DNA of 64,000 nt from Planctomycetia bacterium (GTDB lineage: Bacteria > Planctomycetota > Planctomycetia > Pirellulales > PNKZ01): positions 124,001-188,000 of the forward strand of contig JAIOPP010000008.1 of NCBI GenBank assembly GCA_021413845.1, read 5' to 3'. Each line of letters opens with the position of its first letter. Position 1 is the stretch's first letter. The notes under the pieces were generated by a model, which saw only the letters and a list, made by a program, of their open reading frames with translations, ran no database searches and was not told the DNA's origin. Of the stretch, positions 1 through 64,000 are shown piece by piece. The position numbers and the translations under genes are program-made.

Positions 1-1149
1 GTCCGTGCGAAGCTCGCCGACTTCGGCCTTACCGGCCTGTTCGTCGTCGGCCTCGTCTGGATCATCTGGTACGTCGAGCGTCGTTGGAACGAGCGATTCC
101 ACCACGGCATCCACTTGGATTCGACGGAGAAGCGGAAGCGAGATTGGAATCCGCTGCATCCCGAAGCTTGGTACTACGGCCGCCACAACGCCAAGCTGCA
201 TCAGTCGCTGGCGATCTTGGCGAACTATTCGCTATTGTTTTTCCTCGGCTTCATGCTGTCGAGCCAACTCGGCGGCTGCCAAGAAATCTACGAACTTCCC
301 GCCGGCGGCGGTAAGCACCAGACGATTGCGCAGACGGTGAAGATCCAGAAGGTGATCAAGAAGAAGTTCGTCATCAATCCGTACAGCTCGATCATCATGG
401 CTACGCGGCCGATCGACGACGTGAAATTACAGCTCGTCGAGAAGACGGCCCATAAGTATTCGATCGGCCAAGGCGAGGGAGACGTTTCCGGATACGCCGG
501 CGGCACCGCGATGGGCAAGACGCGCTTCATTCGTCTCGAATACGCCGGCGGCGATTGGGATCAAGACTTCGGCATCGGCGCCGATCTCAATATGTTGATT
601 CAATTCAACGTCCGCACCGGGCAGAAGACGGCCGACCAGACCGAGTCGCGCACCATTTCGCAGCTGGATAACTTCCCGGCCGGTAAGAGCCCGCCGCTGA
701 TGTATATGACCGGGCAGCGGTCGATCACGCTCTCGAAGAGCGAAATCAAGACGCTGCGCGAATACTTGTTCGACAAGCAAGGGATGCTGTTCATCGACAA
801 CGGCGGCAGCTCGGGCTTCCATAGCCAAGCCTTCGCGATGATGCGGCTGGTGGCGCCGGAGATCGAGCCGGTGAAGGTGCCGCTCGACGACATCATTCAC
901 CGCGTCCCTTACCAGATTCCGTTCTTGCCGTATGTCTCGCCGCACGGTGGTCGCGATGCTTGGGGCTGGAAGCTCAACGGTCGTTGGGTTTGCTACTACC
1001 ATCCCGGCGATATCGGCGATGCTTGGAGCGACGGCCACTCCGGCGTCCGCACCGAAGTTTGGGAAGCGTGTTATCAATTGGGCGTGAACGTGATGGCGTA
1101 TGCCAACGACGAATACGCCAAGTGGCTCATGGCCCGGATGGGGAAATAA
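1..1149 (+). CDS. DUF4159-domain membrane protein (5' end outside window)
   Basis: The reading frame is open at the first base, so the true start lies upstream; 382 residues are visible. Two hydrophobic segments appear near the visible N-terminus (residues 6-26, containing FVVGLVWIIW, and about 66-88, containing YSLLFFLGFML). They are followed by a soluble domain of about 270 residues with the features of DUF4159 (KTRFIRLEYAGGDWDQD near residue 175, then a late YYHPGDIGDAW). DUF4159 proteins are common in planctomycetes and often sit beside ExbD and TPR genes; their biochemical role is not established. A TPR gene follows 91 nt downstream, so the two probably belong to one locus. The start cannot be assigned here. 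Confidence 0.8.
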   Translation, partial: VRAKLADFGLTGLFVVGLVWIIWYVERRWNERFHHGIHLDSTEKRKRDWNPLHPEAWYYGRHNAKLHQSLAILANYSLLFFLGFMLSSQLGGCQEIYELPAGGGKHQTIAQTVKIQKVIKKKFVINPYSSIIMATRPIDDVKLQLVEKTAHKYSIGQGEGDVSGYAGGTAMGKTRFIRLEYAGGDWDQDFGIGADLNMLIQFNVRTGQKTADQTESRTISQLDNFPAGKSPPLMYMTGQRSITLSKSEIKTLREYLFDKQGMLFIDNGGSSGFHSQAFAMMRLVAPEIEPVKVPLDDIIHRVPYQIPFLPYVSPHGGRDAWGWKLNGRWVCYYHPGDIGDAWSDGHSGVRTEVWEACYQLGVNVMAYANDEYAKWLMARMGK

Positions 1150-1240
1150 CTCTTCCTCGTCGAGCGCCGTTGTGTGTCCGGAAGCTGCCATGATGGTAAA
1201 ATTCGCATCGGAACCTGATGGAAATTTTAGAGGTGTTGCG

Positions 1241-2779
1241 ATGATTCGTGTCTGTCGAACTTCAGTCTTGGTCGGTCTCTTGCTGGTCGGCTTTGCGTCG
1301 GCCGCTCCGGTCGAGGCGTATGCGGCGAAGGGCTATGAAAAGCTCGACGAAATGGCGGTCGATCGCTGGGCGAAGCTCCGCGAAACCGAGCGCTATCAGC
1401 TCAACATCGCCGAGAAATACTACCGCGAGCAGAACTGGGCGGTCGCCGCCGGCGAGTACGAAAAGTTCGTCACGCTCTATGAAACGAGCGAGGGCTGCTC
1501 CTACGCGCAAATGAAATGGGCCAACTGCCAAGTCAAAATCAAGAAGCTGAACACGGCCGTGAAGGACGGCTATCAAACGGTTATCGACTACTGGCCCGAG
1601 TCGGCCGACGCCGTCGCTTGCTCCTATCTGATCGGCCGCACCTATAAGGAAATGGGAGAGATACAGCAGGCCAAGGCCGCGTATCTCAAGCTGCTCGATA
1701 AGCACAACGGCGAGATGGTCGCCATCCTCGCGCGACTCGATCTGGCCGACTTGGCCCGCATCGAACAAGACCGCGGTCGGCAAATCGCGTTATTGAAAGA
1801 GTTGGTTCACAGTGCGCCGCGCGTCGGCGATGCCGGCCGGCAGATCGGCGAAATCTCGCGGACCTTGGCGATCTTGCTGTTCGAAGACGGTCTCTTCGCC
1901 GACGGCGTGGCCTCGATGGGCACTACCTGGAAAGAGCCCGAGCTCTCGTATTACCTGTGGCTCTACGTGCGCGAACCGCTCGGGCGTCTGATCGCGGTTC
2001 CCGAAACGAAGGACCGAGGAATCAAGGTCGCCGACGACGCGATCGCGTACTTCATCCAACAGCAACCGCAAGCGCCGAAAGACGACGCCGAGCGCGCTCG
2101 CGCCAAGTCGATGGCCTACTACGCGGCCGACATGCATCAGTATGCCGGACGCCAGGCCGAAGCCGGCATGATGTACGACAAGCTGTTGGCCCAGTACGGC
2201 AACGACGACGAAGTGCTCGCGCGCTATGCCGCGTATCTCAAGACCCAAAACCGACGCGACGATGCCCGCAAGGCCTACGGCCGGATGAAGAACCAAATCG
2301 AAGGGCAGCATCAAGTCGCCTATTCGTATCGCGAAGAGAGCAAGCCGCTGCTGGCCGTGCCGATCTACCAAGACCTGCTCACGAAGGATGCCGCCAACGC
2401 CCCGCGCTGGCAGTACAGCCTGGCCGAAGTCTATCGCGACGGGGGCAAATACAAGGAAGCGATCGCCTCGTTCCAACAATGCGACAACTTCCCGACGAAC
2501 CTACAGCAGATCGGCGGCTGCTATCGGGCTCTCAACCAGTTCCGCGAAGCGATCGGCATCTACACGCAGATCGTCGGCGGGTACGAAGCCTCGGCTTCTT
2601 GGGCTCTACTGCAGATCGGCTACACGCAAGAGCAAGCCGGTCAGGCCGAAACCGCGATCAAGACGTTTCAGCAAGTGTGCAAGCGCTATCCGAAGACGGG
2701 CGAAGCCAGCCAAGCCCATCAGCACTTGAACAACAAGTATAAGATCATGGTGACGCTCGGCGGTGCGAAAGAAGAATAA
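1241..2779 (+). CDS. Secreted TPR-repeat protein, 512 aa
   Basis: The start at 1241 is chosen because it gives a clean signal peptide (MIRVCRTSVLVGLLLVGFAS) and follows GAGGT by about 7 nt; an in-frame codon at 1100 would overlap the upstream gene. The mature protein is almost entirely helical with repeated TPR-like units (for example AEKYYREQNWAVAAGEYEKF, then AETAIKTFQQVCKRYPKTGE near the C-terminus), as in periplasmic scaffold or assembly proteins. A TAAAAT -10-like box at 1197-1202 may give it its own promoter, but the -35 is poor. A strong terminator follows directly. Probably works with the DUF4159 protein upstream; the partner is unknown. Confidence 0.8.
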   Translation: MIRVCRTSVLVGLLLVGFASAAPVEAYAAKGYEKLDEMAVDRWAKLRETERYQLNIAEKYYREQNWAVAAGEYEKFVTLYETSEGCSYAQMKWANCQVKIKKLNTAVKDGYQTVIDYWPESADAVACSYLIGRTYKEMGEIQQAKAAYLKLLDKHNGEMVAILARLDLADLARIEQDRGRQIALLKELVHSAPRVGDAGRQIGEISRTLAILLFEDGLFADGVASMGTTWKEPELSYYLWLYVREPLGRLIAVPETKDRGIKVADDAIAYFIQQQPQAPKDDAERARAKSMAYYAADMHQYAGRQAEAGMMYDKLLAQYGNDDEVLARYAAYLKTQNRRDDARKAYGRMKNQIEGQHQVAYSYREESKPLLAVPIYQDLLTKDAANAPRWQYSLAEVYRDGGKYKEAIASFQQCDNFPTNLQQIGGCYRALNQFREAIGIYTQIVGGYEASASWALLQIGYTQEQAGQAETAIKTFQQVCKRYPKTGEASQAHQHLNNKYKIMVTLGGAKEE

Positions 2780-2809
2780 GCCGCACGGCCGACAAGCGAT
2801 CTACCGAAA

Positions 2810-2843
2810 GAAGCGGGGAGCGTCAGCTCCCCGCTTCTTTTTT
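2810..2843 (+). terminator. Rho-independent terminator after the TPR gene
   Basis: A perfect 12-bp stem (arms 2810-2821 and 2826-2837, GAAGCGGGGAGC and its complement) with a 4-nt loop is followed by six T residues. It starts 30 nt after the stop of the TPR gene and closes the DUF4159-TPR unit. Confidence 0.92.
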
Positions 2844-2863
2844 ACTCCGGTTTTACTTCCGGC

Positions 2864-3595
2864 TTACTCCTCGCCGCCGCTCTTCGCCTTCTTCGCTTTG
2901 CGGGCTTCGTACTCGGCGATGGTCTTCTCCGGCTCGGCTTCGAACAGGTCTTTGCAACCGGTGCAGCAAACGTAGTAGGTCTTCCCCTTGTACGTCAGGG
3001 CCATCGTCCCTTGGCCGCCGGTAACGACACACTCGGGGCCGCCGCTCCCTTTGCCGAAGTCGCTGCCGACGCGCGTGTAGCCGATTTCCGCCAGTCGGGC
3101 ATAGGCGTCTCCTTGCGGAGTCCGTCGTTCGAGCATCACGCTGAGCCGAGCCCCTTCGGCCCGCAGGCGAATCGTCACCCGGCTCGGCCCGCCGTTCTTT
3201 TCGGCCGCGTCTGCGTCGTCGGCATCGAACGTCAAAACGCCGTCGTCGCCGAGCGAGCCCGTGTAACCGTGTTGGGTGCCGTCGGCCGATTTCGTATCGA
3301 GCCGAAACTTTCCTTTATCGACGAACGAGATCCGGCCTTCGACGAAGTGCTTCCCGGCCGGGGCTGCGAAGTCGATCGAGGCCTTGTCGGCCGCGAACTT
3401 CCAATGCCAATCGGCCTGCTCGATCCAGCCCCCTTTGTTGGAGCCCCGTACGACCGAACCGACTCCCTTCCAGATACCGACGAAGTCTTGCAACGGCTCC
3501 AACTGCCCGACCGCGGCTTTGCGCTCCGGCGTATCGGCCGTTACGACGACAGGCAGCAGAGCGACGATCAGGGCCGAAGAAATCCAGCTACGCAT
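2864..3595 (-). CDS. Secreted protein with C-terminal YHS domain, 243 aa
   Basis: The start at 3595 is chosen for its signal peptide (MRSWISSALIVALLPVVVTA); the longer frame to 3757 has a low-complexity Arg/Pro-rich extension. The central part (about residues 30-180) resembles a lipocalin-like beta domain of the kind that measures a 'component weight' in planctomycete secreted proteins, though I cannot name the family. The C-terminal 50 residues are a YHS domain: ECVVTGG, then KTYYVCCTGCKDLF, with the Cys residues expected to bind metal. It lies convergent to the TPR gene across the terminator at 2810. Function unknown; a metal-sensing or metal-delivery role would be inference only. Confidence 0.75.
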   Translation of the reverse strand: MRSWISSALIVALLPVVVTADTPERKAAVGQLEPLQDFVGIWKGVGSVVRGSNKGGWIEQADWHWKFAADKASIDFAAPAGKHFVEGRISFVDKGKFRLDTKSADGTQHGYTGSLGDDGVLTFDADDADAAEKNGGPSRVTIRLRAEGARLSVMLERRTPQGDAYARLAEIGYTRVGSDFGKGSGGPECVVTGGQGTMALTYKGKTYYVCCTGCKDLFEAEPEKTIAEYEARKAKKAKSGGEE

Positions 3596-3798
3596 GAGGC
3601 GATACCTAAAAGGGAGGAACGTGAGCGTTTCGGTTGGGCGACGAACAGGGCCGCGGATCGCGAGGCCGATCGTCGAAGCAGGGGGGCGGGGGTTCGGACC
3701 GCGCACGGCCGAACTCCGCTCTATTTTAGCAGCGGAGTCGCCGGTTGCATCGGCCAAGTCGAGAATTTCGCGCTCGCGGCTCGAAGCCTATTTCAAGC

Positions 3799-4827
3799 TT
3801 ATTTCGGTGGAGCAGGCGGGGCGACGACGATCGGAGCGGTCGAGATTTCCGACTTCACGTCGCGCAAGTAAAGATCCCAGAACTGCTGCATCCGGCCGCT
3901 CAACTCGGGCCCGGTCGGAATGCCGTGGCCGGCCCCCTGCATCGGGATCAAGAGAGACACCGTGCCGGCTTGCTTCAAGGCGGCATCGAGCCGTTCGGCG
4001 TTCGTGTAGTTCACGCGCGCATCGGCGGTGCCGTGGACGGTCATGATCGGCACCGCTTGCTTCGTCACATACGTGAGCGGCGAGACCGCCTTGGCGACGT
4101 CGGCCTTCTCGGCCAAGCTGCCGCCGATCAGCCCGACGACCGCCGGATCGTCTTTCTTCGCGGCTTCGCCCTGCATAAGCGGCGTCGTCAGATCCGAGGG
4201 GCCGCAGAAGTTGATGACGCACGTGATCGCACTGCTTACGCCGGAATGCTCGCCGACGTCTCCTTCCAGGTCCTTGTTGCCGGCCGTGAGCCCGAGCAGG
4301 GTGACGAGATGTCCTCCGGCCGATCCGCCGGTGGCGCCGATGCGCTCCGGATCGATGTTCAGCTCCTTCGCATGAGCCCGAATCCAACGGATCGCCGCTT
4401 TGCAATCGTAGATCTGGGCCGGCCAAATCTTTTCGCCGCTCAGCCGATAACCGACCGAGATCGCCGCATACTTGCCGCTTGCCGCGAGGAAGGCCGCAGG
4501 TTGGGCATAACCTTTCCTATCGCCGCCGCTCCAGCCGCCGCCGTGAATGAACACCACGACCGGCACCGGCTTATCGTCCACGCGCTTCTTCGGCAGAAAA
4601 ATGTCGAGCTGCTGTTTCGGATTGTCGTTGCCCGCATAAGGTTGGTCAAAACGAATGTCGACCGTGCTCTCGAAGGCCTGCTTGATCTCTTCCGTCGGCG
4701 TCGGCTTGCGCGTGGCTTCCGCTTGCGGTTTCGCCGGCGCCGCTTGCTGCGCCTCGGCCGAAGCTGTGTGCCCAAGCAAGAGAGCCGTCGCCACGAACAG
4801 ACGGAATCGCGAGAAGGTCGTTTTCAT
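3799..4827 (-). CDS. Exported alpha/beta-hydrolase (esterase/lipase-like)
   Basis: The start at 4827 gives a signal peptide (MKTTFSRFRLFVATALLLG). The fold motifs are those of the hormone-sensitive-lipase/BD-FAE group: oxyanion hole HGGGW near residue 97, nucleophile elbow GGSAGGH with catalytic Ser, Asp in HGTADARV and His in GAGHGI near the end, so the triad looks complete. Likely hydrolyses carboxyl esters outside the cytoplasm, for example acetyl groups on polysaccharides; the substrate is not shown by the sequence. It follows the ceramidase-like gene by 119 nt on the same strand. A second esterase of this general type is at 12081-13070. Confidence 0.85.
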   Translation of the reverse strand: MKTTFSRFRLFVATALLLGHTASAEAQQAAPAKPQAEATRKPTPTEEIKQAFESTVDIRFDQPYAGNDNPKQQLDIFLPKKRVDDKPVPVVVFIHGGGWSGGDRKGYAQPAAFLAASGKYAAISVGYRLSGEKIWPAQIYDCKAAIRWIRAHAKELNIDPERIGATGGSAGGHLVTLLGLTAGNKDLEGDVGEHSGVSSAITCVINFCGPSDLTTPLMQGEAAKKDDPAVVGLIGGSLAEKADVAKAVSPLTYVTKQAVPIMTVHGTADARVNYTNAERLDAALKQAGTVSLLIPMQGAGHGIPTGPELSGRMQQFWDLYLRDVKSEISTAPIVVAPPAPPK

Positions 4828-4946
4828 GGGAAAGGGTCCGTTGAAATTACACGTGTGAGCGATGCAGTTGCGAACCAAACAGTCGAGATCCTATTTCACG
4901 CTGCGCCGAGCGTCAAACTCTGCGGTGTCTCCGATCAGTGCCCCAT

Positions 4947-6395
4947 TTACTTCGGCGCGGCATTGCTCGCGGCGGCTCGCTCGGGAGCGACTTGCTTCAC
5001 GAGCTTGTGAACGGCCGCGGCGATGTTTTCTTCGATCCCGTCTCCCCAGCGAAACGCCGGCCTGCCGTACTCGAAAAGGTTGGAACCCCCTTCGTAGCCC
5101 CCTTCGTTCCACACGCGCCGCGACGGAATGTAAGCGATCATGTCGTCGACGTAGCCGAAGACCCACGTGCCCGGCCCGAACTCGCGCTTAAAGCGCAGCG
5201 CGTAGTCGACGACCGTCTCGGCTCCCATGCCGACGATGAGCAACTCATCACCCAGCTTCCAAGCGTGCAGCGGATAAGGATAGGCCGCGGGAAACTTTGC
5301 GCCGGCATCGAGCAACTGCAACAACCGCGCGGCCCAACGTGCCCGCACCGGGCTCTTGTCTTGCATCGCCGTGTGCAGGTCGCCCCGATCGACGACTTTG
5401 AGGTACGGCAAATCGAGCATCTCGAACGTGGTCGCCAGCTTCGGCGAAACCGGCTTGAGCGGCTTGCCGAGCGCTTCTTCGACGCCGACCGCGAGCATGT
5501 GCCCATACCGCTCGCAGAGCTCGACGCTTCTTCGCGGCAGGGGGTTCTGGTCGCCGCCGCAGGTGTTGACGAACATCGCCGTCGCGCCGGGATGGCTCTT
5601 CTCGAGTTCGAGCTGCGCGAAGCCGGGATAATCGCCGCACCACTTCATGAAGTTGAGCGTCGTCGGATGGCAGGCGTAGCCGAAGAGAATCGCGTCGAGC
5701 TTGCCGTCGGGGCGAGTCACGGTCATCACCGGCACCGCATGATCGACGGGCCCGACGAGCGGCGTCCCTTTCGCGATCATCTGCGGAACTTCCGCTTCAC
5801 GGTTGTTGCGCCGGTTCACGGCGAATGTCGCGCGCCCTTCGCCGGTCTGAATGCGAGCCGGCGCGAGCGCCGCGAGCGCCCGGCCGATCATCTCGACCAT
5901 CGCCGTTTGCATTTCCGTCGTGTATTCATCGACCAGGGCCACCTGAGCGGCTTCGATCGGATAGTAATCGATCAGGTCGTCGCCGAGCCGAGGGCCGCAG
6001 TGGTTGTGCGAAAAGGTAATCATCACCTGCGCTCGTTCGAGCGCGAAGCGTTGCTTGAGCTGCACGAAGACCGGATCGCTGAAAACTTTCGGCACCCCTT
6101 GAAAGTCGCTCGTAACGAGCACGGCCCGATTGCCGGCCTCGTCTTCCAGCGCGAGGGCCTTCATCCAGAGGTCGTGCAGCTTGCCGTCGGGGGCGCGCTT
6201 CGAGCCGTAGCCGGCCAGCCACACGGACTTCGCCGGCGTAATCACGGCCTTCGCGATACCGACTTTCCAATCGGCCCCCGCGACGGACGCCGACCCTCCC
6301 GCAGCGACCAGCAACACCGCTGCAAAACACACGACCCAGCGGAATCTACAGGGCGAGTTCGCGCGAAGCGGGTAGGCATCGAAACCGATATTCAT
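4947..6395 (-). CDS. Neutral/alkaline ceramidase-like hydrolase, exported
   Basis: 482 aa with an N-terminal hydrophobic signal (about residues 18-38) and a good ribosome site (GAGGT 8 nt before the ATG). The body resembles the N-terminal domain of neutral/alkaline non-lysosomal ceramidases: an early G-A-K-A-V-I-T-P region, SHNHCGP (zinc His pair) and GYACHPT (third His). The block that in characterised ceramidases reads GDVSPN with the nucleophilic Ser reads GGDQNPL here (about residue 275), so the Ser is not conserved. It may therefore be a hydrolase of related fold with a different chemistry or substrate. Follows the kelch gene by 36 nt, probably in one transcript. Confidence 0.75.
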   Translation of the reverse strand: MNIGFDAYPLRANSPCRFRWVVCFAAVLLVAAGGSASVAGADWKVGIAKAVITPAKSVWLAGYGSKRAPDGKLHDLWMKALALEDEAGNRAVLVTSDFQGVPKVFSDPVFVQLKQRFALERAQVMITFSHNHCGPRLGDDLIDYYPIEAAQVALVDEYTTEMQTAMVEMIGRALAALAPARIQTGEGRATFAVNRRNNREAEVPQMIAKGTPLVGPVDHAVPVMTVTRPDGKLDAILFGYACHPTTLNFMKWCGDYPGFAQLELEKSHPGATAMFVNTCGGDQNPLPRRSVELCERYGHMLAVGVEEALGKPLKPVSPKLATTFEMLDLPYLKVVDRGDLHTAMQDKSPVRARWAARLLQLLDAGAKFPAAYPYPLHAWKLGDELLIVGMGAETVVDYALRFKREFGPGTWVFGYVDDMIAYIPSRRVWNEGGYEGGSNLFEYGRPAFRWGDGIEENIAAAVHKLVKQVAPERAAASNAAPK

Positions 6396-6431
6396 CTTGC
6401 GTAACCTCGATAGCTGCGGACGGAGTTCCGT

Positions 6432-7478
6432 TTACTTCTGTTCGGCTTTCTTTTCGGGCTTCTTTCCTGCGAACCAATCGCGCGGAATGTCGAGCGCCCA
6501 AACTTCGTTGCTCAGCGGGCTCGCATGGCCGCCGGCGAGCCAGAGCTTATCTTGGAAGACGAACGCCGAGTGCTCGTGTCGGTCTTTCCACGACGTCGCC
6601 GTTTTCAGTTGCGTCCACTCCCGGCCGTCTTGCGAGTGCCAGACGTCCCCCCAATTGCGCGACGGATTGTTCGACCAACCGCCGAGCACCCACATCCGGT
6701 CCCGATACACGACCGAAGAGAACCAGAGACGCGGGCTCCACGGCGCGGCAGCGGTCACCTTCGTCCACTGGATGCCGTCTTCCGACGACCAGACATCGTT
6801 CGTCGCGTGGTACTTCGGCACGTAGTTGCCGCCGCCGAAGACGTAGATCTTGCCGTTCAACACGACCGCCTGATGATACGCGCGCGGCGACCAGCCGGCA
6901 TTCGCGGTGGCGAGTTCCCAGGTCTTGCCGTCGGCCGACGACCAGACATCGTTCTTCAGACTCTTCTCGTCGCCGAAGTAATAGTTCTCCGTGCCGCCGA
7001 GCAGCCACATCCGGCCTTTGAACTCGACCACGGCGGCCGCGATGCGCGGAGTCCAAGCGGCGTGTTCCGTGGACTGCGTCCATTTCGCGCCGTCCGTCGA
7101 CGACCAGACCTCGTTGCTCGCGCCGTGTCCTTCGAGTCGGCCGTTGTACCAGCCTCCCATGAACCACATCTTCTTGTCGAAGACGAGCGTCATCGGCAGG
7201 TCGCTATGTTTCCAAGGGGCACTCTTTTCGACGAGGTTCCAAGTCTTGCCGTCGGCCGAGTTCCAGACGTCGCGCGGCGGCGCGGCATAGGAATTGAACC
7301 AGCCGCCGAAGATCCAGAGCCGATCGCCGAACACGACCTCGCCTTGCGAATCGCGCGCCTGCCATTCGGCCTTCTCGGCGACCTTCACCCAATTCGGAGC
7401 CGGCTCTTCCGCCGAGGCCGGAGTCGCGGCGACGACGAAGAGCAGCAGACCAACCCAACTCGCTATGCGCATGTTCAT
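6432..7478 (-). CDS. Secreted kelch-type beta-propeller protein
   Basis: 348 aa with signal peptide (MNMRIASWVGLLLFVVAATP). Six repeats are visible. Each has a hydrophobic strand ending in GG (IFGGW, FMGGW, LLGGT, VFGGG, VLGGW, LAGGH) followed by a VWxSxDGxxW-type segment, giving a six-bladed propeller of the kelch/galactose-oxidase class. No catalytic Cys-Tyr pair of a galactose oxidase could be recognised, so a binding role is more likely. Transcribed just ahead of the ceramidase-like gene (36 nt). Divergent from the amidohydrolase gene at 7749. Confidence 0.82.
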   Translation of the reverse strand: MNMRIASWVGLLLFVVAATPASAEEPAPNWVKVAEKAEWQARDSQGEVVFGDRLWIFGGWFNSYAAPPRDVWNSADGKTWNLVEKSAPWKHSDLPMTLVFDKKMWFMGGWYNGRLEGHGASNEVWSSTDGAKWTQSTEHAAWTPRIAAAVVEFKGRMWLLGGTENYYFGDEKSLKNDVWSSADGKTWELATANAGWSPRAYHQAVVLNGKIYVFGGGNYVPKYHATNDVWSSEDGIQWTKVTAAAPWSPRLWFSSVVYRDRMWVLGGWSNNPSRNWGDVWHSQDGREWTQLKTATSWKDRHEHSAFVFQDKLWLAGGHASPLSNEVWALDIPRDWFAGKKPEKKAEQK

Positions 7479-7748
7479 GAATCCGTTTCCGCGACGAGGT
7501 ATTGCTTCGCCTCCACCGGCGAACGCAATTTATAACCCGCCGACGAACGACGATGCTACAAAAACCTCCTGAATTACCGGCGGCGCAGGATGTCGCAGCA
7601 CGTTATATCTAGTCTCGCTCATGTCTCCCTTTCCGTTTCCTCTGGGGTCGAGCGCCAGATAAAATCGAAGCTCCGAATCCAAATGCTCGAGCATCAGTAC
7701 CATCAGTACTGCGATTCGCTACGCCCCTTTCCTCTCCGCTGATTCTTC

Positions 7749-8729
7749 ATGCACTCCCACGCTACTACTCGCCGCGACTTCCTTGCCACGTCTCTCGCTC
7801 TCGGCGCCGCCGCTCTCTCGCGGCCGTCGTTCGCCGCCGATCCGGCACCCGACATCGTTAAGTCGAACCCGGCCGAGCCGATCATCGATATTCACCAGCA
7901 CACGAACTACCACGATCGGACCAACGCTCGTTTGCTGTTTCATCAGCGTGCGATGGGCGCCACGCAAACCATTCTGCTCCCCGCGGGCAGTTCGGTGCGT
8001 CGCCCTTCGACGAACGACGGCAAATACAACGGCCTCGGCGGAGTCCGAGCCGGCGGCAACGAGACCGTCGTCGAAATGGCCGCCGCGCATCCGAAAGAGT
8101 TTTATTTCGGTGCGAACGAAGTCACCGATCTTCCCGAGGCCCGGAGCGAGATCGAGAAGTATTTGAAGCGCGGCGCCGTGATCATCGGCGAGCAGAAGTT
8201 CATGGTCGAGTGCGATTCGCCCGAGAGCCGGATCTTGTACGCGCTCGCCGCCGAGCATCAAGTGCCGATCCTGTTGCACTTCCAGCACGGGACCTACAAC
8301 CGTGGTTTCGAGCGCTTCGCCACGGTGCTCGAGAAGTTCCCGAAGACGATCTTCATCGGTCATGCGCAAACGTGGTGGGCCAACATCGATAAGAACCACG
8401 CCGATCAGTCGGTGTTGTATCCCAAGGGAAAGGTCACTCCCGGCGGACTGACCGATCGCTACTTAACCGACTATCCGAATATGTTCGCCGATATGTCGGC
8501 CGGCTCCGGCCTGAACTCCTTGCTGCGCGACGAAGAGCAAACCCGCGAGTTCTTGAAACGTCACCAAGATAAGATTCTCTTCGGCAGCGATTGCAACGAC
8601 GACGCCGGAAGCGGCAAGACCTGCCAAGGCTCGCAAACGATCGCCGCGATTCGTCGTCTTGCGCCGGAGAGAGCGATCGAGCGCAAGATCCTGTACGAAA
8701 ACGCCAAGAAACTTTTCCGACTCGCGTAA
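7749..8729 (+). CDS. Tat-exported amidohydrolase (amidohydrolase-2 type)
   Basis: 326 aa. The N-terminus carries a twin-arginine motif (TTRRDFLATSLALGAAAL). The TIM-barrel metal-dependent hydrolase signature follows: DIHQHTNYHD near residue 50 (metal HxH), HFQHG, GHAQTWW and FGSDCND near residue 280 (metal Asp). Family members include decarboxylases and lactonases acting on small aromatic or sugar acids. It resembles the protein at 25152-26099 through the GHAxxWW block, the NMFADMSAGSG versus NLYGDLSASSG block and the C-terminus, so the two are paralogues. Convergent with the transporter gene downstream. Confidence 0.82.
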   Translation: MHSHATTRRDFLATSLALGAAALSRPSFAADPAPDIVKSNPAEPIIDIHQHTNYHDRTNARLLFHQRAMGATQTILLPAGSSVRRPSTNDGKYNGLGGVRAGGNETVVEMAAAHPKEFYFGANEVTDLPEARSEIEKYLKRGAVIIGEQKFMVECDSPESRILYALAAEHQVPILLHFQHGTYNRGFERFATVLEKFPKTIFIGHAQTWWANIDKNHADQSVLYPKGKVTPGGLTDRYLTDYPNMFADMSAGSGLNSLLRDEEQTREFLKRHQDKILFGSDCNDDAGSGKTCQGSQTIAAIRRLAPERAIERKILYENAKKLFRLA

Positions 8730-8736
8730 GAGGGCT

Positions 8737-9702
8737 TCATCGCGAAGCGGAATCGCCGGTCGGGGTGTTGCGCTTGGTCGAGTGCAGCCGCCACCACGAC
8801 GCGAGCAGACCGCCGAGAAGATTCTGCATCACCCCGCTGAACACCGCGGGGACCGCGGCGAGGGGTTGCGTGGCGAAGTGCTTCTTCGCGAGCATCGCCG
8901 CCATGCCGCCGTTCTGCATGCCGACCTCGATCGACACGGTGCGCGCGATCTCCGTCGAATAGCCGAGCACTTTCGAGACGAGATAGCCGAGGAAGAAGCC
9001 GAGCACATGGAGCGCGAAGGCGGCGATCACGAGCTTGCCGAAATTCGCGGCGATCAGATCGGCGCTCGCGGCGACGATCCCCCCGGTAATTAAGCTCAGC
9101 GCCACGACGGAGATCGGCGGGCCGAACGGAGCGACCCGCGCCACTCCTTTCGGAAACAGCCAGTTGCACACGACCCCGATGACGACCGGAACCACGACGG
9201 CTTGCAACGTCGACACGCATAAGCCCCACGCATCGACCGGCACATACTGACCGGCGAGCGTGCTGCACCATAGCGGTGTAAAGATAAACGCGAGCAGCGT
9301 CGATGCCATCGTCAACACGACCGACAGGGCGACGTTCGCGTCGGCAAGAAACGTGATCATGTTCGATGCCAAACCGCCGGGGCAACTCGCCACGAGGATC
9401 AATCCCACGGCGAAGCCCGGCTCCAACTGCAATATCCAAGCTACGAACCAGCCGATGAGCGGCATCAGCGTATACTGCGAGGCGAAACCGAGCGCCACCG
9501 AACTCGGCATCTTGAGGATGCCGCGAAAGTCGTCGATGCTCAAAGTCAGCCCCATGCCGAGCATGGAGACGCTCAGCGCCCAGACGATCCATTGGCCCGC
9601 GAACCAGAGGAGCATGTCGGGCCGATAATAGCCGACGACCGCCGTAGCGAGGAGCCAAACGGGATACAAGTTCGTGAACCAGCCCAAGAGGCGATAGATC
9701 AT
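8737..9702 (-). CDS. Bile acid:sodium symporter family transporter
   Basis: 321 aa with about nine to ten hydrophobic segments and no signal peptide. The family signatures include GMGLTLSIDDF near residue 50, the conserved CPGGLASNMITFLADANVALSV stretch (here from about residue 112) and IEVGMQNGGMAAML near residue 262, both parts of the sodium/substrate site in the BASS family. In bacteria these import organic acids, pantoate or similar anions; the substrate is not deducible here. Stands alone on its strand, convergent with the amidohydrolase gene. Confidence 0.85.
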   Translation of the reverse strand: MIYRLLGWFTNLYPVWLLATAVVGYYRPDMLLWFAGQWIVWALSVSMLGMGLTLSIDDFRGILKMPSSVALGFASQYTLMPLIGWFVAWILQLEPGFAVGLILVASCPGGLASNMITFLADANVALSVVLTMASTLLAFIFTPLWCSTLAGQYVPVDAWGLCVSTLQAVVVPVVIGVVCNWLFPKGVARVAPFGPPISVVALSLITGGIVAASADLIAANFGKLVIAAFALHVLGFFLGYLVSKVLGYSTEIARTVSIEVGMQNGGMAAMLAKKHFATQPLAAVPAVFSGVMQNLLGGLLASWWRLHSTKRNTPTGDSASR

Positions 9703-9976
9703 AGAGACCGGAAAAGGTTGAGTTTCGGATGTGGGTTACACGGGACTGGTTGGCACGAGGCGTTCGCGAGGCGGAGTCGCCGCTAGTCTATCGCCGGCGG
9801 CTCGCGCCGCAACACAGCCGGCGATATTCACGCAGCCGAACGACTCGAGGCGGCGGATTTCATTCGCACCGGCGCGGCTCCCGTTCTACAATCGCGAAAA
9901 CTTTCGCCGGCCCGCGCTAGGTCGTACCATGCCGGTCGCTTCGCCCCCTTAAGCTTTCTTACGAAAGTAATTCATC

Positions 9977-10909
9977 ATGCTCTTTCGACTTCGCTCTTAC
10001 GCGTTCTCGCTCCTTCTTCTCGCCTCCTCCGGCACGGCGCACGCTGCCGAGGCGCTGTGGATCGCCACGCCGCTGACTCCCGAAAACGGGTTCACGACCG
10101 GCATCGAAGGCCCGGGCTGCGATGCGGCCGGCAACATCTATGCCGTGAACTTCGAGAAGCAAGGAACGATCGGCAGGACCACGCCGGACGGCAAGACCGA
10201 GATCTTCGTCCAGTTGCCCCAACTCGGCCCGAAGAAGACGCAAAGCGTCGGCAACGGCATCGTCTTCGATCGGGCCGGCATGATGTACGTGGCCGACTAC
10301 GTCAACCATAACGTTCTTCGCGTCGATCCGAAGACGCGCGAAGTCACGGTCTTCGGGCACGACGATAGCTTCAGTCAGCCGAACGACGTCGCCATCGGAC
10401 CCGACGATGTGATCTTCTGCGCCGATCCGAATTGGGGCACCAGCGCCGGGCAGATCTTTCGCGTCGATCGGAGCGGCACGATCACGCGCGTGGCCGAGAA
10501 ACAAGGAACCACGAACGGCATCGAAGTAAGTCCCGACGGCAAGTGGCTCTACACGAACGAGAGCGTGCAGCGCGGCGTGTGGGCCTTTCCGATCTCGGCC
10601 GACGGCAAACTCGGCGAGCGTAAACTGGTGAAACAGTTCGAGGGCTTCGGCTTCGACGGCATGCGTTGCGACGTCGACGGCAATCTCTACGTCACGCGCC
10701 ACGGCAAAGGAACGGTCGTCGTGCTCTCGCCGCAGGGGGAAGTGCTACACGAAGTCGACGTGCTCGGCAAGTCGCCGAGCAACATCTGCTTCGGCGGACC
10801 CGACGGCCGGACGGCTTATGTCACGGAAGTCGAACACCGGCGGCTGGTTTCGTTCCGCACCGATCGGCCCGGCTTGGCTTGGCAACGGTGGCAGGAAAGC
10901 AAGAAGTAA
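9977..10909 (+). CDS. Secreted SMP-30/gluconolactonase-like beta-propeller
   Basis: 310 aa with signal peptide (MLFRLRSYAFSLLLLASSGT). Propeller repeats with the SMP-30/LRE pattern: EGPGCDAAGNIYAVNF, NGIVFDRAGMMYVADY, NDVAIGPDDVIFCADP, NGIEVSPDGKWLYTNE, and a final FDGMRCDVDGNLYVTRHG. Such proteins are lactonases acting on sugar or aromatic lactones and bind a divalent cation. The stop-codon region is duplicated (AAGAAGTAAGCGCGAAGAAGTAA). A second family member is at 15576. Confidence 0.83.
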   Translation: MLFRLRSYAFSLLLLASSGTAHAAEALWIATPLTPENGFTTGIEGPGCDAAGNIYAVNFEKQGTIGRTTPDGKTEIFVQLPQLGPKKTQSVGNGIVFDRAGMMYVADYVNHNVLRVDPKTREVTVFGHDDSFSQPNDVAIGPDDVIFCADPNWGTSAGQIFRVDRSGTITRVAEKQGTTNGIEVSPDGKWLYTNESVQRGVWAFPISADGKLGERKLVKQFEGFGFDGMRCDVDGNLYVTRHGKGTVVVLSPQGEVLHEVDVLGKSPSNICFGGPDGRTAYVTEVEHRRLVSFRTDRPGLAWQRWQESKK

Positions 10910-10922
10910 GCGCGAAGAAGTA
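10900..10922 (+). repeat. Duplicated stop-codon region AAGAAGTAA
   Basis: The last codons and stop of the propeller gene (AAGAAGTAA) occur again after 5 nt, in an out-of-gene copy. A similar multiplication is seen at the 3' end of the TolQ-like gene near 54760. Confidence 0.6.
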
Positions 10923-11089
10923 AACAGATCGGCGATCTGTCTATTCGCCGTAAGCAGTCGGTAGATCGGCGGAAAGTCGTCGTTCAAACGGCAATCTGCT
11001 TGCTGCCGCCTCGCCGCTTCACTATCAATGGGGAATCCACACCGGCCTCGCCCCTCGCTCGCCCACCGCTCTTTCCAAGGAACTCAGTC

Positions 11090-12049
11090 ATGAAATTCCA
11101 TTTACGTTTCGGGTTGCTATCGACCGCATTACTATTGTCCGCCATGTCGCTGACCGCCACGTCGCTAATGGCCGACGAACCGAAGCCGGCCGCGAAATCG
11201 CGCGACGGCGCGACTAAGCCGAGCGAAGCCGCCCCGAGCGGCGAGCGCAAGCCGAACGCCGAGGCTCCGCGCGGCGAGCGACAAACCGACGGCCGACGAG
11301 GCGGGGCACGCTCCCTGTTTCCCGACGAGGTGAAGCTCACCGCCGAGCAACTCACGAAGCTCGAAGAACTGCAAACCAAAATCAATACGCAAGCTACCGA
11401 ACTCTCGAAAAAGCGCGACGCGATTTTGACCGACGAACAGAGGACGGCTCGCGACGGAGCGTATAAGAAGATGCGCGAAGGAAACCTGAGCCGCCAAGAG
11501 GCCGCCGATCTGATCGCTACGGCAGTGAAGCCGACCGCCGAGCAAAAAACCAAGCTCGATGCGGTCGAAGAAGAGGCCAGGAAACTCCGCGGCGATGCCG
11601 AGACGCAACGACTGGCGCTCCTCACCCCCGAGCAGAAGACGACGTATCGCAAGGTGCAGGCGACCCGCGATTTGGAGCGCATGTTTGCTATGCCGGGTGA
11701 CTTTACCTTGACCGATGAGCAGAAGAAGGGCTTGAAGACGCTGCAAGACGAACTCATCGGCGAGCTTACGGCTGCGACCGAAAAGCGCGACGTGATTCTT
11801 ACCGACGAACGCAAGGCCGCTCGCGAGGCGGCGTATAAAGATATTCGTGAAAACAACAAGGATCGCCAAGCCGCGGCGGAAGCGCTCGATGCTGCTTTGA
11901 AGTTAACCGATGCCGAGAAGTCGGAGCTGAGCGCCAGCGAGCAAAAGTTGAACGAGCTACGGCAGAAGATCCAGGAGCGGAAGCTTGCGCTGCTCACGGC
12001 GGAGCAGAAGCAAGAGTTCGAAAAGAAATTCGGCTCACGCTCGCGCTAA
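11090..12049 (+). CDS. Exported protein of two tandem helical repeats, 319 aa
   Basis: The start at 11090 gives a signal peptide (MKFHLRFGLLSTALLLSAMS) after CCAAGGAA. An Arg/Ala/Pro-rich linker (to about residue 75) is followed by two copies of a charged helical unit of about 110 residues. Copy 1 has LTAEQLTKLEELQTKI, KKRDAILTDEQRTAR and LLTPEQKTTY. Copy 2 has LTDEQKKGLKTLQDEL, EKRDVILTDERKAAR and LLTAEQKQEF. The pattern recalls Spy/CpxP-like periplasmic helical proteins, but I cannot place it in that family. A possible promoter is TTGCTG (11000) - 17 nt - TATCAA (11023). Confidence 0.72.
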   Translation: MKFHLRFGLLSTALLLSAMSLTATSLMADEPKPAAKSRDGATKPSEAAPSGERKPNAEAPRGERQTDGRRGGARSLFPDEVKLTAEQLTKLEELQTKINTQATELSKKRDAILTDEQRTARDGAYKKMREGNLSRQEAADLIATAVKPTAEQKTKLDAVEEEARKLRGDAETQRLALLTPEQKTTYRKVQATRDLERMFAMPGDFTLTDEQKKGLKTLQDELIGELTAATEKRDVILTDERKAAREAAYKDIRENNKDRQAAAEALDAALKLTDAEKSELSASEQKLNELRQKIQERKLALLTAEQKQEFEKKFGSRSR

Positions 12050-12080
12050 ACGCGACTTGTCCCGAAAGGCTCCCCTAAGT

Positions 12081-13070
12081 TCACTGCTTCTCAAGCTGCC
12101 TCACGACGAACTCCGCGGCCGCATGGTATGCCTCGACGACCTTCTTCCGGTCGGCGTTGGGGAGCCCGTGCTCGGCTCCTGCGAAGCGGATGAGGCGATG
12201 TTCGACGCCGTGCCGCGCGAGTTGTTCGGTCATCCGTACCGACGACTCGAACGGCACGTCGGTATCGGCCTCGCCGTGCAGCATGATCGTCGGCGGATAG
12301 TCGGGCGTCACGTTTCGTTCAGGCACAAATGGCGTAAACATCGCCGACTGCTCGCGCGGATTCCAGCCGGTGACGGTTTCGGCCCAAGTGCCGGAGCGGC
12401 GCGCATATTGATACACGGCGCCGCCGTCTCCTTTGCGCTCCCGCGCATCCGAGACCGGCGGACCGAGCGCTACTTTCGCCGCTTCTTCCGGCGATGTTTT
12501 CTGCGCGGCGTTGTGGCACGCGTGCTTGCTCGCTTCAAACGTCCACGGGCCGCCGAGGTCGCCGTAACCCCACAACGAGACCAGCGCCACCGGCCTCGGG
12601 TTCACCCGATAGCCCGTGACGAACGTCAAGTATCCTCCCGCCGAACCTCCGCAAACCGCGACCCGTTTCGGGTCGGCGGCGAACAGTTCCGGACCGGAAG
12701 CACGGACCCATCGAAACGCGTCGGTCACGTCGTCGACGATCGCGGGGAGTTTGGTTTCCGGAGCGAGGCGATAATCGATGGAAACGATCGCATAACCGCG
12801 CGGCAGAAACTCTTCGCGCATCCAATTCGGCACTCCGGTTCGGTAGCCGTTGATCAACGCCCCGCCGTGAATCCAAACGACGACCGGCCGCGGCGTCTTC
12901 GTTTTCTCGCGCATCAGCACATCGGCCTTGATCTCCAACGTGCCGACCTGCTTATAGACGAACGTCTCCAGCAGAAAGTCGGGCTTTGTCGCGACGGGCT
13001 TTTCCTGCGCCGCGGCGTGTGACGTCAAACTCGCGAGCACGATCGGTAACGAGAGAAAACGGAGATGCAT
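12081..13070 (-). CDS. Exported alpha/beta-hydrolase (esterase/lipase-like)
   Basis: 329 aa; signal peptide (MHLRFLSLPIVLASLTSHAAA) and GAGGT about 8 nt before the ATG. The oxyanion motif IHGGALI is near residue 68, the nucleophile elbow GGSAGGY near residue 142, Asp in HGEADTDV and His in GAEHGL, so the triad appears intact. Same broad family as the 3799-4827 esterase but not a close copy. Ester substrate unknown. Lies 36 nt downstream of the amidase gene on the same strand, so probably cotranscribed. Confidence 0.84.
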   Translation of the reverse strand: MHLRFLSLPIVLASLTSHAAAQEKPVATKPDFLLETFVYKQVGTLEIKADVLMREKTKTPRPVVVWIHGGALINGYRTGVPNWMREEFLPRGYAIVSIDYRLAPETKLPAIVDDVTDAFRWVRASGPELFAADPKRVAVCGGSAGGYLTFVTGYRVNPRPVALVSLWGYGDLGGPWTFEASKHACHNAAQKTSPEEAAKVALGPPVSDARERKGDGGAVYQYARRSGTWAETVTGWNPREQSAMFTPFVPERNVTPDYPPTIMLHGEADTDVPFESSVRMTEQLARHGVEHRLIRFAGAEHGLPNADRKKVVEAYHAAAEFVVRQLEKQ

Positions 13071-13106
13071 GACGCAGACCTCGGTTAAGAAAATGAGCCG
13101 CCAGTT

Positions 13107-14516
13107 TTAGGAAAGTTCGGGACGTCGCTCGGCCCAGGGTTGGATTTGCTCCCAAGCCCGCGCGGCTTGCAGAACCACGGCATCGGCGAAGCGCCGACCG
13201 ACGATCTGCAAGCCGACCGGCAAGCCGGCCCGAGTTCGACCGCACGGCACGCTGATCGCCGGTTGGCCCGTCAGGTTGAAGCCATACGTGAACGGGCTCC
13301 AGCGCAACTCGGCCCCGTCGACGCCGGCCGGCAGCTCCGGTCGATTTCGACCGATCACGAACGGCGGCACCGCCACGGTCGGCGTCACCAGCAGATCGAA
13401 GCGCTCGAAGACGGCACGCGTTTGTTGCCACACGCCGTTGCGCTCGACGAGCGCGTTCACGTAGTCGACGGCCGAGAGCTTCAGCCCCCGCTCGGCGACC
13501 GGCACGAGGCCCGGATCGAGCAAGTTTTTCTTTTCGGCGAAACCATTCGCCACGCGCGCCCCGATGCCGCCGTAGAAGAACACGGTCCAACAGTCGTAAG
13601 GGTCTTTCCATTTCAACTCGACTTCTTCGACCGTCGCTCCTGCTGCGGCTAAGTGACGAGCCGCATCGGCACACAGCGCCGCAACTTCGGGCTCGACCCA
13701 GGCGTAGCCGAGGTCGTCGCTATAGGCGATGCGCAAGCCGCGAATCCCCGCGTCGAGCTGCGCAAGATAATCGCGCGGCGCAGCGGGGAGCGAGTTCGGG
13801 TCTCGTTCGTCGGGACCGGCGAGGACCTCCAACGTCAGAGCGGCGTCGGCCACGGTGCGCGTCAACGGGCCGGTATGCCGCAACGAGTCGACGCCGGTCG
13901 CGGGATAATTCGGCACGCGCCCGAACGACGGTTTCAGGCCGACGAGCTCGCAGAACGAAGCGGGAATGCGAAGCGAACCGCCGCCGTCGGTGCCGATGCC
14001 GATCGGCCCTAGGCCGGCTGCAACCGCACTTGCGCCGCCGCCGCTGCTGCCGCCGGGCGTAAGCTCCGTGTTCCACGGATTGCGCGTAACGCCGAACACG
14101 CGGTTCTCGGTGACTCCCTTCCAACCGAACTCCGGCGTATTCGTTTGGCCGAGCAAGATTGCGCCGGCGCGGCGCATCCGCTCGACGCTCGGGGCGTCTT
14201 CGGCGGCGATATTGTTTTCGAAGAGCTTCGAGCCGGAAGTCGTGCGCACACCCTTGGTCGGCAGCAAGTCTTTAATCGAGACCGGCACGCCGTGCAACGG
14301 GCCGAGCTTGTCGCCGCGCATCACGGCCGCTTCCGCTTCGCGCGCCGAGCGCAAGGCTGCGTCGGCGGTGAGCGTGCAAAAGGCATTCAGCCGCGGGTTG
14401 AGTCGTTCGATCCGTTCGAGCACCGTCTTCACGACCTCGACCGGCGAGACTTGCTTCTCCCGCACCGCCGCGGCCAACTCGACCGCCGATAAGTAACAAA
14501 GCTCTTCGGCGTTCAT
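13107..14516 (-). CDS. Amidase-signature family amidohydrolase
   Basis: 469 aa, cytoplasmic (no signal peptide). All parts of the Ser-cisSer-Lys triad are visible: Lys in VSIKDL near residue 82, the amidase signature with cis-Ser in GGSSGGGASAVAAG near residue 155, and the nucleophile Ser in TDGGGSLRIPA near residue 180. The length suits stand-alone amidases as well as GatA; no gatB or gatC is nearby, and a general aliphatic or aryl amidase is more likely than GatA. Upstream of the esterase at 12081 in the same direction. Confidence 0.85.
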   Translation of the reverse strand: MNAEELCYLSAVELAAAVREKQVSPVEVVKTVLERIERLNPRLNAFCTLTADAALRSAREAEAAVMRGDKLGPLHGVPVSIKDLLPTKGVRTTSGSKLFENNIAAEDAPSVERMRRAGAILLGQTNTPEFGWKGVTENRVFGVTRNPWNTELTPGGSSGGGASAVAAGLGPIGIGTDGGGSLRIPASFCELVGLKPSFGRVPNYPATGVDSLRHTGPLTRTVADAALTLEVLAGPDERDPNSLPAAPRDYLAQLDAGIRGLRIAYSDDLGYAWVEPEVAALCADAARHLAAAGATVEEVELKWKDPYDCWTVFFYGGIGARVANGFAEKKNLLDPGLVPVAERGLKLSAVDYVNALVERNGVWQQTRAVFERFDLLVTPTVAVPPFVIGRNRPELPAGVDGAELRWSPFTYGFNLTGQPAISVPCGRTRAGLPVGLQIVGRRFADAVVLQAARAWEQIQPWAERRPELS

Positions 14517-14740
14517 CGTGTTCTTTCGCTGCGACCGAGGGCGAAGTCATGACGAAAGTGTAAGTGACGCGAAGCGACGACGCAAAGTCGGCCGGCGAAC
14601 CAAGATTCTCCTCGAAAGATCGTTCGCAACGCATCGACGACCGTGAAAATCATTGAACCCGACCGTCGCTTTAGTTAGGGTGTCGAGTTCCTAGCTGGTG
14701 CCGAACCAGATCTGCCGTCGAAGATTTCCGTGGAAAGCCG

Positions 14741-15526
14741 ATGCCGATGAATGTTCTCGACTCGTTTCGTCTCGATGGTCGCCGCGCGGTCGTTACCGGC
14801 GGGTCGCGCGGCTTGGGGCTGGAGATGGCTCGCGCGCTCGGTCAAGCCGGCGCCGAGTTGGTGCTCGTCGGCAGAGACGAAGAGCATTTGAAACAAGCGC
14901 GCGAGGTTCTTACAAGCGAAGGGCTGCGCGTCTCGACCGTGGCTGCCGATCTCGGGGTGCCCGACGAGGCCGAGCGGTTGTGCGAGCGGCTGCTGCGCGA
15001 GTTCGATCCGATCGACATTCTGGTGAACAACGTCGGCGGCCGGCGCATCAACATCCCGACGGAAGACTTGCCGCTGGCCGACTGGCAAAAGATCATCGAT
15101 TTGAATCTGACCCATGCGTTTCTCTGCACGAAGCTCCTCGGCGGCGCGATGCTGAAACGCCGGCGCGGCCGAATCATCAACGTCTCTTCGATCTCCGGTA
15201 TGTGGGCCGGCCGGGCGATGCGCGGACGGGCGTACGAGACATCAAAGGCCGCTCTGACGATGTTCACCAAGGCCGTCGCCGCCGATTGGGCGCAGTACGG
15301 CGTCACGGTGAACGCCATCGCGCCGGGCCCCTTTCTCACCGAAGCCAACCGCCGCTGGATCGGCGAGCGGCCGGAGTTTAAGAGCGAGGTCGAGGCGCTG
15401 ATTCCGATGGCTCGTTGGGGCGAGCCGCACGAGATCGGCGGCCTGGCCGTGTATCTCGCGAGCGACGCGTCGAGCTTTATGACCGGTTCGGTCGTCGTGA
15501 TCGACGGCGGCAAATTACTTTGGTAG
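14741..15526 (+). CDS. Short-chain dehydrogenase/reductase
   Basis: 261 aa classical SDR. Cofactor motif TGGSRGLG (residues 19-26), structural NNVGG near residue 93, and the Asn-Ser-Tyr-Lys tetrad (NLTH, SSISG, YETSK). C-terminal FMTGSVVVIDGG is typical. The short loops and ARWGEPHEIGG region are like sugar or acyl reductases such as gluconate 5-dehydrogenase, but substrate cannot be told. ATG codons at 14741 and 14747 are both possible. An SMP-30-like lactonase gene follows 49 nt downstream, which fits a sugar-acid oxidation pair (inference). Confidence 0.85.
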   Translation: MPMNVLDSFRLDGRRAVVTGGSRGLGLEMARALGQAGAELVLVGRDEEHLKQAREVLTSEGLRVSTVAADLGVPDEAERLCERLLREFDPIDILVNNVGGRRINIPTEDLPLADWQKIIDLNLTHAFLCTKLLGGAMLKRRRGRIINVSSISGMWAGRAMRGRAYETSKAALTMFTKAVAADWAQYGVTVNAIAPGPFLTEANRRWIGERPEFKSEVEALIPMARWGEPHEIGGLAVYLASDASSFMTGSVVVIDGGKLLW

Positions 15527-15575
15527 CGTGACGACCACTTCTTTCAGCCGACTTGAAATTTCGCCTTGAGGTAAC

Positions 15576-16637
15576 ATGATGAAAAACCACGGTTACGCAT
15601 TCTCGATCGTTTGCCTAGTGCTCTTCCGCTCGGCCCTCGTCTCGGCCGAAGTTCCGGCACCGACCGGCGACACGATCGTCGCCCCCGATGCGAAGTGGGA
15701 GTTGCTCTACACGCGCACTGCGAACATCAAAGGGGGCCTGACGGAAGGGCCGGCCGTCGCTCCGGACGGCAGCATCTACTTCTCCGACATTCCTTTCGGC
15801 CACGACCGGGGGCTGATCGTGCGCTTCGATCCGAAGCTCAAGCAAAACACGATCTTCAGTGAAGACAGCGGCAAGTCGAATGGCCTCGTCTTCGATCTCC
15901 AAGGTCGGCTGCTGGCTTGCGAAGGAGCCGGCCAGGGAGGGCGTTGCGTTAGTCGTTGGGACATCAAGCAGAAGACGAAGACCTCGGTCGTCGACGGCAT
16001 CAACGGCAAACGCTTCAACGCCCCGAACGATATCTGCATCGATCGAGACGGCCGCATCTACTTCACCGACCCGAAGTATTTGGGGGACGAGCCGATGGAG
16101 CTGAAGCACATGGCCGTGTATTGCATCGAGCCTTCCGGCGCGATTCGCGAAATCACGCACGAAGTCGCCAAGCCGAACGGCCTCGCGATCAGTCCCGACG
16201 GCAAGGTGCTCTACGTCGCCGATCACGACAACGGCAGCGTCGACGTCACGAAGCCCGGCCCTCCGAAGGCCGGCGCGATGAAGATCTACGCCTTTCCGCT
16301 CGGCGGCAACGGTTCGGTCGACGGACCGCGCCGCACGATCGTCGACTTCGGCGACAAGAAAGGTTGCGATGGGATGACCGTCGATGCCGCAGGCCATGTT
16401 TATCTCACGGTTCGCGAGCCGTCGCGGCCGGGCATCATGGTCGTCGACGGCGACGGCAAGGAAATCGCCTTCATTCCGACCGGCGCTGCGAACCAGTCGG
16501 GCGAGGCCGTGGTCGGCCTGCCGAGCAACGTCGAGTTCGGCATCGGCGAAGAAGCGAACGTACTCTACGCGACGATCGATCTGAGCCTCGCGCGCATCCC
16601 GCTCAAGGCCCGTGGATTCCATGTGCAGTACCCGTAG
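15576..16637 (+). CDS. Secreted SMP-30/gluconolactonase-like protein
   Basis: 353 aa; signal peptide after two adjacent ATGs (15576 and 15579), preceded by TTGAGGTAAC. Domain features of SMP-30/gluconolactonases are clear: TEGPAVAPDGSIYFSD, NGLVFDLQGRLLACEG, NAPNDICIDRDGRIYFTDP (metal Asn/Asp), PNGLAISPDGKVLYVAD and DGMTVDAAGHVYLT. Expected to hydrolyse sugar lactones in the periplasm. Follows the SDR gene, so the two may form a small oxidation/lactone-opening unit. Related to, but clearly different from, 9977-10909. Confidence 0.87.
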   Translation: MMKNHGYAFSIVCLVLFRSALVSAEVPAPTGDTIVAPDAKWELLYTRTANIKGGLTEGPAVAPDGSIYFSDIPFGHDRGLIVRFDPKLKQNTIFSEDSGKSNGLVFDLQGRLLACEGAGQGGRCVSRWDIKQKTKTSVVDGINGKRFNAPNDICIDRDGRIYFTDPKYLGDEPMELKHMAVYCIEPSGAIREITHEVAKPNGLAISPDGKVLYVADHDNGSVDVTKPGPPKAGAMKIYAFPLGGNGSVDGPRRTIVDFGDKKGCDGMTVDAAGHVYLTVREPSRPGIMVVDGDGKEIAFIPTGAANQSGEAVVGLPSNVEFGIGEEANVLYATIDLSLARIPLKARGFHVQYP

Positions 16638-16799
16638 CGAAAACGGCGGTAAACCATCGTTTCTACGGCAAATACGGTGAAAACGGACTCGGCATTCGAC
16701 GTCCGCCGGGGGCTGCTATAATAGGTTTCTCGCAGCGCCTCATTCGACTTTGCGCCGCGCTCGACTTCCCGCCACCGCCCCCCCAGCCGTGAACTTTCG

Positions 16800-19445
16800 A
16801 TGAAGCACCGGTTGCTCTACGCTCTTGCCTTGGCATCGCTTGCGCAAAGTGCCGCCTCGTCGGCCGAGTTGCCGGGGCAGACGCGCAAGTTTATCGAAAC
16901 GCATTGCAGCGAATGCCACGACGCCGGCACGAAAAAAGGAGGGCTCGATCTCACGGATCTCAAGCCCGACCTGGCGGATCGGGCCGTGCTGCAGCGCTGG
17001 GTTTCGGTTCACGACCGCGTGCGCGACGGCGAGATGCCTCCGCCGTCGAAGGAAGGGGCACCGCCGGCGAAAGAGCGCGAGGCGATGCTCAAGGAACTCG
17101 CGAACCTGCTGCACGCGGCCGACAACCAGCGGCAGCGAACGGAAGGTCGCGTGCCGATTCGCCGACTCAATCGGACCGAATACGAAAGCACGATGCGCGA
17201 CTTGTTCTCGATGCCCGGCCTGCAGGTGAAAGACCTGCTGCCGGAAGACGGCCGGGCCGACGGCTTCGATAAGTCGAGCGTCGCGCTCGAAATCTCACCG
17301 GTGCAACTGCGGAAGTATCTCGAAGCCGCCGACTACGTGCTTGATGAAGCCATCGCACACGAAGACAAACCGACGGTCTTTCAGCAGCGCTTCCGCCGGA
17401 TCGGTGGACTGGCGCAGTTCTGCGAATGCTCGTTTCCGATCAAGAATCGCCGCGTCGACATGAGCGTGGTCGAGCGCATCCGTCCGCGCGACGGCACGGT
17501 CGGCATTCACATGCGCGATTTCGGCACGCATCTGCAAGCGATGGACTCGCTCGGCATCATCACCCACGCGCGCCCTTCCTACGACTGCTTGGTCGAGAAC
17601 TTCTCTCCCTTCCACTCCGGCTTCTATCGTCTGCGCACTTCGGTTTGGAGCTTCAACTACAACAAGGGAGAAATCGGGGAGACCGATCGCCTGCAATCGA
17701 TCGCGCTGACCGCGAACGGTCGCGTGTTGGCATACGTCGACGCCCCTTCGATGCAGCCGCGGACGCATGAGATCGTCGTGTGGTTGAACGAAGCGGACAC
17801 GGTGGAACTCAACCCGGCGAGCCTGTGGCCGAACTTCAATACCGCTTACAACCACGAAGGCCCCGGCGTGGCGGTCGATTTTTTCGACGTCGAGGGGCCG
17901 TTGAACGACATGTGGCCGCCGGCGAGCCATCGGCGGCTGTTCGGTAATCTGCCGATCGCCGAGATTCCGCATGAAAAAGATCGCGAGTATCCGCGCCAAC
18001 CGGTGAAGCCGATTCGTCGCCCCGGCTTTCGGCCGGATCATACCGACGGCAAGGAGTTTCAGAAGTGGCAACCGATCTGGACGGCGGCCTCGCCCCGACC
18101 GAACGACGACGCCCCGCGCTTGCTGCGCGACTTCTTGCCCCGTGCGTTTCGCCGACCGGTCACGGAAGAAGAGCTCGCCGTCTACGTGAAGATCGCGCGG
18201 GAGCGAATCGACGCCGGCGACTACTTCGAAAACGCGATGCGCGCCGCGTATCGGGTCGCCCTCTGCTCGCCCGACTTCATCTTCATTCAAGAGCCGCCGG
18301 GAGCGAATTCGCCGCAAGATCCGATGTCGCTCGATCAGTATGCGATCGCCGCGCGGCTCTCGTATTTGCTGTGGAATTCGCTGCCCGACGATGAGCTGAA
18401 AACGCTCGCCGATAAGCGCCAACTGCATCCGAAAACGATCACGCTGCAAATGGATCGGATGCTCGCCGATCCGCGCTCCAACCGTTTCGTCGACGATTTT
18501 CTCGACCAATGGCTCGACCTGCGGAAGATCGACTTCACGAGTCCCGAGGGACGCCTGTATCCGGAGTTCCGGCCCGACTTGCGCGATGCCATGCTCATGG
18601 AATCGCGGGCCTACTTCCGCGAGCTGCTCGACCACGATCTTGGGATCGGCCACGCGGTCGACTCGAATTTCCTGATGATCAACCAACGCCTGGCCGAACA
18701 CTACCGCATCGCCGGCGTCACGGGTTCCGCGATTCGCCGCGTTACCAAGCCTGCGGGGAGCCCCTACGGCGGCTTCGTCACGCAAGCCGCGGTTCTGAAG
18801 ATCACGGCCAACGGCACGACGACTTCTCCCGTACAGCGCGGCGCATGGGTCATGGATCGCATTCTCGGTCGGCCGGTGAAACCGCCGCCGCCCGACACGC
18901 CGGCCGTCGATCCCGACGTGCGCGGCACCACGACGATTCGCGAACAGCTCGACGCCCACCGCAACACGGCGGCTTGCGCCGGTTGCCACGCGAAGATGGA
19001 TCCGCCGGGTTTTGCGCTCGAAAACTTCGACGTCATCGGCGGTTGGCGCACGCTCTATCGCTTCACCGGCGAGACCGTCACCGATCCGACCTTGCGGCGC
19101 GGCAAAGACCCGTTGAAACATGAGTTCCTCGGCGTCTTGCCGAACCAATGGATTCATGTCATGAATAACGTCCGTTTCGGTCTCCCCGTCGATGCGACCG
19201 GCACGACGGTCGACGGCCGGAAGTTCAAAGACATCGTCGAGTTCAAACACATTCTGCTCACCGAGGAAGAAGCGATCGCGCGAAATCTCATCGAGCGACT
19301 CATCCTCTATGCGACCGGAGCGCGCGTCGGTTTCGCCGATCGCTCCGAAGTCGAATTGATTCTCAATCGGACGCGCGAAAGCCATTTCGGGCTGCGCAGC
19401 CTCGTGCATGAAGTCATCAGCACCCAAACATTCCGCCGGAAATAA
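16800..19445 (+). CDS. Planctomycete PSCyt/PSD multidomain protein (DUF1587-1595-1592-1588-1585)
   Basis: 881 aa; signal peptide then a haem-type CxxCH (CSECH, residues 36-40) in a PSCyt1-like N-terminus. The order after that is DUF1587/PSD3 (RRLNRTEYESTMRDLF, near 122), a carbohydrate-binding-like insert, DUF1595/PSD5 (FLPRAFRRPVTEEEL), DUF1592/PSD4 (AARLSYLLWNSLPDDEL), DUF1588/PSCyt3 with a second CxxCH (CAGCH near 725, then MDPPGFALENFD), and DUF1585/PSD2 at the C-terminus (LIERLILYATGARVGF). This architecture is a hallmark of planctomycetes and relatives. Two possible c-type haems suggest electron transfer; the reaction is unknown. The stop lies 3 nt before the DUF1552 start. Confidence 0.92.
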   Translation: MKHRLLYALALASLAQSAASSAELPGQTRKFIETHCSECHDAGTKKGGLDLTDLKPDLADRAVLQRWVSVHDRVRDGEMPPPSKEGAPPAKEREAMLKELANLLHAADNQRQRTEGRVPIRRLNRTEYESTMRDLFSMPGLQVKDLLPEDGRADGFDKSSVALEISPVQLRKYLEAADYVLDEAIAHEDKPTVFQQRFRRIGGLAQFCECSFPIKNRRVDMSVVERIRPRDGTVGIHMRDFGTHLQAMDSLGIITHARPSYDCLVENFSPFHSGFYRLRTSVWSFNYNKGEIGETDRLQSIALTANGRVLAYVDAPSMQPRTHEIVVWLNEADTVELNPASLWPNFNTAYNHEGPGVAVDFFDVEGPLNDMWPPASHRRLFGNLPIAEIPHEKDREYPRQPVKPIRRPGFRPDHTDGKEFQKWQPIWTAASPRPNDDAPRLLRDFLPRAFRRPVTEEELAVYVKIARERIDAGDYFENAMRAAYRVALCSPDFIFIQEPPGANSPQDPMSLDQYAIAARLSYLLWNSLPDDELKTLADKRQLHPKTITLQMDRMLADPRSNRFVDDFLDQWLDLRKIDFTSPEGRLYPEFRPDLRDAMLMESRAYFRELLDHDLGIGHAVDSNFLMINQRLAEHYRIAGVTGSAIRRVTKPAGSPYGGFVTQAAVLKITANGTTTSPVQRGAWVMDRILGRPVKPPPPDTPAVDPDVRGTTTIREQLDAHRNTAACAGCHAKMDPPGFALENFDVIGGWRTLYRFTGETVTDPTLRRGKDPLKHEFLGVLPNQWIHVMNNVRFGLPVDATGTTVDGRKFKDIVEFKHILLTEEEAIARNLIERLILYATGARVGFADRSEVELILNRTRESHFGLRSLVHEVISTQTFRRK

Positions 19446-19448
19446 GCT

Positions 19449-20729
19449 ATGAATTCCCATTCGTCGTCGCCGAATATCTCGAACGGGGTCTCGCGCCGCA
19501 CGTTTCTCTGCGGCGTCGGCGTTACGCTCGCGCTCCCCGCCTTGGCACGCGCGGCTGAAGCCCCCGCGCCGCGCAGGTTGGTTGCGATCCAAACGAATCA
19601 AGGGATCATGCCGCATCTGTTCTTTCCGGAGAAAGCCGGTCGCGATTACGCGCCGTCGCCGTATCTGGAAGTCCTCGCGCCGCTGCGCAAGCAGCTCACC
19701 GTCTTCTCCAACGTCTCGCATCCCGGCGTCGACGGCGGACACTCGAACGAAGTTTCCTTCCTCACCGGCGCGCCGCATCCGGCAGGGGCGGGCTTTCGCA
19801 ACTCCGTGTCGCTCGATCAATTCGCCGCCGAACAACTCGGCAGCCAAACGCGATTCTCCTCGCTCGTGCTCGCCGCCAGCAACTCCGGCGACCGGAGCAT
19901 GTCGTTCAATCGCTCGGGCGTACTCATCCCGCCGGAGACGAGCCCCGCTGCGCTGTATCGCAAATTGTTCGTGCAAGGGAGCGTGAAGGAAATCGACGCC
20001 CGCGTGAACGATCTGCGCTCCGGCCGGAGCTTGCTCGACACCGTCAACGAACGAGCCAAGCGCTTGCAAGCCGGCGCGGCGATCGCCGATCGGCACCGGC
20101 TCGATCAATACTTCACCTCGGTTCGCGAACTCGAGCAACAATTGCTGCTGGCCGAAGCTTGGGAACAGAAGCCGAAGCCGAAGGTCGAGATGAAGGAGCC
20201 GCCCGAGATGAAGGATCCCGCGCAACTCATCACCCGCCTGCGCACGACGTTGGATCTGGTCAAACTGGCTTTGGAAACCGACTCGACGCGCATCGTGAGC
20301 CTGTTCGTCCAGCCGCTCGGCACGCTTACCGAAATTCCCGAGGTCAAGCACGAAACCCATTCGCTCACGCACCACGGCAATCGTCCGGAGATGATCGACG
20401 AGCTGCGCAAGATCGAGACCGCGCAATTCACGGCCTTCCGCGACTTCCTCACCGGTTTGCAAGGGGTGAACGAAGCCGGCTCGACGCTGCTCGATCGCAG
20501 TTCCGTGCTTTACGGCACATGCATGGGGAACGCCAACGGCCACACCAACAAAGACTGGCCGATGTTGCTCGCCGGCGGCGGCTTCAAGCACGGCGCGCAT
20601 CTCGCTTTCGCGAAAGACAAGAACGAGCCGCTCGGCCGACTGTTCGTGTCGCTGCTCCAGCGCATGGGAGTCGAAACCGATCGCTTCGCCGGCGCGGGCG
20701 GCACCATGCCGGGCCTCGACATGGCGTAG
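19449..20729 (+). CDS. Tat-exported DUF1552 protein
   Basis: 426 aa with a twin-arginine signal (VSRRTFLCGVGVTLALPAL, residues 14-32). DUF1552 features: RLVAIQTNQGIMPHLFFP, NVSHPGVDGGHSNEVSFLTG, HETHSLTHHGNRPEM and a C-terminal GTCMGNANGHTNKDWPMLLAGGG. The fold is thought to be related to the alkaline-phosphatase superfamily; no function is established. It is separated from the PSCyt/PSD gene by 3 nt. The same gene pair recurs throughout planctomycetes, so the two products very likely act together. Confidence 0.9.
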   Translation: MNSHSSSPNISNGVSRRTFLCGVGVTLALPALARAAEAPAPRRLVAIQTNQGIMPHLFFPEKAGRDYAPSPYLEVLAPLRKQLTVFSNVSHPGVDGGHSNEVSFLTGAPHPAGAGFRNSVSLDQFAAEQLGSQTRFSSLVLAASNSGDRSMSFNRSGVLIPPETSPAALYRKLFVQGSVKEIDARVNDLRSGRSLLDTVNERAKRLQAGAAIADRHRLDQYFTSVRELEQQLLLAEAWEQKPKPKVEMKEPPEMKDPAQLITRLRTTLDLVKLALETDSTRIVSLFVQPLGTLTEIPEVKHETHSLTHHGNRPEMIDELRKIETAQFTAFRDFLTGLQGVNEAGSTLLDRSSVLYGTCMGNANGHTNKDWPMLLAGGGFKHGAHLAFAKDKNEPLGRLFVSLLQRMGVETDRFAGAGGTMPGLDMA

Positions 20730-20762
20730 CGCCCCGCGAGCCGACGCGGTGTTCGCAAGAGG

Positions 20763-21944
20763 TCAATAATCCGAGATCGAGCCGTCGGGCAGCCGGCCGC
20801 GCGTCGGCCATTCCTGCGTGTAGGGTTCTTTGGCGAGTTGCGCGAGCACCGCTTCGTCGACTTCGCAGCCGAGCCCCGGCCCTTCGGGAACCGAAGCGTA
20901 GCCGTCTTCGACGGTCCATTGCTTCCGGATCAACCCCTTCGGCGTGATGCTCGGGTAGTATTCGTGGATCAGAAACATCGGCACCGCGGCCGAGACGTGC
21001 AGGCTCGCCGTCATGCCGAGATCGGTCGTCACGCAATGCGGAGCGATCGGGATTTGGTAGCCTTCGCCGAGCGTGGCGATCTTTCGTAGCTGCGACATGC
21101 CTCCCGTGTGGGCGCAGTCGATCTGCAAGATATCGGCTACGCCTTCTTGCAGATAAGGAATGACGTCCCAAATCGTGCGGGCTTGTTCTCCCACCGCGAG
21201 CGGAATGCGGATCACTTCCTTGAGCCGCTTAAACACTTCGATGTTTCCCGGCACCGCAGGCTCTTCGATATACAGCAGCTTATACGGCTCGAGCAGCGGC
21301 GCGAGTTGCATCAGAAACGGCGGCGGCAGGGCGCAGTGAGCGTCGAACATCAGGAGCCCGTCGGGCCCCAGTTTCTCTCGCGCGCCGGCGACCAGCTTCA
21401 CGAAGCCATCGAGCTGGGCCGGCGTTCCACCGAAAGGTTGCGCGCCCGCGCCGACTTTCGTTGCTTTGGCCGAGGGGTAGACGGCCACTTTATCGCGGCA
21501 AGGGCCTCCCATCAGGCGGTGGATCGGCACGCCCCATAGCTTGCCGGTGATGTCCCACAATGCCATGTCGATGCCGGCGATGACGTGCGTCATAAACGGT
21601 CCGCCGCGCATGTCGCGATGCGAGCGAAAGAGCTTCTGCCACAGATACTCGACCCGCGTCGGGTTCTCGCCGTCGAGCAGCCTGAAGAGAGAGTTGACCA
21701 AGGCGATCGCGGCGCTGCGATCCAATTGATCGATCTCGCCCCAGCCGACGATTCCCATGTTCGTCTCGATCTTGATGAAGACCTTGGCCTTCGCCGGCGT
21801 GGCGGTGAGCTTCGTGATCTTGATCTTCGTGTTGCGATCGACGACGTCGGGCACGGAGCTATCGGCGGCGGCGACTTCGTCGATCAGCATGGCTCCGGCC
21901 GCCAAAGGCGCGAGCGAACCGATCATTCGGCGACGAGTCCACAT
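20763..21944 (-). CDS. Enolase-superfamily enzyme (mandelate racemase/muconate lactonizing type), exported
   Basis: 393 aa; N-terminal RRRMIGSLAPLAAGAM resembles a Tat signal, and AAGGA precedes the ATG by 8 nt. The superfamily residues are visible: metal ligands Asp in MFDAHC, Glu in YIEEP and Glu in VGEQ, plus the C-terminal catalytic His in APHCVTTDLG. The DxH at the first ligand (DAH) is the pattern of the acid-sugar-dehydratase branch (galactonate/mannonate type). Probable substrate: a sugar acid. An exported location is unusual for this superfamily. Convergent with the DUF1552 gene. Confidence 0.82.
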   Translation of the reverse strand: MWTRRRMIGSLAPLAAGAMLIDEVAAADSSVPDVVDRNTKIKITKLTATPAKAKVFIKIETNMGIVGWGEIDQLDRSAAIALVNSLFRLLDGENPTRVEYLWQKLFRSHRDMRGGPFMTHVIAGIDMALWDITGKLWGVPIHRLMGGPCRDKVAVYPSAKATKVGAGAQPFGGTPAQLDGFVKLVAGAREKLGPDGLLMFDAHCALPPPFLMQLAPLLEPYKLLYIEEPAVPGNIEVFKRLKEVIRIPLAVGEQARTIWDVIPYLQEGVADILQIDCAHTGGMSQLRKIATLGEGYQIPIAPHCVTTDLGMTASLHVSAAVPMFLIHEYYPSITPKGLIRKQWTVEDGYASVPEGPGLGCEVDEAVLAQLAKEPYTQEWPTRGRLPDGSISDY

Positions 21945-22006
21945 AGTTGCGATTCCTTGAGTGCGATTTGAGTTCGTCGAACGCGTTACGTGCGCGATCG
22001 GTCGGG

Positions 22007-23224
22007 TTATTCGATTTCGGCTCCGGCGACGAAGACGCGTCGCACGCCGAGCTCGCGATCGAGGACCACGGCATCGCCGTATTTGCCGACCGTCAGACTA
22101 CCGATTTCATGCTCTCTGCCGAGGATTTGCGCCGGCGTGAGCGACGCCATGCGCACGACCTCCCACAACGGCCGCCCCGTCTGTTCCAGAAACGTGCGCA
22201 GCATATGGTCCATCCCGCGCACGCTCGAAGCAAGCCCTTTGCCGTCGGGCATCAGGCCGACGCCGTCGCGATGGAGCAGCGGTTCGCCCCCGTCGAGCGG
22301 GCCGATCATGTATTCTCCCTCGGGCATGTCGAGGGCCCGATTGCAGTCGGTGACCAGCGCCAAGCGGTCGGGCCCTTTGATCTTGAGCGCCAGTTCGAGC
22401 AGGTCGGGCGAGAGGTGCTTGCCGTCGGCGATCACTTCCGTCGTCAGTTCGTCGAAGAACAAAGTCGCTTCGAGAACGCCTCCTTGCATCGGGTAGGTTT
22501 GAAACTGCCGCAGCCGGGTCTTGTCGCTCATCGCGCAATACAGGTGGTCGATATGGCGCACACCCCAACGTACGGCCGCGCGCATTTGCTCGAACGTCGC
22601 CCAGCTATGGCCCGCGTTCAAACGAACCCCTTTGGCCGTGCAAGCGCGGGCGAACTCTTCCGCACCCGGCAGCTCCGGCGCGACGGTCGCCGTCGCCAGC
22701 GCGTCGGCGAATTCGAGATACTCCGCGAACTCGCGCTCGACCGGCGGACGAATCGCGGCTCCCGGATGCGCACCGCGGGCTTCGTAGCGGAAATAAGGAC
22801 CGTAGAAATGTGCGCCGAGGACCCGCGGCAGAACCGCCGCGCCCGGCACCTTCGGCCGCATGAACTCACGCGTCAGTTTCAATACGGAGATGATTTGTTC
22901 ATGCCGGGCCACGGTCGTCGTCGGGGTGAGGCTGGTCGTGCCGTGGCGTGCGTGTGCGAGGAGTGCCGTACGGTAGGAGTCGGCGGTGCCGTCCATGAAG
23001 TCGGCCCCTAGACCGCCGTGAACATGCAAGTCGACGAATCCGGGCGCGATGTAGCCGTCGCCGGCGTCGAGGATCGTCGTCGTTGCCGGATCGGCCGACG
23101 AGAGCAAGGTCGACTCATGATCGACGGCGACGATCCGACCGCCGCGCACCCAGACCGCCCCGCGCACCAACAGCCGATCCGGTAAAATGATCGTGCCGCA
23201 CAACAACAAAGACCCAGGCCCCAT
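22007..23224 (-). CDS. nagA: N-acetylglucosamine-6-phosphate deacetylase-like protein (NagA family)
   Basis: 405 aa, cytoplasmic amidohydrolase of the NagA family: metal HxH in DLHVHGG near residue 68, NAGHSWAT (His), HIDHLYCAMS (His), DGKHL and catalytic Asp in VTDCN. The active-site block that normally reads GxHLEGPF, whose Glu is a metal ligand in characterised NagA, reads GAHFYGPYF here, so the Glu is a Tyr. VTDAM is replaced by VTDCN and HLFNAM by HLYCAM. It may act on a different N-acyl sugar or bind metal differently. No other nag gene is adjacent. Confidence 0.8.
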   Translation of the reverse strand: MGPGSLLLCGTIILPDRLLVRGAVWVRGGRIVAVDHESTLLSSADPATTTILDAGDGYIAPGFVDLHVHGGLGADFMDGTADSYRTALLAHARHGTTSLTPTTTVARHEQIISVLKLTREFMRPKVPGAAVLPRVLGAHFYGPYFRYEARGAHPGAAIRPPVEREFAEYLEFADALATATVAPELPGAEEFARACTAKGVRLNAGHSWATFEQMRAAVRWGVRHIDHLYCAMSDKTRLRQFQTYPMQGGVLEATLFFDELTTEVIADGKHLSPDLLELALKIKGPDRLALVTDCNRALDMPEGEYMIGPLDGGEPLLHRDGVGLMPDGKGLASSVRGMDHMLRTFLEQTGRPLWEVVRMASLTPAQILGREHEIGSLTVGKYGDAVVLDRELGVRRVFVAGAEIE

Positions 23225-23464
23225 CGACGTCTCACTTGAAAAAACCGTTTGCGGTCAACCGAACGCGAGTTGTGGGAAGGCGGGCCGAAACGCTCACTTT
23301 ATGTATCGATCTCGGCTGATGCAAGCTGATTCGTGCTCTAGATCGGGGGGCGAGACTCTGGGACTTCGGCCGGTTCGTTTCTTAGCAGGTTATCGATAAC
23401 ACCCGCGGCGCAAGCGGGATACGATAACGCTCGCCCTGATCGTTCCTCTCCGAGGTGGTTCTGC

Positions 23465-24382
23465 ATGTTTCGTTTCGCTTCGATGTTGGCGTTCGCCGTT
23501 CTCCTCGCGGCACCTTCCCGGGCAACGTTCGCCGAGGAGATTCGCCATTCGTTCTTCGTCGCCGGCCCGAGCTTTACGGGCATCATCGATGAAGCCGGGG
23601 GCGAAGCTTGGAACTCCGGCAAGGCCGCCGCACGCGACGGCTGGGTATTGCCCAACGGGAACATCTTGATCGCTTGGACCGATGAGATCCGAGAATATAG
23701 CGGCGACAAAAAAGAGGTGATCTTTCGGTATGCGAAGTCGGCCGAGAATCGAGAGATCGGCACCGTCGAGCGGCTGGCCGACGGCAACACGCTCATCACC
23801 GAGCTCGGCACGAAGCCGAAGCTGATCGAAGTCGATGCCGCCGGAAAGACGGTCGTGGAGTTTCCGTTGCAACCGGAGACCGACAACGCGCACATGCAGA
23901 CGCGCATGGCGCGCAAGCTGGCGAACGGCAACTACCTCGTGCCGCATCTCCTGGCGTTTAAGGTGAAGGAATACTCGCCGAAGGGAGAGATCGTCGGCGA
24001 AATCAAGACCGACCTGCCGGAACTGGGAGGCCGTGCCGCGCAAGTGTGGCCGTTCACCGCGATTCGTCTCGCCGACGGCAACACGTTGGTCGCGCTCACG
24101 CACGGCAATAAGATCGCGGAGTTCGATGCTCAAGGCAAAGTCGCCTGGTTGGTCTCGAACGACGACCTGCCGAATAAGCCATTCGCCGATCCGTGCGGCT
24201 GCCAGCGTCTCGCCGACGGCAATACGGTCGTCGCGAGTTATGGCGCGCAGAAGGGAATCAAGCTGTTCGAGATCACGCGCGAGAAACAGATCGTGTGGAA
24301 GTATGAAGAGCCGCATCGCGTCCATCATTTTCAGATTCTTACGACCAACGGCAAGCCGCTCGCAGGGAAGCCGCTACGGTAG
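23465..24382 (+). CDS. Secreted beta-propeller with LADGNT repeats
   Basis: 305 aa; signal peptide (MFRFASMLAFAVLLAAPS). Six copies of a short motif mark the blades: LPNGNIL, LADGNTL, LANGNYL, LADGNTL, LADGNTV and TTNGKPL, each followed by an aliphatic strand and a charged turn. The pattern matches PQQ-like/arylsulfotransferase-type propellers seen in planctomycetes, but no catalytic residue can be named. A 12-bp palindrome lies 65 nt upstream. The next gene, an isochorismatase-like hydrolase, starts 42 nt downstream. Confidence 0.78.
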   Translation: MFRFASMLAFAVLLAAPSRATFAEEIRHSFFVAGPSFTGIIDEAGGEAWNSGKAAARDGWVLPNGNILIAWTDEIREYSGDKKEVIFRYAKSAENREIGTVERLADGNTLITELGTKPKLIEVDAAGKTVVEFPLQPETDNAHMQTRMARKLANGNYLVPHLLAFKVKEYSPKGEIVGEIKTDLPELGGRAAQVWPFTAIRLADGNTLVALTHGNKIAEFDAQGKVAWLVSNDDLPNKPFADPCGCQRLADGNTVVASYGAQKGIKLFEITREKQIVWKYEEPHRVHHFQILTTNGKPLAGKPLR

Positions 24383-24424
24383 TTGCCCACTAAGAACGCA
24401 TTCGCCCCGCTGAGGTAAAACGCG

Positions 24425-25135
24425 ATGTCCGCTGAAACGAACCCGCTGGATTTCGGCTCGCCCGATCTGCGTCTTCCCGAAGCCTTGCGCGGCCCGTTGC
24501 TGGAGCATTTGGCCGAGTTGAAGCGCCGTTATCTCGCCCGGAATTGGGGGACGCGCGTCGGCTTCGGTTCGCGGCCGGCGTTGATCGTGATCGACCTAGC
24601 GCTGCATTGGACTCAGCCCGACCACGCGATGGGATCGGATTTGGAAAGCGTCGTCGTGCAGTCGTGCAAGATGCTCGCCGCTGCGCGAACCGCGGGCATC
24701 CCGATCTTCTTCACCACGTTCGCTTACGACCCGGCGACCCCGCCGAGCCCGCAGAACAAGAAGCTTTGCATGAACGTTCGGCCTGAGACGGCGCATCGCT
24801 TCGAGCTCGACGCGCGGCTCGAGCGCCGGCCCAACGAAAAAGTGATTCGCAAGCCGTATGCGTCGGCCTTCAAAGGGACGAACCTGCACGAAATGTTGAC
24901 GTCGCTCGGGGTCGACACGTTGATCGTGACGGGAGTGAGCACGAGCCATTGCGTCTACGCGACCTGCCGCGATGCGACCGACAGCTTTCGGGTCATCGTT
25001 CCGCGCGAAGCGGTGGGAGAGCGCTGCGAGGTGTTCCACGAAGTGAACTTGCTCGATATCGACATCGATCTCGGCGACGTAATGCCTCTCGCGGAAGTCG
25101 TCGCCCAGCTAGAGCGCCTCGTCGGCAGGTCGTAA
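24425..25135 (+). CDS. Isochorismatase-family cysteine hydrolase
   Basis: 236 aa, cytoplasmic. The Asp-Lys-Cys triad of the family is present: Asp in ALIVIDLALHW near residue 58, Lys in VIRKPYASAF near residue 139, nucleophile Cys in GVSTSHCVYATCRDA near residue 177, with the cis-peptide VTGVST before it. The closest subfamily by appearance is N-carbamoylsarcosine amidase-like rather than true isochorismatase. Located 42 nt after the propeller gene and 16 nt before an amidohydrolase gene, so the three are probably one transcript for degrading a small amide or lactone compound. Confidence 0.86.
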   Translation: MSAETNPLDFGSPDLRLPEALRGPLLEHLAELKRRYLARNWGTRVGFGSRPALIVIDLALHWTQPDHAMGSDLESVVVQSCKMLAAARTAGIPIFFTTFAYDPATPPSPQNKKLCMNVRPETAHRFELDARLERRPNEKVIRKPYASAFKGTNLHEMLTSLGVDTLIVTGVSTSHCVYATCRDATDSFRVIVPREAVGERCEVFHEVNLLDIDIDLGDVMPLAEVVAQLERLVGRS

Positions 25136-25151
25136 TCAAAAGGCTATTCGC

Positions 25152-26099
25152 ATGTTGAACCGCCGTCGATTTCACGGCCGGATCGCTTCGGCAGCCTTGG
25201 CGGGCTTCGCCGGTGCCGCATGCGCCGACGAACCGACGAAGGCCAAGCGGCCGATGGGAAAATTCTTCGACATCCACACGCACATCGGCCAGGCTGCGAA
25301 TCACACTCCGCCGCTGACGGCCGAAGAGTTACTCCGTTGGATGGACGCGAACGATGTGGCGCAGGCCGCCGTGCTGCCGCTGGCGTCTCCCGAATCGTCG
25401 AGCTATTTGATCACGCCCGACTTCGTGCTCGCGCAAACGAAGCCCTATCGAGATCGACTCATTCCGTTCTGCTCGATCGATCCGCGCACCGACTACTCGG
25501 GCGGATCGCGCGGGTTGCTTGGCATGCTTACGCGCTACGTCGAGGCTGGCGCGAAAGGATTCGGCGAGCATAAGACCGGTGTGGCGATCGACGATCCGCG
25601 GAACATGAAGTTGTATGCCGCGTGCGCCGAGTTGAAGCTGCCGGTGCTGATCCATATCGACAATGCCCGCAACATGGATCGGCCGGGCCTCCCGGGCTTC
25701 GCCAAGGTGCTCGAAACCTTTCCGACCGTCAACTTCTTAGGGCACGCGTTCGGCTGGTGGGTATCGCTCGCCGGCGGAGTAACGCAAGCCGATCTTGGTG
25801 CCGGGCCGCGGATGACTCCGGTCGCTCCCGGCGGCGCCATCGATGCGCTGATGGACAAGTATCCGAACTTGTACGGCGACCTCTCGGCCAGCAGCGGCGC
25901 GGCGGCGATTCGTCGCGACATGAAATTCGGCCGCGAGTTCCTGCTGCGCCGGGCCGATCGTTTGGTCTTCGGCACCGACTATCACTTCCCCGGCCAAGCG
26001 ATTCCGCAATTCGAGCTGTATCGCGAGCTCGATCTTCCGCCGGACGCAACCCAAAAAATCTTTCACGACAATGCCCGACGCTTGCTCGGGCTATCCTAA
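25152..26099 (+). CDS. Tat-exported amidohydrolase (amidohydrolase-2 type)
   Basis: 315 aa; N-terminal RRRFHGRIASAALAGFAG looks like a Tat signal. Metal-hydrolase motifs: FFDIHTHIG (HxH) near residue 38, HIDNAR, LGHAFGWW and FGTDYHF (Asp) near residue 278, ending in NARRLLGLS, which is typical of the family. Paralogue of 7749-8729. It sits 16 nt after the isochorismatase-like gene and 56 nt before the M19-like gene. Substrate unknown; lactone hydrolysis or decarboxylation are the usual activities. Confidence 0.84.
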   Translation: MLNRRRFHGRIASAALAGFAGAACADEPTKAKRPMGKFFDIHTHIGQAANHTPPLTAEELLRWMDANDVAQAAVLPLASPESSSYLITPDFVLAQTKPYRDRLIPFCSIDPRTDYSGGSRGLLGMLTRYVEAGAKGFGEHKTGVAIDDPRNMKLYAACAELKLPVLIHIDNARNMDRPGLPGFAKVLETFPTVNFLGHAFGWWVSLAGGVTQADLGAGPRMTPVAPGGAIDALMDKYPNLYGDLSASSGAAAIRRDMKFGREFLLRRADRLVFGTDYHFPGQAIPQFELYRELDLPPDATQKIFHDNARRLLGLS

Positions 26100-26155
26100 C
26101 GCCGCGTTACTGCCCAACCGCCCCGCCGCCCGAACGTAGAACCTCCGAGGAAACT

Positions 26156-27439
26156 GTGGCTAAGAAACTCCATCGTCGAACGATTCTCCGCCGAGGTTGC
26201 ACCGTCGTCGCCGGCTCGCTGCTGGCCGGTGTCCATCTTCCTGCGGTCCATGCGGGTGCCGGCTCGGGCGTCGTCGGCGAAGCGAAAGCTTTGCATCGCG
26301 AGATCCCGGTGTTCATCGGCTATCTCAATTTCGCGCAAGAGCAATTCCGCGCCGATGGTGGTCGACAGTGCGATCTCACGAAGCTCGACGCGGCGGGAGT
26401 GAAGACCTTCGTTGCTTCGATCGGCTTCGGCTGCTACTTTCAAACCGGTCCGCGCCAGTACGAGCTCGCCGGCTCGAACGATTGGCTGCTCGAACGACAG
26501 TTGAGCCGTATCGACGACGTCGTGGCGACGATCGAAAAATGCCCTCGCACTCGGCTCATCAAGACCACGGCCGACCTCGTGCCGCGCGCCGGCGACGATC
26601 AGATCGGCGTGATCGTCCATCTGACGGGCAACAACCACACGACGCGACTCGACACGGTCGACGAGTTCTTTAAGCGCGGCGTGCGAGCCACGCATCCGGC
26701 CATGCAGTACCACAACAACTGGTGCGCCGGTCATGAAGGACGTGCCGCTCCCGCGCTGAGCGAATTCGGCCGGCAGGTGGTCGCGCGCATGAACGAGCTC
26801 GGCATCGCGATCGACACGGCCCACGCTTCCGACGACACGGCCCTGGCCCTGGCCGCGGTCTCGAAACGTCCGATCAGCGATAGCCATACGACCAGTCGCG
26901 ACCGCGTTCCGGCCTCGCGCGGCCTGCGCGATGCGACCTTGAAGCGCTTAGCCTCGACCGGCGGTGTGATCGGAGTGCTGTTCGCCGATCACATGCTGAC
27001 GTCCGAAGCCTGGCGCACGAAGTATTCGCAGCGCCCCGTGAGCCCGCGGCTCTGGGAGTACAACAAATATCTGCTGGCATCCACGAGCGACCCGGACGAG
27101 CGAATGAAACTACGGCGCGATAAGCAAGCTCAGGAGCAGTTCTATCAAGATCGCAAACTGCCGCCCGACGTCGCAACGCCGACGACACGCGCGGCCGCCC
27201 TGGGCGACTTGGCCGACACGATCGATTATCTGATCGACACGGTCGGCATCGACCACGTCGGCCTAGGAACCGACATCAACGGCATCGACGCCGACCAATG
27301 GCCGCAAGGAATAGACCACATGGGCGACCTCCCGGTACTGACGGCCGAACTGCTGCGCCGAGGCTACAGCGTCGACCGCCTACGCAAGCTCTTAAGCGAC
27401 AACGGCCACCGCGCCTACGGCGCTTGCTTGCCGACATAA
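26156..27439 (+). CDS. Peptidase M19 (renal dipeptidase)-like protein, exported
   Basis: 427 aa from a GTG at 26156, chosen because GAGGA lies 6 nt upstream and the N-terminus becomes a Tat-type signal (HRRTILRRGCTVVAGSLLAG). M19 landmarks include IDTAHASDDTALALAAVSKRPISDSHT (two ligand His residues) and VGIDHVGLGTDING (Asp). The N-terminal HxD ligand pair expected in the GHND region reads GYLNF, and the bridging-Glu region (usually EGG) reads LTGNNH. The binuclear zinc site is therefore probably incomplete. It may be a binding or altered enzyme. Last gene of the 23.4-27.4 kb plus-strand run. Confidence 0.78.
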   Translation: MAKKLHRRTILRRGCTVVAGSLLAGVHLPAVHAGAGSGVVGEAKALHREIPVFIGYLNFAQEQFRADGGRQCDLTKLDAAGVKTFVASIGFGCYFQTGPRQYELAGSNDWLLERQLSRIDDVVATIEKCPRTRLIKTTADLVPRAGDDQIGVIVHLTGNNHTTRLDTVDEFFKRGVRATHPAMQYHNNWCAGHEGRAAPALSEFGRQVVARMNELGIAIDTAHASDDTALALAAVSKRPISDSHTTSRDRVPASRGLRDATLKRLASTGGVIGVLFADHMLTSEAWRTKYSQRPVSPRLWEYNKYLLASTSDPDERMKLRRDKQAQEQFYQDRKLPPDVATPTTRAAALGDLADTIDYLIDTVGIDHVGLGTDINGIDADQWPQGIDHMGDLPVLTAELLRRGYSVDRLRKLLSDNGHRAYGACLPT

Positions 27440-27486
27440 TGGCTGAAACGACGAGCCCGGAAACAACATGGCCCGCGGAAACGACT

Positions 27487-27528
27487 AAGGGACCCGACTC
27501 GCGGTTTTCACCGTAAGTCGAGTCCCTT
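27487..27528 (-). terminator. Stem-loop downstream of tRNA-Leu
   Basis: Two 18-nt arms (27487-27504 and 27511-27528) around a 6-nt loop lie 8 nt past the 3' end of the tRNA. In minus-strand RNA the stem has 15 Watson-Crick pairs, two G-U pairs and one mismatch. On the plus strand the G-U pairs become C-A mismatches, so it was evidently shaped as a minus-strand RNA. It lacks a long U-tract, so termination may be weak, or it may mark a processing site. Confidence 0.65.
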
Positions 27529-27535
27529 GAGTAGG

Positions 27536-27618
27536 TACCGAAGGTCGGACTTGAACCGACACGGGATTGCTCCCACAGGATTTTGAGTCCAGCGCGTCTG
27601 CCATTTCGCCACTCCGGC
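27536..27618 (-). tRNA. tRNA-Leu (anticodon CAA)
   Basis: 83-nt class II tRNA. The acceptor stem GCCGGAG pairs with CTTCGGT (G-U at the ends), with discriminator A. The D arm follows TGGCGAAATGGCAGACGC, the anticodon loop is CTCAAAA (anticodon CAA), the long variable arm has GGGA-TCCC pairing, and the T arm is GTCGG-TTCAAGT-CCGAC. CCA is not encoded (the genomic sequence is CCT). The anticodon stem CTGGA/TCCTG contains a U-U opposition at its second pair. It reads UUG codons. The hairpin at 27487-27528 lies just downstream. Confidence 0.95.
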
Positions 27619-27690
27619 ACGGAGCGTCGGTCTCGTCGTCGGGCCGTCGGGTTGAAAGCGACGGGCACGGCACTGAAGATCGACGAGTCT

Positions 27691-27718
27691 ATTTTAGCAT
27701 CTTCTTCGCGAGAGTGAA
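27691..27718 (-). promoter_or_regulatory. Candidate promoter for tRNA-Leu
   Basis: On the minus strand TTCACT (27718-27713) and TAAAAT (27696-27691) are separated by 16 nt, with four and five matches to the sigma-70 boxes. Predicted transcription would start about 65 nt before the tRNA 5' end. Prediction only. Confidence 0.42.
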
Positions 27719-27900
27719 CGGGGGACTCCGCCGGTTTTTGGTCTTCCGCCGCGGCCTACCGGCCACTTGCCCTGTTCGCTATCCGCTGCAATTGGAATAA
27801 TCGGGTCCTCGCCCGAGGGCTTCGGCTCTCGGTGCCGCGGATCGGTTGCATTCGCCACACTTGCGCAACTTGTTCGGTCGGCAGGCCCAAGGAAAAATCG

Positions 27901-29157
27901 ATGACTATCGTGCTGTTCGAAGACGACAAAGTAGCGCAACTTTATCCGATTTCCGTCGGACGGCCCGCCGCCGCCATTTCGTGTGCGGGCTTCACCCTCA
28001 TCGAGTTGTTGCGCAGCTTCGGCGAACAGCCGTCGTTCTTGCTCCGCTCCCATCTGCAAGCCACGGCCCTGGCCGACGGCCTGATCAGCGAATCCCCCGC
28101 CGATGGGCAGCCGCTCCGTGCGACCGCGAACGAGCCGTTGGTGTTGGTCAACGCTCGCTTGGTCCCGAGCGTCGCCGTGGTGGAAGCCGTGTTGAAGCTT
28201 GCGCGGGCCGGGAAGCCGGGCTTGGTCGTCTCGGGCGATTCGATCGCGCTGGCCGTGCTTGCCGCCGATGCGCCTCCTTTGCCGCGCGATGCGCAGCCGC
28301 CGCACATCGCGGAGTATCTCGGCAGGCTTCCGAAGGCGCCGCTCGAAGCCGAGCTGCCGCTGTTTCATTTCCCGCACGACGTCGTGCGCCACAACCTCAC
28401 GGCCCTCAACGACAACCTCGCCTATCGCCTACGCAAAGGAAATTATCGTGAAGTCGCCGATGGGGTCTTCGCAGCCGACGAAGCGAAGCTCGGCTCCTAT
28501 TGCGTGACCGAAACGGACAAAGGCCCGATCTTGCTCGACGCCGGCGCATCGGTCGGGCCCTATTGTTTCTTGCGCGGCCCGGTTTATCTCGGGCCCTCGG
28601 CTCGGCTCACGGAACAGTCGGCGTTGAAAGATTGCGTGAGCCTCGGCCACACGACGAAGATCGGCGGCGAAGTCGAAGGTTCCGTCATCGAGCCGTATAC
28701 GAACAAGCAACATCACGGTTTTCTCGGACACAGCTACCTCGGCAGTTGGGTCAATCTCGGAGCAGGGACCTGCAACAGCGATCTCAAGAACACCTACGGC
28801 CAAGTCAACATGGACTACCACGGCCGCAAGGTGCCGACCGGCATGCAGTTCCTCGGCGCGATCGTCGGCGATTACGCGAAGACGGCCATCAACACTGGCA
28901 TCTTCACCGGCAAGACCGTCGGGGCGTGCAGCATGGTCTACGGCTTCGTCACCACGAACGTGCCGAGCTTCGTGAACTATGCCCGCTCGTTCGGGCAGGT
29001 CACCGAAGTGCCGGTCGATATCCTCGTTGCGGCGCAGGCCCGCATGTTTGCGCGGCGTAAAGTCGAGCAGCGGTTATGCGACTTGCAGCTGCTGCACGAT
29101 ATGTACGAACTGACTAAGCACGAGCGGCAGATGGCCGGCGAGCCCCTCTCCTTGTAA
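27901..29157 (+). CDS. GlmU-like sugar nucleotidyltransferase with left-handed beta-helix domain
   Basis: 418 aa from ATG 27901, preceded by CAAGGAAAAATCG. The N-terminal 200 residues resemble the NTP_transf_4 domain of GlmU-family proteins (FEDDKVAQLYPISVGRPAAA, then LVNARLVPSVA). The C-terminal half is a left-handed beta-helix acyltransferase-type domain: hexapeptide-like ASVGPYCFLRGPVYLGPSA, GGEVEGSVIEPYTNKQHHGFLGHSYLGSWVNLGAGTCNSDLKNTYG. These fused proteins in Bacteroidetes and planctomycetes are annotated as putative sugar-1-phosphate nucleotidyl/acetyltransferases for UDP-sugar or cell-envelope sugar synthesis. Not a close GlmU orthologue: the classical Rossmann GxGTRM motif is absent. 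Confidence 0.85.
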   Translation: MTIVLFEDDKVAQLYPISVGRPAAAISCAGFTLIELLRSFGEQPSFLLRSHLQATALADGLISESPADGQPLRATANEPLVLVNARLVPSVAVVEAVLKLARAGKPGLVVSGDSIALAVLAADAPPLPRDAQPPHIAEYLGRLPKAPLEAELPLFHFPHDVVRHNLTALNDNLAYRLRKGNYREVADGVFAADEAKLGSYCVTETDKGPILLDAGASVGPYCFLRGPVYLGPSARLTEQSALKDCVSLGHTTKIGGEVEGSVIEPYTNKQHHGFLGHSYLGSWVNLGAGTCNSDLKNTYGQVNMDYHGRKVPTGMQFLGAIVGDYAKTAINTGIFTGKTVGACSMVYGFVTTNVPSFVNYARSFGQVTEVPVDILVAAQARMFARRKVEQRLCDLQLLHDMYELTKHERQMAGEPLSL

Positions 29158-29248
29158 ACGGTCGCGCGGCCGGGTATCGTCGAAGTTTGCTTTGCTCGAA
29201 TCGATCCCCGCTATTAACAAGCCTCACTCCGCAACCACGCACGCTTCG

Positions 29249-30121
29249 ATGAATCTCCGACACGCTTACGGTCCCGGAAAATTCGGCCTCTCCTTCGAGC
29301 TTTATCCTCCTAAGAGCGAGACGGCCGAAGCGGAGTTGTTCGAGCATGTCGCGGAGTTGATGACGTTCCGGCCCGACTATGTTACTTGCACCTACGGCGC
29401 CGGCGGCTCGACGCGCTCGAAGACACTCGACATCGTCGAACGGGTCCGTCGCGATTTCCGCGGCGCGACCGCCTCGCATCTCACCTGCGTCGGCGCCACG
29501 GTCGAACAATTGCGCGACTATCTTACCGAAGCCGAGAAGCGCGGCGTGTCGAACATCGTCGCGCTGCGCGGCGATCCGCCGAAAGGGGAGACCGAGTTTC
29601 GCCAAGTCGTCGGCGGCTTGCGCTACGCCAACGAGCTCGTCGCTCTGATCCGCGCCGAGTTCCCGAATTTCGGCATCGCCGTGGCCGGCTATCCGGAAAA
29701 GCATCTCGAAGCGCCGAGCCTCGATGTCGATCTCGCAAACCTCAAGCGCAAGGTCGATAGCGGAGCCGATGCCGTCGTGACGCAGCTCTTCTATCGCAAC
29801 TCGGACTTCTTCGAATTCCGCAACCGTTGCGAGCGGCTCGGCATTCGCATTCCCCTCGTGCCTGGCATTCTTCCCGTCACGAACCTCGCCCAGATCAAGC
29901 GCATCACCGCGCTATGCGGAGCGCAACTCCCCGAAGACTTTCGAGCCGACCTCGAACGCTGCGGTGCCGATGCCGAGGCGCAGTTCGAAATCGGCGTGGC
30001 GTTCGCCGTCCGCCAAGTGCGCGAGCTCGTCGCCGCCGGAGTGCCGGGTATCCACTTCTACGTCCTCAACAAGTCGAACGCCACGGGGCGCGTGTTGCGC
30101 GAAGTAGCGCTTGCGCGTTAG
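29249..30121 (+). CDS. metF: 5,10-methylenetetrahydrofolate reductase
   Basis: 290 aa from ATG 29249, which matches the usual MetF length; an in-frame TTG at 29192 would add 19 unrelated residues. FAD/folate features: FGLSFELYPPKSE (catalytic Glu), PDYVTCTYGAGGSTR, ASHLTCVGAT, NIVALRGDPP, and VTQLFYRNSDFFEFRNRCE. Reduces methylene-THF to methyl-THF for methionine synthesis and one-carbon supply. 91 nt after the GlmU-like gene, so possibly cotranscribed. No obvious Shine-Dalgarno sequence and no SAM riboswitch features upstream. Confidence 0.93.
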   Translation: MNLRHAYGPGKFGLSFELYPPKSETAEAELFEHVAELMTFRPDYVTCTYGAGGSTRSKTLDIVERVRRDFRGATASHLTCVGATVEQLRDYLTEAEKRGVSNIVALRGDPPKGETEFRQVVGGLRYANELVALIRAEFPNFGIAVAGYPEKHLEAPSLDVDLANLKRKVDSGADAVVTQLFYRNSDFFEFRNRCERLGIRIPLVPGILPVTNLAQIKRITALCGAQLPEDFRADLERCGADAEAQFEIGVAFAVRQVRELVAAGVPGIHFYVLNKSNATGRVLREVALAR

Positions 30122-30134
30122 AAACGTTTCATGC

Positions 30135-30932
30135 CTAGGCCGCACGGCGCACGTCGTTGTGCCGGCGATAGCGATCGGCCTTCGTTTCGATGCGCCGCGC
30201 GAGCCGTTTTGCTTCGTCGTCGAGCTTCGTGAGCCCGAGGTACTGCTTGAAGAAGCGTAGCCGATCGGTGCGCGTAATCCCGGCGGGATCGCTCGAAAAC
30301 AGCAGCCCGGCGAGGTCTTTGATCTTCCAGCGCGCGAGCCGCGAGTGCAGCAGCCGCCCCAAGTCGATCAGCACCAAGTCGAAGCCGTCTTCGCAATCGG
30401 CATCGTCGCGAAGATAGAAATGGCACAGGTAAAAATCGCGATGGTACAGCCGTTCGTCGTGCAACCGCCGAGCCACGTCGACCAAGCGCCGTACGAGCGC
30501 TTGCTTCCTGCGCCGCTGTTGCGAGGCGGGCAGCTTCGCCAACGGGCCGGGAATGTAACGATGCAACGGAAGGTAGCCCACGAGTTCGCGCGTCGCCAGC
30601 AAGCTGCCGCAAGCCGCTCGTCCGTCGGCACCGGCGAACACCGTTTCGGGCACGCGCACGCCGAGCGCCGCGACCCGTTCGAGGTTGGCGAATTCGCTCG
30701 GCCCGGGAAACGCTTTCGCCGGCGCAAACTTCCGCTGCCACCACGGCAAACGCATGTGCTTCTTCACGTACAGGCTCAGCGTTCGCCCGTCGACTTCGAC
30801 ACGGTAGCGCCCCGTCGAACGTCCTTGCTTCTGCACGTAGTCGTCGGTCGGGTTCCAAGCCGCGATCGCGCCGTAGCTATCGAGCGACGACGCGGCGAGA
30901 AACGAACGATAGCCGGGATTGATCCAGAACAT
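30135..30932 (-). CDS. Kdo/WaaP-family lipopolysaccharide kinase-like protein
   Basis: 265 aa from ATG 30932 (an upstream in-frame TTG at 30959 is possible). Eukaryotic-like kinase features of the LPS-kinase family: ATP-site Lys in LYVKKHMRLP, catalytic loop YHRDFYLCHFYL near residue 184 and metal Asp in VLIDLGRLL near residue 206. Such enzymes phosphorylate Kdo or heptose of the LPS inner core on the cytoplasmic side. Last gene of the minus-strand LPS run, 57 nt after the epimerase gene. Confidence 0.85.
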   Translation of the reverse strand: MFWINPGYRSFLAASSLDSYGAIAAWNPTDDYVQKQGRSTGRYRVEVDGRTLSLYVKKHMRLPWWQRKFAPAKAFPGPSEFANLERVAALGVRVPETVFAGADGRAACGSLLATRELVGYLPLHRYIPGPLAKLPASQQRRRKQALVRRLVDVARRLHDERLYHRDFYLCHFYLRDDADCEDGFDLVLIDLGRLLHSRLARWKIKDLAGLLFSSDPAGITRTDRLRFFKQYLGLTKLDDEAKRLARRIETKADRYRRHNDVRRAA

Positions 30933-30989
30933 GATTGGGGAGCGGCAAGGATTCTGCAATGTAGATAGTAACTAAAAAACAAGCGAGTC

Positions 30990-31955
30990 TTAGGCGGCGC
31001 TGCGCTCCCGGACGACCTCTTCCGACAGCACCGAGCTTAAAAGATCGGCGAGGCTTTGCTCGATCGGCGTTGTCGCGCGCCAGCCGCAACAGACGGCCGT
31101 CTTCGTCGGGTCGCCGTAGACGTTCGGCAAGTCGCCGGCGCGCGATAGGTCGCGAGTTTCGACGATCGGCATGCTCTCTCCGGTGAGCTCGATCATCTGG
31201 TGAAGCAGGTCGCGAATCTCGTGCGATCGCCCGCTACAGACGTTATACAACCGGCCCGGAACCCCTTCGCGCAGCAAGCGCACATACGCATCGACCGCAT
31301 CGCGCACGTCGACGAAGTCGCGCCGCGCGACAAGACTGCCGCATTCGATCTGCGCCTGCTCGCCCCGATGGATGGCTCCGATTTGTTGCGCAAATCGACC
31401 CAGCGACAAATTCTTGCCGAGCCCAGGCCCAACGAGATTAAACGTCCGTGCGACGATGATCTGCAGCGGGCCGGCGGCAGGTTCGGCCAGCGCCGCGCGT
31501 GTCGCTTCCAGCTTAGTCCGGCCGTACGGCGACTCGGGCACGCAGGGAGCATCTTCGCTTACGGGAAGCCGCGCTGCTCCGGCCGACCCAAGCTCGGCCG
31601 CGCTCCCTACCACCAGCACACGAATCGTCTTTTCGTTTCGCGAGGCAAAGCTCTTCAAGGCTTCGATCAAGTGCTGGAGCGCGTCGACGTTGGCTGCGCG
31701 CAGCTCGTCGAACGTCGCGGCCGCGGTCATGCCTGCCAGGTGATAAACCGCGTCGGGTCGAATAACGTCGATCGCTCGTCGCAGGGCGGCCCCGTCGGTG
31801 AGATCGCACGCCTGAAATTCAGCGACCTGCGGAACGCTACGTGCAGGGATCGTGCGGCCGAGACCGACGATGGTGACGTCGTCGCGGCTCAAGCGTTCGG
31901 CCAGGTGCCGGCCGGAGAACCCCGCGACTCCCGTGATCAGCACGCGCTCGCGCAT
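30990..31955 (-). CDS. NAD(P)-dependent sugar-nucleotide epimerase/reductase (extended SDR)
   Basis: 321 aa. Cofactor motif TGVAGFSGRHL at the N-terminus, YHLAGMTAA near residue 71, catalytic Ser (VVGSAAELG) and YGRTK near residue 144, RTFNLVGPG near 170. By appearance it is closest to GDP-6-deoxy-mannose reductase/GDP-mannose dehydratase type enzymes that make deoxyhexoses for LPS. Its start is 3 nt after the stop of the nucleotidyltransferase gene, so the two are translationally linked and probably make one activated sugar. Confidence 0.83.
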   Translation of the reverse strand: MRERVLITGVAGFSGRHLAERLSRDDVTIVGLGRTIPARSVPQVAEFQACDLTDGAALRRAIDVIRPDAVYHLAGMTAAATFDELRAANVDALQHLIEALKSFASRNEKTIRVLVVGSAAELGSAGAARLPVSEDAPCVPESPYGRTKLEATRAALAEPAAGPLQIIVARTFNLVGPGLGKNLSLGRFAQQIGAIHRGEQAQIECGSLVARRDFVDVRDAVDAYVRLLREGVPGRLYNVCSGRSHEIRDLLHQMIELTGESMPIVETRDLSRAGDLPNVYGDPTKTAVCCGWRATTPIEQSLADLLSSVLSEEVVRERSAA

Positions 31956-31958
31956 CGC

Positions 31959-32684
31959 TTAAGCCGCCGCTCGCAAAGGCTGCGGATAGAAGCGGAGCGG
32001 ATCGCGGCGGTATTCATCGCACGCCGTGGCATAGTCGTCGGGCCGGCCGATGTCGAGCCAGTAGCAATCGTCGCGAAACGTCAGCACGTCGCGACCGTCG
32101 CGCTTGATGCGCAGAATCAGCTCGGGCATCGAGAGCCGTTCGCCGGGCGTGACGTAGTCGCACACTTCCGGCTCGAAACAGTAGATTCCCATGCTGACGT
32201 CGAAGCGGTGCGTCGGCTTTTCGATGTAGTCGAGCAGGCGTCCTTGTTCGTCGGTCTCGAGCACTCCGAGATCGATCTTCACCTCGCGCCGATACGTGGC
32301 GATCGTCGCGAGCGACTTGCGGCGACGATGAAACGCGGCCAGCCGGTTGAAGTCGAGCGTCGTGAGCAGGTCGCCGTTCATCACCAGGAAAGGCTCGTCG
32401 ACGCGCGGCAGCAGGCCGAGGCAGCCGGCCGTGTCGAGCGGAGTGGTCTCGCGGAAGTAATCGATCTTCAGCCCGAACCGTTCGCCATCGCCGAGAAAGG
32501 CCCGAATGAGCTCCGCTAAATGTCCGGTGACGACCGTCAAGTCGGTGACGCCGAACAGCTGCAACTGGCGCACGAGGACTTCGATCACCGGCGTGTCGTC
32601 GAGCGGAACGAGCGGCTTCGGAAACGCCGCGGTGAAGGGCTGTAAGCGAGTCCCTTTTCCACCGGCAAGCAATACGGCACGCAT
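31959..32684 (-). CDS. Sugar-1-phosphate nucleotidyltransferase
   Basis: 241 aa from ATG 32684. The N-terminal signature LLAGGKGTRLQPFTAAFPKPLVPL is that of NTP:sugar-1-phosphate nucleotidyltransferases, with the metal Asp in VMNGDLL near residue 105. Length and features resemble the mannose-/heptose-1-phosphate guanylyltransferase group (HddC/ManC-like core) without extra C-terminal domains. Works just before the epimerase/reductase encoded 3 nt downstream. Whether the sugar is mannose, glucose or heptose is not visible. Confidence 0.84.
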   Translation of the reverse strand: MRAVLLAGGKGTRLQPFTAAFPKPLVPLDDTPVIEVLVRQLQLFGVTDLTVVTGHLAELIRAFLGDGERFGLKIDYFRETTPLDTAGCLGLLPRVDEPFLVMNGDLLTTLDFNRLAAFHRRRKSLATIATYRREVKIDLGVLETDEQGRLLDYIEKPTHRFDVSMGIYCFEPEVCDYVTPGERLSMPELILRIKRDGRDVLTFRDDCYWLDIGRPDDYATACDEYRRDPLRFYPQPLRAAA

Positions 32685-32758
32685 GAAGAACGATCTTTCG
32701 GACAGAGGACGAGGTCGAATGAACTGTTTAATAAAAGATTTGTTGCCGTCACGACGGG

Positions 32759-33988
32759 CTAAGCCACACGCTTGCGATTTCGCGAACTCGCCGTAGACCC
32801 CTGCAAAGCCGTGGCGTGCATCGTCGCTCGATGGCGTTCCAACAGCGCGACCAACTCGCGCATCCGCACGTCCATCGTCGAGCGAGCCGCGGTTCGGCGG
32901 GCTTCGATCGCCATCCGGTGGCGCAGCGCATCGTCGTTGCAGAGCAAAGTCATGTGTTGCGCTAAGTCGTCGGTTTGCCACGGCGATTCGACGATGAAAC
33001 CATCGCGACCTTCCGTCAGCAATTCCGACGCGCCGTTCTGTTGTGTCGTAATCACCGGCAAGCCGAAGCCGAGCGCCTCGGGCACCACGAGGCTGCAAGG
33101 ATCGTAGAACGTCGGGAAGACGAACGCATCGCAACCGGCGAAGCAAGCCTGTACGTCGTCGACGAAGCCGAGAAAGCGAACCCGATCGGCGATGCCGAGC
33201 TTCGCCGCTTGGCGTTGATAAGCGTGGTCGCGCCGACTTCCGCAAACGATCAGCATCGCTTGCGGACAATCTCCGGCGACTTGCGCAAACGCTTCCAGCA
33301 GCGGTTCCAGGCCCTTGAGGGCATAGTTGCGAGCCGTGAAGAGCAGGGCGACGTCGTGGGTTTCCAGTCGTTGTTCGCGGCGGAATCGTTTCCGGCCGGC
33401 CGCGCCGTCGAATGCGCGTCGGCTCGGCTCCAGTCCGTTGTAGACGACGGCGATGCGCTCGGCCGGCAGATCGTAATACTGGCGGAAATGCTCGGCGCTT
33501 AGTTCGCTCGGAGCGACGACCGTCGCATGGCGCGCGTCCGGGCCGAACTGTTTCGTTTCGATTCGCTTAAAGAACCATTGTTTCGGGCTCAACGCTTTGC
33601 CCGCGACGTGCAACGCGCGCACGAGCGGGTGCCGAAAGCGTTCCAAGCTATAGTCGACGGCCGCCGGATGCGCGCCCGCGACCGCGAGATAAATATCTTG
33701 ATACCAAGTCTTATTGAAGCCGATGATGAGATCGAAATCTTCTTGGAGTAGTGCGCGTTCGCTGGCGGCGGCGAAGCGATAGGTGCGTAGCCAACCGCAG
33801 AGCGGAAGTTCGCGCACGGCGACTTCATGCACCGTCGCGGCGTCGGAAACTTCCCCGGCATCGACACCGCGGGCAAACAGATGCACGTCGTGTCCGGCTT
33901 CGATGAGCGCGCGCGCAACGGACCCGGCATATTTTTCGGCGCCGCCGCGGCGTGCGCCGATCCATTCGATATTAAGTCCGATTTTCAT
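32759..33988 (-). CDS. Glycosyltransferase family 4
   Basis: 409 aa GT-B enzyme. N-terminal MKIGLNIEWIGARRGGAEKYA binds acceptor. The C-terminal donor site has LLFTARNYALKGLEPLLEAF near residue 215, RVRFLGF and the E-x7-E region (FYDPCSLVVPEALGFGLPVIT) near 300. Looks like the WaaG-type LPS core glucosyltransferase group. Cytoplasmic, peripheral membrane. Located between the WaaF-like gene and the nucleotidyltransferase gene, consistent with LPS core extension. The last 20 residues are Arg/Ser-rich and poorly conserved in appearance. Confidence 0.88.
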   Translation of the reverse strand: MKIGLNIEWIGARRGGAEKYAGSVARALIEAGHDVHLFARGVDAGEVSDAATVHEVAVRELPLCGWLRTYRFAAASERALLQEDFDLIIGFNKTWYQDIYLAVAGAHPAAVDYSLERFRHPLVRALHVAGKALSPKQWFFKRIETKQFGPDARHATVVAPSELSAEHFRQYYDLPAERIAVVYNGLEPSRRAFDGAAGRKRFRREQRLETHDVALLFTARNYALKGLEPLLEAFAQVAGDCPQAMLIVCGSRRDHAYQRQAAKLGIADRVRFLGFVDDVQACFAGCDAFVFPTFYDPCSLVVPEALGFGLPVITTQQNGASELLTEGRDGFIVESPWQTDDLAQHMTLLCNDDALRHRMAIEARRTAARSTMDVRMRELVALLERHRATMHATALQGSTASSRNRKRVA

Positions 33989-34115
33989 GCGCAGGCCATT
34001 CGTCGCGAGCGGCTTCCTTGCCTCGAAGCGGCGGCGATTCTACACGGGTTCCGAAATCCGGGACAAGACAGGAACGGTGCCGGCAGTGAAGGCGGAAACC
34101 TTTCGCCATGTGTAG

Positions 34116-35216
34116 CTACGCTGACAAACTGTGGACCTGCGAGGCCGGATACTTCGCCAGCATGCGGAGCGTTGCCTTTTCAACCTCGTCGACGCTCAGA
34201 TCTCGCATGCATTGATGCGTTCCGAGCGGACAAACGCGGCTTTGGCATGGTCCGCAAGGGAGCTTCTTCTGGATATGCACGGCCTCGGCCTGATGGTTTT
34301 CGCTCCACTCGATGTGCGTCGGCCCGAACAGCGACACGACGGGGACGCCGAACGCCGCCGCGAAATGACGCGGCCCGCTATCGGTCGTCACCATAAGGCG
34401 CGAACGCTCGACGCATGCCTTCGAGAGCCCGATGCTTAGGGGCTGGTCGGCTAAGGTGTCGTCGGCCAGAGACGTCACGCGCGGATGATTGGCTTGCGCC
34501 ACGACATCGCGCGCAACCTCGCGCTCGGCCGGGCCGCAAAGCATCAGCACGGAAGCGTCGGTCCGAGCGACGAGGCGACGGGCCAACTCGGCGAAGTACT
34601 CGTTCGGCCAAACCTTCGCGGCACCGTAAGCGCCGCCGGAGTTGAACACGATCGTCGGACGATCGCGCGGGAGCCCGAGCGTTTGCCAAGTTCGCTCGGC
34701 GGCCGCGCGATCTGCCGGGGAGACGGCCAGCTCCAAGCGAGGCGACTCCGGCGGACAGCCGAGGGCGTAGGCGAGCTCGAGATAGTAGTCGAGCACCGGC
34801 GCCGGCGTGTAGCGACGTGCGCCGTACCAGGTGCGCCCGGCGTAGAGAGGGGTGAGCTTGTCGGTGAGCAGCGGACCGCGCAAGGCGCGCGCATAGCCGA
34901 CGCGCCGGCGAGCCCCGCTGAGCCGCGCCAAGACTCCGGTGCGCAACGAGTTCGTGAGCAATACGACGGCATCGAGCTGCTCGGCCCGCAGCTTTTGAAC
35001 CAATGCGCGGCTATGAAGCTCGGCATGCTTCGAGCGCGGGTCGTAGTACAGCTCGCCGTCGAGCCACGGAGTTCCGGCGAGCACCTGCGCCACGTAAGGT
35101 CGCATCACGCCGACCATCCGGCCTTCCGGCCCGAGCATGCGCCGCAAGGCGCGCAGAGTCGGCGTCGCCATGACGACGTCGCCGATCCAGTTCGGAAGAA
35201 AGATGCCGAGGCGCAT
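34116..35216 (-). CDS. waaF: ADP-heptose:LPS heptosyltransferase II (GT9)
   Basis: 366 aa. GT9 features: N-terminal LPNWIGDVVMATPTLRAL (the heptosyltransferase II type start), TIVFNSGGAYGAAKVWP near residue 190, TDSGPRHFAAAFGVPVVSLFGPTHIEW near residue 282 and a C-terminal Cys-rich CGPCQSRVCPLGTHQCM. Transfers heptose from ADP-heptose to the inner core. The donor would come from HldE encoded 59 nt upstream. No WaaC-type heptosyltransferase I is in the window. Confidence 0.9.
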   Translation of the reverse strand: MRLGIFLPNWIGDVVMATPTLRALRRMLGPEGRMVGVMRPYVAQVLAGTPWLDGELYYDPRSKHAELHSRALVQKLRAEQLDAVVLLTNSLRTGVLARLSGARRRVGYARALRGPLLTDKLTPLYAGRTWYGARRYTPAPVLDYYLELAYALGCPPESPRLELAVSPADRAAAERTWQTLGLPRDRPTIVFNSGGAYGAAKVWPNEYFAELARRLVARTDASVLMLCGPAEREVARDVVAQANHPRVTSLADDTLADQPLSIGLSKACVERSRLMVTTDSGPRHFAAAFGVPVVSLFGPTHIEWSENHQAEAVHIQKKLPCGPCQSRVCPLGTHQCMRDLSVDEVEKATLRMLAKYPASQVHSLSA

Positions 35217-35225
35217 GGAAGCGAG

Positions 35226-35256
35226 CAGTGGTCAGTGGTCGGTGGTCAGTGGTCGG
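35226..35256. repeat. Short TGGTCAGTGGTC-type tandem repeat
   Basis: The 59-nt gap between hldE and waaF contains several direct copies of a GGTCAGT/GGTCGGT heptad (AGTGGTCAGTGGTCGGTGG). A very similar tract occurs at 49629-49663 between unrelated genes. This suggests a dispersed intergenic repeat. Confidence 0.75.
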
Positions 35257-35275
35257 TTAGGAAAGGAGGAGAGAG

Positions 35276-36856
35276 CTACTGGTGGAGCCGCGCTGAGGAG
35301 GTTTTGGCTTGGATCGGTTGGCCGACTTGGAAGTGGGGGGCCGGGATCGCCGGCTTGCTACCTGTTGGCTGGTTCAGTGCGGTTTGGTTGAGTGCTTCGA
35401 CGATGTGGCTTGTTGAGATGCCGTCGACCATGCCGGCGATGCAGACTTGGCCGCCGTACGATTCGACGATGTCGTACCCGACGATCTCTTCGCGCTTATA
35501 AGCTCCCCCTTTGACCAACACCTCGGGCCGAAGCGTTGCGATGAGCTCGCGCGGCGTATCGTCGTCGAAATTCACCACGTAAGCCACGCAGCCGAGCGCT
35601 GCGAGAATGGCCGAGCGATCGATCGCGCCGATCACCGGCCGGGTCGGCCCTTTCAAACGGCGCACCGAAGCATCGCTGTTGACGCCGACGATCAGGATGT
35701 CGCCGAGCTGAGCCGCCTCTTGCAAGTAGGTGACGTGCCCGACGTGGAGCAGGTCGAAGCAGCCGTTCGTAAAGACGATCTTCTGGCCTGCGGCACGGTG
35801 CGCGGCCACGAGCGTCGAAAGAATGGGAAGGGCGACGACTTTGCCCGTGCCCGCGGCTCGATCGGCGGCGAGGCGCGCCATGATTTCGCGACGTGGAATC
35901 GGCGTGCAGCCGACCTTTTCGACTTCGAGCCCGCCGGCGACGTTCGCCAAGCGCACGGCATCGGCCGGTTCAACTCCGGCGGCGAAGCAAACGCCGATCA
36001 TCGCGAGCACCATGTCGCCGGCGCCGGTGATGTCGTACACGGCGCGGGCCTGGGTCGGGTAGACCTCGCCGCGCCCTTCCGGAGCGACGAGTGCCATGCC
36101 GTCGCGATCGAGCGTGACGATACCGAAGTCGAGTTTCAATTCGCGGCAGAGTTTCCAACCGGCGCGGATCGCGTCGTCGTGGGTTTTGATTTCGATTCCG
36201 GTCGCGCCGGCCGCTTCCGAGCGATTGGGGGTCATCGTCGTGGCGCCGCGGTAGCGCGAATAGTCGGACCCGCGAATCGGGTCGACGATCACCGGCTTGC
36301 CGAGCGTGCGGGCCGCATCGATCACGGCACGGAGCAGCCTCGGTGCGCAGACTCCCTTGTCGTAGTCGGAAATCAATACGACGTCGAAGCGTTCGAGCTC
36401 GGCGAGAATGCGGTCGCTTAGTTCGTGTGCGAGGTCGGCGCGGAGCGGATCGCGGACCTCGCTATCGACGCGCAAGATCTGATGCGGGTGGCGGCCTTGC
36501 GCGCGGCCGATGAAGCGTTCCTTCACGGTCGTCGGACGCTCTTCATCGAACATCACGAGGCTATCGTCGATCCCGAGATCGCGCAACATGCGGCGCACGA
36601 GGCGCCCGTCGAGATCCTGACCGACGATGCCCGCGCACGTCACCTCGGCTTCGAGGCCTCGGAGCATATTGCAAACATTCGCCGCGCCGCCGAGTCGGGC
36701 CTCGCGCTCGTCGGCGCGAAGGAGAATGACCGGCGCTTCTTGGCTCACGCGTTCGGCATTGCCCCAGGTGTAGCGATCGAGAATCAAGTCGCCGAGCACG
36801 AGCACGCGCGGACGACCGAGTGCGGCGAAGAGAGGAATCAAATCGGTAGGTGGCAT
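35276..36856 (-). CDS. hldE: Bifunctional heptose-7-phosphate kinase/heptose-1-phosphate adenylyltransferase
   Basis: 526 aa. N-terminal PfkB-type kinase (residues 1-330): VLGDLILDRYTWG, RLGGAANVCNML, VISDYDKGV and the anion-hole DITGAGDMVLAM. C-terminal nucleotidyltransferase: FTNGCFDLLHVGHVTYLQEA (residues about 355-375) with the HxGH motif, then GVNSDASVRRLKGPTRPV and LVKGGAYKREEIVG. Makes ADP-glycero-manno-heptose precursors for the LPS core. The last 35 residues after STSHIVEAL are low complexity. The WaaF-type transferase gene follows downstream. Confidence 0.95.
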   Translation of the reverse strand: MPPTDLIPLFAALGRPRVLVLGDLILDRYTWGNAERVSQEAPVILLRADEREARLGGAANVCNMLRGLEAEVTCAGIVGQDLDGRLVRRMLRDLGIDDSLVMFDEERPTTVKERFIGRAQGRHPHQILRVDSEVRDPLRADLAHELSDRILAELERFDVVLISDYDKGVCAPRLLRAVIDAARTLGKPVIVDPIRGSDYSRYRGATTMTPNRSEAAGATGIEIKTHDDAIRAGWKLCRELKLDFGIVTLDRDGMALVAPEGRGEVYPTQARAVYDITGAGDMVLAMIGVCFAAGVEPADAVRLANVAGGLEVEKVGCTPIPRREIMARLAADRAAGTGKVVALPILSTLVAAHRAAGQKIVFTNGCFDLLHVGHVTYLQEAAQLGDILIVGVNSDASVRRLKGPTRPVIGAIDRSAILAALGCVAYVVNFDDDTPRELIATLRPEVLVKGGAYKREEIVGYDIVESYGGQVCIAGMVDGISTSHIVEALNQTALNQPTGSKPAIPAPHFQVGQPIQAKTSSARLHQ

Positions 36857-37008
36857 CGCATGTCATCCTTGACGCGAAGTGGTCGACAATCCATGTCGGG
36901 TGAGTGCCGGGAGCACTCGAGAGTCGCGACAGGATAGCGTCTGGGCAAGGTCGCGACCAAGAGGAAACGGCCGGCTGCGCGTAGGAGCGGCGCAAAGAAA
37001 ATGAAATG

Positions 37009-38082
37009 CTAGCTCTCGGCTGCCGGCAGCAGTTGCTCCAAACGGCGGAGCAAGTCGGCTTCGCCCGAGAGGAATTCGACCCCGACGACGACGGCCTTCA
37101 GCGGCTTGCCGGCGAGCAGATCGAGCCGAAGTTTGACGAGGTCTTTGTGCGTGCAGACGAGCATCTCGGCCTGGGCTTCGCGAGCGGCTTGCGCCAGCAT
37201 GTCGACGTCTGCGCGCTCGTAGGCGTGGTGGTCGGCGAACTCGCGAAAAGCGACCAACTCGCAGCCGAGGCCGGCGAGCGTGCGACGAAAACCTTCGGGA
37301 TTGCCTATGCCGCAAAAGCCGAGCACGCGCCGCCCGCGCAACGTTTCGAGCGAAGATTCCGCGCCGGCGGAGTCGAGCAGCGAGCGAGGCGCATGCCGGA
37401 CTTCGCACCAGGCGGCGCCGGCTTCGTAGCGCCGCACGACTTCGCGAATGCGGCTCCGTTCGGCCGGCTCGACCAGATCGGCCCGGGACAAGACGACGAC
37501 CCCGGCGCGCTTCAGGCCGGCGAGCGGCTCGCGCAGCAAGCCGCGCGGAAAGACATGGCCGAAGCCGAACGGCTCGAGGGCATCGATCAGGACGACATCG
37601 AGATCGCGCCGCAAACGGCGATGTTGGAAACCGTCGTCGAGCAGCACGACTTGGCTCTCGAACTCTTCGATCGCCATGCGCGCGCCCTCGACGCGGTCGA
37701 CGTTTTGCAGGTGCGGCACGTCGGGAAGTTTTTCTTCGAGCTCGATCGCTTCGTCGTTGCGTGCGCCGGCTTCGACGCCGTAGCCGCGGCTGACGATCGA
37801 GACCCGCACGTCGCGCTCGCGCAAGCGCCGGGCGATCCACTCGACGAGCGGCGTCTTGCCGGTGCCGCCGAGCGTGAGGTTGCCGATGCAGACGACCGGC
37901 ACCGCGACGGCATGCGAGGCGGCGCGGCCGGTGTCGTAGAGCCAATTGCGGACGCGCATCGCGAGGGCGTAGCCGGTTTCGCCGATGCGTAGCGCGGCTC
38001 GCGCGGCGGAAGCCGTGAGTCCTCGCCGCCGGCCGGAGACGAGCTCACGGAAACCGGCGGCGGAAAACAACGGCGGGTTCAC
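37009..38082 (-). CDS. lpxK: Tetraacyldisaccharide 4'-kinase
   Basis: 357 aa from a GTG at 38082, 15 nt after the isocitrate dehydrogenase stop. LpxK features: N-terminal amphipathic membrane segment, VVCIGNLTLGGTGKTPLVEW (Walker A) near residue 65, VSRGYGVEAG, LLDDGFQHRRLRRDLDVVLID near residue 148 and a C-terminal CTHKDLVKL. Phosphorylates the 4' position of the lipid A precursor at the inner membrane. This gene together with hldE, waaF and the kinase supports an outer membrane with lipid A. Confidence 0.94.
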   Translation of the reverse strand: MNPPLFSAAGFRELVSGRRRGLTASAARAALRIGETGYALAMRVRNWLYDTGRAASHAVAVPVVCIGNLTLGGTGKTPLVEWIARRLRERDVRVSIVSRGYGVEAGARNDEAIELEEKLPDVPHLQNVDRVEGARMAIEEFESQVVLLDDGFQHRRLRRDLDVVLIDALEPFGFGHVFPRGLLREPLAGLKRAGVVVLSRADLVEPAERSRIREVVRRYEAGAAWCEVRHAPRSLLDSAGAESSLETLRGRRVLGFCGIGNPEGFRRTLAGLGCELVAFREFADHHAYERADVDMLAQAAREAQAEMLVCTHKDLVKLRLDLLAGKPLKAVVVGVEFLSGEADLLRRLEQLLPAAES

Positions 38083-38097
38083 CCGAAGAGCCTGCTT

Positions 38098-39192
38098 TTA
38101 AAGCTTCTTGCAAATCGCTTCGGCCATCTCGCGCGTACCGACGGCCGTCGGGTCGTTGCGGTCGTCCTTCAGGTCGTACGTGACGTGCTTACCTTCTTCG
38201 ATGACCGCGGCCACGGCCTTCTCGAGCCGAGCCGAAGCGTCGGTTTCGCCGAGGTGTTTGAGCATGAGCATGCCCGAGAGAATCAGCGCGGTCGGGTTGA
38301 CCTTGTTCAGGCCTTTGTATTTCGGAGCGCTGCCGTGAGTCGCTTCGAACACGGCACCGTTGGGGCCGAGGTTGGCACCCGGCGCCACGCCGAGGCCGCC
38401 GACGAGACCTGCCGCGAGATCGGAGAGGACGTCGCCGTATAGGTTCGGCAAGACGAGCACGTCGTACAGTTCCGGCTTTTGCACGAGTTGCATGCACATG
38501 TTGTCGACGATGCGGTCTTCGAACTCGATGTCGGGATATTGCTTCGCGACGTTGCGTCCGCATTCGAGGAACAGGCCGTCGGAGAACTTCATGATGTTGG
38601 CCTTATGCACGGCCGTGACCTTCTTGCGACCGTTTTCACGGGCGTAGTCGAACGCGCACTTGATGATTCGCTCGCTACCCGAGACGCTGATCGGCTTGAT
38701 GCTGACGCCGGTCTCTTCGAGGCCGGACTTCACTTTGCCCGACTTCGAGTGGGCGTTGACGAACTCGATGAGCTGCGCCGTTTCGGGCTTCCCCTTCTCG
38801 AACTCGGTTCCGGCGTAGAGGTCTTCCGTGTTCTCGCGCACGATGACCAAGTCGACCGGCAGTTGGCTGTAGTAGGTGCGGACCCCTTTGTAGATCTTGC
38901 AGGGGCGAATGCAGGCATAGAGCCCGAAGGCTTGGCGAAGATGGACGTTGATGCTGCGGAAGCCGGTGCCGACGGGAGTCGTGATCGGGGCCTTGAGCGC
39001 GCACTTGGTGCGACGGAGGCTTTCGAGGCAGGCTTCCGGCAGCGGCGTGCCGGTGCGGGCCATGACGTCGACGCCGGCCTCTTGCGGATCCCAATTGATT
39101 TTCACGCCGGTCGCGTCGACGCAACGCTTGGCTGCTTCAGCTAGTTCCGGACCGGTGCCGTCGCCCGTGATGAGAGTGACTTCGTAAGCCAT
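38098..39192 (-). CDS. icd: NAD-type isocitrate dehydrogenase (IDH/IPMDH family)
   Basis: 364 aa. Family motifs: [12 protein letters not shown] at the N-terminus, [21 protein letters not shown] (substrate Ser/Arg residues) near residue 79, [26 protein letters not shown] (catalytic Lys) and [29 protein letters not shown] near residue 248, which is characteristic of NAD-dependent isocitrate dehydrogenase more than isopropylmalate dehydrogenase. TCA-cycle role in cytoplasm. Transcribed ahead of lpxK with a 15-nt gap. A candidate promoter lies 130 nt upstream. Confidence 0.9.
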
Positions 39193-39323
39193 GAGAGCAA
39201 ATGCCTTTCTCGATCGATGCCGAACACGCTGAACTGGTCGACCCGGAACGATTTTCGCCGGGATGTTTTACCGTTGCCGCAGCCGTAGAAACGGCCGCTC
39301 GAACCTTACGGAAGGAATGGAAA

Positions 39324-39352
39324 AGAGTAACACCGCCGGTTTCGATGGTCAA
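39324..39352 (-). promoter_or_regulatory. Candidate sigma-70-type promoter for the icd-lpxK run
   Basis: On the minus strand TTGACC (39352-39347) is followed after exactly 17 nt by TACTCT (39329-39324). The predicted start near 39317 leaves a leader of about 125 nt before the icd ATG. The -35 box is good and the -10 box is weak. Confidence 0.45.
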
Positions 39353-39441
39353 CGGGCCGCGCGGTGTGCTGCGGCTCGAAGAATAAGGGAGAAAAAGAGA
39401 ATTTTCGCGGTTGCTGCCGAGCCGCGCCGCCGCCCGCCGGC

Positions 39442-40056
39442 TTAGTTGACCAGCAGGCTTTCTTGCGTGTCGAGCCAGGCACGCCGGGAGGCGTATTTCA
39501 GCATGAATTCGCTCTTGGGATCGAACATGCTCGTGACGTTCCCTTGCGCGTCGACGGCGTTGCGGCCGAGGCCGCCGTTGTCCGATTGCTTTTGCATGAA
39601 CCCGAGCCAGAGGCGGTCGGGCTGCAGGCCGAAGAACAATTTTTGCTCGGCGTCGAAACCGCCGTCGAAAAAGTTGCGAGTCAGGGGGGCCGTGTGGAGC
39701 GTGAAGCAGACGAAGCAAACGGCCGTCCAACCGATCCAGAACGCCACGATGACGCCGCCGAAGTTTTCCATCAGCGGATGAAAGCGGACGCGAAAGCGCG
39801 ACAGTTTCCCGGTGAGAGTGCGCAGCAGCAAGAAGGTGCCGGCGAAGAGCAGGCCGAGCGAGATGATATCCCACACATGCACGGCCGAGGTCAGGAGCGA
39901 GGTGAGGAACTGCGCGAGAGGCTCGAAGTAGCACGTCGCGATGATCGCCGAGAGGATCGTGTTGAAGAGCGTGATCGTGTTGCTCCAGAGCCCATCGCGG
40001 GCCAAGCCGCCGACGATGAACAACACGATCACGATAAAGATGACGTTGAGTACCAT
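39442..40056 (-). CDS. CvpA-like integral membrane protein
   Basis: 204 aa. Four hydrophobic helices lie in the first 125 residues (VLNVIFIVIVLFIVGGLARDG, an ILSAIIATCYF segment, ISLGLLFAGTFLLL, VIVAFWIGWTAVCFVCF), with the CvpA-type arrangement, followed by a 75-residue soluble tail. CvpA proteins are linked to colicin V production, envelope homeostasis and curvature in other bacteria, with no defined activity. It is the third gene of the PilT/PilB-like unit (85 nt after the PilB-like stop). Confidence 0.7.
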   Translation of the reverse strand: MVLNVIFIVIVLFIVGGLARDGLWSNTITLFNTILSAIIATCYFEPLAQFLTSLLTSAVHVWDIISLGLLFAGTFLLLRTLTGKLSRFRVRFHPLMENFGGVIVAFWIGWTAVCFVCFTLHTAPLTRNFFDGGFDAEQKLFFGLQPDRLWLGFMQKQSDNGGLGRNAVDAQGNVTSMFDPKSEFMLKYASRRAWLDTQESLLVN

Positions 40057-40141
40057 AAGATCGGCGGCGATGAAGGTTGTGCTGAGGTTCGAGCTGGTTT
40101 ATCTGGCGAACGGAGAAACGGTAAGGCGAGCGGCGTCGGTT

Positions 40142-42133
40142 TTACGATCCCGGCCGTTTCGGCGCCGGAGGCTTCGCGGCCGGCTTCTGTGCGGCGGCGG
40201 CTGCCGGCTTCGCAGCGGTCGCGGGCTTCGCCGTGGCCGCCGCAGGGGCAGCAGCGGGGGGGCCGGCAGGCGCGGCGGCCGGTGCCGCGGCCGGCGTGGC
40301 CGTTCCGTCCTTCAACACTCGCGACAACTCGGCTACCGAGGTGAGCCCCTTCACGACGAGGAGCAGCCCTTCGTCTTCAAAGGTCTTCATCCCTCCCTTA
40401 CGCGCGGCGTTGCGAACCGATTCGACCTTCGGATCTTTGAGCAGCGTCTGGCGCACGAGGTCGTCGACGACGAGCAGCTCGATCATCGCGATCTGGCCGT
40501 TGTAGGCGAGGCCCGCACAACCCTTGCAAACTTCTTGGCGGGGCTGCGTCGGCGGTCGATAGAAGGCGGCGACCTTATCGGCCGGAATGCCGAGCTTCTG
40601 CAGAATTTGCGGCTGCGGAGGGTACGCCTCTTTGCATTGATCGCAAAGTTTACGGACGAGACGCTGAGCGATCGCGCCCGAAACCGCGGCGGCGTATTTC
40701 TTCAGCGGCACCTTGGTCGCGATCGCCGGCAGCAACAAACCTTCGGCCGCTTCGCGTGCCCGGGCCGTCGTCAGGATGAGCCGATCGTCGGACACGGCGT
40801 CTTCGCAGATAAACGTCGCCGTCTCGACGTTCACCAACTCGGGCACGAACAACACATCGGGGAATTGCCGAATGACGCCGGGGATCTTCGTCATCGGCGA
40901 TTCTTGTTCGAGGCTGTCGTACGGCGTGATCTGCACGTTCTCGACCTCGACGTCGGCCGAGTTCTTATCTTCGATCGCCATGATGCTGCGCGTGTAGCGA
41001 TCGATGGATGCGAGGCAAGCGGTGACGAGGCTCGTGAGCCCGCCTCCCGGCGGCGCGGCGATGACGAACAAGCCCGACTTCCGGCCGAGCAAGCCCAGAA
41101 GATCGTCGGCTACTTTTTGGCGCAGCGAGTATTCGGCGATGCGCCGCTTGCGAACCGCAGGGTCTTCGAACTGCACCAGCGCTCGCTCGCCGGTCGGCGT
41201 TCCCTGGCTCGTGAGCTTGCAGGCGATCTTGCGTCGCGTCGCATCTTCGACGGCGGTGAACGTCCCTGTTTGCCGCGTCCGACGGTCTTCGGGCTTGAGC
41301 CCGCACAGCACTTTAACGGCGGCGAGAACGGGATCGCCGACTTGCCGCGGCAGGGCATCCCCTTCGAGCCAAACGCCGTCGACGAGAAACTTCACGGCGA
41401 CCGCTTCGGCGGTGAAGTCGAGCATGATCCCGCTCGCGCGATGGCCGATCGATTGGCGGATCAGATCGCGCATGAGGGCTTGGCCCGGCGACTGGCGAAG
41501 CGCGATCTCGCGCTTTTGCGTTTCTTCCGAGGAAGGGGCTCCGCGCGCGAGGAGCGTGATCGGCGGGTTGAGCCCCTTCTGCTTCCCCGTGGCGCTGATC
41601 TTGATGCCGAAGCGTCGGAGCGACGTCGCGGCGATGAGCCGAAGATGCGCCGGCGTGAAGACTTGGTCTTCCGCCTGTTGCAGCTTGTTTCGCTGCATGA
41701 CATAGACGACCGTCGGCGCAACGAGCGCCGCGAGCATCAGCACGAAGCTCAGCGCGTACCAAGGAATGACGAACTGCAACAGAAACATCACGGCGAACGG
41801 CCCGAACGCCAGGGAGTTCCAGAGCCGGTAATTCTGCTCGACCTTCTGCGCGTCGCGATTGAGCCAGTCGCACGTCAGGATCCAGCCGAAGAACAGCAAG
41901 ATCGTGCAGACGAGCTTCGGGATGCCGAAGTAAGAGCCGGGGCCGCGCGCGAAGTTGGCCGACGTAAATTGGTCGGGCGCCTTATCGTTGCTCCACATCG
42001 GCCAAGTGCCGACGGGCGGAGGCGCGGCGACTGCCGGAGCGGCCTTCGAGCTCTGAGCGTGCGCGGGGGTCGGCGCGGTCGCCGTGAGGCACGCGAGAGA
42101 GATGCCGAGAAGTAAAATCAGGATACGCGACAT
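40142..42133 (-). CDS. Membrane-anchored GspE/PilB-like protein with degenerate ATPase motifs
   Basis: 663 aa from ATG 42133, which overlaps the stop of the PilT-like gene by one base (TAATG). It has a signal-like first 27 residues and about three further hydrophobic segments (residues 65-150). The GspE/PilB core follows, with zinc-type CxxC pairs (LCDQC and VCKGC). Walker A is PPGGGLTSL instead of GxxGxGKT(S/T), the Walker B/GEIRD region reads FPDVLFVPELVNVETA, and the His box reads DRLILTTARARE. The Lys, acidic and His catalytic residues are thus all lost. It ends in a 70-residue Ala/Pro/Lys tail. Likely a pseudo-ATPase partner or scaffold. Confidence 0.82.
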   Translation of the reverse strand: MSRILILLLGISLACLTATAPTPAHAQSSKAAPAVAAPPPVGTWPMWSNDKAPDQFTSANFARGPGSYFGIPKLVCTILLFFGWILTCDWLNRDAQKVEQNYRLWNSLAFGPFAVMFLLQFVIPWYALSFVLMLAALVAPTVVYVMQRNKLQQAEDQVFTPAHLRLIAATSLRRFGIKISATGKQKGLNPPITLLARGAPSSEETQKREIALRQSPGQALMRDLIRQSIGHRASGIMLDFTAEAVAVKFLVDGVWLEGDALPRQVGDPVLAAVKVLCGLKPEDRRTRQTGTFTAVEDATRRKIACKLTSQGTPTGERALVQFEDPAVRKRRIAEYSLRQKVADDLLGLLGRKSGLFVIAAPPGGGLTSLVTACLASIDRYTRSIMAIEDKNSADVEVENVQITPYDSLEQESPMTKIPGVIRQFPDVLFVPELVNVETATFICEDAVSDDRLILTTARAREAAEGLLLPAIATKVPLKKYAAAVSGAIAQRLVRKLCDQCKEAYPPQPQILQKLGIPADKVAAFYRPPTQPRQEVCKGCAGLAYNGQIAMIELLVVDDLVRQTLLKDPKVESVRNAARKGGMKTFEDEGLLLVVKGLTSVAELSRVLKDGTATPAAAPAAAPAGPPAAAPAAATAKPATAAKPAAAAAQKPAAKPPAPKRPGS

Positions 42134-43278
42134 TACAAAATTCCAGGTTGGGCGACGTTGATGCCCTTCAGGGCCATCTTCAATGCATCGACGTTCGGAG
42201 CGACTTCGAACGCCGTCGCGCGGTCGATCAGATCGGTGTCGACGAGGTTCTTCAAGCTCATCGTGAAGTCTTGCATCCCTTCCTTTTCGCACATGCGAAT
42301 GGCGTCGGGGAGCTTTTCGTCTTTCTCTTCGAGAATCAATTTGCGCACGATCGAGTTGAACGTCATGATCTCGACGGTCGGCACTCGGCCGACCCCTTCC
42401 TTGATCGACGGCAACAACTTCTGCGCCACGATCGCCTTCATGTTCATCGCGATCGCGCTGCGGAGCGACGAGTGCATCGTTTGCGGGAACAAGTCGAGGA
42501 TCCGGCCGATCGTCGAAGGGGCGCTCGAAGCGTGGATCGTGCCGAACACCAAGTGCCCCGTCTCGGCGGCGTGGATCGCCGTGAGGAACGTCTCTTCGTC
42601 GCGCATTTCACCGACGAGCATGATGTCGGGGTCTTCGCGCACCGCGTGCTTCATGCCGATCTTAAAGTCGATCACGTCCATGCCGATCTCACGCTGATTG
42701 ATCATGCTTTTATCTTCTTCGAAGATGAATTCGATCGGGTCTTCGAGTGTGAGAATGTGTTTGCGGTAGTTACGGTTCACCCAATTGAGCATGCTCGCGA
42801 TCGTCGTACTTTTGCCCGAACCGGTTACGCCGGCCAAGAGCACCATCCCTTGGTGATACTTGCAGAGATCGACCATCCCCGGCGGGAGGTGCAAGCCTTC
42901 GAAATTGGGAATCGACCGATTCACGCGCCGCGCCACGAGCCCGACGTGGCCGAGCTGCGTGAGCATGTTGACGCGGAATCGCCACATCTCGCCGTCGACG
43001 TCGACGGTGTACGCGAAGTCGGCGCCGCCGGTGTCGTTGAAGATCTTCCGGTTCCGGTCGTTGAGCAGCGGGAACAACAGCCGCACCATCTCTTCATCGT
43101 CGAGCGGCGGGCGCGTGAGCGGACGCAGGTCGCCGTTGACGCGCACGATCGGCGCACGGCCGACCTTCATGTGAAGATCGCTCCCTTTCAGCTTCACGAG
43201 GGCCCGAAACAGCTTATCGACTTCGAGCTCGACCCGTTTCTGGATATATCGTTCTGCATCTGCGTCGATCAGGGCCAT
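42133..43278 (-). CDS. pilT: PilT/PilU-like retraction-type ATPase
   Basis: 381 aa, soluble. All core motifs of the type IV pilus/T2SS ATPase family are intact: Walker A GVTGSGKSTT near residue 151, Asp box LTLEDPIEF, Walker B with PDIMLVGEMRDEET near residue 220 and His box GHLVFGTIHAS near 240. The PilT-specific C-terminal AIRAGESSL-type motif is not recognisable (AIRMCEKEGMQDF). No pilin or PilC-like gene is adjacent. Its stop codon overlaps the start of the degenerate PilB-like gene, implying coupled synthesis. Confidence 0.9.
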   Translation of the reverse strand: MALIDADAERYIQKRVELEVDKLFRALVKLKGSDLHMKVGRAPIVRVNGDLRPLTRPPLDDEEMVRLLFPLLNDRNRKIFNDTGGADFAYTVDVDGEMWRFRVNMLTQLGHVGLVARRVNRSIPNFEGLHLPPGMVDLCKYHQGMVLLAGVTGSGKSTTIASMLNWVNRNYRKHILTLEDPIEFIFEEDKSMINQREIGMDVIDFKIGMKHAVREDPDIMLVGEMRDEETFLTAIHAAETGHLVFGTIHASSAPSTIGRILDLFPQTMHSSLRSAIAMNMKAIVAQKLLPSIKEGVGRVPTVEIMTFNSIVRKLILEEKDEKLPDAIRMCEKEGMQDFTMSLKNLVDTDLIDRATAFEVAPNVDALKMALKGINVAQPGIL

Positions 43279-43379
43279 CCGGCAGGCTCCGTAGTCTGAA
43301 GGGAATCGAGCGGCGATGGAAGTGAGTGGGGCTCGCGACTGACGATTCGATAGAAGTGTGTGAGGAAAGACATCGGAAG

Positions 43380-44147
43380 CTAAATTCGAACCGCGACGCC
43401 GCGCGCGGCCATCGCCCGCTTCGCCGCCCCGATCGTGTATTCGCCGAAATGGAACATCCCGGCCGCAAGCACGGCGTCGGCATGTCCGAACAGCACGGCA
43501 TCGGCCAAGTGGTCAGGCGTTCCCGCCCCGCCGCTGGCGACGACCGGAATCGAGACGGCATCGCTGACGGCTCGCGTCATCTCTAGATCGTACCCTTGTT
43601 TGGTGCCGTCGGCATCCATGCAGGTCAGCACGATCTCGCCGGCCCCGAGTTTTTCGACCTGGCGAGCCCAGTCGACGGCGTCGAGCCCGGTCGGCACCCG
43701 TCCGCCGTTGATGTACACTTCCCAAGTGTCGCGCCCGTCGCGCCGGACCCGTTTCGGGTCGATATTCACGACCGTCGCGCAGCTGCCGAACTTCCGACTG
43801 ACTTCGGAGATCAGCTCCGGAGTGCGCACAGCGGCCGAATTGATGCTCACCTTCTCGGCCCCGGCTTGGATCAGGCAGGTGGCGTCGTCGAGCGTCCGGA
43901 TGCCGCCGCCGACGGTAAACGGCATGAAGATCGTCTCGGAGACCCGGCGGACGACGTCGAGCATGATGGCCCGGCCTTCGTGGCTGGCCGTGATGTCGAG
44001 GAATACGAGCTCATCGGCCCCGTCCGCTTCGTAGCGTGCGGCGACCGCGACGGGGTCGCCGGCATCCCGGAGCTCGAGAAACTTCGTTCCCTTGACGACG
44101 CGCCCACGTTCCACATCGAGACAAGGAATGACGCGCTTGGCGAGCAT
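43380..44147 (-). CDS. hisF: Imidazole glycerol phosphate synthase cyclase subunit
   Basis: 255 aa from ATG 44147, the normal HisF length; a longer frame to 44264 adds an unlikely N-terminus. TIM-barrel motifs: [18 protein letters not shown] (catalytic Asp 11 type), [51 protein letters not shown] (catalytic Asp) and [12 protein letters not shown]. Cyclises the product of PRFAR amidation in histidine synthesis with HisH. No other his gene is in the window. Divergent from the small secreted protein gene. Confidence 0.95.
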
Positions 44148-44354
44148 GGTTTGCGTAGCGATCGATAAGAGCCTAGAGCGCGCGAATCCGGCGAGACTAC
44201 GTCGACTATCCGCCCCGGAATCGGCGGGATTTTTTACTCTAAGCTCCTCGGGCGCAACGGTCAACGGCCCAAGCGTTTACCTATCGGAAGTGAGAGCGAA
44301 GTTGGGTCGATCGCAGGGTGCCGGCGGATGGCAGAGTTAAAAAGGCGTTAATTT

Positions 44355-44384
44355 GTGAAAAAATAAGCTGACAGGGAGTATTAT
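44355..44384 (+). promoter_or_regulatory. Candidate promoter for the small secreted protein
   Basis: GTGAAA (44355-44360) and TATTAT (44379-44384) are separated by 18 nt in an unusually AT-rich stretch. The predicted leader of about 45 nt contains a good GAGGTGA Shine-Dalgarno. Confidence 0.45.
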
Positions 44385-44434
44385 TGCGCCAGACACGCAC
44401 TTTCGCACCCCATTCGTTTTCTTCGAGGTGAGCC

Positions 44435-44836
44435 ATGAGAGCATTTCTCTTAGCAGGTTTTGTTTTCGCCGCAGCCGCGGCCGCTGCATCGACCGGTTAT
44501 GCACAACAACGCGACGCCGGTAGCAAGATCCGCGGCGAAGCGGGCAACGGCACCAGCGACGCCGTGCGCACGTACTCGCGCGGTTACGTTTACGCTCCGG
44601 CTCCCGTCGCGGTAGCGCAACCGCAACAGGCGGTCGTGAACGTCGCTCCGGCTCAGCCCGAGGCCAACGCTACGGCGGCCGTCGATAACGCTCGCACCGG
44701 CACTCGCACCTTTTCGGTAGAGCCGCAATCGACCGCTCCGTCGACGACCTATCGCACCTATGCTCCCCGTCGCTTGAATGCGCGCTCGCAGTGGAATCGG
44801 GCCGATCGCAAGATTCTCGGACACAACGAGTACTAA
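44435..44836 (+). CDS. Small secreted protein of unknown function, 133 aa
   Basis: Signal peptide (MRAFLLAGFVFAAAAAAAST), an ideal Shine-Dalgarno (GAGGTGA) and a dedicated terminator show that this is a real gene. The mature part of about 110 residues is low complexity: an Ala/Val/Pro/Gln-rich middle (PAPVAVAQPQQAVVNVAPAQ), then a Thr/Ser/Tyr/Arg-rich end (RTYAPRRLNARSQWNRADRK). No family recognised. Being basic and repetitive, it could bind the cell wall or DNA-like polymers, but this is only inference. Confidence 0.72.
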   Translation: MRAFLLAGFVFAAAAAAASTGYAQQRDAGSKIRGEAGNGTSDAVRTYSRGYVYAPAPVAVAQPQQAVVNVAPAQPEANATAAVDNARTGTRTFSVEPQSTAPSTTYRTYAPRRLNARSQWNRADRKILGHNEY

Positions 44837-44870
44837 GCCGCAGCGCCGACAACGCGACGATCGCACGCCC

Positions 44871-44907
44871 GGACGAGCCTCTTCACGAAGGGGCTCGTCC
44901 TTTTTTT
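44871..44907 (+). terminator. Rho-independent terminator after the 133-aa protein gene
   Basis: A 13-bp stem (44871-44883 with 44888-44900, one G-U pair) closes a CACG loop and is followed by seven T residues. It starts 34 nt after the stop. The convergent peptidase gene ends at 44926. Confidence 0.92.
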
Positions 44908-44925
44908 ATTGGCGACTCATCTTTC

Positions 44926-45792
44926 CTAGCGACTCGTCGTCACGAATCGATCGCTCTCCAGATCGGCGAGCCAGCGCCGTTCGAGATCGGCTACTCCGTC
45001 GAGGCCGTAGTGTTCGCGAAGGGCCGCGTCGTATCCTTGCGACGCGGCTCCTTTCAAGAAGGCCGCAAAATCGGCCGGCGTGCGGCGCTCAGCGAGAAAC
45101 CGCACCATCGAGGCGCTCTGTCCGTAAAACGCCGTGATTCGTTCCGCTCCCGGATATTCCGTGAGCTCCAAGATTTCGCCGAGACGAAAGTGTTCGCCCC
45201 GAGCGACGGCACGCCGCAAGTCGGCGTCGTGTCGAAATTGTTTCTCCGTCGGGTCGGCGAGAATCGCCCAACCCTCTTCGGCCCAGCGTCCCGGCGGCGT
45301 CGTGCCGAAGCGATCGGCGAGCAGCACATGAATCAGTTCATGCGGTAGCGCGCCGTCGAACCATTCGGCTTTGTCGCCGCGAAGATCGATCCGTCGCGTG
45401 ACGATCCGGCCTTTCTCCGTCTCGATCCACGAACTGCCGAGCGTTCTCTCTCCGCCCGGCACTTCGCGCACGTAGCTGCTCAACGTGTCGTGGACGACGA
45501 CCAAGCATTTAGGCTGCCATGCCGTGAGGGCTTGATCGTCGAACCATTTCGTGCGCAGCTCCGTGAGCAACGCTTCACAACGTGCGCCGAGTTCGTTCAA
45601 AGCCTTCGCGTCTTGCGTGCTTTGGATAACGAAGTGCTCGGTCGTCACGGTGCGATAAGGAGCAGCTTGTTTGGCCGCTTCGACTCGCGTCGCACCGACC
45701 ATGAGCGACCAACCCACCAACATCGAACTGACGGACAACCATCGAACCCACGACGTGATTACCGCGGAGTTCTGCAATAATGTAGAACGCAC
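44926..45792 (-). CDS. Peptidase-MA-like zinc metallopeptidase, exported
   Basis: 288 aa if started at the GTG 45792; an ATG at 45723 (MLVGWSLMVGATRVEA) is an alternative that still leaves a signal peptide. Neither has a clear Shine-Dalgarno. The gluzincin active site is PHELIHVLL (HExxH) near residue 152, with a following Glu in RWAEEGWAILADP, as in the peptidase MA family. Another recognisable segment is FYGQSASMVRFLAERR. Probably cleaves extracytoplasmic proteins; targets unknown. Confidence 0.78.
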   Translation of the reverse strand: MRSTLLQNSAVITSWVRWLSVSSMLVGWSLMVGATRVEAAKQAAPYRTVTTEHFVIQSTQDAKALNELGARCEALLTELRTKWFDDQALTAWQPKCLVVVHDTLSSYVREVPGGERTLGSSWIETEKGRIVTRRIDLRGDKAEWFDGALPHELIHVLLADRFGTTPPGRWAEEGWAILADPTEKQFRHDADLRRAVARGEHFRLGEILELTEYPGAERITAFYGQSASMVRFLAERRTPADFAAFLKGAASQGYDAALREHYGLDGVADLERRWLADLESDRFVTTSR

Positions 45793-46171
45793 AGGCCGGT
45801 CTCATCATGGGTTCGCTGCGTACGCTGCGTGCGGCCCTGCTCGCAGTCGTTCGGAATGTCGTCCGCAGTCGGATTCGTTGAGACCGTGCTAAGAACACTT
45901 TTCGTGCCGAACCTCCTGGCGCAGTTCGCGCAGCCCGCCGCCGGCAGGTCTTAAAGCCTTGGCGTTCATTTCCTTACGGAAAATGCGTTCGCCTTCTGCT
46001 ACGCTCGGCGACTCGCACCTCTGCACCGATGCCTAGCATCCGCTGCCGCGACTCGTTGCAACTTCCCAACGCTTTTCGATGCCGGCATCGATCGGCGAAG
46101 CAAAGCGATGGCTAGTTTGGAATGGACGCCGCTTTTTTGACGTAAAACATCCTTCTTGCTAGGCTCGTAGT
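45793..46171. other. 379-nt intergenic region with parD promoter
   Basis: No convincing complete gene. A 24-codon open frame (45807-45881) encodes a basic hydrophobic peptide beginning MGSLRTLRAALLAVVRN, which resembles the start of an ABC-transporter permease and could be a gene remnant. The last 35 nt contain the promoter of the toxin-antitoxin module. Confidence 0.5.
46137..46165 (+). promoter_or_regulatory. Promoter of the ParDE module (leaderless type)
   Basis: TTGACG (46137-46142), a 17-nt spacer and TAGGCT (46160-46165) place the expected transcription start at about 46172, the A of the antitoxin ATG. There is no Shine-Dalgarno before that ATG, so a leaderless mRNA is likely. Confidence 0.55.
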
Positions 46172-46453
46172 ATGAGTTCCGATCTTTCCCCGCAGAACGA
46201 ACGATTCATACATCAAGTACTCGCTGACGGAGTTTTTTCCTCGCGCGAGTCGCTGTTGAATTGCGCGGTAGATTCCTTGCGAGTTGCCGCAGCGGAGAGT
46301 CCCACGGCCGCTCGCCTAGCCGAAGAGCTTAGACTGGTCGACGAAGCGATCGACGACGTCGAGTCGCGCGGATCCGTGGCGTGGGATTCCGCAGTCGTAA
46401 CCCGACGTATTCTCGAACGCCTCGCCGAGACCGGTGCGCCGGCAAACGATTAG
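46172..46453 (+). CDS. parD: ParD-like antitoxin
   Basis: 93 aa. The N-terminal 40 residues fit a ribbon-helix-helix ParD antitoxin (LSPQNERFIHQVLADGVFSS, then RESLLNCAVDSLR). The C-terminal acidic region (EELRLVDEAIDDVESRG) would wrap the toxin. Such antitoxins repress their own promoter; the promoter here overlaps the start codon. The toxin gene starts 6 nt after its stop. Confidence 0.87.
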   Translation: MSSDLSPQNERFIHQVLADGVFSSRESLLNCAVDSLRVAAAESPTAARLAEELRLVDEAIDDVESRGSVAWDSAVVTRRILERLAETGAPAND

Positions 46454-46459
46454 TGTCTA

Positions 46460-46753
46460 GTGTCGCGCGTTGACATCAGCCGAATCGCCGACGCTGAAAT
46501 CACGGAGATCGGCCTTTACGTCGCTGCTCGCAATCCCATAGCCGCCGGACGCATATTGGCGGATCTGGACGACTTGTTTCGGATGCTTGGGACTCATCCC
46601 GAACTGGGTGAACGGCATACGACGCCGCACCGGCGAGATGTTCGTCGGTTTCCGCTCGGTAGCTATGTGATCTACTATCGCCTTGTGGAAGGAGGTGTCG
46701 AAATTCTTCGGGTACTTCATGGAGCTCGTGAGCAAGGCAAGAGTTCGTCATAG
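46460..46753 (+). CDS. parE: ParE/RelE-superfamily toxin
   Basis: 97 aa from GTG 46460, 6 nt after the antitoxin stop. ParE features: ISRIADAEITEIGLYVAARNP at the N-terminus, HPELGERHTTPHRRDVRRFPLGSYVIYYR and VEILRVLHGARE at the C-terminus. ParE toxins poison DNA gyrase; RelE-type relatives cleave mRNA, and the sequence favours ParE. Its stop codon is directly followed by the ATG of the phosphodiesterase gene. Confidence 0.9.
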   Translation: MSRVDISRIADAEITEIGLYVAARNPIAAGRILADLDDLFRMLGTHPELGERHTTPHRRDVRRFPLGSYVIYYRLVEGGVEILRVLHGAREQGKSSS

Positions 46754-47257
46754 ATGCTCCTAGGAATTCTCTCCGATACGCACGATCGCCACGAGCGCAC
46801 CGCGCGGGCGATCGACCTGCTCCGTGTCGCCGGAGCCGAGGCGCTGGTGCATTGCGGCGACTTCGTCTCGCCGGCGATCGTGCGCTTGCTCGCGGGTTCG
46901 CCGAGTTGGATCGTCTTCGGCAACAACGATGCCGACGATATCCGCAAGCTCGCACGAGCAGCCGCCGATGTGGGAGCCACCTCGCTCGGCTGGGGCGGCA
47001 ATTGGGAACTCGCCGGCCGCCGCCTCGCCGCGACCCACGGCCACCGCCCGGCCGAAGTGAAGCGCTTGCTTGCCGGTTCTTCGGATCATGGTCCGCCCGA
47101 CTATCTCTTCACCGGCCACTCACACCGCAAACTCAGCGAGCACCTCGGCCCGACGCACCACATCAATCCCGGCGCACTCCACAGAGCCCGCGAGTTCACG
47201 GTCGCTCTCTTAGACCTCACGACGAACGAACTCCGCTTCGTAAACGTCCCGCCTTAG
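46754..47257 (+). CDS. YfcE/MJ0936-type metallophosphoesterase
   Basis: 167 aa, cytoplasmic. Complete binuclear metal motifs: GILSDTHDRHE (DxH), HCGDFV (GD), FGNNDAD (GNxD), ATHGHRP (His) and TGHSHRK (GHxH). Such enzymes hydrolyse phosphodiesters of unknown natural substrate. The start codon follows the ParE stop without a single base between (TAGATG), so it may be co-translated with the toxin-antitoxin module. Confidence 0.88.
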   Translation: MLLGILSDTHDRHERTARAIDLLRVAGAEALVHCGDFVSPAIVRLLAGSPSWIVFGNNDADDIRKLARAAADVGATSLGWGGNWELAGRRLAATHGHRPAEVKRLLAGSSDHGPPDYLFTGHSHRKLSEHLGPTHHINPGALHRAREFTVALLDLTTNELRFVNVPP

Positions 47258-47561
47258 TAGCAGGCACGTTCCACGTGCCGTAGCCACGTGCGTCGTTCCG
47301 TAAAGAAGCCGCACCGCGCACAAATTCGGCGAGCGGGGTGCCGTCAGGCCCCCGTTTCCGGAAATCTCAAATCACAACAAACAAGCTCCAAACAAAAAAC
47401 AAAGCTCAAATCACAAACCGAGGCTTCTGCTTCCGCGTTTGAAGTTTCGTCTGCTTGGGAATTCGTTTGTAATTTGTCTTTTGGAGTTTGGAATATTGCT
47501 CGACTTTAGAACCGATCGCGCAGAAACGGGGACATGACGTTCCCCGCTCGCCTCAGAGGTT
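47258..47561. other. Convergent intergenic region with AC/GT-rich imperfect inverted repeat
   Basis: Between the phosphodiesterase and DinG-like genes, about 47361-47418 is very rich in A and C (for example CTCAAATCACAACAAACAAG) and 47437-47494 rich in G and T (for example TTTGGAGTTTGGAATATTG). The arms are imperfectly complementary around a short GC-rich centre. The base composition is unlike the flanking genes. It may be a REP-like or bidirectional transcription-end element. Confidence 0.55.
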
Positions 47562-49628
47562 CTACCCGAACTCTTCTCCATCGGTCGCCGTCGCCCGATC
47601 CGCTCGTTCCACCACCACCTTCGCGGGCGGCAGCGAGTTCAAGAACACCTTCCCGTAGCGTTTCGTTCGCACGCGTGGGTCGAGGATCACGACGCTCCCG
47701 CGATCGCGCGCGCTGCGGATCAAGCGGCCGAAGCCTTGCTTGAGTTTCAGCACCGCCTCGGGAAGCGAGTAGTCCATAAATGGATTGCCGCCGGCTTCCT
47801 TGATCGCTTCCAACCGCGCTTCGAGCAACGGCCGGTCGGGTACGGCGAACGGCAGCTTCGTGATGATCACCGTTTGCAAAGCGTCGCCCGGCACGTCGAC
47901 TCCTTGCCAGAAGCTATCGGTGCCGAGCAGCACGCCGCGCGGGTTCTCCTTGAAGCGTTCGACCATCGTCGAGCGGGGCACGCCGTCGGCCTGGGAATAC
48001 AACGCGAGGTTCTCTTCGGCGAGCCAGCCCGAGAGACGCGAGGCCGTTTCGCGCAGCATTTCGTAGCTCGTGAACAGCACGAACGCATGCCCGTCGGTGC
48101 GGGCAACGTATCGCTTGATCATCTCCACGGCCGAGCGCTGGTAGTCGGCGGCGCGCTCCGTCGGGTCGGGCATGCCGTCGAGCAAGATGATCTGCGCTTG
48201 CTCCTTGTAATTGAACGGGCTCCCGAGCTCCAGCGTGTCGACTTGCGTCAGGCCGACGCGGGTCTTGAAGTAGTCGAACGCTTTCGAGTCGGCGTCTCTG
48301 CCGCCCGACGCCGGGCGGACGGTGAGCGTGGCGCTCGTCATGATGACGGTCGGCACTTGTTGAAACAGATGCTCGCGCAACAACGCGCCGACGTCGAGCG
48401 GCGCGGCGTTCAAAGTCGTGCGCGGGCGACGGCCTTGCGTTTGTTCGATCCAGTAGACGCCGCCGGCGAGGGCCTGCTTCGTCCAAGCTTCGATCTGGCC
48501 CGAGAGCCCCATGAGCCGATCGGCCGCCGAGGCGACATCTTGCTTCTCTTCGACTTCGGTGAGGCCGTCGCCGATCCGGCGGACGAGCTTCGAGAGCTTT
48601 TGCAGAGCAGGGGAGAGCCCGTTGCGGACGATCTCGGGCTGCCGCACGCGTCCGTTGCCGACGGCGTGGCGATTGCGCCACACGGCGACCGACTCGAAGA
48701 ACTCGTCGGTCGAAAAGCGACAGTCGAGCACCGCCTGCTGCGCGTCGCTCGCGCGATGATGCACGAGCAGGCCGCGGTTGGTGCGGTCGTTGTAGAGCTT
48801 GTTGAGTTGGTATTCGATCGAGCCGCTCGATACGCCGAGCCCCATGTGGTCGCCCGCGACCGCTTCGAGCGTGTGGGCCTCATCGAAGACGACGCAGTCG
48901 TAGTCGGGCAGAATGCTCGCCCCCTGCATGCGGAGCGAGAGGTCGCTGAAAAAGAGCGCATGGTTGACGATCAACAGCTGCGCATTAGCGACGCGTCGCC
49001 TTGCGCGGTAGTAGAAGCAGTTGTCGTACGTCGGGCAGCCGCGGCCCATGCAGTTGGTATGTTCGCTTTGAGCTTCGTCCCAGACTTGCGAGAGCGGTTT
49101 GAAATCGAGATCGGAAAGAGAGCCGTCGCCGGTGGCTTGCGACCAGGAGGAGAGAGCCCGAAGCTGGTCGAACTCGTTGTCGTCGTGAAAGAGCGAGCTC
49201 GCGCGCTTGATCGCGTTTTGCATCCGCCGCAGGCTCAGGTAGTTGCTCCGTCCTTTCACGAGCACGGCCGAGAACTCGAGCGGGATCACGGCATTCAAGA
49301 ACGGAATGTCCTTCTCGATCAGCTGTTCTTGCAGGCTGATCGTATGCGTGCTGACGACGATGCGCCGGTGCCGCGGCTCGCCGTCGGAAGGCTCGTTGTT
49401 GGCTTCGCCGCCGCTCTGCTCTCCTTGTGCGACGGCGAGAATCGCCGGGACCAAGTAAGCGAAGCTCTTGCCGACGCCCGTGCCCGCTTCGACGACGAGA
49501 TGCCGGCGCTTCGTGATCGCCCGCTCGACCGCTTCGGCCATCGCCGACTGCTCGGGCCGATGCTCGTAGTGCTTCAGTCGCGCGGCGATCCGGCCGTCGG
49601 GACCGAGAATGGAAGCAGGGGTGAGCAT
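47562..49628 (-). CDS. dinG: DinG-family ATP-dependent helicase
   Basis: 688 aa XPD/DinG-like superfamily 2 helicase. Motifs: Q-like RPEQSAM, Walker [14 protein letters not shown] (residues 48-60), Walker B VVFDEAH near residue 250, TSATLT near 422, [14 protein letters not shown] near 580 and GFGRLIRS near 645. An iron-sulfur domain is recognisable from [12 protein letters not shown], but the first cysteine expected in KGRxNYLC is Ser here (KGRSNYLS), leaving three of four ligands in the expected places. Probably unwinds damaged or structured DNA. A TGGTC repeat lies just upstream of its start. Confidence 0.88.
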
Positions 49629-49663
49629 GAGGGGCGGTGGTCAGTGGTCGGTTGTCAGTGGTC
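49629..49663. repeat. TGGTCAGTGGTC-type repeat, second copy
   Basis: The 149-nt gap between dinG and thiG starts with GGTGGTCAGTGGTCGGTTG followed by TCAGTGGTCAG, nearly the same unit as at 35226-35256. It is a dispersed intergenic repeat of unknown role. Confidence 0.75.
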
Positions 49664-49777
49664 AGAGAAGACAGTTAAAAACCGGAGCGACCGCTTACGA
49701 CCCGGCGCCGGTGCCGTCGCGTCGCTTGCGGGTTCGCGAACGCTCGATGCCTTACCGAGTCTCCCCTCTCGGCGACG

Positions 49778-50644
49778 CTAGCGCGCTTTCGACGGCGCAA
49801 TGATTCCTTCATCCGGGCTCGAGGCCGTGGCGTAAAGCTTCTTCGGGATCCGGCCGGCTTGCGCCGCCCAGCGGCCGGCTTCCGTCGCCGCTCGCATCGC
49901 GCGGGCCATCAGGTGCGGATCGCGGGCATGGGCCACGGCCGTGTTCAAGAGCACGCCGTCGACGCCGAGCTCCATCGCAAACGCCACGTCGCTCGCCGTG
50001 CCGACCCCCGCATCGACGATCACCGGATAGTCCGGATCGCCGTCCTTCAAGTATTCCAAGCAGATGCGAATGTTGTTGGCGTTGAGCACCCCTTGGCCGG
50101 AGCCGATCGGGCTGCCGGCCGGCATCACGCTCGTGGCGCCGGCTTGCTTCAAGCGTTTCGCGGTGATCGGATCGTCGGTCGTGTAGCAAAGGACTTGGAA
50201 CCCTTCGGCGACGAGCCGCTCCGTGGCTTCGAGCGTCGCGATCGGGTCGGGCAGCAGCGTCTTCGTATCGCCGAGGACTTCCAGCTTCACCCAATCGGCG
50301 CCGGGGTTCTCGAGCCCGAGCAAGATCTCGCGCCCCATGCGGGCCGTGCGAATCGCGTCGTCGGCGGTGAAGCAGCCGGCGGTGTTCGGCAGGAGCGTAT
50401 AACGCGCGAGGTCGATGTGATCGAGGATGTTGCGGCCTTGCGAGTCGATCAGGCGCTCGCGGCGCACGGCGACCGTGATGCAATCGGTGCCGGAGAGTTC
50501 GAGGCATTCGGCCATCACGGCGTAGCTGGAATACTTGCCGGTGCCGACGATGAGCCGACTCTTGAGCAGATGCGTGCCGATGCGCAGTCCGGCTTCGTGC
50601 GCGGCCGGTTGCGAAGAGGGGGGCGGAGTCGGAGCGATACTCAT
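49778..50644 (-). CDS. thiG: Thiazole synthase
   Basis: 288 aa; AAGGGA 7 nt before the ATG. ThiG features: [54 protein letters not shown], Schiff-base Lys in [10 protein letters not shown] near residue 118, [16 protein letters not shown] and [27 protein letters not shown]. Forms the thiazole phosphate of thiamine with ThiS-thiocarboxylate. Follows thiS by 30 nt. No TPP riboswitch was recognised upstream of the pair. Confidence 0.95.
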
Positions 50645-50674
50645 ACTGTTTCCCTTGCCGATTGATGCGAGCGT

Positions 50675-50887
50675 CTAGCCGCCGCCGACCAGCGTGACGA
50701 TTTCCAAGCGATCTCCCGCGGCGAGCCGACGCTCGGCGTGCCGCGCGCGCGGAACGAGCTCGAGGTTGACTTCGACGGCGCAGTGCCGCGGCTCGACCTT
50801 CAACTCGGCGAGCAGTTCGGCCACGGTCGTTTCCGCGGCGACCGCTTTCGTTTCGCCGTTGACGACGATCGTGCAACTCGCAGCCAT
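50675..50887 (-). CDS. thiS: Sulfur carrier protein
   Basis: 70 aa ubiquitin-like protein. Features: VNGETKAVAAETTVAELLAEL, VEVNLELVPR and the essential C-terminal Gly-Gly (VTLVGGG, with one extra Gly). Carries sulfur as a thiocarboxylate to ThiG. Encoded directly upstream of thiG in the same transcript. ThiF and ThiO are not in this window. Confidence 0.92.
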   Translation of the reverse strand: MAASCTIVVNGETKAVAAETTVAELLAELKVEPRHCAVEVNLELVPRARHAERRLAAGDRLEIVTLVGGG

Positions 50888-50941
50888 GTCGTCCTTTCGT
50901 CAGGTCGGCCCGTGCGCCGAAGATAAAGAGCAATCGCCGCT

Positions 50942-50987
50942 AAAAAAAGAGCCTAGCGTCGGAGGCCGAATGCCGCCGACGCCAGGC
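50942..50987 (-). terminator. Rho-independent terminator (minus strand)
   Basis: In the minus-strand direction a 12-bp stem (50987-50976 with 50962-50951, one mismatched/wobble pair) precedes a run of seven T (A residues at 50942-50948). It lies after the 51023-51529 gene and before thiS, so it separates the two. Confidence 0.82.
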
Positions 50988-51022
50988 ATTTTACAGTCGT
51001 AAGCTTGCGCCGCCGAATGGGT

Positions 51023-51529
51023 TTAGCGAACGATCGGTTGGCGGAACGGGCCGACGAACAACGGCACGAACTCCAGCTCGATTCCGCCGTTGCTGTTGGT
51101 CAGCGCGCCGCGGTTGAACGGCAGCACGTAGCAAGCCATCCGGCCGCTATTCACTTCCGCGATATACACCACGCACTGGGCATACTGCATGCTCCCTTGC
51201 GGACGAACTTCCATATCGCCGGTCACCATGAGGAACTTCATGGCCTTCGAGGCGTCGAGCTCGAGGTGCTTGAGCACGTTGATCGCGTAGGTGAAACCGA
51301 TCCCGCGCTTATACGGATTGACGACGGCACCCTTGAGGTCGCCGGTCAACATATCGAGAAAGAAGACTCCTTCGATCTCGGCATCGACGTGTCCGGTGGC
51401 GATGGCGTAGTTATCCTGACGATCGGTTGCCACGGCATGTAGCGGCGCGTGCGGCAAGAAGCCGCCGATGACCAATCCGACGATCAGCCCGGCGCTGATC
51501 CAAATCCACTTCCGGCTCGACATGAACAT
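51023..51529 (-). CDS. Membrane-anchored protein of unknown function, 168 aa
   Basis: The ATG at 51529 is preceded by ACAGGAGCC; a second ATG two codons later is possible. One N-terminal helix (WIWISAGLIVGLVIGGFLP) anchors a 140-residue domain with regular beta-strand character (YAIATGHVDAEIEGVFFLDM, MKFLMVTGDMEVRPQGSM, CVVYIAEVNSGRMACYVLPF). The domain is probably on the outside of the membrane. I do not recognise a family, and it may be restricted to planctomycetes. It has its own terminator. Confidence 0.75.
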   Translation of the reverse strand: MFMSSRKWIWISAGLIVGLVIGGFLPHAPLHAVATDRQDNYAIATGHVDAEIEGVFFLDMLTGDLKGAVVNPYKRGIGFTYAINVLKHLELDASKAMKFLMVTGDMEVRPQGSMQYAQCVVYIAEVNSGRMACYVLPFNRGALTNSNGGIELEFVPLFVGPFRQPIVR

Positions 51530-51805
51530 AAGAGGGGCTCCTGTCCTGACGTGAATGCGAAGGCAACGTCGTTCATGGTAACGTTTTTTTCGCAGGTGAA
51601 CAGCTTCGGGCCGCGCGAAGTTCGCCCCACGGTCGGCGGCTCGGCGAAAGCTTTGCGCCGCGCACCGGGCGCCGACTTGAGTTCGCCCGCGAGCGTGCTA
51701 AAACAGTGCCGTCGCTCGACCGACATCGCCTCGACGCACGGTCGAGCGACCGAGCCCCTCAAACCGACCACCGCCCCGGACTTCAGCGCAGGAATACGAA
51801 CCCTT

Positions 51806-52877
51806 ATGGCGACCAACGGCAATTTGAATCGAAAACTTCGCATGGCTTTGGTCGGCGGCGGCCAGGGCTCGTTCATCGGGCGCGTCCATTGCACGGCCGC
51901 GGTGCTCGACAATCGCGCAGCGCTCGTCGCCGGGGCGCTGTCGAGCGATCCGGCCCGAGCCAAGGCTTCGGCCGAAGACTACGATATCGCCGCGGATCGC
52001 GCTTATGGGTCGTATCGCGAGCTGATCGAGAAGGAACTCAAGCTGCCGGCCGACAAGCGAATCGACTTCATCTCGGTGGCGACCCCCAATCATACGCATT
52101 TCGAGATCGCCAAGGCCGCGGTCGAATCCGTTGGTGCGGCAGATGCGCGAGATGATCCTCGGCGGCGAACTCGGCGAGATCAACGCGATTCGCTCGAACT
52201 ATATTCAAGGCTGGCTCCGGACGCGGCTCGAAAGCGAATCGCAGAAGCAAGCCGCTTGGCGAACCGACCCGACCAAGAGCGGCGCGGCCGGCTGCTTCGG
52301 CGACATCGGCACGCACGCCTACAACTTGGCCCGCTACACGACCGGCCTGCTCCCCGACTCGATCAGCTGCCGGCTCAGCACCTTCGCCGAAGGACGCAAG
52401 CTCGACGACTACGGGCACGCCGTCATTCGCTTCGAGAACGGCGCCATGGGCACCGTGACCGCTTCGCAGATCAGCCACGGCCGCGAGAACGATCTGGCGA
52501 TCGAGATCGACGGCACGAAGGGGGCCTTGCAGTGGCGGCAAGAAGAGCCGAACCAACTCGTCTTCCGCCGCAACGGCCATGCCCATCAGATCTACACCCG
52601 CGCCGGCGGCCCTTACATTCACGGGCTCGCCGCGGCATCGTCGCGATTGCCGTCGGGGCATCCGGAAGCCTTCTTCGAGGCGTTCGCCAACGTCTATCGC
52701 TTCGCTTACGACGCGATGGCCGATCGGGCCGGCGGAAACAAAGTCGAGCAGATCAACACGATCTACCCGAACGTCAACGACGGGGTCGAAGGGATGTACT
52801 TCATCCAACAATCGGTCGACAGCAGCAAGCAAAACGGCGCATGGCTCCCGCTGAAGCACGAACGGGCCCGCCGCTAG
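51806..52877 (+). pseudogene. Gfo/Idh/MocA oxidoreductase gene with internal deletion and frameshift
   Basis: The first part, from ATG 51806, encodes a Rossmann domain: LRMALVGGGQGSFIGRVH near residue 12, then DFISVATPNHTHFEIAKAAVES. From about 52127 the homology continues in another frame with LVRQMREMILGGELGEINAI and runs to 52877, including the C-terminal domain ([20 protein letters not shown]). The block normally between (catalytic EKP/DKP Lys plus about 40 residues) is missing at the joint. One deletion explains both the loss and the frame change. The result is two pieces without a catalytic site, almost certainly non-functional unless it is an assembly error. Confidence 0.88.
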
Positions 52878-52908
52878 AACTCGCCGGAAGCAGTGTTTCG
52901 GGTGGCGT

Positions 52909-53427
52909 TTACTTGGCGCGAGGCGCGAAGCTCACTTGTTTGACGAGCCGGCGGTAGTTGCCGTCGGCGTCGGTGGTTGCGGAGACCGCTGCGACGGCGT
53001 CGAGCACGTATTCGTAACACAAGAGATCGTCGGCGTGGATGAGCACCGCAGGTTCCGCTTGGCCCGCCGCGTGGGCTTGCGCGACTCTCCGTGCGACGAA
53101 CTCGCTCAGCCGGCGGAACGATGCGGCCGATGGTTTACCGCCGGCCTGCGCGTCGCTTGAAGCGCCGGCCTGCGCATCGCTCGCGTAACGTAATTCGGCG
53201 AGGTTGCCGGCCGGGTCGGCGCGGAGCCGAAGATCGATGACGTCGGGCCGTTCGTGAAGCGACGGTGTGCGGTCTGCGGCCGGGAGCTTCAGTCGGAAGT
53301 CGCCTTCGACCGCGGCGACTTTGAACGTCATCAAGAAGAACGCCATCAGTTGGAACACGATGTCGATCAGCGGCGTCATCTGGACGTCGACTTTTTCCGG
53401 CGCGGCTACGCTACGACGTTCGGCCAT
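52909..53427 (-). CDS. ExbD/TolR-like protein (172 aa)
   Basis: Single N-terminal transmembrane helix with the proton-path Asp (VDVQMTPLIDIVFQLMAFFL) and a periplasmic domain (DVIDLRLRADPAGNLAELRY, AVLIHADDLLCYEYVLDAVAAV). GAGGG precedes the ATG. A 24-nt microduplication gives the repeated residues SDAQAGAS/SDAQAGGK around residue 85. Closest relative in the window is the next ExbD (53528-54025). Last gene of the ExbB/ExbD/TPR/VWA locus, expected to couple proton flow to force with the TolQ-like protein. Confidence 0.88.
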   Translation of the reverse strand: MAERRSVAAPEKVDVQMTPLIDIVFQLMAFFLMTFKVAAVEGDFRLKLPAADRTPSLHERPDVIDLRLRADPAGNLAELRYASDAQAGASSDAQAGGKPSAASFRRLSEFVARRVAQAHAAGQAEPAVLIHADDLLCYEYVLDAVAAVSATTDADGNYRRLVKQVSFAPRAK

Positions 53428-53527
53428 GAGACCCTCGCTGGATGCAGGAGGGGCCGCGCTCCGACGAAGAAGGTCGAAGCGAAACGGAAGAGCGGCCCGA
53501 GAGATAAGTCGGGCCGGGGGGCGGAAG

Positions 53528-54025
53528 TTATTCCGCGCGGGGGGCGAACTTCACCTTCTTGGCGAGCTGCTGGTAGTTGCCGGCGGCGTCGCTCGTCGCA
53601 CTCACGGCTTCGACCGTGGCGATGATGTTTTCGTAGCGCAACAGATCGTCGGCGTCGATTTGAATTTCCGGCTCTTCTTGACCGGCGTTGCGGGCATGGC
53701 TCACTTTGATTTCGATGAACTCGCGGAGCTTGCGGAACGGCGAAGGGATCGCCTTGCCGTTGATCGGCGCGCCGGCGTCGATCCGCAGATCGGCGAGCTC
53801 GCCGTTGGCGGTCGAGCGGAGCCGAACCGTGATCATTTCCGTTTGCGTGTTGGCCGCGCCCGCGCTCCGCTCGGCCTTCGGGAGCTTCATGTTGAAGTCT
53901 CCTTCGGTCGTCGCGACTTTGAACGTCATCAAGAAGAACGCCATCAGCTGAAACACGATGTCGATCATCGGCGTCATCTGGATATCGACTTTTTCGGGAG
54001 CTTTGACGTCGCGACGTTGAGGCAT
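53528..54025 (-). CDS. ExbD/TolR-like protein (165 aa)
   Basis: Near copy in architecture of the downstream ExbD: KVDIQMTPMIDIVFQLMAFF with the conserved Asp, then EGDFNMKLPKAERS, EMITVRLRSTANGELADLRI and IQIDADDLLRYENIIATVEAV. The two share the N-terminal APEKVD(V/I)QMTP and the C-terminal VxFAPRA, so they arose by duplication. Lies 84 nt after the third ExbD gene and 100 nt before the last one. Confidence 0.9.
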   Translation of the reverse strand: MPQRRDVKAPEKVDIQMTPMIDIVFQLMAFFLMTFKVATTEGDFNMKLPKAERSAGAANTQTEMITVRLRSTANGELADLRIDAGAPINGKAIPSPFRKLREFIEIKVSHARNAGQEEPEIQIDADDLLRYENIIATVEAVSATSDAAGNYQQLAKKVKFAPRAE

Positions 54026-54109
54026 GGAACGCTCGATCGGAAAGGAAAGAAATCAGCGGACGGACACGAACACAAGCACCCGAGACGCAAGCAATCGAGA
54101 TGAACGTCG

Positions 54110-54553
54110 TCAGTCGTTGACGGAGGCGGCTCTAAACGCGAACTTCTCGAATTCGAGATCCTGACACATTTCCAGCATTTCGCGGACGTACTTCGTCGCG
54201 CAGTTGCGGTCGGCGCGGATGATCACCGTGGCGTCTTGCGCCTTTACCCCGCTCTTGAGCAGAAACGACTTCTTCACGTTCAAGCGCTTGCGGATGACGG
54301 GCAAGCTCGTGAAGCCGTCGCCCGAATAGAGCACTTGGCCGAACGAGTCCATCTGGAGAACGATCGGATCTTCCGGCGGCGACTCCGGCGGAATCGCCAG
54401 GCGGCTCGCGGGGAGCTTGATCTCTTGGTTCGCCGAGTCGTCGGAGAAGTTGATCAGAATCATGAAGAACGCGATCAACTGAAACGTCATGTCGATCATC
54501 GACGTCATGTCCCCTTCGGCCGAGACGTCGACACCGCTTTTGATCTTAGGCAT
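54110..54553 (-). CDS. ExbD/TolR-like protein (147 aa), divergent
   Basis: AGAGGA precedes the ATG by 7 nt. The helix MTSMIDMTFQLIAFFMILIN keeps the conserved Asp, but the periplasmic part differs from the other two: EIKLPASRLAIPPESPPEDP, LQMDSFGQVLYSGDGFTSLP and ATVIIRADRNCATKYVREMLEMCQ. This is the common TolR-type fold (RADRxxxYxxV). It is the first of three ExbD genes after the TolQ-like gene, so three non-identical subunits may assemble on one motor. Confidence 0.9.
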   Translation of the reverse strand: MPKIKSGVDVSAEGDMTSMIDMTFQLIAFFMILINFSDDSANQEIKLPASRLAIPPESPPEDPIVLQMDSFGQVLYSGDGFTSLPVIRKRLNVKKSFLLKSGVKAQDATVIIRADRNCATKYVREMLEMCQDLEFEKFAFRAASVND

Positions 54554-54649
54554 GCTGCGATCCTCTAAGGCCGGCGCTAGACGCTGCGCGGCGAGACGAA
54601 ACCGAACGGGGAAACAATCAACCGAGGAAACCGAATCGACCGAGGGCCG

Positions 54650-54678
54650 GGCATCGTCGTTCGCTCGGAACGACGACG
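54650..54678. repeat. Stem-loop between TolQ-like and first ExbD gene
   Basis: 12-nt arms (54650-54661 and 54667-54678, 11 of 12 paired) around a 5-nt loop lie in the 206-nt spacer. No T-run follows in either direction, so it is more likely an mRNA stability or processing element than a terminator. Confidence 0.5.
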
Positions 54679-54715
54679 CCTGCCGATAGCCTGAAGGCTA
54701 AAGAGGACAACTTCC

Positions 54716-54772
54716 GACTTACTTCTCCGCCTTCACTCGGCGGCTTACTTCTCGACGGCTTACTTCTTCACC
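54716..54772 (-). repeat. Three copies of the TolQ-like gene's stop-codon region
   Basis: On the minus strand AAGAAGTAAGCCG at the gene end is repeated as AGAAGTAAGCCG and again as AGAAGTAAGTCGG, separated by short spacers. Only the first copy is in frame and terminates the gene. Confidence 0.65.
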
Positions 54773-55668
54773 GTCTGGAAGCGGCTCATGAGCCCTTCGG
54801 AAATCGCACCGACGTCGTACAAGAACCGCGCGAGGCGATTCTTATAGATGCCGAACATGCAGATGGCCGGAATAGCGAGCCAGAGCCCGACGATCGTCGT
54901 GATGAGAGCCGTCGAAATACCGCCGGCGAGGCTCGCCGGATCGGGCGTCGTACCGGATTGTTCGATGACGCGGAAAGACGCGATCATCCCGTCGACCGTG
55001 CCGAGCAGCCCGACCATCGGCGCGATCGAGCCGATGAGCGCGATGTAGCTGAGGCGGTGTTCGAGCTTCATGGCTTCGTCGCTACCGGCTTCGTTCATCG
55101 CTTCTTCGGCGGCATCGTAACCGGATTGCAGCTTCGACATGCCGGCGGCGAGCAACGCGCCGAGGAACGACTCGTCGGCCTTCGCCATTTCGTAGGCCCC
55201 TTGGTAGTTCTTCTCGTTGAGCGCGGCTTCGAAGTTCTGCGACAACGCTTCCGGCATGATCGCGCTGCGGCGCAAGGCCAAGCCGTTGAGAATGACGAGC
55301 GCCACGAACGTAAACGACAGAGCCAAGAAGATCACGGTGTACAGGATCCCGAGCGAACGGTAGTAGTACGCCAAGAGGGACTCGTTCTTGAGTTCTTCGA
55401 TCTTCTTCTCCTTCGCGAGTTGCTCGGGCGTCTTACCGGCGGCCGACGAAGTCGACGGCGCAGCCGGAGCGGCCGGGGCGGCGGCTTCCGCGTCGGGAGC
55501 CGGAGCCGCTGCGGGAGCGGCGGCCGGAGCGGCTGCGGCATCGGGATCCGCGGCCGGAGCTTGAGCCGAGGCCGATTGCACGCTCAACCACGCGCCGCAC
55601 ACGGCGACCAACATCGCCGAAACGACTAACCGACATAACGACCAACGAGAAACGACGCGAACGAGCAT
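54760..55668 (-). CDS. TolQ/ExbB/MotA-family proton channel protein
   Basis: 302 aa; GGAGG 8 nt before the ATG. Signal-type first helix (SRWSLCRLVVSAMLVAVCGA), an Ala/Pro linker of about 40 residues, a Lys/Glu-rich helix, then the family core: TM helix near residues 108-132 and two further helices with IGSIAPMVGLLGTVDGMIASF near residue 212 and ALITTIVGLWLAIPAICMFG near 255. Forms the proton-driven stator with the ExbD proteins encoded just downstream. The long exported N-terminal extension is unlike E. coli TolQ or ExbB but common in planctomycetes. Confidence 0.92.
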   Translation of the reverse strand: MLVRVVSRWSLCRLVVSAMLVAVCGAWLSVQSASAQAPAADPDAAAAPAAAPAAAPAPDAEAAAPAAPAAPSTSSAAGKTPEQLAKEKKIEELKNESLLAYYYRSLGILYTVIFLALSFTFVALVILNGLALRRSAIMPEALSQNFEAALNEKNYQGAYEMAKADESFLGALLAAGMSKLQSGYDAAEEAMNEAGSDEAMKLEHRLSYIALIGSIAPMVGLLGTVDGMIASFRVIEQSGTTPDPASLAGGISTALITTIVGLWLAIPAICMFGIYKNRLARFLYDVGAISEGLMSRFQTVKK

Positions 55669-55874
55669 GACGACGGCCTCCGCAATAAAGCGAATGTAGG
55701 GGATCGGAGCGGGGGGAAAATGATTCTGCGAACGGTTCGCTGCGAGCCCCGGCGGGGAGCGAAGACGAAGCGTCTTAAATGCCGAATGAAGGCGAAAAGT
55801 TCAGTCTAATTGCAGTTCTTCGTACTGTAAAGGAAGCGAAGCGAGGCAAACCGGGGTTTCCTGCCGCAGCGGGC

Positions 55875-55901
55875 GCTCGGGCCGATACAACCGGCCCGAG
55901 C
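55875..55901. repeat. Perfect 10-bp hairpin after the 358-aa TPR gene
   Basis: GCTCGGGCCG and its complement flank a 7-nt loop, 8 nt beyond the stop of the 55909-56985 gene. No T-tract follows, so it may be a transcript 3'-end stabiliser or an attenuated terminator before the TolQ-like gene. Confidence 0.6.
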
Positions 55902-55908
55902 CCAGGCC

Positions 55909-56985
55909 TTAGGCAGGCTTTTTCTTCGTCAACCAAGGGGTGCCGGGATAGAGCCGATTGAGCCGGGTGAGGCATTCTTGGCCCCGTTCGTTCTTCCCGA
56001 TTTCGGTCCAGAGGTTCGAGAGGTTCCAGAGCGCTTCGGCATGGGCCGACGGCACGCTCGCGTAGAGGACATCGACGTGCAGGAAGGCCAGCAGGGCCGC
56101 CTTCTTGCCGTCCGGCTTGGCGTTGTAGCAGTTGCCGAGCGTCACGTAGGCCAAGGCCTGCAATTCCGATTCTTCCGGGTTCAGGTTCGCGATGACCGTT
56201 CCTTCGAGTTCCTTGATCGCTTCGTCGTACTGGCCGACCGCCGACTGGCATTGCGTGCGACCGAGCACCGCGGCGAAGCGTTGGCTTTCGGCCGAGCTCC
56301 CCTTTTGCGTCATCGGGTTGAACGGAATCTTCAACACTCCCTCGAACGCCGCTTGCGCTTGAGGGAAATTCTTCTGCGTCACCAGGGCTCGTCCGCGGGC
56401 CACGCCGGCGCGCATCTTCATGTCGTCGAACGGCGAGGCTTCCAACTCGGCGTAGCACTTCAAAGCGTCGTCGACTTTATTCAACGCGACGAGCAAGTCC
56501 CCCATCACTTCCTGACCTTGCAGATAGTGGTAGCTGTCCTTCTGGCCGTTGACGAACGTATACATCGCCGTGCCGGCGGCATCGACCTTACCGGCTCCGC
56601 GCAGCGCCATGCGGGCCTGAGCGAGCGCCGCGTAGAACTCGTAGTCTTGCTTGATTTCCTTGCGCGTGATCGTTTCCCGCTTGACCCTGCCGAGTTGCGT
56701 GAGGGCGCTTTGATCGCCGCCGTTCTTCAGGGCGCTACGCGCGAGGTTGATTTCCGTCGGCTCCCCCTCGAACTGAATCGAATCGATTTCGTTCGTGGGG
56801 ACCTTCGTCAGAACTCCTTGTACGTCGATCGTCACTTCCGTCGCGTTCACGGTCTTCACCGCGCCGGCCACGCGCGGCACGTTGCCCATCTTGCGAATCG
56901 AATCGAGAGCCGAGGCATCGTCGACGAGGCCGAGACAGAACAGAGAGAAGCAGACCACCGAGGCCGCACAGCGAACGAACTTCAT
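55909..56985 (-). CDS. Secreted TPR-type protein, 358 aa
   Basis: The start at 56985 is chosen for the signal peptide (MKFVRCAASVVCFSLFCLGL) and AGGAG 7 nt upstream. A short beta-rich N-terminal part (VAGAVKTVNATEVTIDVQGV, then VPTNEIDSIQFEGEPTE) precedes helical repeats of TPR type (NKVDDALKCYAELEASPFDD, GQYDEAIKELEGTVIANLNP). Similar N-terminal segments probably interact with partner proteins. It is 90 nt after the 1082-aa TPR gene and 240 nt before the TolQ-like gene. Likely an accessory periplasmic scaffold. Confidence 0.82.
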   Translation of the reverse strand: MKFVRCAASVVCFSLFCLGLVDDASALDSIRKMGNVPRVAGAVKTVNATEVTIDVQGVLTKVPTNEIDSIQFEGEPTEINLARSALKNGGDQSALTQLGRVKRETITRKEIKQDYEFYAALAQARMALRGAGKVDAAGTAMYTFVNGQKDSYHYLQGQEVMGDLLVALNKVDDALKCYAELEASPFDDMKMRAGVARGRALVTQKNFPQAQAAFEGVLKIPFNPMTQKGSSAESQRFAAVLGRTQCQSAVGQYDEAIKELEGTVIANLNPEESELQALAYVTLGNCYNAKPDGKKAALLAFLHVDVLYASVPSAHAEALWNLSNLWTEIGKNERGQECLTRLNRLYPGTPWLTKKKPA

Positions 56986-57075
56986 AACACGACTCCTAGC
57001 AAAACGTATGTTGATATTTTCGGTTGTGATCGAGAGTTTTATTTCCGGCGAACTCAAGGCGCTTCGCGCACCGCG

Positions 57076-60000
57076 CTATTGCGTGAGTGCCTTCGTCGCC
57101 TTGTCGTTCAGGTCCTTATACTTCGGCTTCCACTCGACGCCCCCCATGTCGGGATCGTAGTCTTTCGTGTTTTCGATCGAATACGTCACGCTGTTGAGCA
57201 GCTTCGAGCGTTCGGCCGGCGTGGCGGCTACGAGGGCGTTTTGGTAGTAGCACAACGCCATGTTGTAGCGGCCGACATGGAAGAGCCGGCGGTAAGCCGT
57301 GTGTTGCTGCTTCGCTTCCTCGAAAGCCGCTAGGTCTTTTTGGTACTTCGCTTTGACGTCGGCGGCGGCTGCATCCGCGGGGGCCTTCGGTGCCACCGGC
57401 GGTTGGAATTGCGGGATGCGCCGCATGGTGTCGGCGATGCGCTTCCAACCCCAGATGATGTTCTCTTTCGTTTTCGGATCCGGCCGCGAGCCTTCGATGG
57501 CCCGGGCGAACATCAGCGGCTCTTTGTTGTTGACGGCGCGAGCCACGAGCGTCTCGGCCGCTTCGACCTGGGCTTCCATCAGATTGCGGCGACCGAGCAG
57601 CACGTCGGCCAAGGCGTTGACCGATTCGACGTAGTTCGACGCGCGACGCATGGCGCGAGCCTTGCGCAGCTTGACGATGAGTTGCGCGTCGGAGTTCGCT
57701 TCGGTCAGAGGTGCGAGCTGGTCGTCGATCTCGCTGGAGCGTTTGAGCAAGTCGACGGCCGTCGTACGATCTTCGGCCGAGACTTCTTTTTGATCCAGCA
57801 GATCGCTGCCGAGCTTATACAAGTTCTCGGAGGCCCAATTCGCGTTCTGGAAGTACATCGTCTTCTTGTCGGTCGGCAATTGGTTGTATTGCTCGACCGC
57901 CGGGAGATACGCTTTTTTCACCTCGCCGAGGAAGAAGGCGAAACCCTTCGACGACTTCTTGATCCCCTCGATGTTCTTCGTCGAGCGATTTTGCTCGATC
58001 TGCTTTTCGAGCCGCAGCGCGAGGTTCAGATAGGTGCCCGCGAGTTGTTCCTTCGTGTCGCCGCCGGCTCCGGCTTTCGCCATCAACGCGTCGAGCTCCG
58101 GAGTCAGCTTTTGCGCTTCGTCCACTTTGTCGTTGAGGATGTAGGCCTGCAGCGCGAGCTTATACGCTTCGATCGGAATCGGGGCGACCGTCGCGGCGGG
58201 GTTCTTCGCCGCGTTGCGCACCAAGGTGAGCAAGCCCAGCTTCGGGTCTTCGAGAATCTCAAGCGCCTTGGCGTTTTGCCCCAGTGCGATGCGCGTCTCG
58301 CACAAGAAACGCAGCGCATCGGCATGCTGCACGGTGAGCTTCTCGACGGCGTCGAGCTTCGGGCGTTCCCGTTCGATCGCCTTTTCCAAGATCGCGTTGG
58401 TCTGCACGGCTAGGTTTTGCATATCGGCGGCCGGCATCTTCGTCGGCGCACCGTCGTCGATCCCCAGTTGCTCGCTGTAGAGCCCCCAGAGGGTACCGGC
58501 GGCTCGCATTTCCGCATCGGAACGGATCGCCGCGGTTTCTTGAATGCTCCCTAGAGCCAGCAAGATGTCGGGCAGGTTCTTTTCGTTGATCGCGATGGCG
58601 AGCAGGATATTCCAGGCGTCGTCGGCCTCTTTCTCTCCCTTCCAGCGCTTCGTGATCTCCGAAGCGATCGAGTACATCTTCTTCCGATCGAAGGCCGCAT
58701 CGAATGGCTTCTTGTTTTCCAGCAACAACTGTTGGTTGTTTTGATATTCGTTGACGTAGCCGGCCAACGCGATTTGCGCCGCCGAACGGGCACCGCCGCT
58801 ATTCGGGTAGAACTTCAACAAGAACTCGCCCATCACGGCCGGCTCGTACGTCTTCCCCTGCGTATACATGAGATAGCAGATGTAGTAGCGGACGATGTTG
58901 CGATCGTCGAAGCTCGTATTTTCGTCGGCCAGCGTAACGGCCTTCGCGAACATCGTCAGCGCGCCGTCGCGAGCCGTGTTAGCTTCCTTCTGCTTCGCCG
59001 CTTGGATCGCCGGATCGGTCGCCTTCTGCGCTTCAGCCACGGCGGCGGAGAACTTCGTCATCTCCTCCGTGCCGCGGTTTTGAGCTTCGAGAAACGTCCG
59101 GGGTTCGCGGTTCGGGTCGACGTTCGAGCCGATCTCTTTCAACAACGCGCGGGCCAAGTCTTGATACTCGCCCGTCGCACTCGCCACGACTTCCGCATAG
59201 TCGGCCGCATGGTCGAGGGCCCGTTGCTTCTTCGTCGCTTCTTCTCCCTTGGCACCGGCCGGAAACGTGCCGGACCACAACTTATTGGCGACCGCGCCGT
59301 AGTAGCGCACGGCGAGCCATTCGGGACGCGAGAGCTCTTCGTTGCTCGAGCCCCGGATGAATTCTTCGGCCTGGATGGCCGCGAGCTCGTACAGCTTTTC
59401 CGTTTCGGCGGTCCAGCATTGCAGCGACAAGTACAAGGCGCTGGCCTTATACGGACGGAGCGACTTGAGATCGTCGGGCTGGCCCAAGAGATCGTTGTAC
59501 AGGCCGAGAGCGCGCTTCGTATCCTTCAACTCTTGGTAGCACTGGCCTTCTTGCAAGCGCGCTGCGAGGCCGGCGATGAGCGTGCGATAGTCTTTGTAGA
59601 TCGAGCCGTATTTCTCGGCCGCCGTGAGGAGGGCTTTCTTCCATTCGGGCGATTGATCGACGAATGTGCGCGACTTCTCGTACAGCCCCTTGGCGTGGAA
59701 CATGTGGGCCTGGATCAAGTCTCCTTTGGCCCGTTCGCGCAGAGCGACGCGCGGATCGTCCGGCGTCATGAATTTCGGAAACGTCTGTAAGAGCTTGGCG
59801 AACTTCTCTTCGGCTTGGAGGAAGACCTTTTCCGATTCGTCGAAGAACTTGCGGGCTTCTTCCATCAGCGCCGGTTTTTGCTTCTCGAACTCCGGTCGCA
59901 CCGCTTGTTCGACTTTGGCCCGACCTCGCTCGACGAGCACGGCCCCCATTTGCGTCTCGGCGCCCGGAGCTTGCGGGTGCGACGGGTTCGCGGCGACGAA

Positions 60001-60324
60001 CTCTTGGAACTTCGCCTTCGCGCCGTCGAGCAGCTTCTCGCGCACGACGTTGTCGCGCTCGCTGCGCGAAGCTTCGAGGTTCGTGCGCGCCGCTTCGAAG
60101 GGGATCATCTGTCGCTGCGTCTCGGTGAGCAGCGGGCTCTTGACCATCGCATCGAGATAGTCGATCGCGACGTCGTAGTAGCCCTTCTGCCGCAGCCCTT
60201 GGAGGAAGTTTTCGTATTCCTCGACGGCATAGAGCGTCGGCGCTTGCGTTAGGCCGAGCGCGAGAGCCACCGGAGCGCCGCGGAACATTCTCAAACCGAG
60301 CATTCTAAAACCGATTCGTTTCAT
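57076..60324 (-). CDS. Large secreted helical/TPR-like protein, 1082 aa
   Basis: The start at 60324 is chosen for the signal peptide (MKRIGFRMLGLRMFRGAPVA) and GGAAGGAAG upstream. The rest is helical repeat throughout: early GLRQKGYYDVAIDYLDAMVK, a middle region shared with the 382-aa protein (IYKDYRTLIAGLAARLQEGQ, RALGLYNDLL), and a distinct C-terminal half ending near ALVAATPAERSKLLNSVTYS. No cysteines of note or catalytic motifs. Probably the largest periplasmic component of the ExbB/ExbD locus. Its relation to the shorter paralogue suggests duplication followed by extension or truncation. Confidence 0.85.
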   Translation of the reverse strand: MKRIGFRMLGLRMFRGAPVALALGLTQAPTLYAVEEYENFLQGLRQKGYYDVAIDYLDAMVKSPLLTETQRQMIPFEAARTNLEASRSERDNVVREKLLDGAKAKFQEFVAANPSHPQAPGAETQMGAVLVERGRAKVEQAVRPEFEKQKPALMEEARKFFDESEKVFLQAEEKFAKLLQTFPKFMTPDDPRVALRERAKGDLIQAHMFHAKGLYEKSRTFVDQSPEWKKALLTAAEKYGSIYKDYRTLIAGLAARLQEGQCYQELKDTKRALGLYNDLLGQPDDLKSLRPYKASALYLSLQCWTAETEKLYELAAIQAEEFIRGSSNEELSRPEWLAVRYYGAVANKLWSGTFPAGAKGEEATKKQRALDHAADYAEVVASATGEYQDLARALLKEIGSNVDPNREPRTFLEAQNRGTEEMTKFSAAVAEAQKATDPAIQAAKQKEANTARDGALTMFAKAVTLADENTSFDDRNIVRYYICYLMYTQGKTYEPAVMGEFLLKFYPNSGGARSAAQIALAGYVNEYQNNQQLLLENKKPFDAAFDRKKMYSIASEITKRWKGEKEADDAWNILLAIAINEKNLPDILLALGSIQETAAIRSDAEMRAAGTLWGLYSEQLGIDDGAPTKMPAADMQNLAVQTNAILEKAIERERPKLDAVEKLTVQHADALRFLCETRIALGQNAKALEILEDPKLGLLTLVRNAAKNPAATVAPIPIEAYKLALQAYILNDKVDEAQKLTPELDALMAKAGAGGDTKEQLAGTYLNLALRLEKQIEQNRSTKNIEGIKKSSKGFAFFLGEVKKAYLPAVEQYNQLPTDKKTMYFQNANWASENLYKLGSDLLDQKEVSAEDRTTAVDLLKRSSEIDDQLAPLTEANSDAQLIVKLRKARAMRRASNYVESVNALADVLLGRRNLMEAQVEAAETLVARAVNNKEPLMFARAIEGSRPDPKTKENIIWGWKRIADTMRRIPQFQPPVAPKAPADAAAADVKAKYQKDLAAFEEAKQQHTAYRRLFHVGRYNMALCYYQNALVAATPAERSKLLNSVTYSIENTKDYDPDMGGVEWKPKYKDLNDKATKALTQ

Positions 60325-60863
60325 CCGTATCTTCCTTCCGTAGCTTCCATTCCTCGTTGCCACGCAGTGGGCTCCGTTCGTGCTTCGACCGAAGCGACGA
60401 ACAACACCGAGCGTGGCGAACGACGAGAGAACTATGTGAATGCTGGAACAGTTAATTCGGAACTAAAAGCAAGTCGTGAGCGTCGAACCTCTTCGATGAC
60501 TCCTGCGTCGGATCGATGCGCTCGAAGGGCCGATGCCGTCCGAACGAAACGAGCTGCGAGGGTGTTACCGAACAGGGGTAGAATCGTGCAAGAAAAGGGA
60601 GCGGGCGGAAGCGGAATTTCAGACGAGTGAACACCGAGAAAGAACTTCGACGAGATGGGTCGCGTGCGACGCCGGAACAGCGGTCCCGAGCGGCGCGACG
60701 AGAATCACACATCAGCTTATAAGCCGTTTTTCACGTAATCAAGCAGGAGCCTTCGTAATTCATGATTTCGTCGCTAGGGGCCGCCGCACGCGGGCGACTT
60801 CGAGCTCGCCACGGCCGGCGCCGATGCGTCGGCCGCTTCAGGTTGCGGCAGTGTTCATTGCTG
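60325..60863. other. 539-nt non-coding gap between the two TPR paralogues
   Basis: No convincing gene on either strand; the small open frames have no homologous features. A weak minus-strand promoter-like pair, TTGATT (60742-60737) and TATAAG (60721-60716), is separated by 15 nt and could drive the 1082-aa gene with a leader near 390 nt. Confidence 0.5.
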
Positions 60864-62012
60864 CTAGTTGCTTTTGCCGCCGGCCCCGTCGAGGTCGATC
60901 AGAAGTTGGTCGGCCGCGGCTTGGTAAGGGCCCGGCTTTTTCGTCAGCGGCTCGGCATGCGTCCGAGCTTTGACGAGCCACGCCCCCCGATCCGCCGGCG
61001 AAGGCTTCTTCTTTTTGTCCATCGCAGCCAACAAGTAGCCTCGGGCGGTGAAGTACCGCACGGCTTGCCACTCGGGCCACGACTCTTCTTCGTGCGGGAG
61101 GTGGGTTAAATATTCCTCCCCCTGAGAAAAAGCCAATTCGTACAGCTTTTCCTGTTCGGTCGTCCAGCATTCGAGCGACAAATACATCGCCGCGACCCGC
61201 ATCCGATGCAGAGGCTTGATCTCGTCGGGCTGCGTTAACAGATCGTTATACAGCCCGAGAGCGCGGCGCGGCTCGCCGAGGTTCTTGTAGCACATCCCTT
61301 GCTTCAGGCGAGCCATGAGCCCGGCGATGAGCGTGCGATAGTCTTTGTAGATCTGCTCGTACCGATCGGCGGCGGCTTGATAGTTCTCGCGCGCTTCCGA
61401 CGATTCCAGGGGGTACGTCCCGGCGAGTTCTTCGAGCACGCCGGCTTGATACATCAGCGCTTGCATCAGGTCTCCGCGCAACCGATCGCGGCGGCGCGTC
61501 TCGGCTTCCGACATCCCCTCCTTCGGAAACTTCGAGAACGACCGGAGCCGATTTTGAAACTGATCGATCACGGTCGTGAAGAGTTTCTCGGCGGCGCGAA
61601 ACCGCTGCCGGGCAAGATCCAACAGCGCATCCCGATCGGCCGGAGCTTCCACTTGCCGAGCGTCCGAGGCATCGGCTTTGCCGGCGGTCGTTAGGACGAC
61701 CCCCAACTGCATCTCGGCATACGGCGCATTGATGTGGGTCGGGTTCTCTTTCAGGAATTCTTCGAGCAGCGTTTGCGCTTTGAGCAACAGTTTCTCACGC
61801 TGCGCTGTTTCCAGCGCGGTCATCGAGGAATGCACCAGCGCTCGAGCTTCCGTCACGACTTGCGGCACGGCATCGGGAACGTTTCTCGATTCCGCGGTGT
61901 CGCCCGCTTCGCCGGCGGCGCGCAGCGCTACTAAGTCGAACACGCCGGTACCGCCGATTACGACGACGAGCATCGCAAACTTCCGAACGAAGCTTCCCAC
62001 CAACTTGTGCAT
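60864..62012 (-). CDS. Secreted TPR-like protein, 382 aa (paralogue of the 1082-aa protein)
   Basis: N-terminal hydrophobic segment (FAMLVVVIGGTGVFDLVALR) is a signal or anchor. The body matches the N-terminal half of the 1082-aa protein: QIYKDYRTLIAGLMARLKQG, RRALGLYNDLLTQPDEI, AAMYLSLECWTTEQEKLYEL and WQAVRYFTARGYLL. It lacks the long C-terminal half. The start codon directly follows the stop of the VWA gene (TAG then ATG), which implies coupled translation. Probably interacts with the VWA protein. Confidence 0.84.
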   Translation of the reverse strand: MHKLVGSFVRKFAMLVVVIGGTGVFDLVALRAAGEAGDTAESRNVPDAVPQVVTEARALVHSSMTALETAQREKLLLKAQTLLEEFLKENPTHINAPYAEMQLGVVLTTAGKADASDARQVEAPADRDALLDLARQRFRAAEKLFTTVIDQFQNRLRSFSKFPKEGMSEAETRRRDRLRGDLMQALMYQAGVLEELAGTYPLESSEARENYQAAADRYEQIYKDYRTLIAGLMARLKQGMCYKNLGEPRRALGLYNDLLTQPDEIKPLHRMRVAAMYLSLECWTTEQEKLYELAFSQGEEYLTHLPHEEESWPEWQAVRYFTARGYLLAAMDKKKKPSPADRGAWLVKARTHAEPLTKKPGPYQAAADQLLIDLDGAGGKSN

Positions 62013-64000
62013 CTAACGAATTCCCCGTGTCGGAGCGCGTCGGGCCGGTAAGCGTTGCATCTGGAGAACCAGTTCGCGCCACGGAGCGGCTCCGCGCACG
62101 ATTCCCGTTCTTTCCAAACGAACGGCCCATTGTAGCACCTCGTCCGGCGCGACGTTATCGCCCCACGGCGAGTTTCGCAGGCGGGCCGCGACGGCCGTGG
62201 CGATCGTCGCCAGTTGCAATTGCGGCGGGGATTTATCGAACGTTCCCCCGAGCATCGCGCGGGTGATTTTCTGGGTCGCCTCTTGCGCCGAGCCGTCCGC
62301 GGGGTCTTGCCAGCGCAGCACGGCGGTCGCCGCCAACGGATCTTTCCCCCCGTTGAATTGCACCTCATAGAGCAAGGTTCCCGTCTGACCGGCGTTCAGA
62401 TCGATCTCGACGGGATGGGGGGCGAGCCCCGTCACGGCCGTCGGTTCGTGCCCGACCAAGCGATAGGCGACGACGGTTTGCGGGTTGAAGGTCACCGTGA
62501 GCGAGGCCCGTTTGGCGACCGTCTGGCTCCGGCCTCCGAGGGCTTCGAGCAAGGCGCTCCGCATCCGTTCGCCGGTGTCGGCCGCAAAGACCCGACCGCT
62601 TCGCCGCCGGACGAGCCCGTCCCAGGCCGTGGCCTCGGGCTCATTGCGCACGTCGATCAGATCGAAGCCGAGCTGCCGCGCAGCCGAAGTCTTGAGGAGT
62701 TGCTCGACGAGATAAATTCCGTCGGCGTTGGTCTCGTCCAAGGCGTCGCTCACGACGACGACGCGCCGCTCCATGTTCTTCGGCGGCTCTCGTCGTCCGG
62801 CGACGGCGATCGTCTGGAGAACTCCTTCCGCGAGGTTTCCTCCGCCGTCGGCGTGCAGCCAATCGACTGCCGCCAATAGTTGCTCGAGCTCGGCTCGGCC
62901 GGCATCTTCGACGACGACGGGATTCGCTCCCCCCAGCGCGACGAGCGTCAACCGATCCGTAGCGCTCAGGCTTTCGATGAGCGTCTTCAACGCCCGCTTC
63001 GCCATCGCCAGCTTGCCGCCGACGCGCATACTTTCGGTCACGTCGATGCCGATCGTCAGGTGCATCGGCTTGCGCGCCGCAGCCGGCAACTCGCGGGCCT
63101 GCACCGACAGTTGCAACAGCCGACTGATCCGTTCCGGGTCGGCCGGGTTCACCGGCATCGGGTTCGGAGTCGCCGGAGCTTGTGCCGCCGCACCGGTCGG
63201 GCTCCAAGGAGCGATGGCGCCGGCGACGTATAACCGCGCGGACTTATCGCTGGGTCGACCGTAGCCGAAGTCGACCGCTGCGAGGAAGTCTTCCGGTCGC
63301 GCTTGATCGAACGTCGGCCATTCGCCGGCGGCGAGCGCAGCGCGGACCGCTTCGTAGCCGGCCGTGTCGTGCGACAGCGGCACGATCGAAGTCGGGAACT
63401 CGCGCGTCGACACCGACGGGAAGATGCCGTAGTCGAGCAAGAACTTTCGGTCGCCGGCATTGAGCCGCGCATCGATCCCGCGCGGTTTGCGCAGGGCAGG
63501 GCGGGCCAAGTCGGGGAGCGTGTCCGCAGGGCGCGCGCCGCGCACATCGCCGGCGTCGGGCAAGGTCCCCATCGCCCAAGCGACCGATTGAAAGATATCG
63601 GCCCGACCCGAGCGGGCGGCCGAAAGTCGACGCCGATCGGCATCGCGAATCCGGGTGTATTCCGTTTCGATCGGCTCGGCGGCGGTCGCCGTCAGCGGGC
63701 TCGACGCAGCGATCGCAACGGGGGAAATATCCCGATATTCGTTCGGAGTCGCACGCTTCGGCACATGCAACTCTTCGACCCCTTGCTCTCGCGGCGAGAC
63801 GTCGACCACGCTCGAAGCGATGAACGGAGCAGGGCCGAGCCGAGTGCCGAACAGGCTCCCGTAGTGGGCGACGAAGAGAGCCGCTTCCCAAGTAGCCAAC
63901 AACAGAAACAGCGCCGCCATCGTGAGCATGCGCCGCACGGCGATCGGCCGGCGCGCGGCGATCGACCGCAAGCGATAGTGCAAGCCCCAAGGGATCGTCA
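62013..64000 (-). CDS. VWA-domain membrane protein (start may lie outside window)
   Basis: The frame is open to the right edge; a TTG at 63983 and ATGs at 63929 and 63920 are internal options, so the real start is uncertain. An N-terminal helix (MLTMAALFLLLATWEAALFV) anchors it. The VWA domain lies at about residues 305-480, with MIDAS DxTxS as DVTES in IGIDVTESMRVGG and VVVVSDALDE. The C-terminus resembles the DUF3520-type tail of YfbK-like proteins (LTVTFNPQTVVAYRLVGHE, GTLLYEVQFN, LATIATAVAARLRNSPWG). Likely a protein-binding envelope component. It stops immediately before the 382-aa TPR gene. Confidence 0.85.
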   Translation of the reverse strand, partial: TIPWGLHYRLRSIAARRPIAVRRMLTMAALFLLLATWEAALFVAHYGSLFGTRLGPAPFIASSVVDVSPREQGVEELHVPKRATPNEYRDISPVAIAASSPLTATAAEPIETEYTRIRDADRRRLSAARSGRADIFQSVAWAMGTLPDAGDVRGARPADTLPDLARPALRKPRGIDARLNAGDRKFLLDYGIFPSVSTREFPTSIVPLSHDTAGYEAVRAALAAGEWPTFDQARPEDFLAAVDFGYGRPSDKSARLYVAGAIAPWSPTGAAAQAPATPNPMPVNPADPERISRLLQLSVQARELPAAARKPMHLTIGIDVTESMRVGGKLAMAKRALKTLIESLSATDRLTLVALGGANPVVVEDAGRAELEQLLAAVDWLHADGGGNLAEGVLQTIAVAGRREPPKNMERRVVVVSDALDETNADGIYLVEQLLKTSAARQLGFDLIDVRNEPEATAWDGLVRRRSGRVFAADTGERMRSALLEALGGRSQTVAKRASLTVTFNPQTVVAYRLVGHEPTAVTGLAPHPVEIDLNAGQTGTLLYEVQFNGGKDPLAATAVLRWQDPADGSAQEATQKITRAMLGGTFDKSPPQLQLATIATAVAARLRNSPWGDNVAPDEVLQWAVRLERTGIVRGAAPWRELVLQMQRLPARRAPTRGIR

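Follow-up and report, generated by a model that had tools for sequence, protein, structure and literature searches.

The locus and its proteins

The window, by which we mean the whole stretch of 64,000 nucleotides analysed, carries a PilT gene followed on the reverse strand by genes for a membrane-anchored relative of the PilB/GspE ATPases and for a CvpA-like protein (Table 1). The hisF-like gene 5' of pilT is a conserved neighbour that is probably functionally unrelated to it.

Table 1. Genes and features of the pilT locus, with positions in the window.
Feature	Position	Strand	Basis
pilT (P0002), intact PilT-family ATPase	42133..43278	-	TIGR01420 over cut-off and intact motifs
Pseudo-GspE/PilB (P0001, 663 aa), membrane-anchored	40142..42133	-	PF00437; order-wide orthologues without the Walker A Lys
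CvpA-like membrane protein (P0003)	39442..40056	-	PF02674 over cut-off
TAATG, pilT stop and P0001 start sharing one base	42131..42135	-	Sequence
Signal-peptide-like and three TM segments of P0001 (residues 1-155)	41669..42133	-	Hydropathy, conserved residues
Degenerate Walker A of P0001 (residues 358-370), IAAPPGGGLTSLV	41024..41062	-	No Lys in 64/64 order loci (L, F, Y or M instead)
Degenerate Walker B/GEIRD region of P0001 (residues 425-437), PDVLFVPELVNVE	40823..40861	-	Gly and Arg missing; acidic residue retained in most loci
Degenerate His box of P0001 (residues 451-464), RLILTTARAREAAE	40742..40783	-	H458 absent throughout the order loci; H451 present in just 3/64
First CxxC of P0001 (C497, C500)	40634..40645	-	Present in 64/64 order loci
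Second CxxC of P0001 (C536, C539)	40517..40528	-	Present in 63/64 order loci
hisF-like gene 5' of pilT	43380..44264	-	ORF as listed, true start probably further in; name from reading of sequence

By profile and motifs P0002 is assigned to the PilT-family ATPases, with a predicted role in pilus retraction. It scored 384 bits against the TIGR01420 PilT/PilU model (cut-off 319 bits), its closest solved structures are PilT proteins, and its Walker A (GVTGSGKST), GEMRD and HLVFGTIHA motifs are intact, as in every complete adjacent PilT copy examined. The same genome encodes a PilT on contig C36 that is about 40% identical to the one in the window. P0003 exceeded the Colicin_V (PF02674) cut-off with 33.1 against 29.3 bits and may be called CvpA-like by family match, its function being putative. 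A scan of the locus found no promoter-like site, and terminator-like sites were near chance. Co-transcription of pilT and P0001 is a prediction.

P0001 is a homologue of the T2SSE domain family (PF00437, E=2e-33, over the cut-off), and its closest solved structures are PilF and GspE, aligned over residues 202-618 with E down to 1.5e-39. It fell far below the equivalog cut-offs for both GspE (TIGR02533, E=6e-47, 160 against 630 bits) and PilB (TIGR02538, 148 against 676 bits). The Walker A Lys, GEIRD and His box expected of a PilB or GspE are missing: APPGGGLTS stands in place of GPTGSGKTT, PELVN in place of GEIRD and TTARARE in place of TLHTND, while both CxxC pairs, CDQC and CKGC, are present. 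Hydropathy indicates a signal-peptide-like segment at residues 1-17 and TM segments at approximately 69-87, 107-125 and 128-146, positions that are matched in most homologues. This TM domain is common to intact and degenerate forms, and the N-terminal region (residues 1-155) has conserved W, DW, RD, RN, T and H residues; searches of the TM domain against Pfam and PDB gave nothing significant. An AlphaFold2 model of P0001, built from a five-row alignment only, had a mean pLDDT of 45 and a pTM of 0.28 and was too poor to use.

The original prediction, made from the letters of this DNA, is largely borne out at the level of the locus: the intact PilT motifs, the one-base overlap, the signal peptide and three helices of the partner, the degenerate Walker A beside two retained CxxC pairs and the CvpA-like third gene were all recovered. 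Its account of the GEIRD region and His box held for the Gly, the Arg and both His residues, which are lost, and failed for the acidic residue of GEIRD, which is retained as E432. That no pilin, PilC or secretin gene lies nearby agrees with what a reading of the window ORF lists could show, none being evident there. Elsewhere in the window, two regions drew attention by eye only: a predicted membrane protein resembling ExbB/MotA beside several large secreted repeat-like proteins (54760-62012), and two adjoining large genes that look like a planctomycete cytochrome-domain/DUF1552 pair (16800-20729).

Conservation of a degenerate ATPase across the order

Orthologues of P0001 were found in all 58 of the genomes searched from the taxonomic order of the source genome. 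In two of the genomes (G131 and G163) the search ranked an intact paralogue first, yet a degenerate copy adjoins PilT in each (L239 and L238, respectively). In an alignment of 64 order loci from 63 genomes, the Walker A Lys was absent throughout, with Leu (55), Phe (4), Tyr (3) or Met (2) in its place, whereas it was present in all 32 intact relatives used for comparison. The Gly and Arg of GEIRD and His 458 of the His box were likewise lost across the order, the Walker B Glu position was D or E in 53/64 loci, the TPTG pattern was altered and the Asp box was longer. All four cysteines of the CxxC pairs were kept in 63/64 loci, and this tetracysteine motif forms a putative zinc site. Other positions have become newly conserved in the degenerate loci (Arg379, Arg382, Pro362 and Glu464), with Arg379 invariant and Glu388 found in 56/64. 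The degenerate motifs that the original prediction asked to be followed in homologues of the same gene order are thus conserved in the order.

Nine close pairs gave dN/dS values of 0.05-0.33 over residues 1-608 and 0.03-0.30 for the ATPase core, figures that are approximate since they come from a simple Nei-Gojobori count with many dS values near or above 1. The C-terminal zinc region had the lowest or equal-lowest value in eight of the nine pairs, the exception being L094/L104, in which the ATPase core fell below it. With catalytic residues lost across the clade under purifying selection, P0001 is, as judged from sequence, a conserved pseudo-ATPase and a lineage trait of the order, and its ATP hydrolysis has most likely been lost.

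Some genomes vary from this pattern. Those of family f74 (L133, L134, L138 and L151) have an intact TM-containing GspE paralogue alongside the degenerate copy, and the degenerate homologues at L126, L127, L130, L132, L136, L139 and L203 are shortened to about 440-480 aa and lack the N-terminus with its three TM segments; some of them are unlinked to PilT.

Gene order, relatives and the origin of the loss

Among 63 further order loci, PilT lies directly upstream in 54, CvpA directly downstream in 52, and both in 47. The one-base overlap of the PilT stop with the P0001 start is available in 39 of the 48 order loci measured, when the nearest candidate start and not an annotated one is taken; in other loci the junction has scattered gaps and the overlap was not seen. 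A hisF-like homologue was found in 47 loci, and a gene for a DUF4190-like membrane protein follows cvpA in 35 of the 63 (e.g. L107:10515-11399), none being found after cvpA in the window. Nine order loci are without an adjacent PilT, and seven of those genomes encode an orthologous PilT elsewhere. No orthologous PilT was found in the two others, G145 and G161; the contig of G161 ends at the gene, and G145 represents a pseudo-ATPase without an orthologous PilT. In family f76 the P0001 homologue is unlinked to PilT.

A match at E <= 1e-45 was found in 46 of 59 genomes of the class. Families f2, f87, f88 and f89 for the most part harbour the TM-anchored protein with its motifs intact, and such intact relatives elsewhere in the class often share the gene order of the P0001 locus. 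The expectation that no homologue in this position would carry an intact Walker A therefore held within the order (64/64 without the Lys) and failed outside it. Other states also occur: the Lys is present with GEIRD and His motifs lost at L194, L195, L196, L207 and L208, and all three are lost at L212, L149 and L150. At L193 (G196) the catalytic motifs are intact and the zinc cysteines are lost or degraded; at L194 (G182) the zinc cysteines are lost as well as the GEIRD/His motifs.

The P0001 group forms a clade separate from canonical PilB/GspE (SH-aLRT 99). In another tree the degenerate members group together, with one His, one GEIRD and three Lys changes; these rows have long branches, come from different families and classes, and may attract one another. 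Since relatives elsewhere in the class have intact motifs, the most parsimonious view is that the ancestor was active and that catalysis was lost later, once or more than once, as a derived trait of the lineage. A scan of the genome contigs returned canonical relatives only.

Five genomes, four of f88 and one of f89, keep hisF-pilT with no GspE-like gene downstream (L233-L237 in G194, G179, G184, G189 and G186); this PilT is thus able to persist where its partner is missing. Because of these sister-family PilT genes, and of G145 with the partner and no orthologous PilT, the partnership between PilT and the pseudo-ATPase is not strictly obligate. Nor is the membrane anchor universal, since family f76 and the loci L130, L139 and L203 have no TM segments.

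The source genome (7.08 Mb, 99.6% complete) contains 13 PF00437 (T2SSE) and 14 PF00482 matches, including PilB-PilT-PilB-PilC-like genes on contig C36, and further T2SSE and T2SSF genes were present in all 30 genomes tested from the order and class. With pilus or secretion ATPase and platform genes elsewhere in the genomes, we find no support for the initial suggestion that the pair works outside a normal pilus.

A proposed partner of PilT and comparison with known systems

The loss of the ATP site in a protein that is nevertheless kept after a working PilT gene suggests a non-catalytic anchor or regulator of PilT. We propose, with a probability of about one half, that P0001 is a pseudo-ATPase with a three-helix inner-membrane anchor and serves the PilT of the preceding gene as a dock, stator or regulator. 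Its subunits would lie at the membrane on the cytoplasmic side, where their retained N2 and zinc parts might assemble them into a ring that a soluble PilT hexamer could meet; the ring might then position PilT, couple it to a partner in the membrane or the pilus platform, or set the timing of its work, with CvpA as a possible component of the assembly in the membrane. The orientation of P0001, its ring, its contacts with PilT and with CvpA and any role in pilus retraction are all parts of this proposal. We count against it the PilT genes without partner in the five f88/f89 genomes, G145, the loci without TM segments and the acidic residue kept in 53/64. A bolder version, which we consider rather doubtful, is a two-ring membrane motor in which a dedicated PilT hexamer and the CvpA-like protein would have a dead, membrane-anchored GspE ring, kept order-wide, as their stator or gate. 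Such a motor would stand apart from the standard machine for pilus retraction and might belong to planctomycete surface structures. The pilus-like fibres and crateriform structures of planctomycetes are poorly understood (PMC5394234).

The persistence of each protein without the other, in the f88/f89 loci and in G145, and the unlinked homologue of f76 also fit a non-catalytic P0001 with a role of its own, for example in signalling or as a scaffold for the pilus or envelope, which would be in one operon with PilT and yet make no contact with it. A precedent is M. xanthus PilB, described as a signalling protein (PMC5544727); set against the gene order and one-base overlap conserved over the order, this reading is possible but less likely than the proposed one. 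We think it unlikely that P0001 is a nucleotide sensor, binding or slowly hydrolysing nucleotide through an altered site: the acidic Walker B Glu position, Glu388 and the invariant Arg379 would suit such a function, but the Lys is lost in 64/64, TPTG is changed, the His box is gone and the Asp box is lengthened.

The earlier idea of one mixed hexamer, with working sites from PilT and inert positions from P0001, draws on their being co-encoded and of one superfamily. It appears very unlikely, as the two differ in size, N-terminus and sub-family; PilT and PilU, which are far more alike, nevertheless each assemble into a homohexamer of their own (PMC6821130). Pseudogene decay with erratic substitutions was rejected and is scarcely conceivable: P0001 does outpace PilT in evolution, but it is present in 58/58 genomes, every region has a dN/dS far under 1, the lost residues are replaced consistently and some positions are invariant, all of which speaks against a decaying remnant.

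Type IV filament motors have been described as rings of active ATPases. P0001 shares the domain plan of the PilB/GspE assembly ATPases (PF00437; TIGR02538, TIGR02533) over residues 216-608, with an N2-type domain and two CxxC pairs; it differs from them in lacking the Walker A Lys, GEIRD and His box, and its three-TM N-terminus replaces their usual soluble N-terminal region. There is a close likeness to the TM-anchored GspE-like proteins of other families in the class (L140-L144, L184-L193, L197-L202, L204-L206), which have the same anchor, CvpA downstream in most and PilT upstream in many; unlike P0001 they keep the Lys, GEIRD and His motifs intact and are presumably active. PilU, unlike P0001, is not known to have a TM anchor. 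Like P0001 it belongs to the PilB/PilT superfamily and is encoded next to PilT or works with it. PilT-PilU offers a precedent for paired rings, but in PilU the Walker A Lys is intact and the protein has ATPase activity (PMC6821130). ArlH (FlaH), the partner of ArlI in the archaellum, binds ATP without hydrolysing it (PMC8978795), and as a protein of the RecA fold that does not hydrolyse ATP but pairs with a ring ATPase that does, it offers an analogy to what is proposed for P0001; it differs in being KaiC-like, in binding ATP and in standing outside the GspE lineage (PMC8978795). Both parallels are of working and not of descent. In the open-access literature we found no description of a planctomycete PilT/GspE pair or of a pilus pseudo-ATPase. 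P0001 would be a new candidate partner of PilT in planctomycetes, a membrane-anchored PilB/GspE relative kept order-wide beside an intact PilT after catalytic loss, while related families keep intact versions. This series from intact to degenerate forms provides a natural means to ask what role a protein of the P0001 type has beyond ATP hydrolysis.
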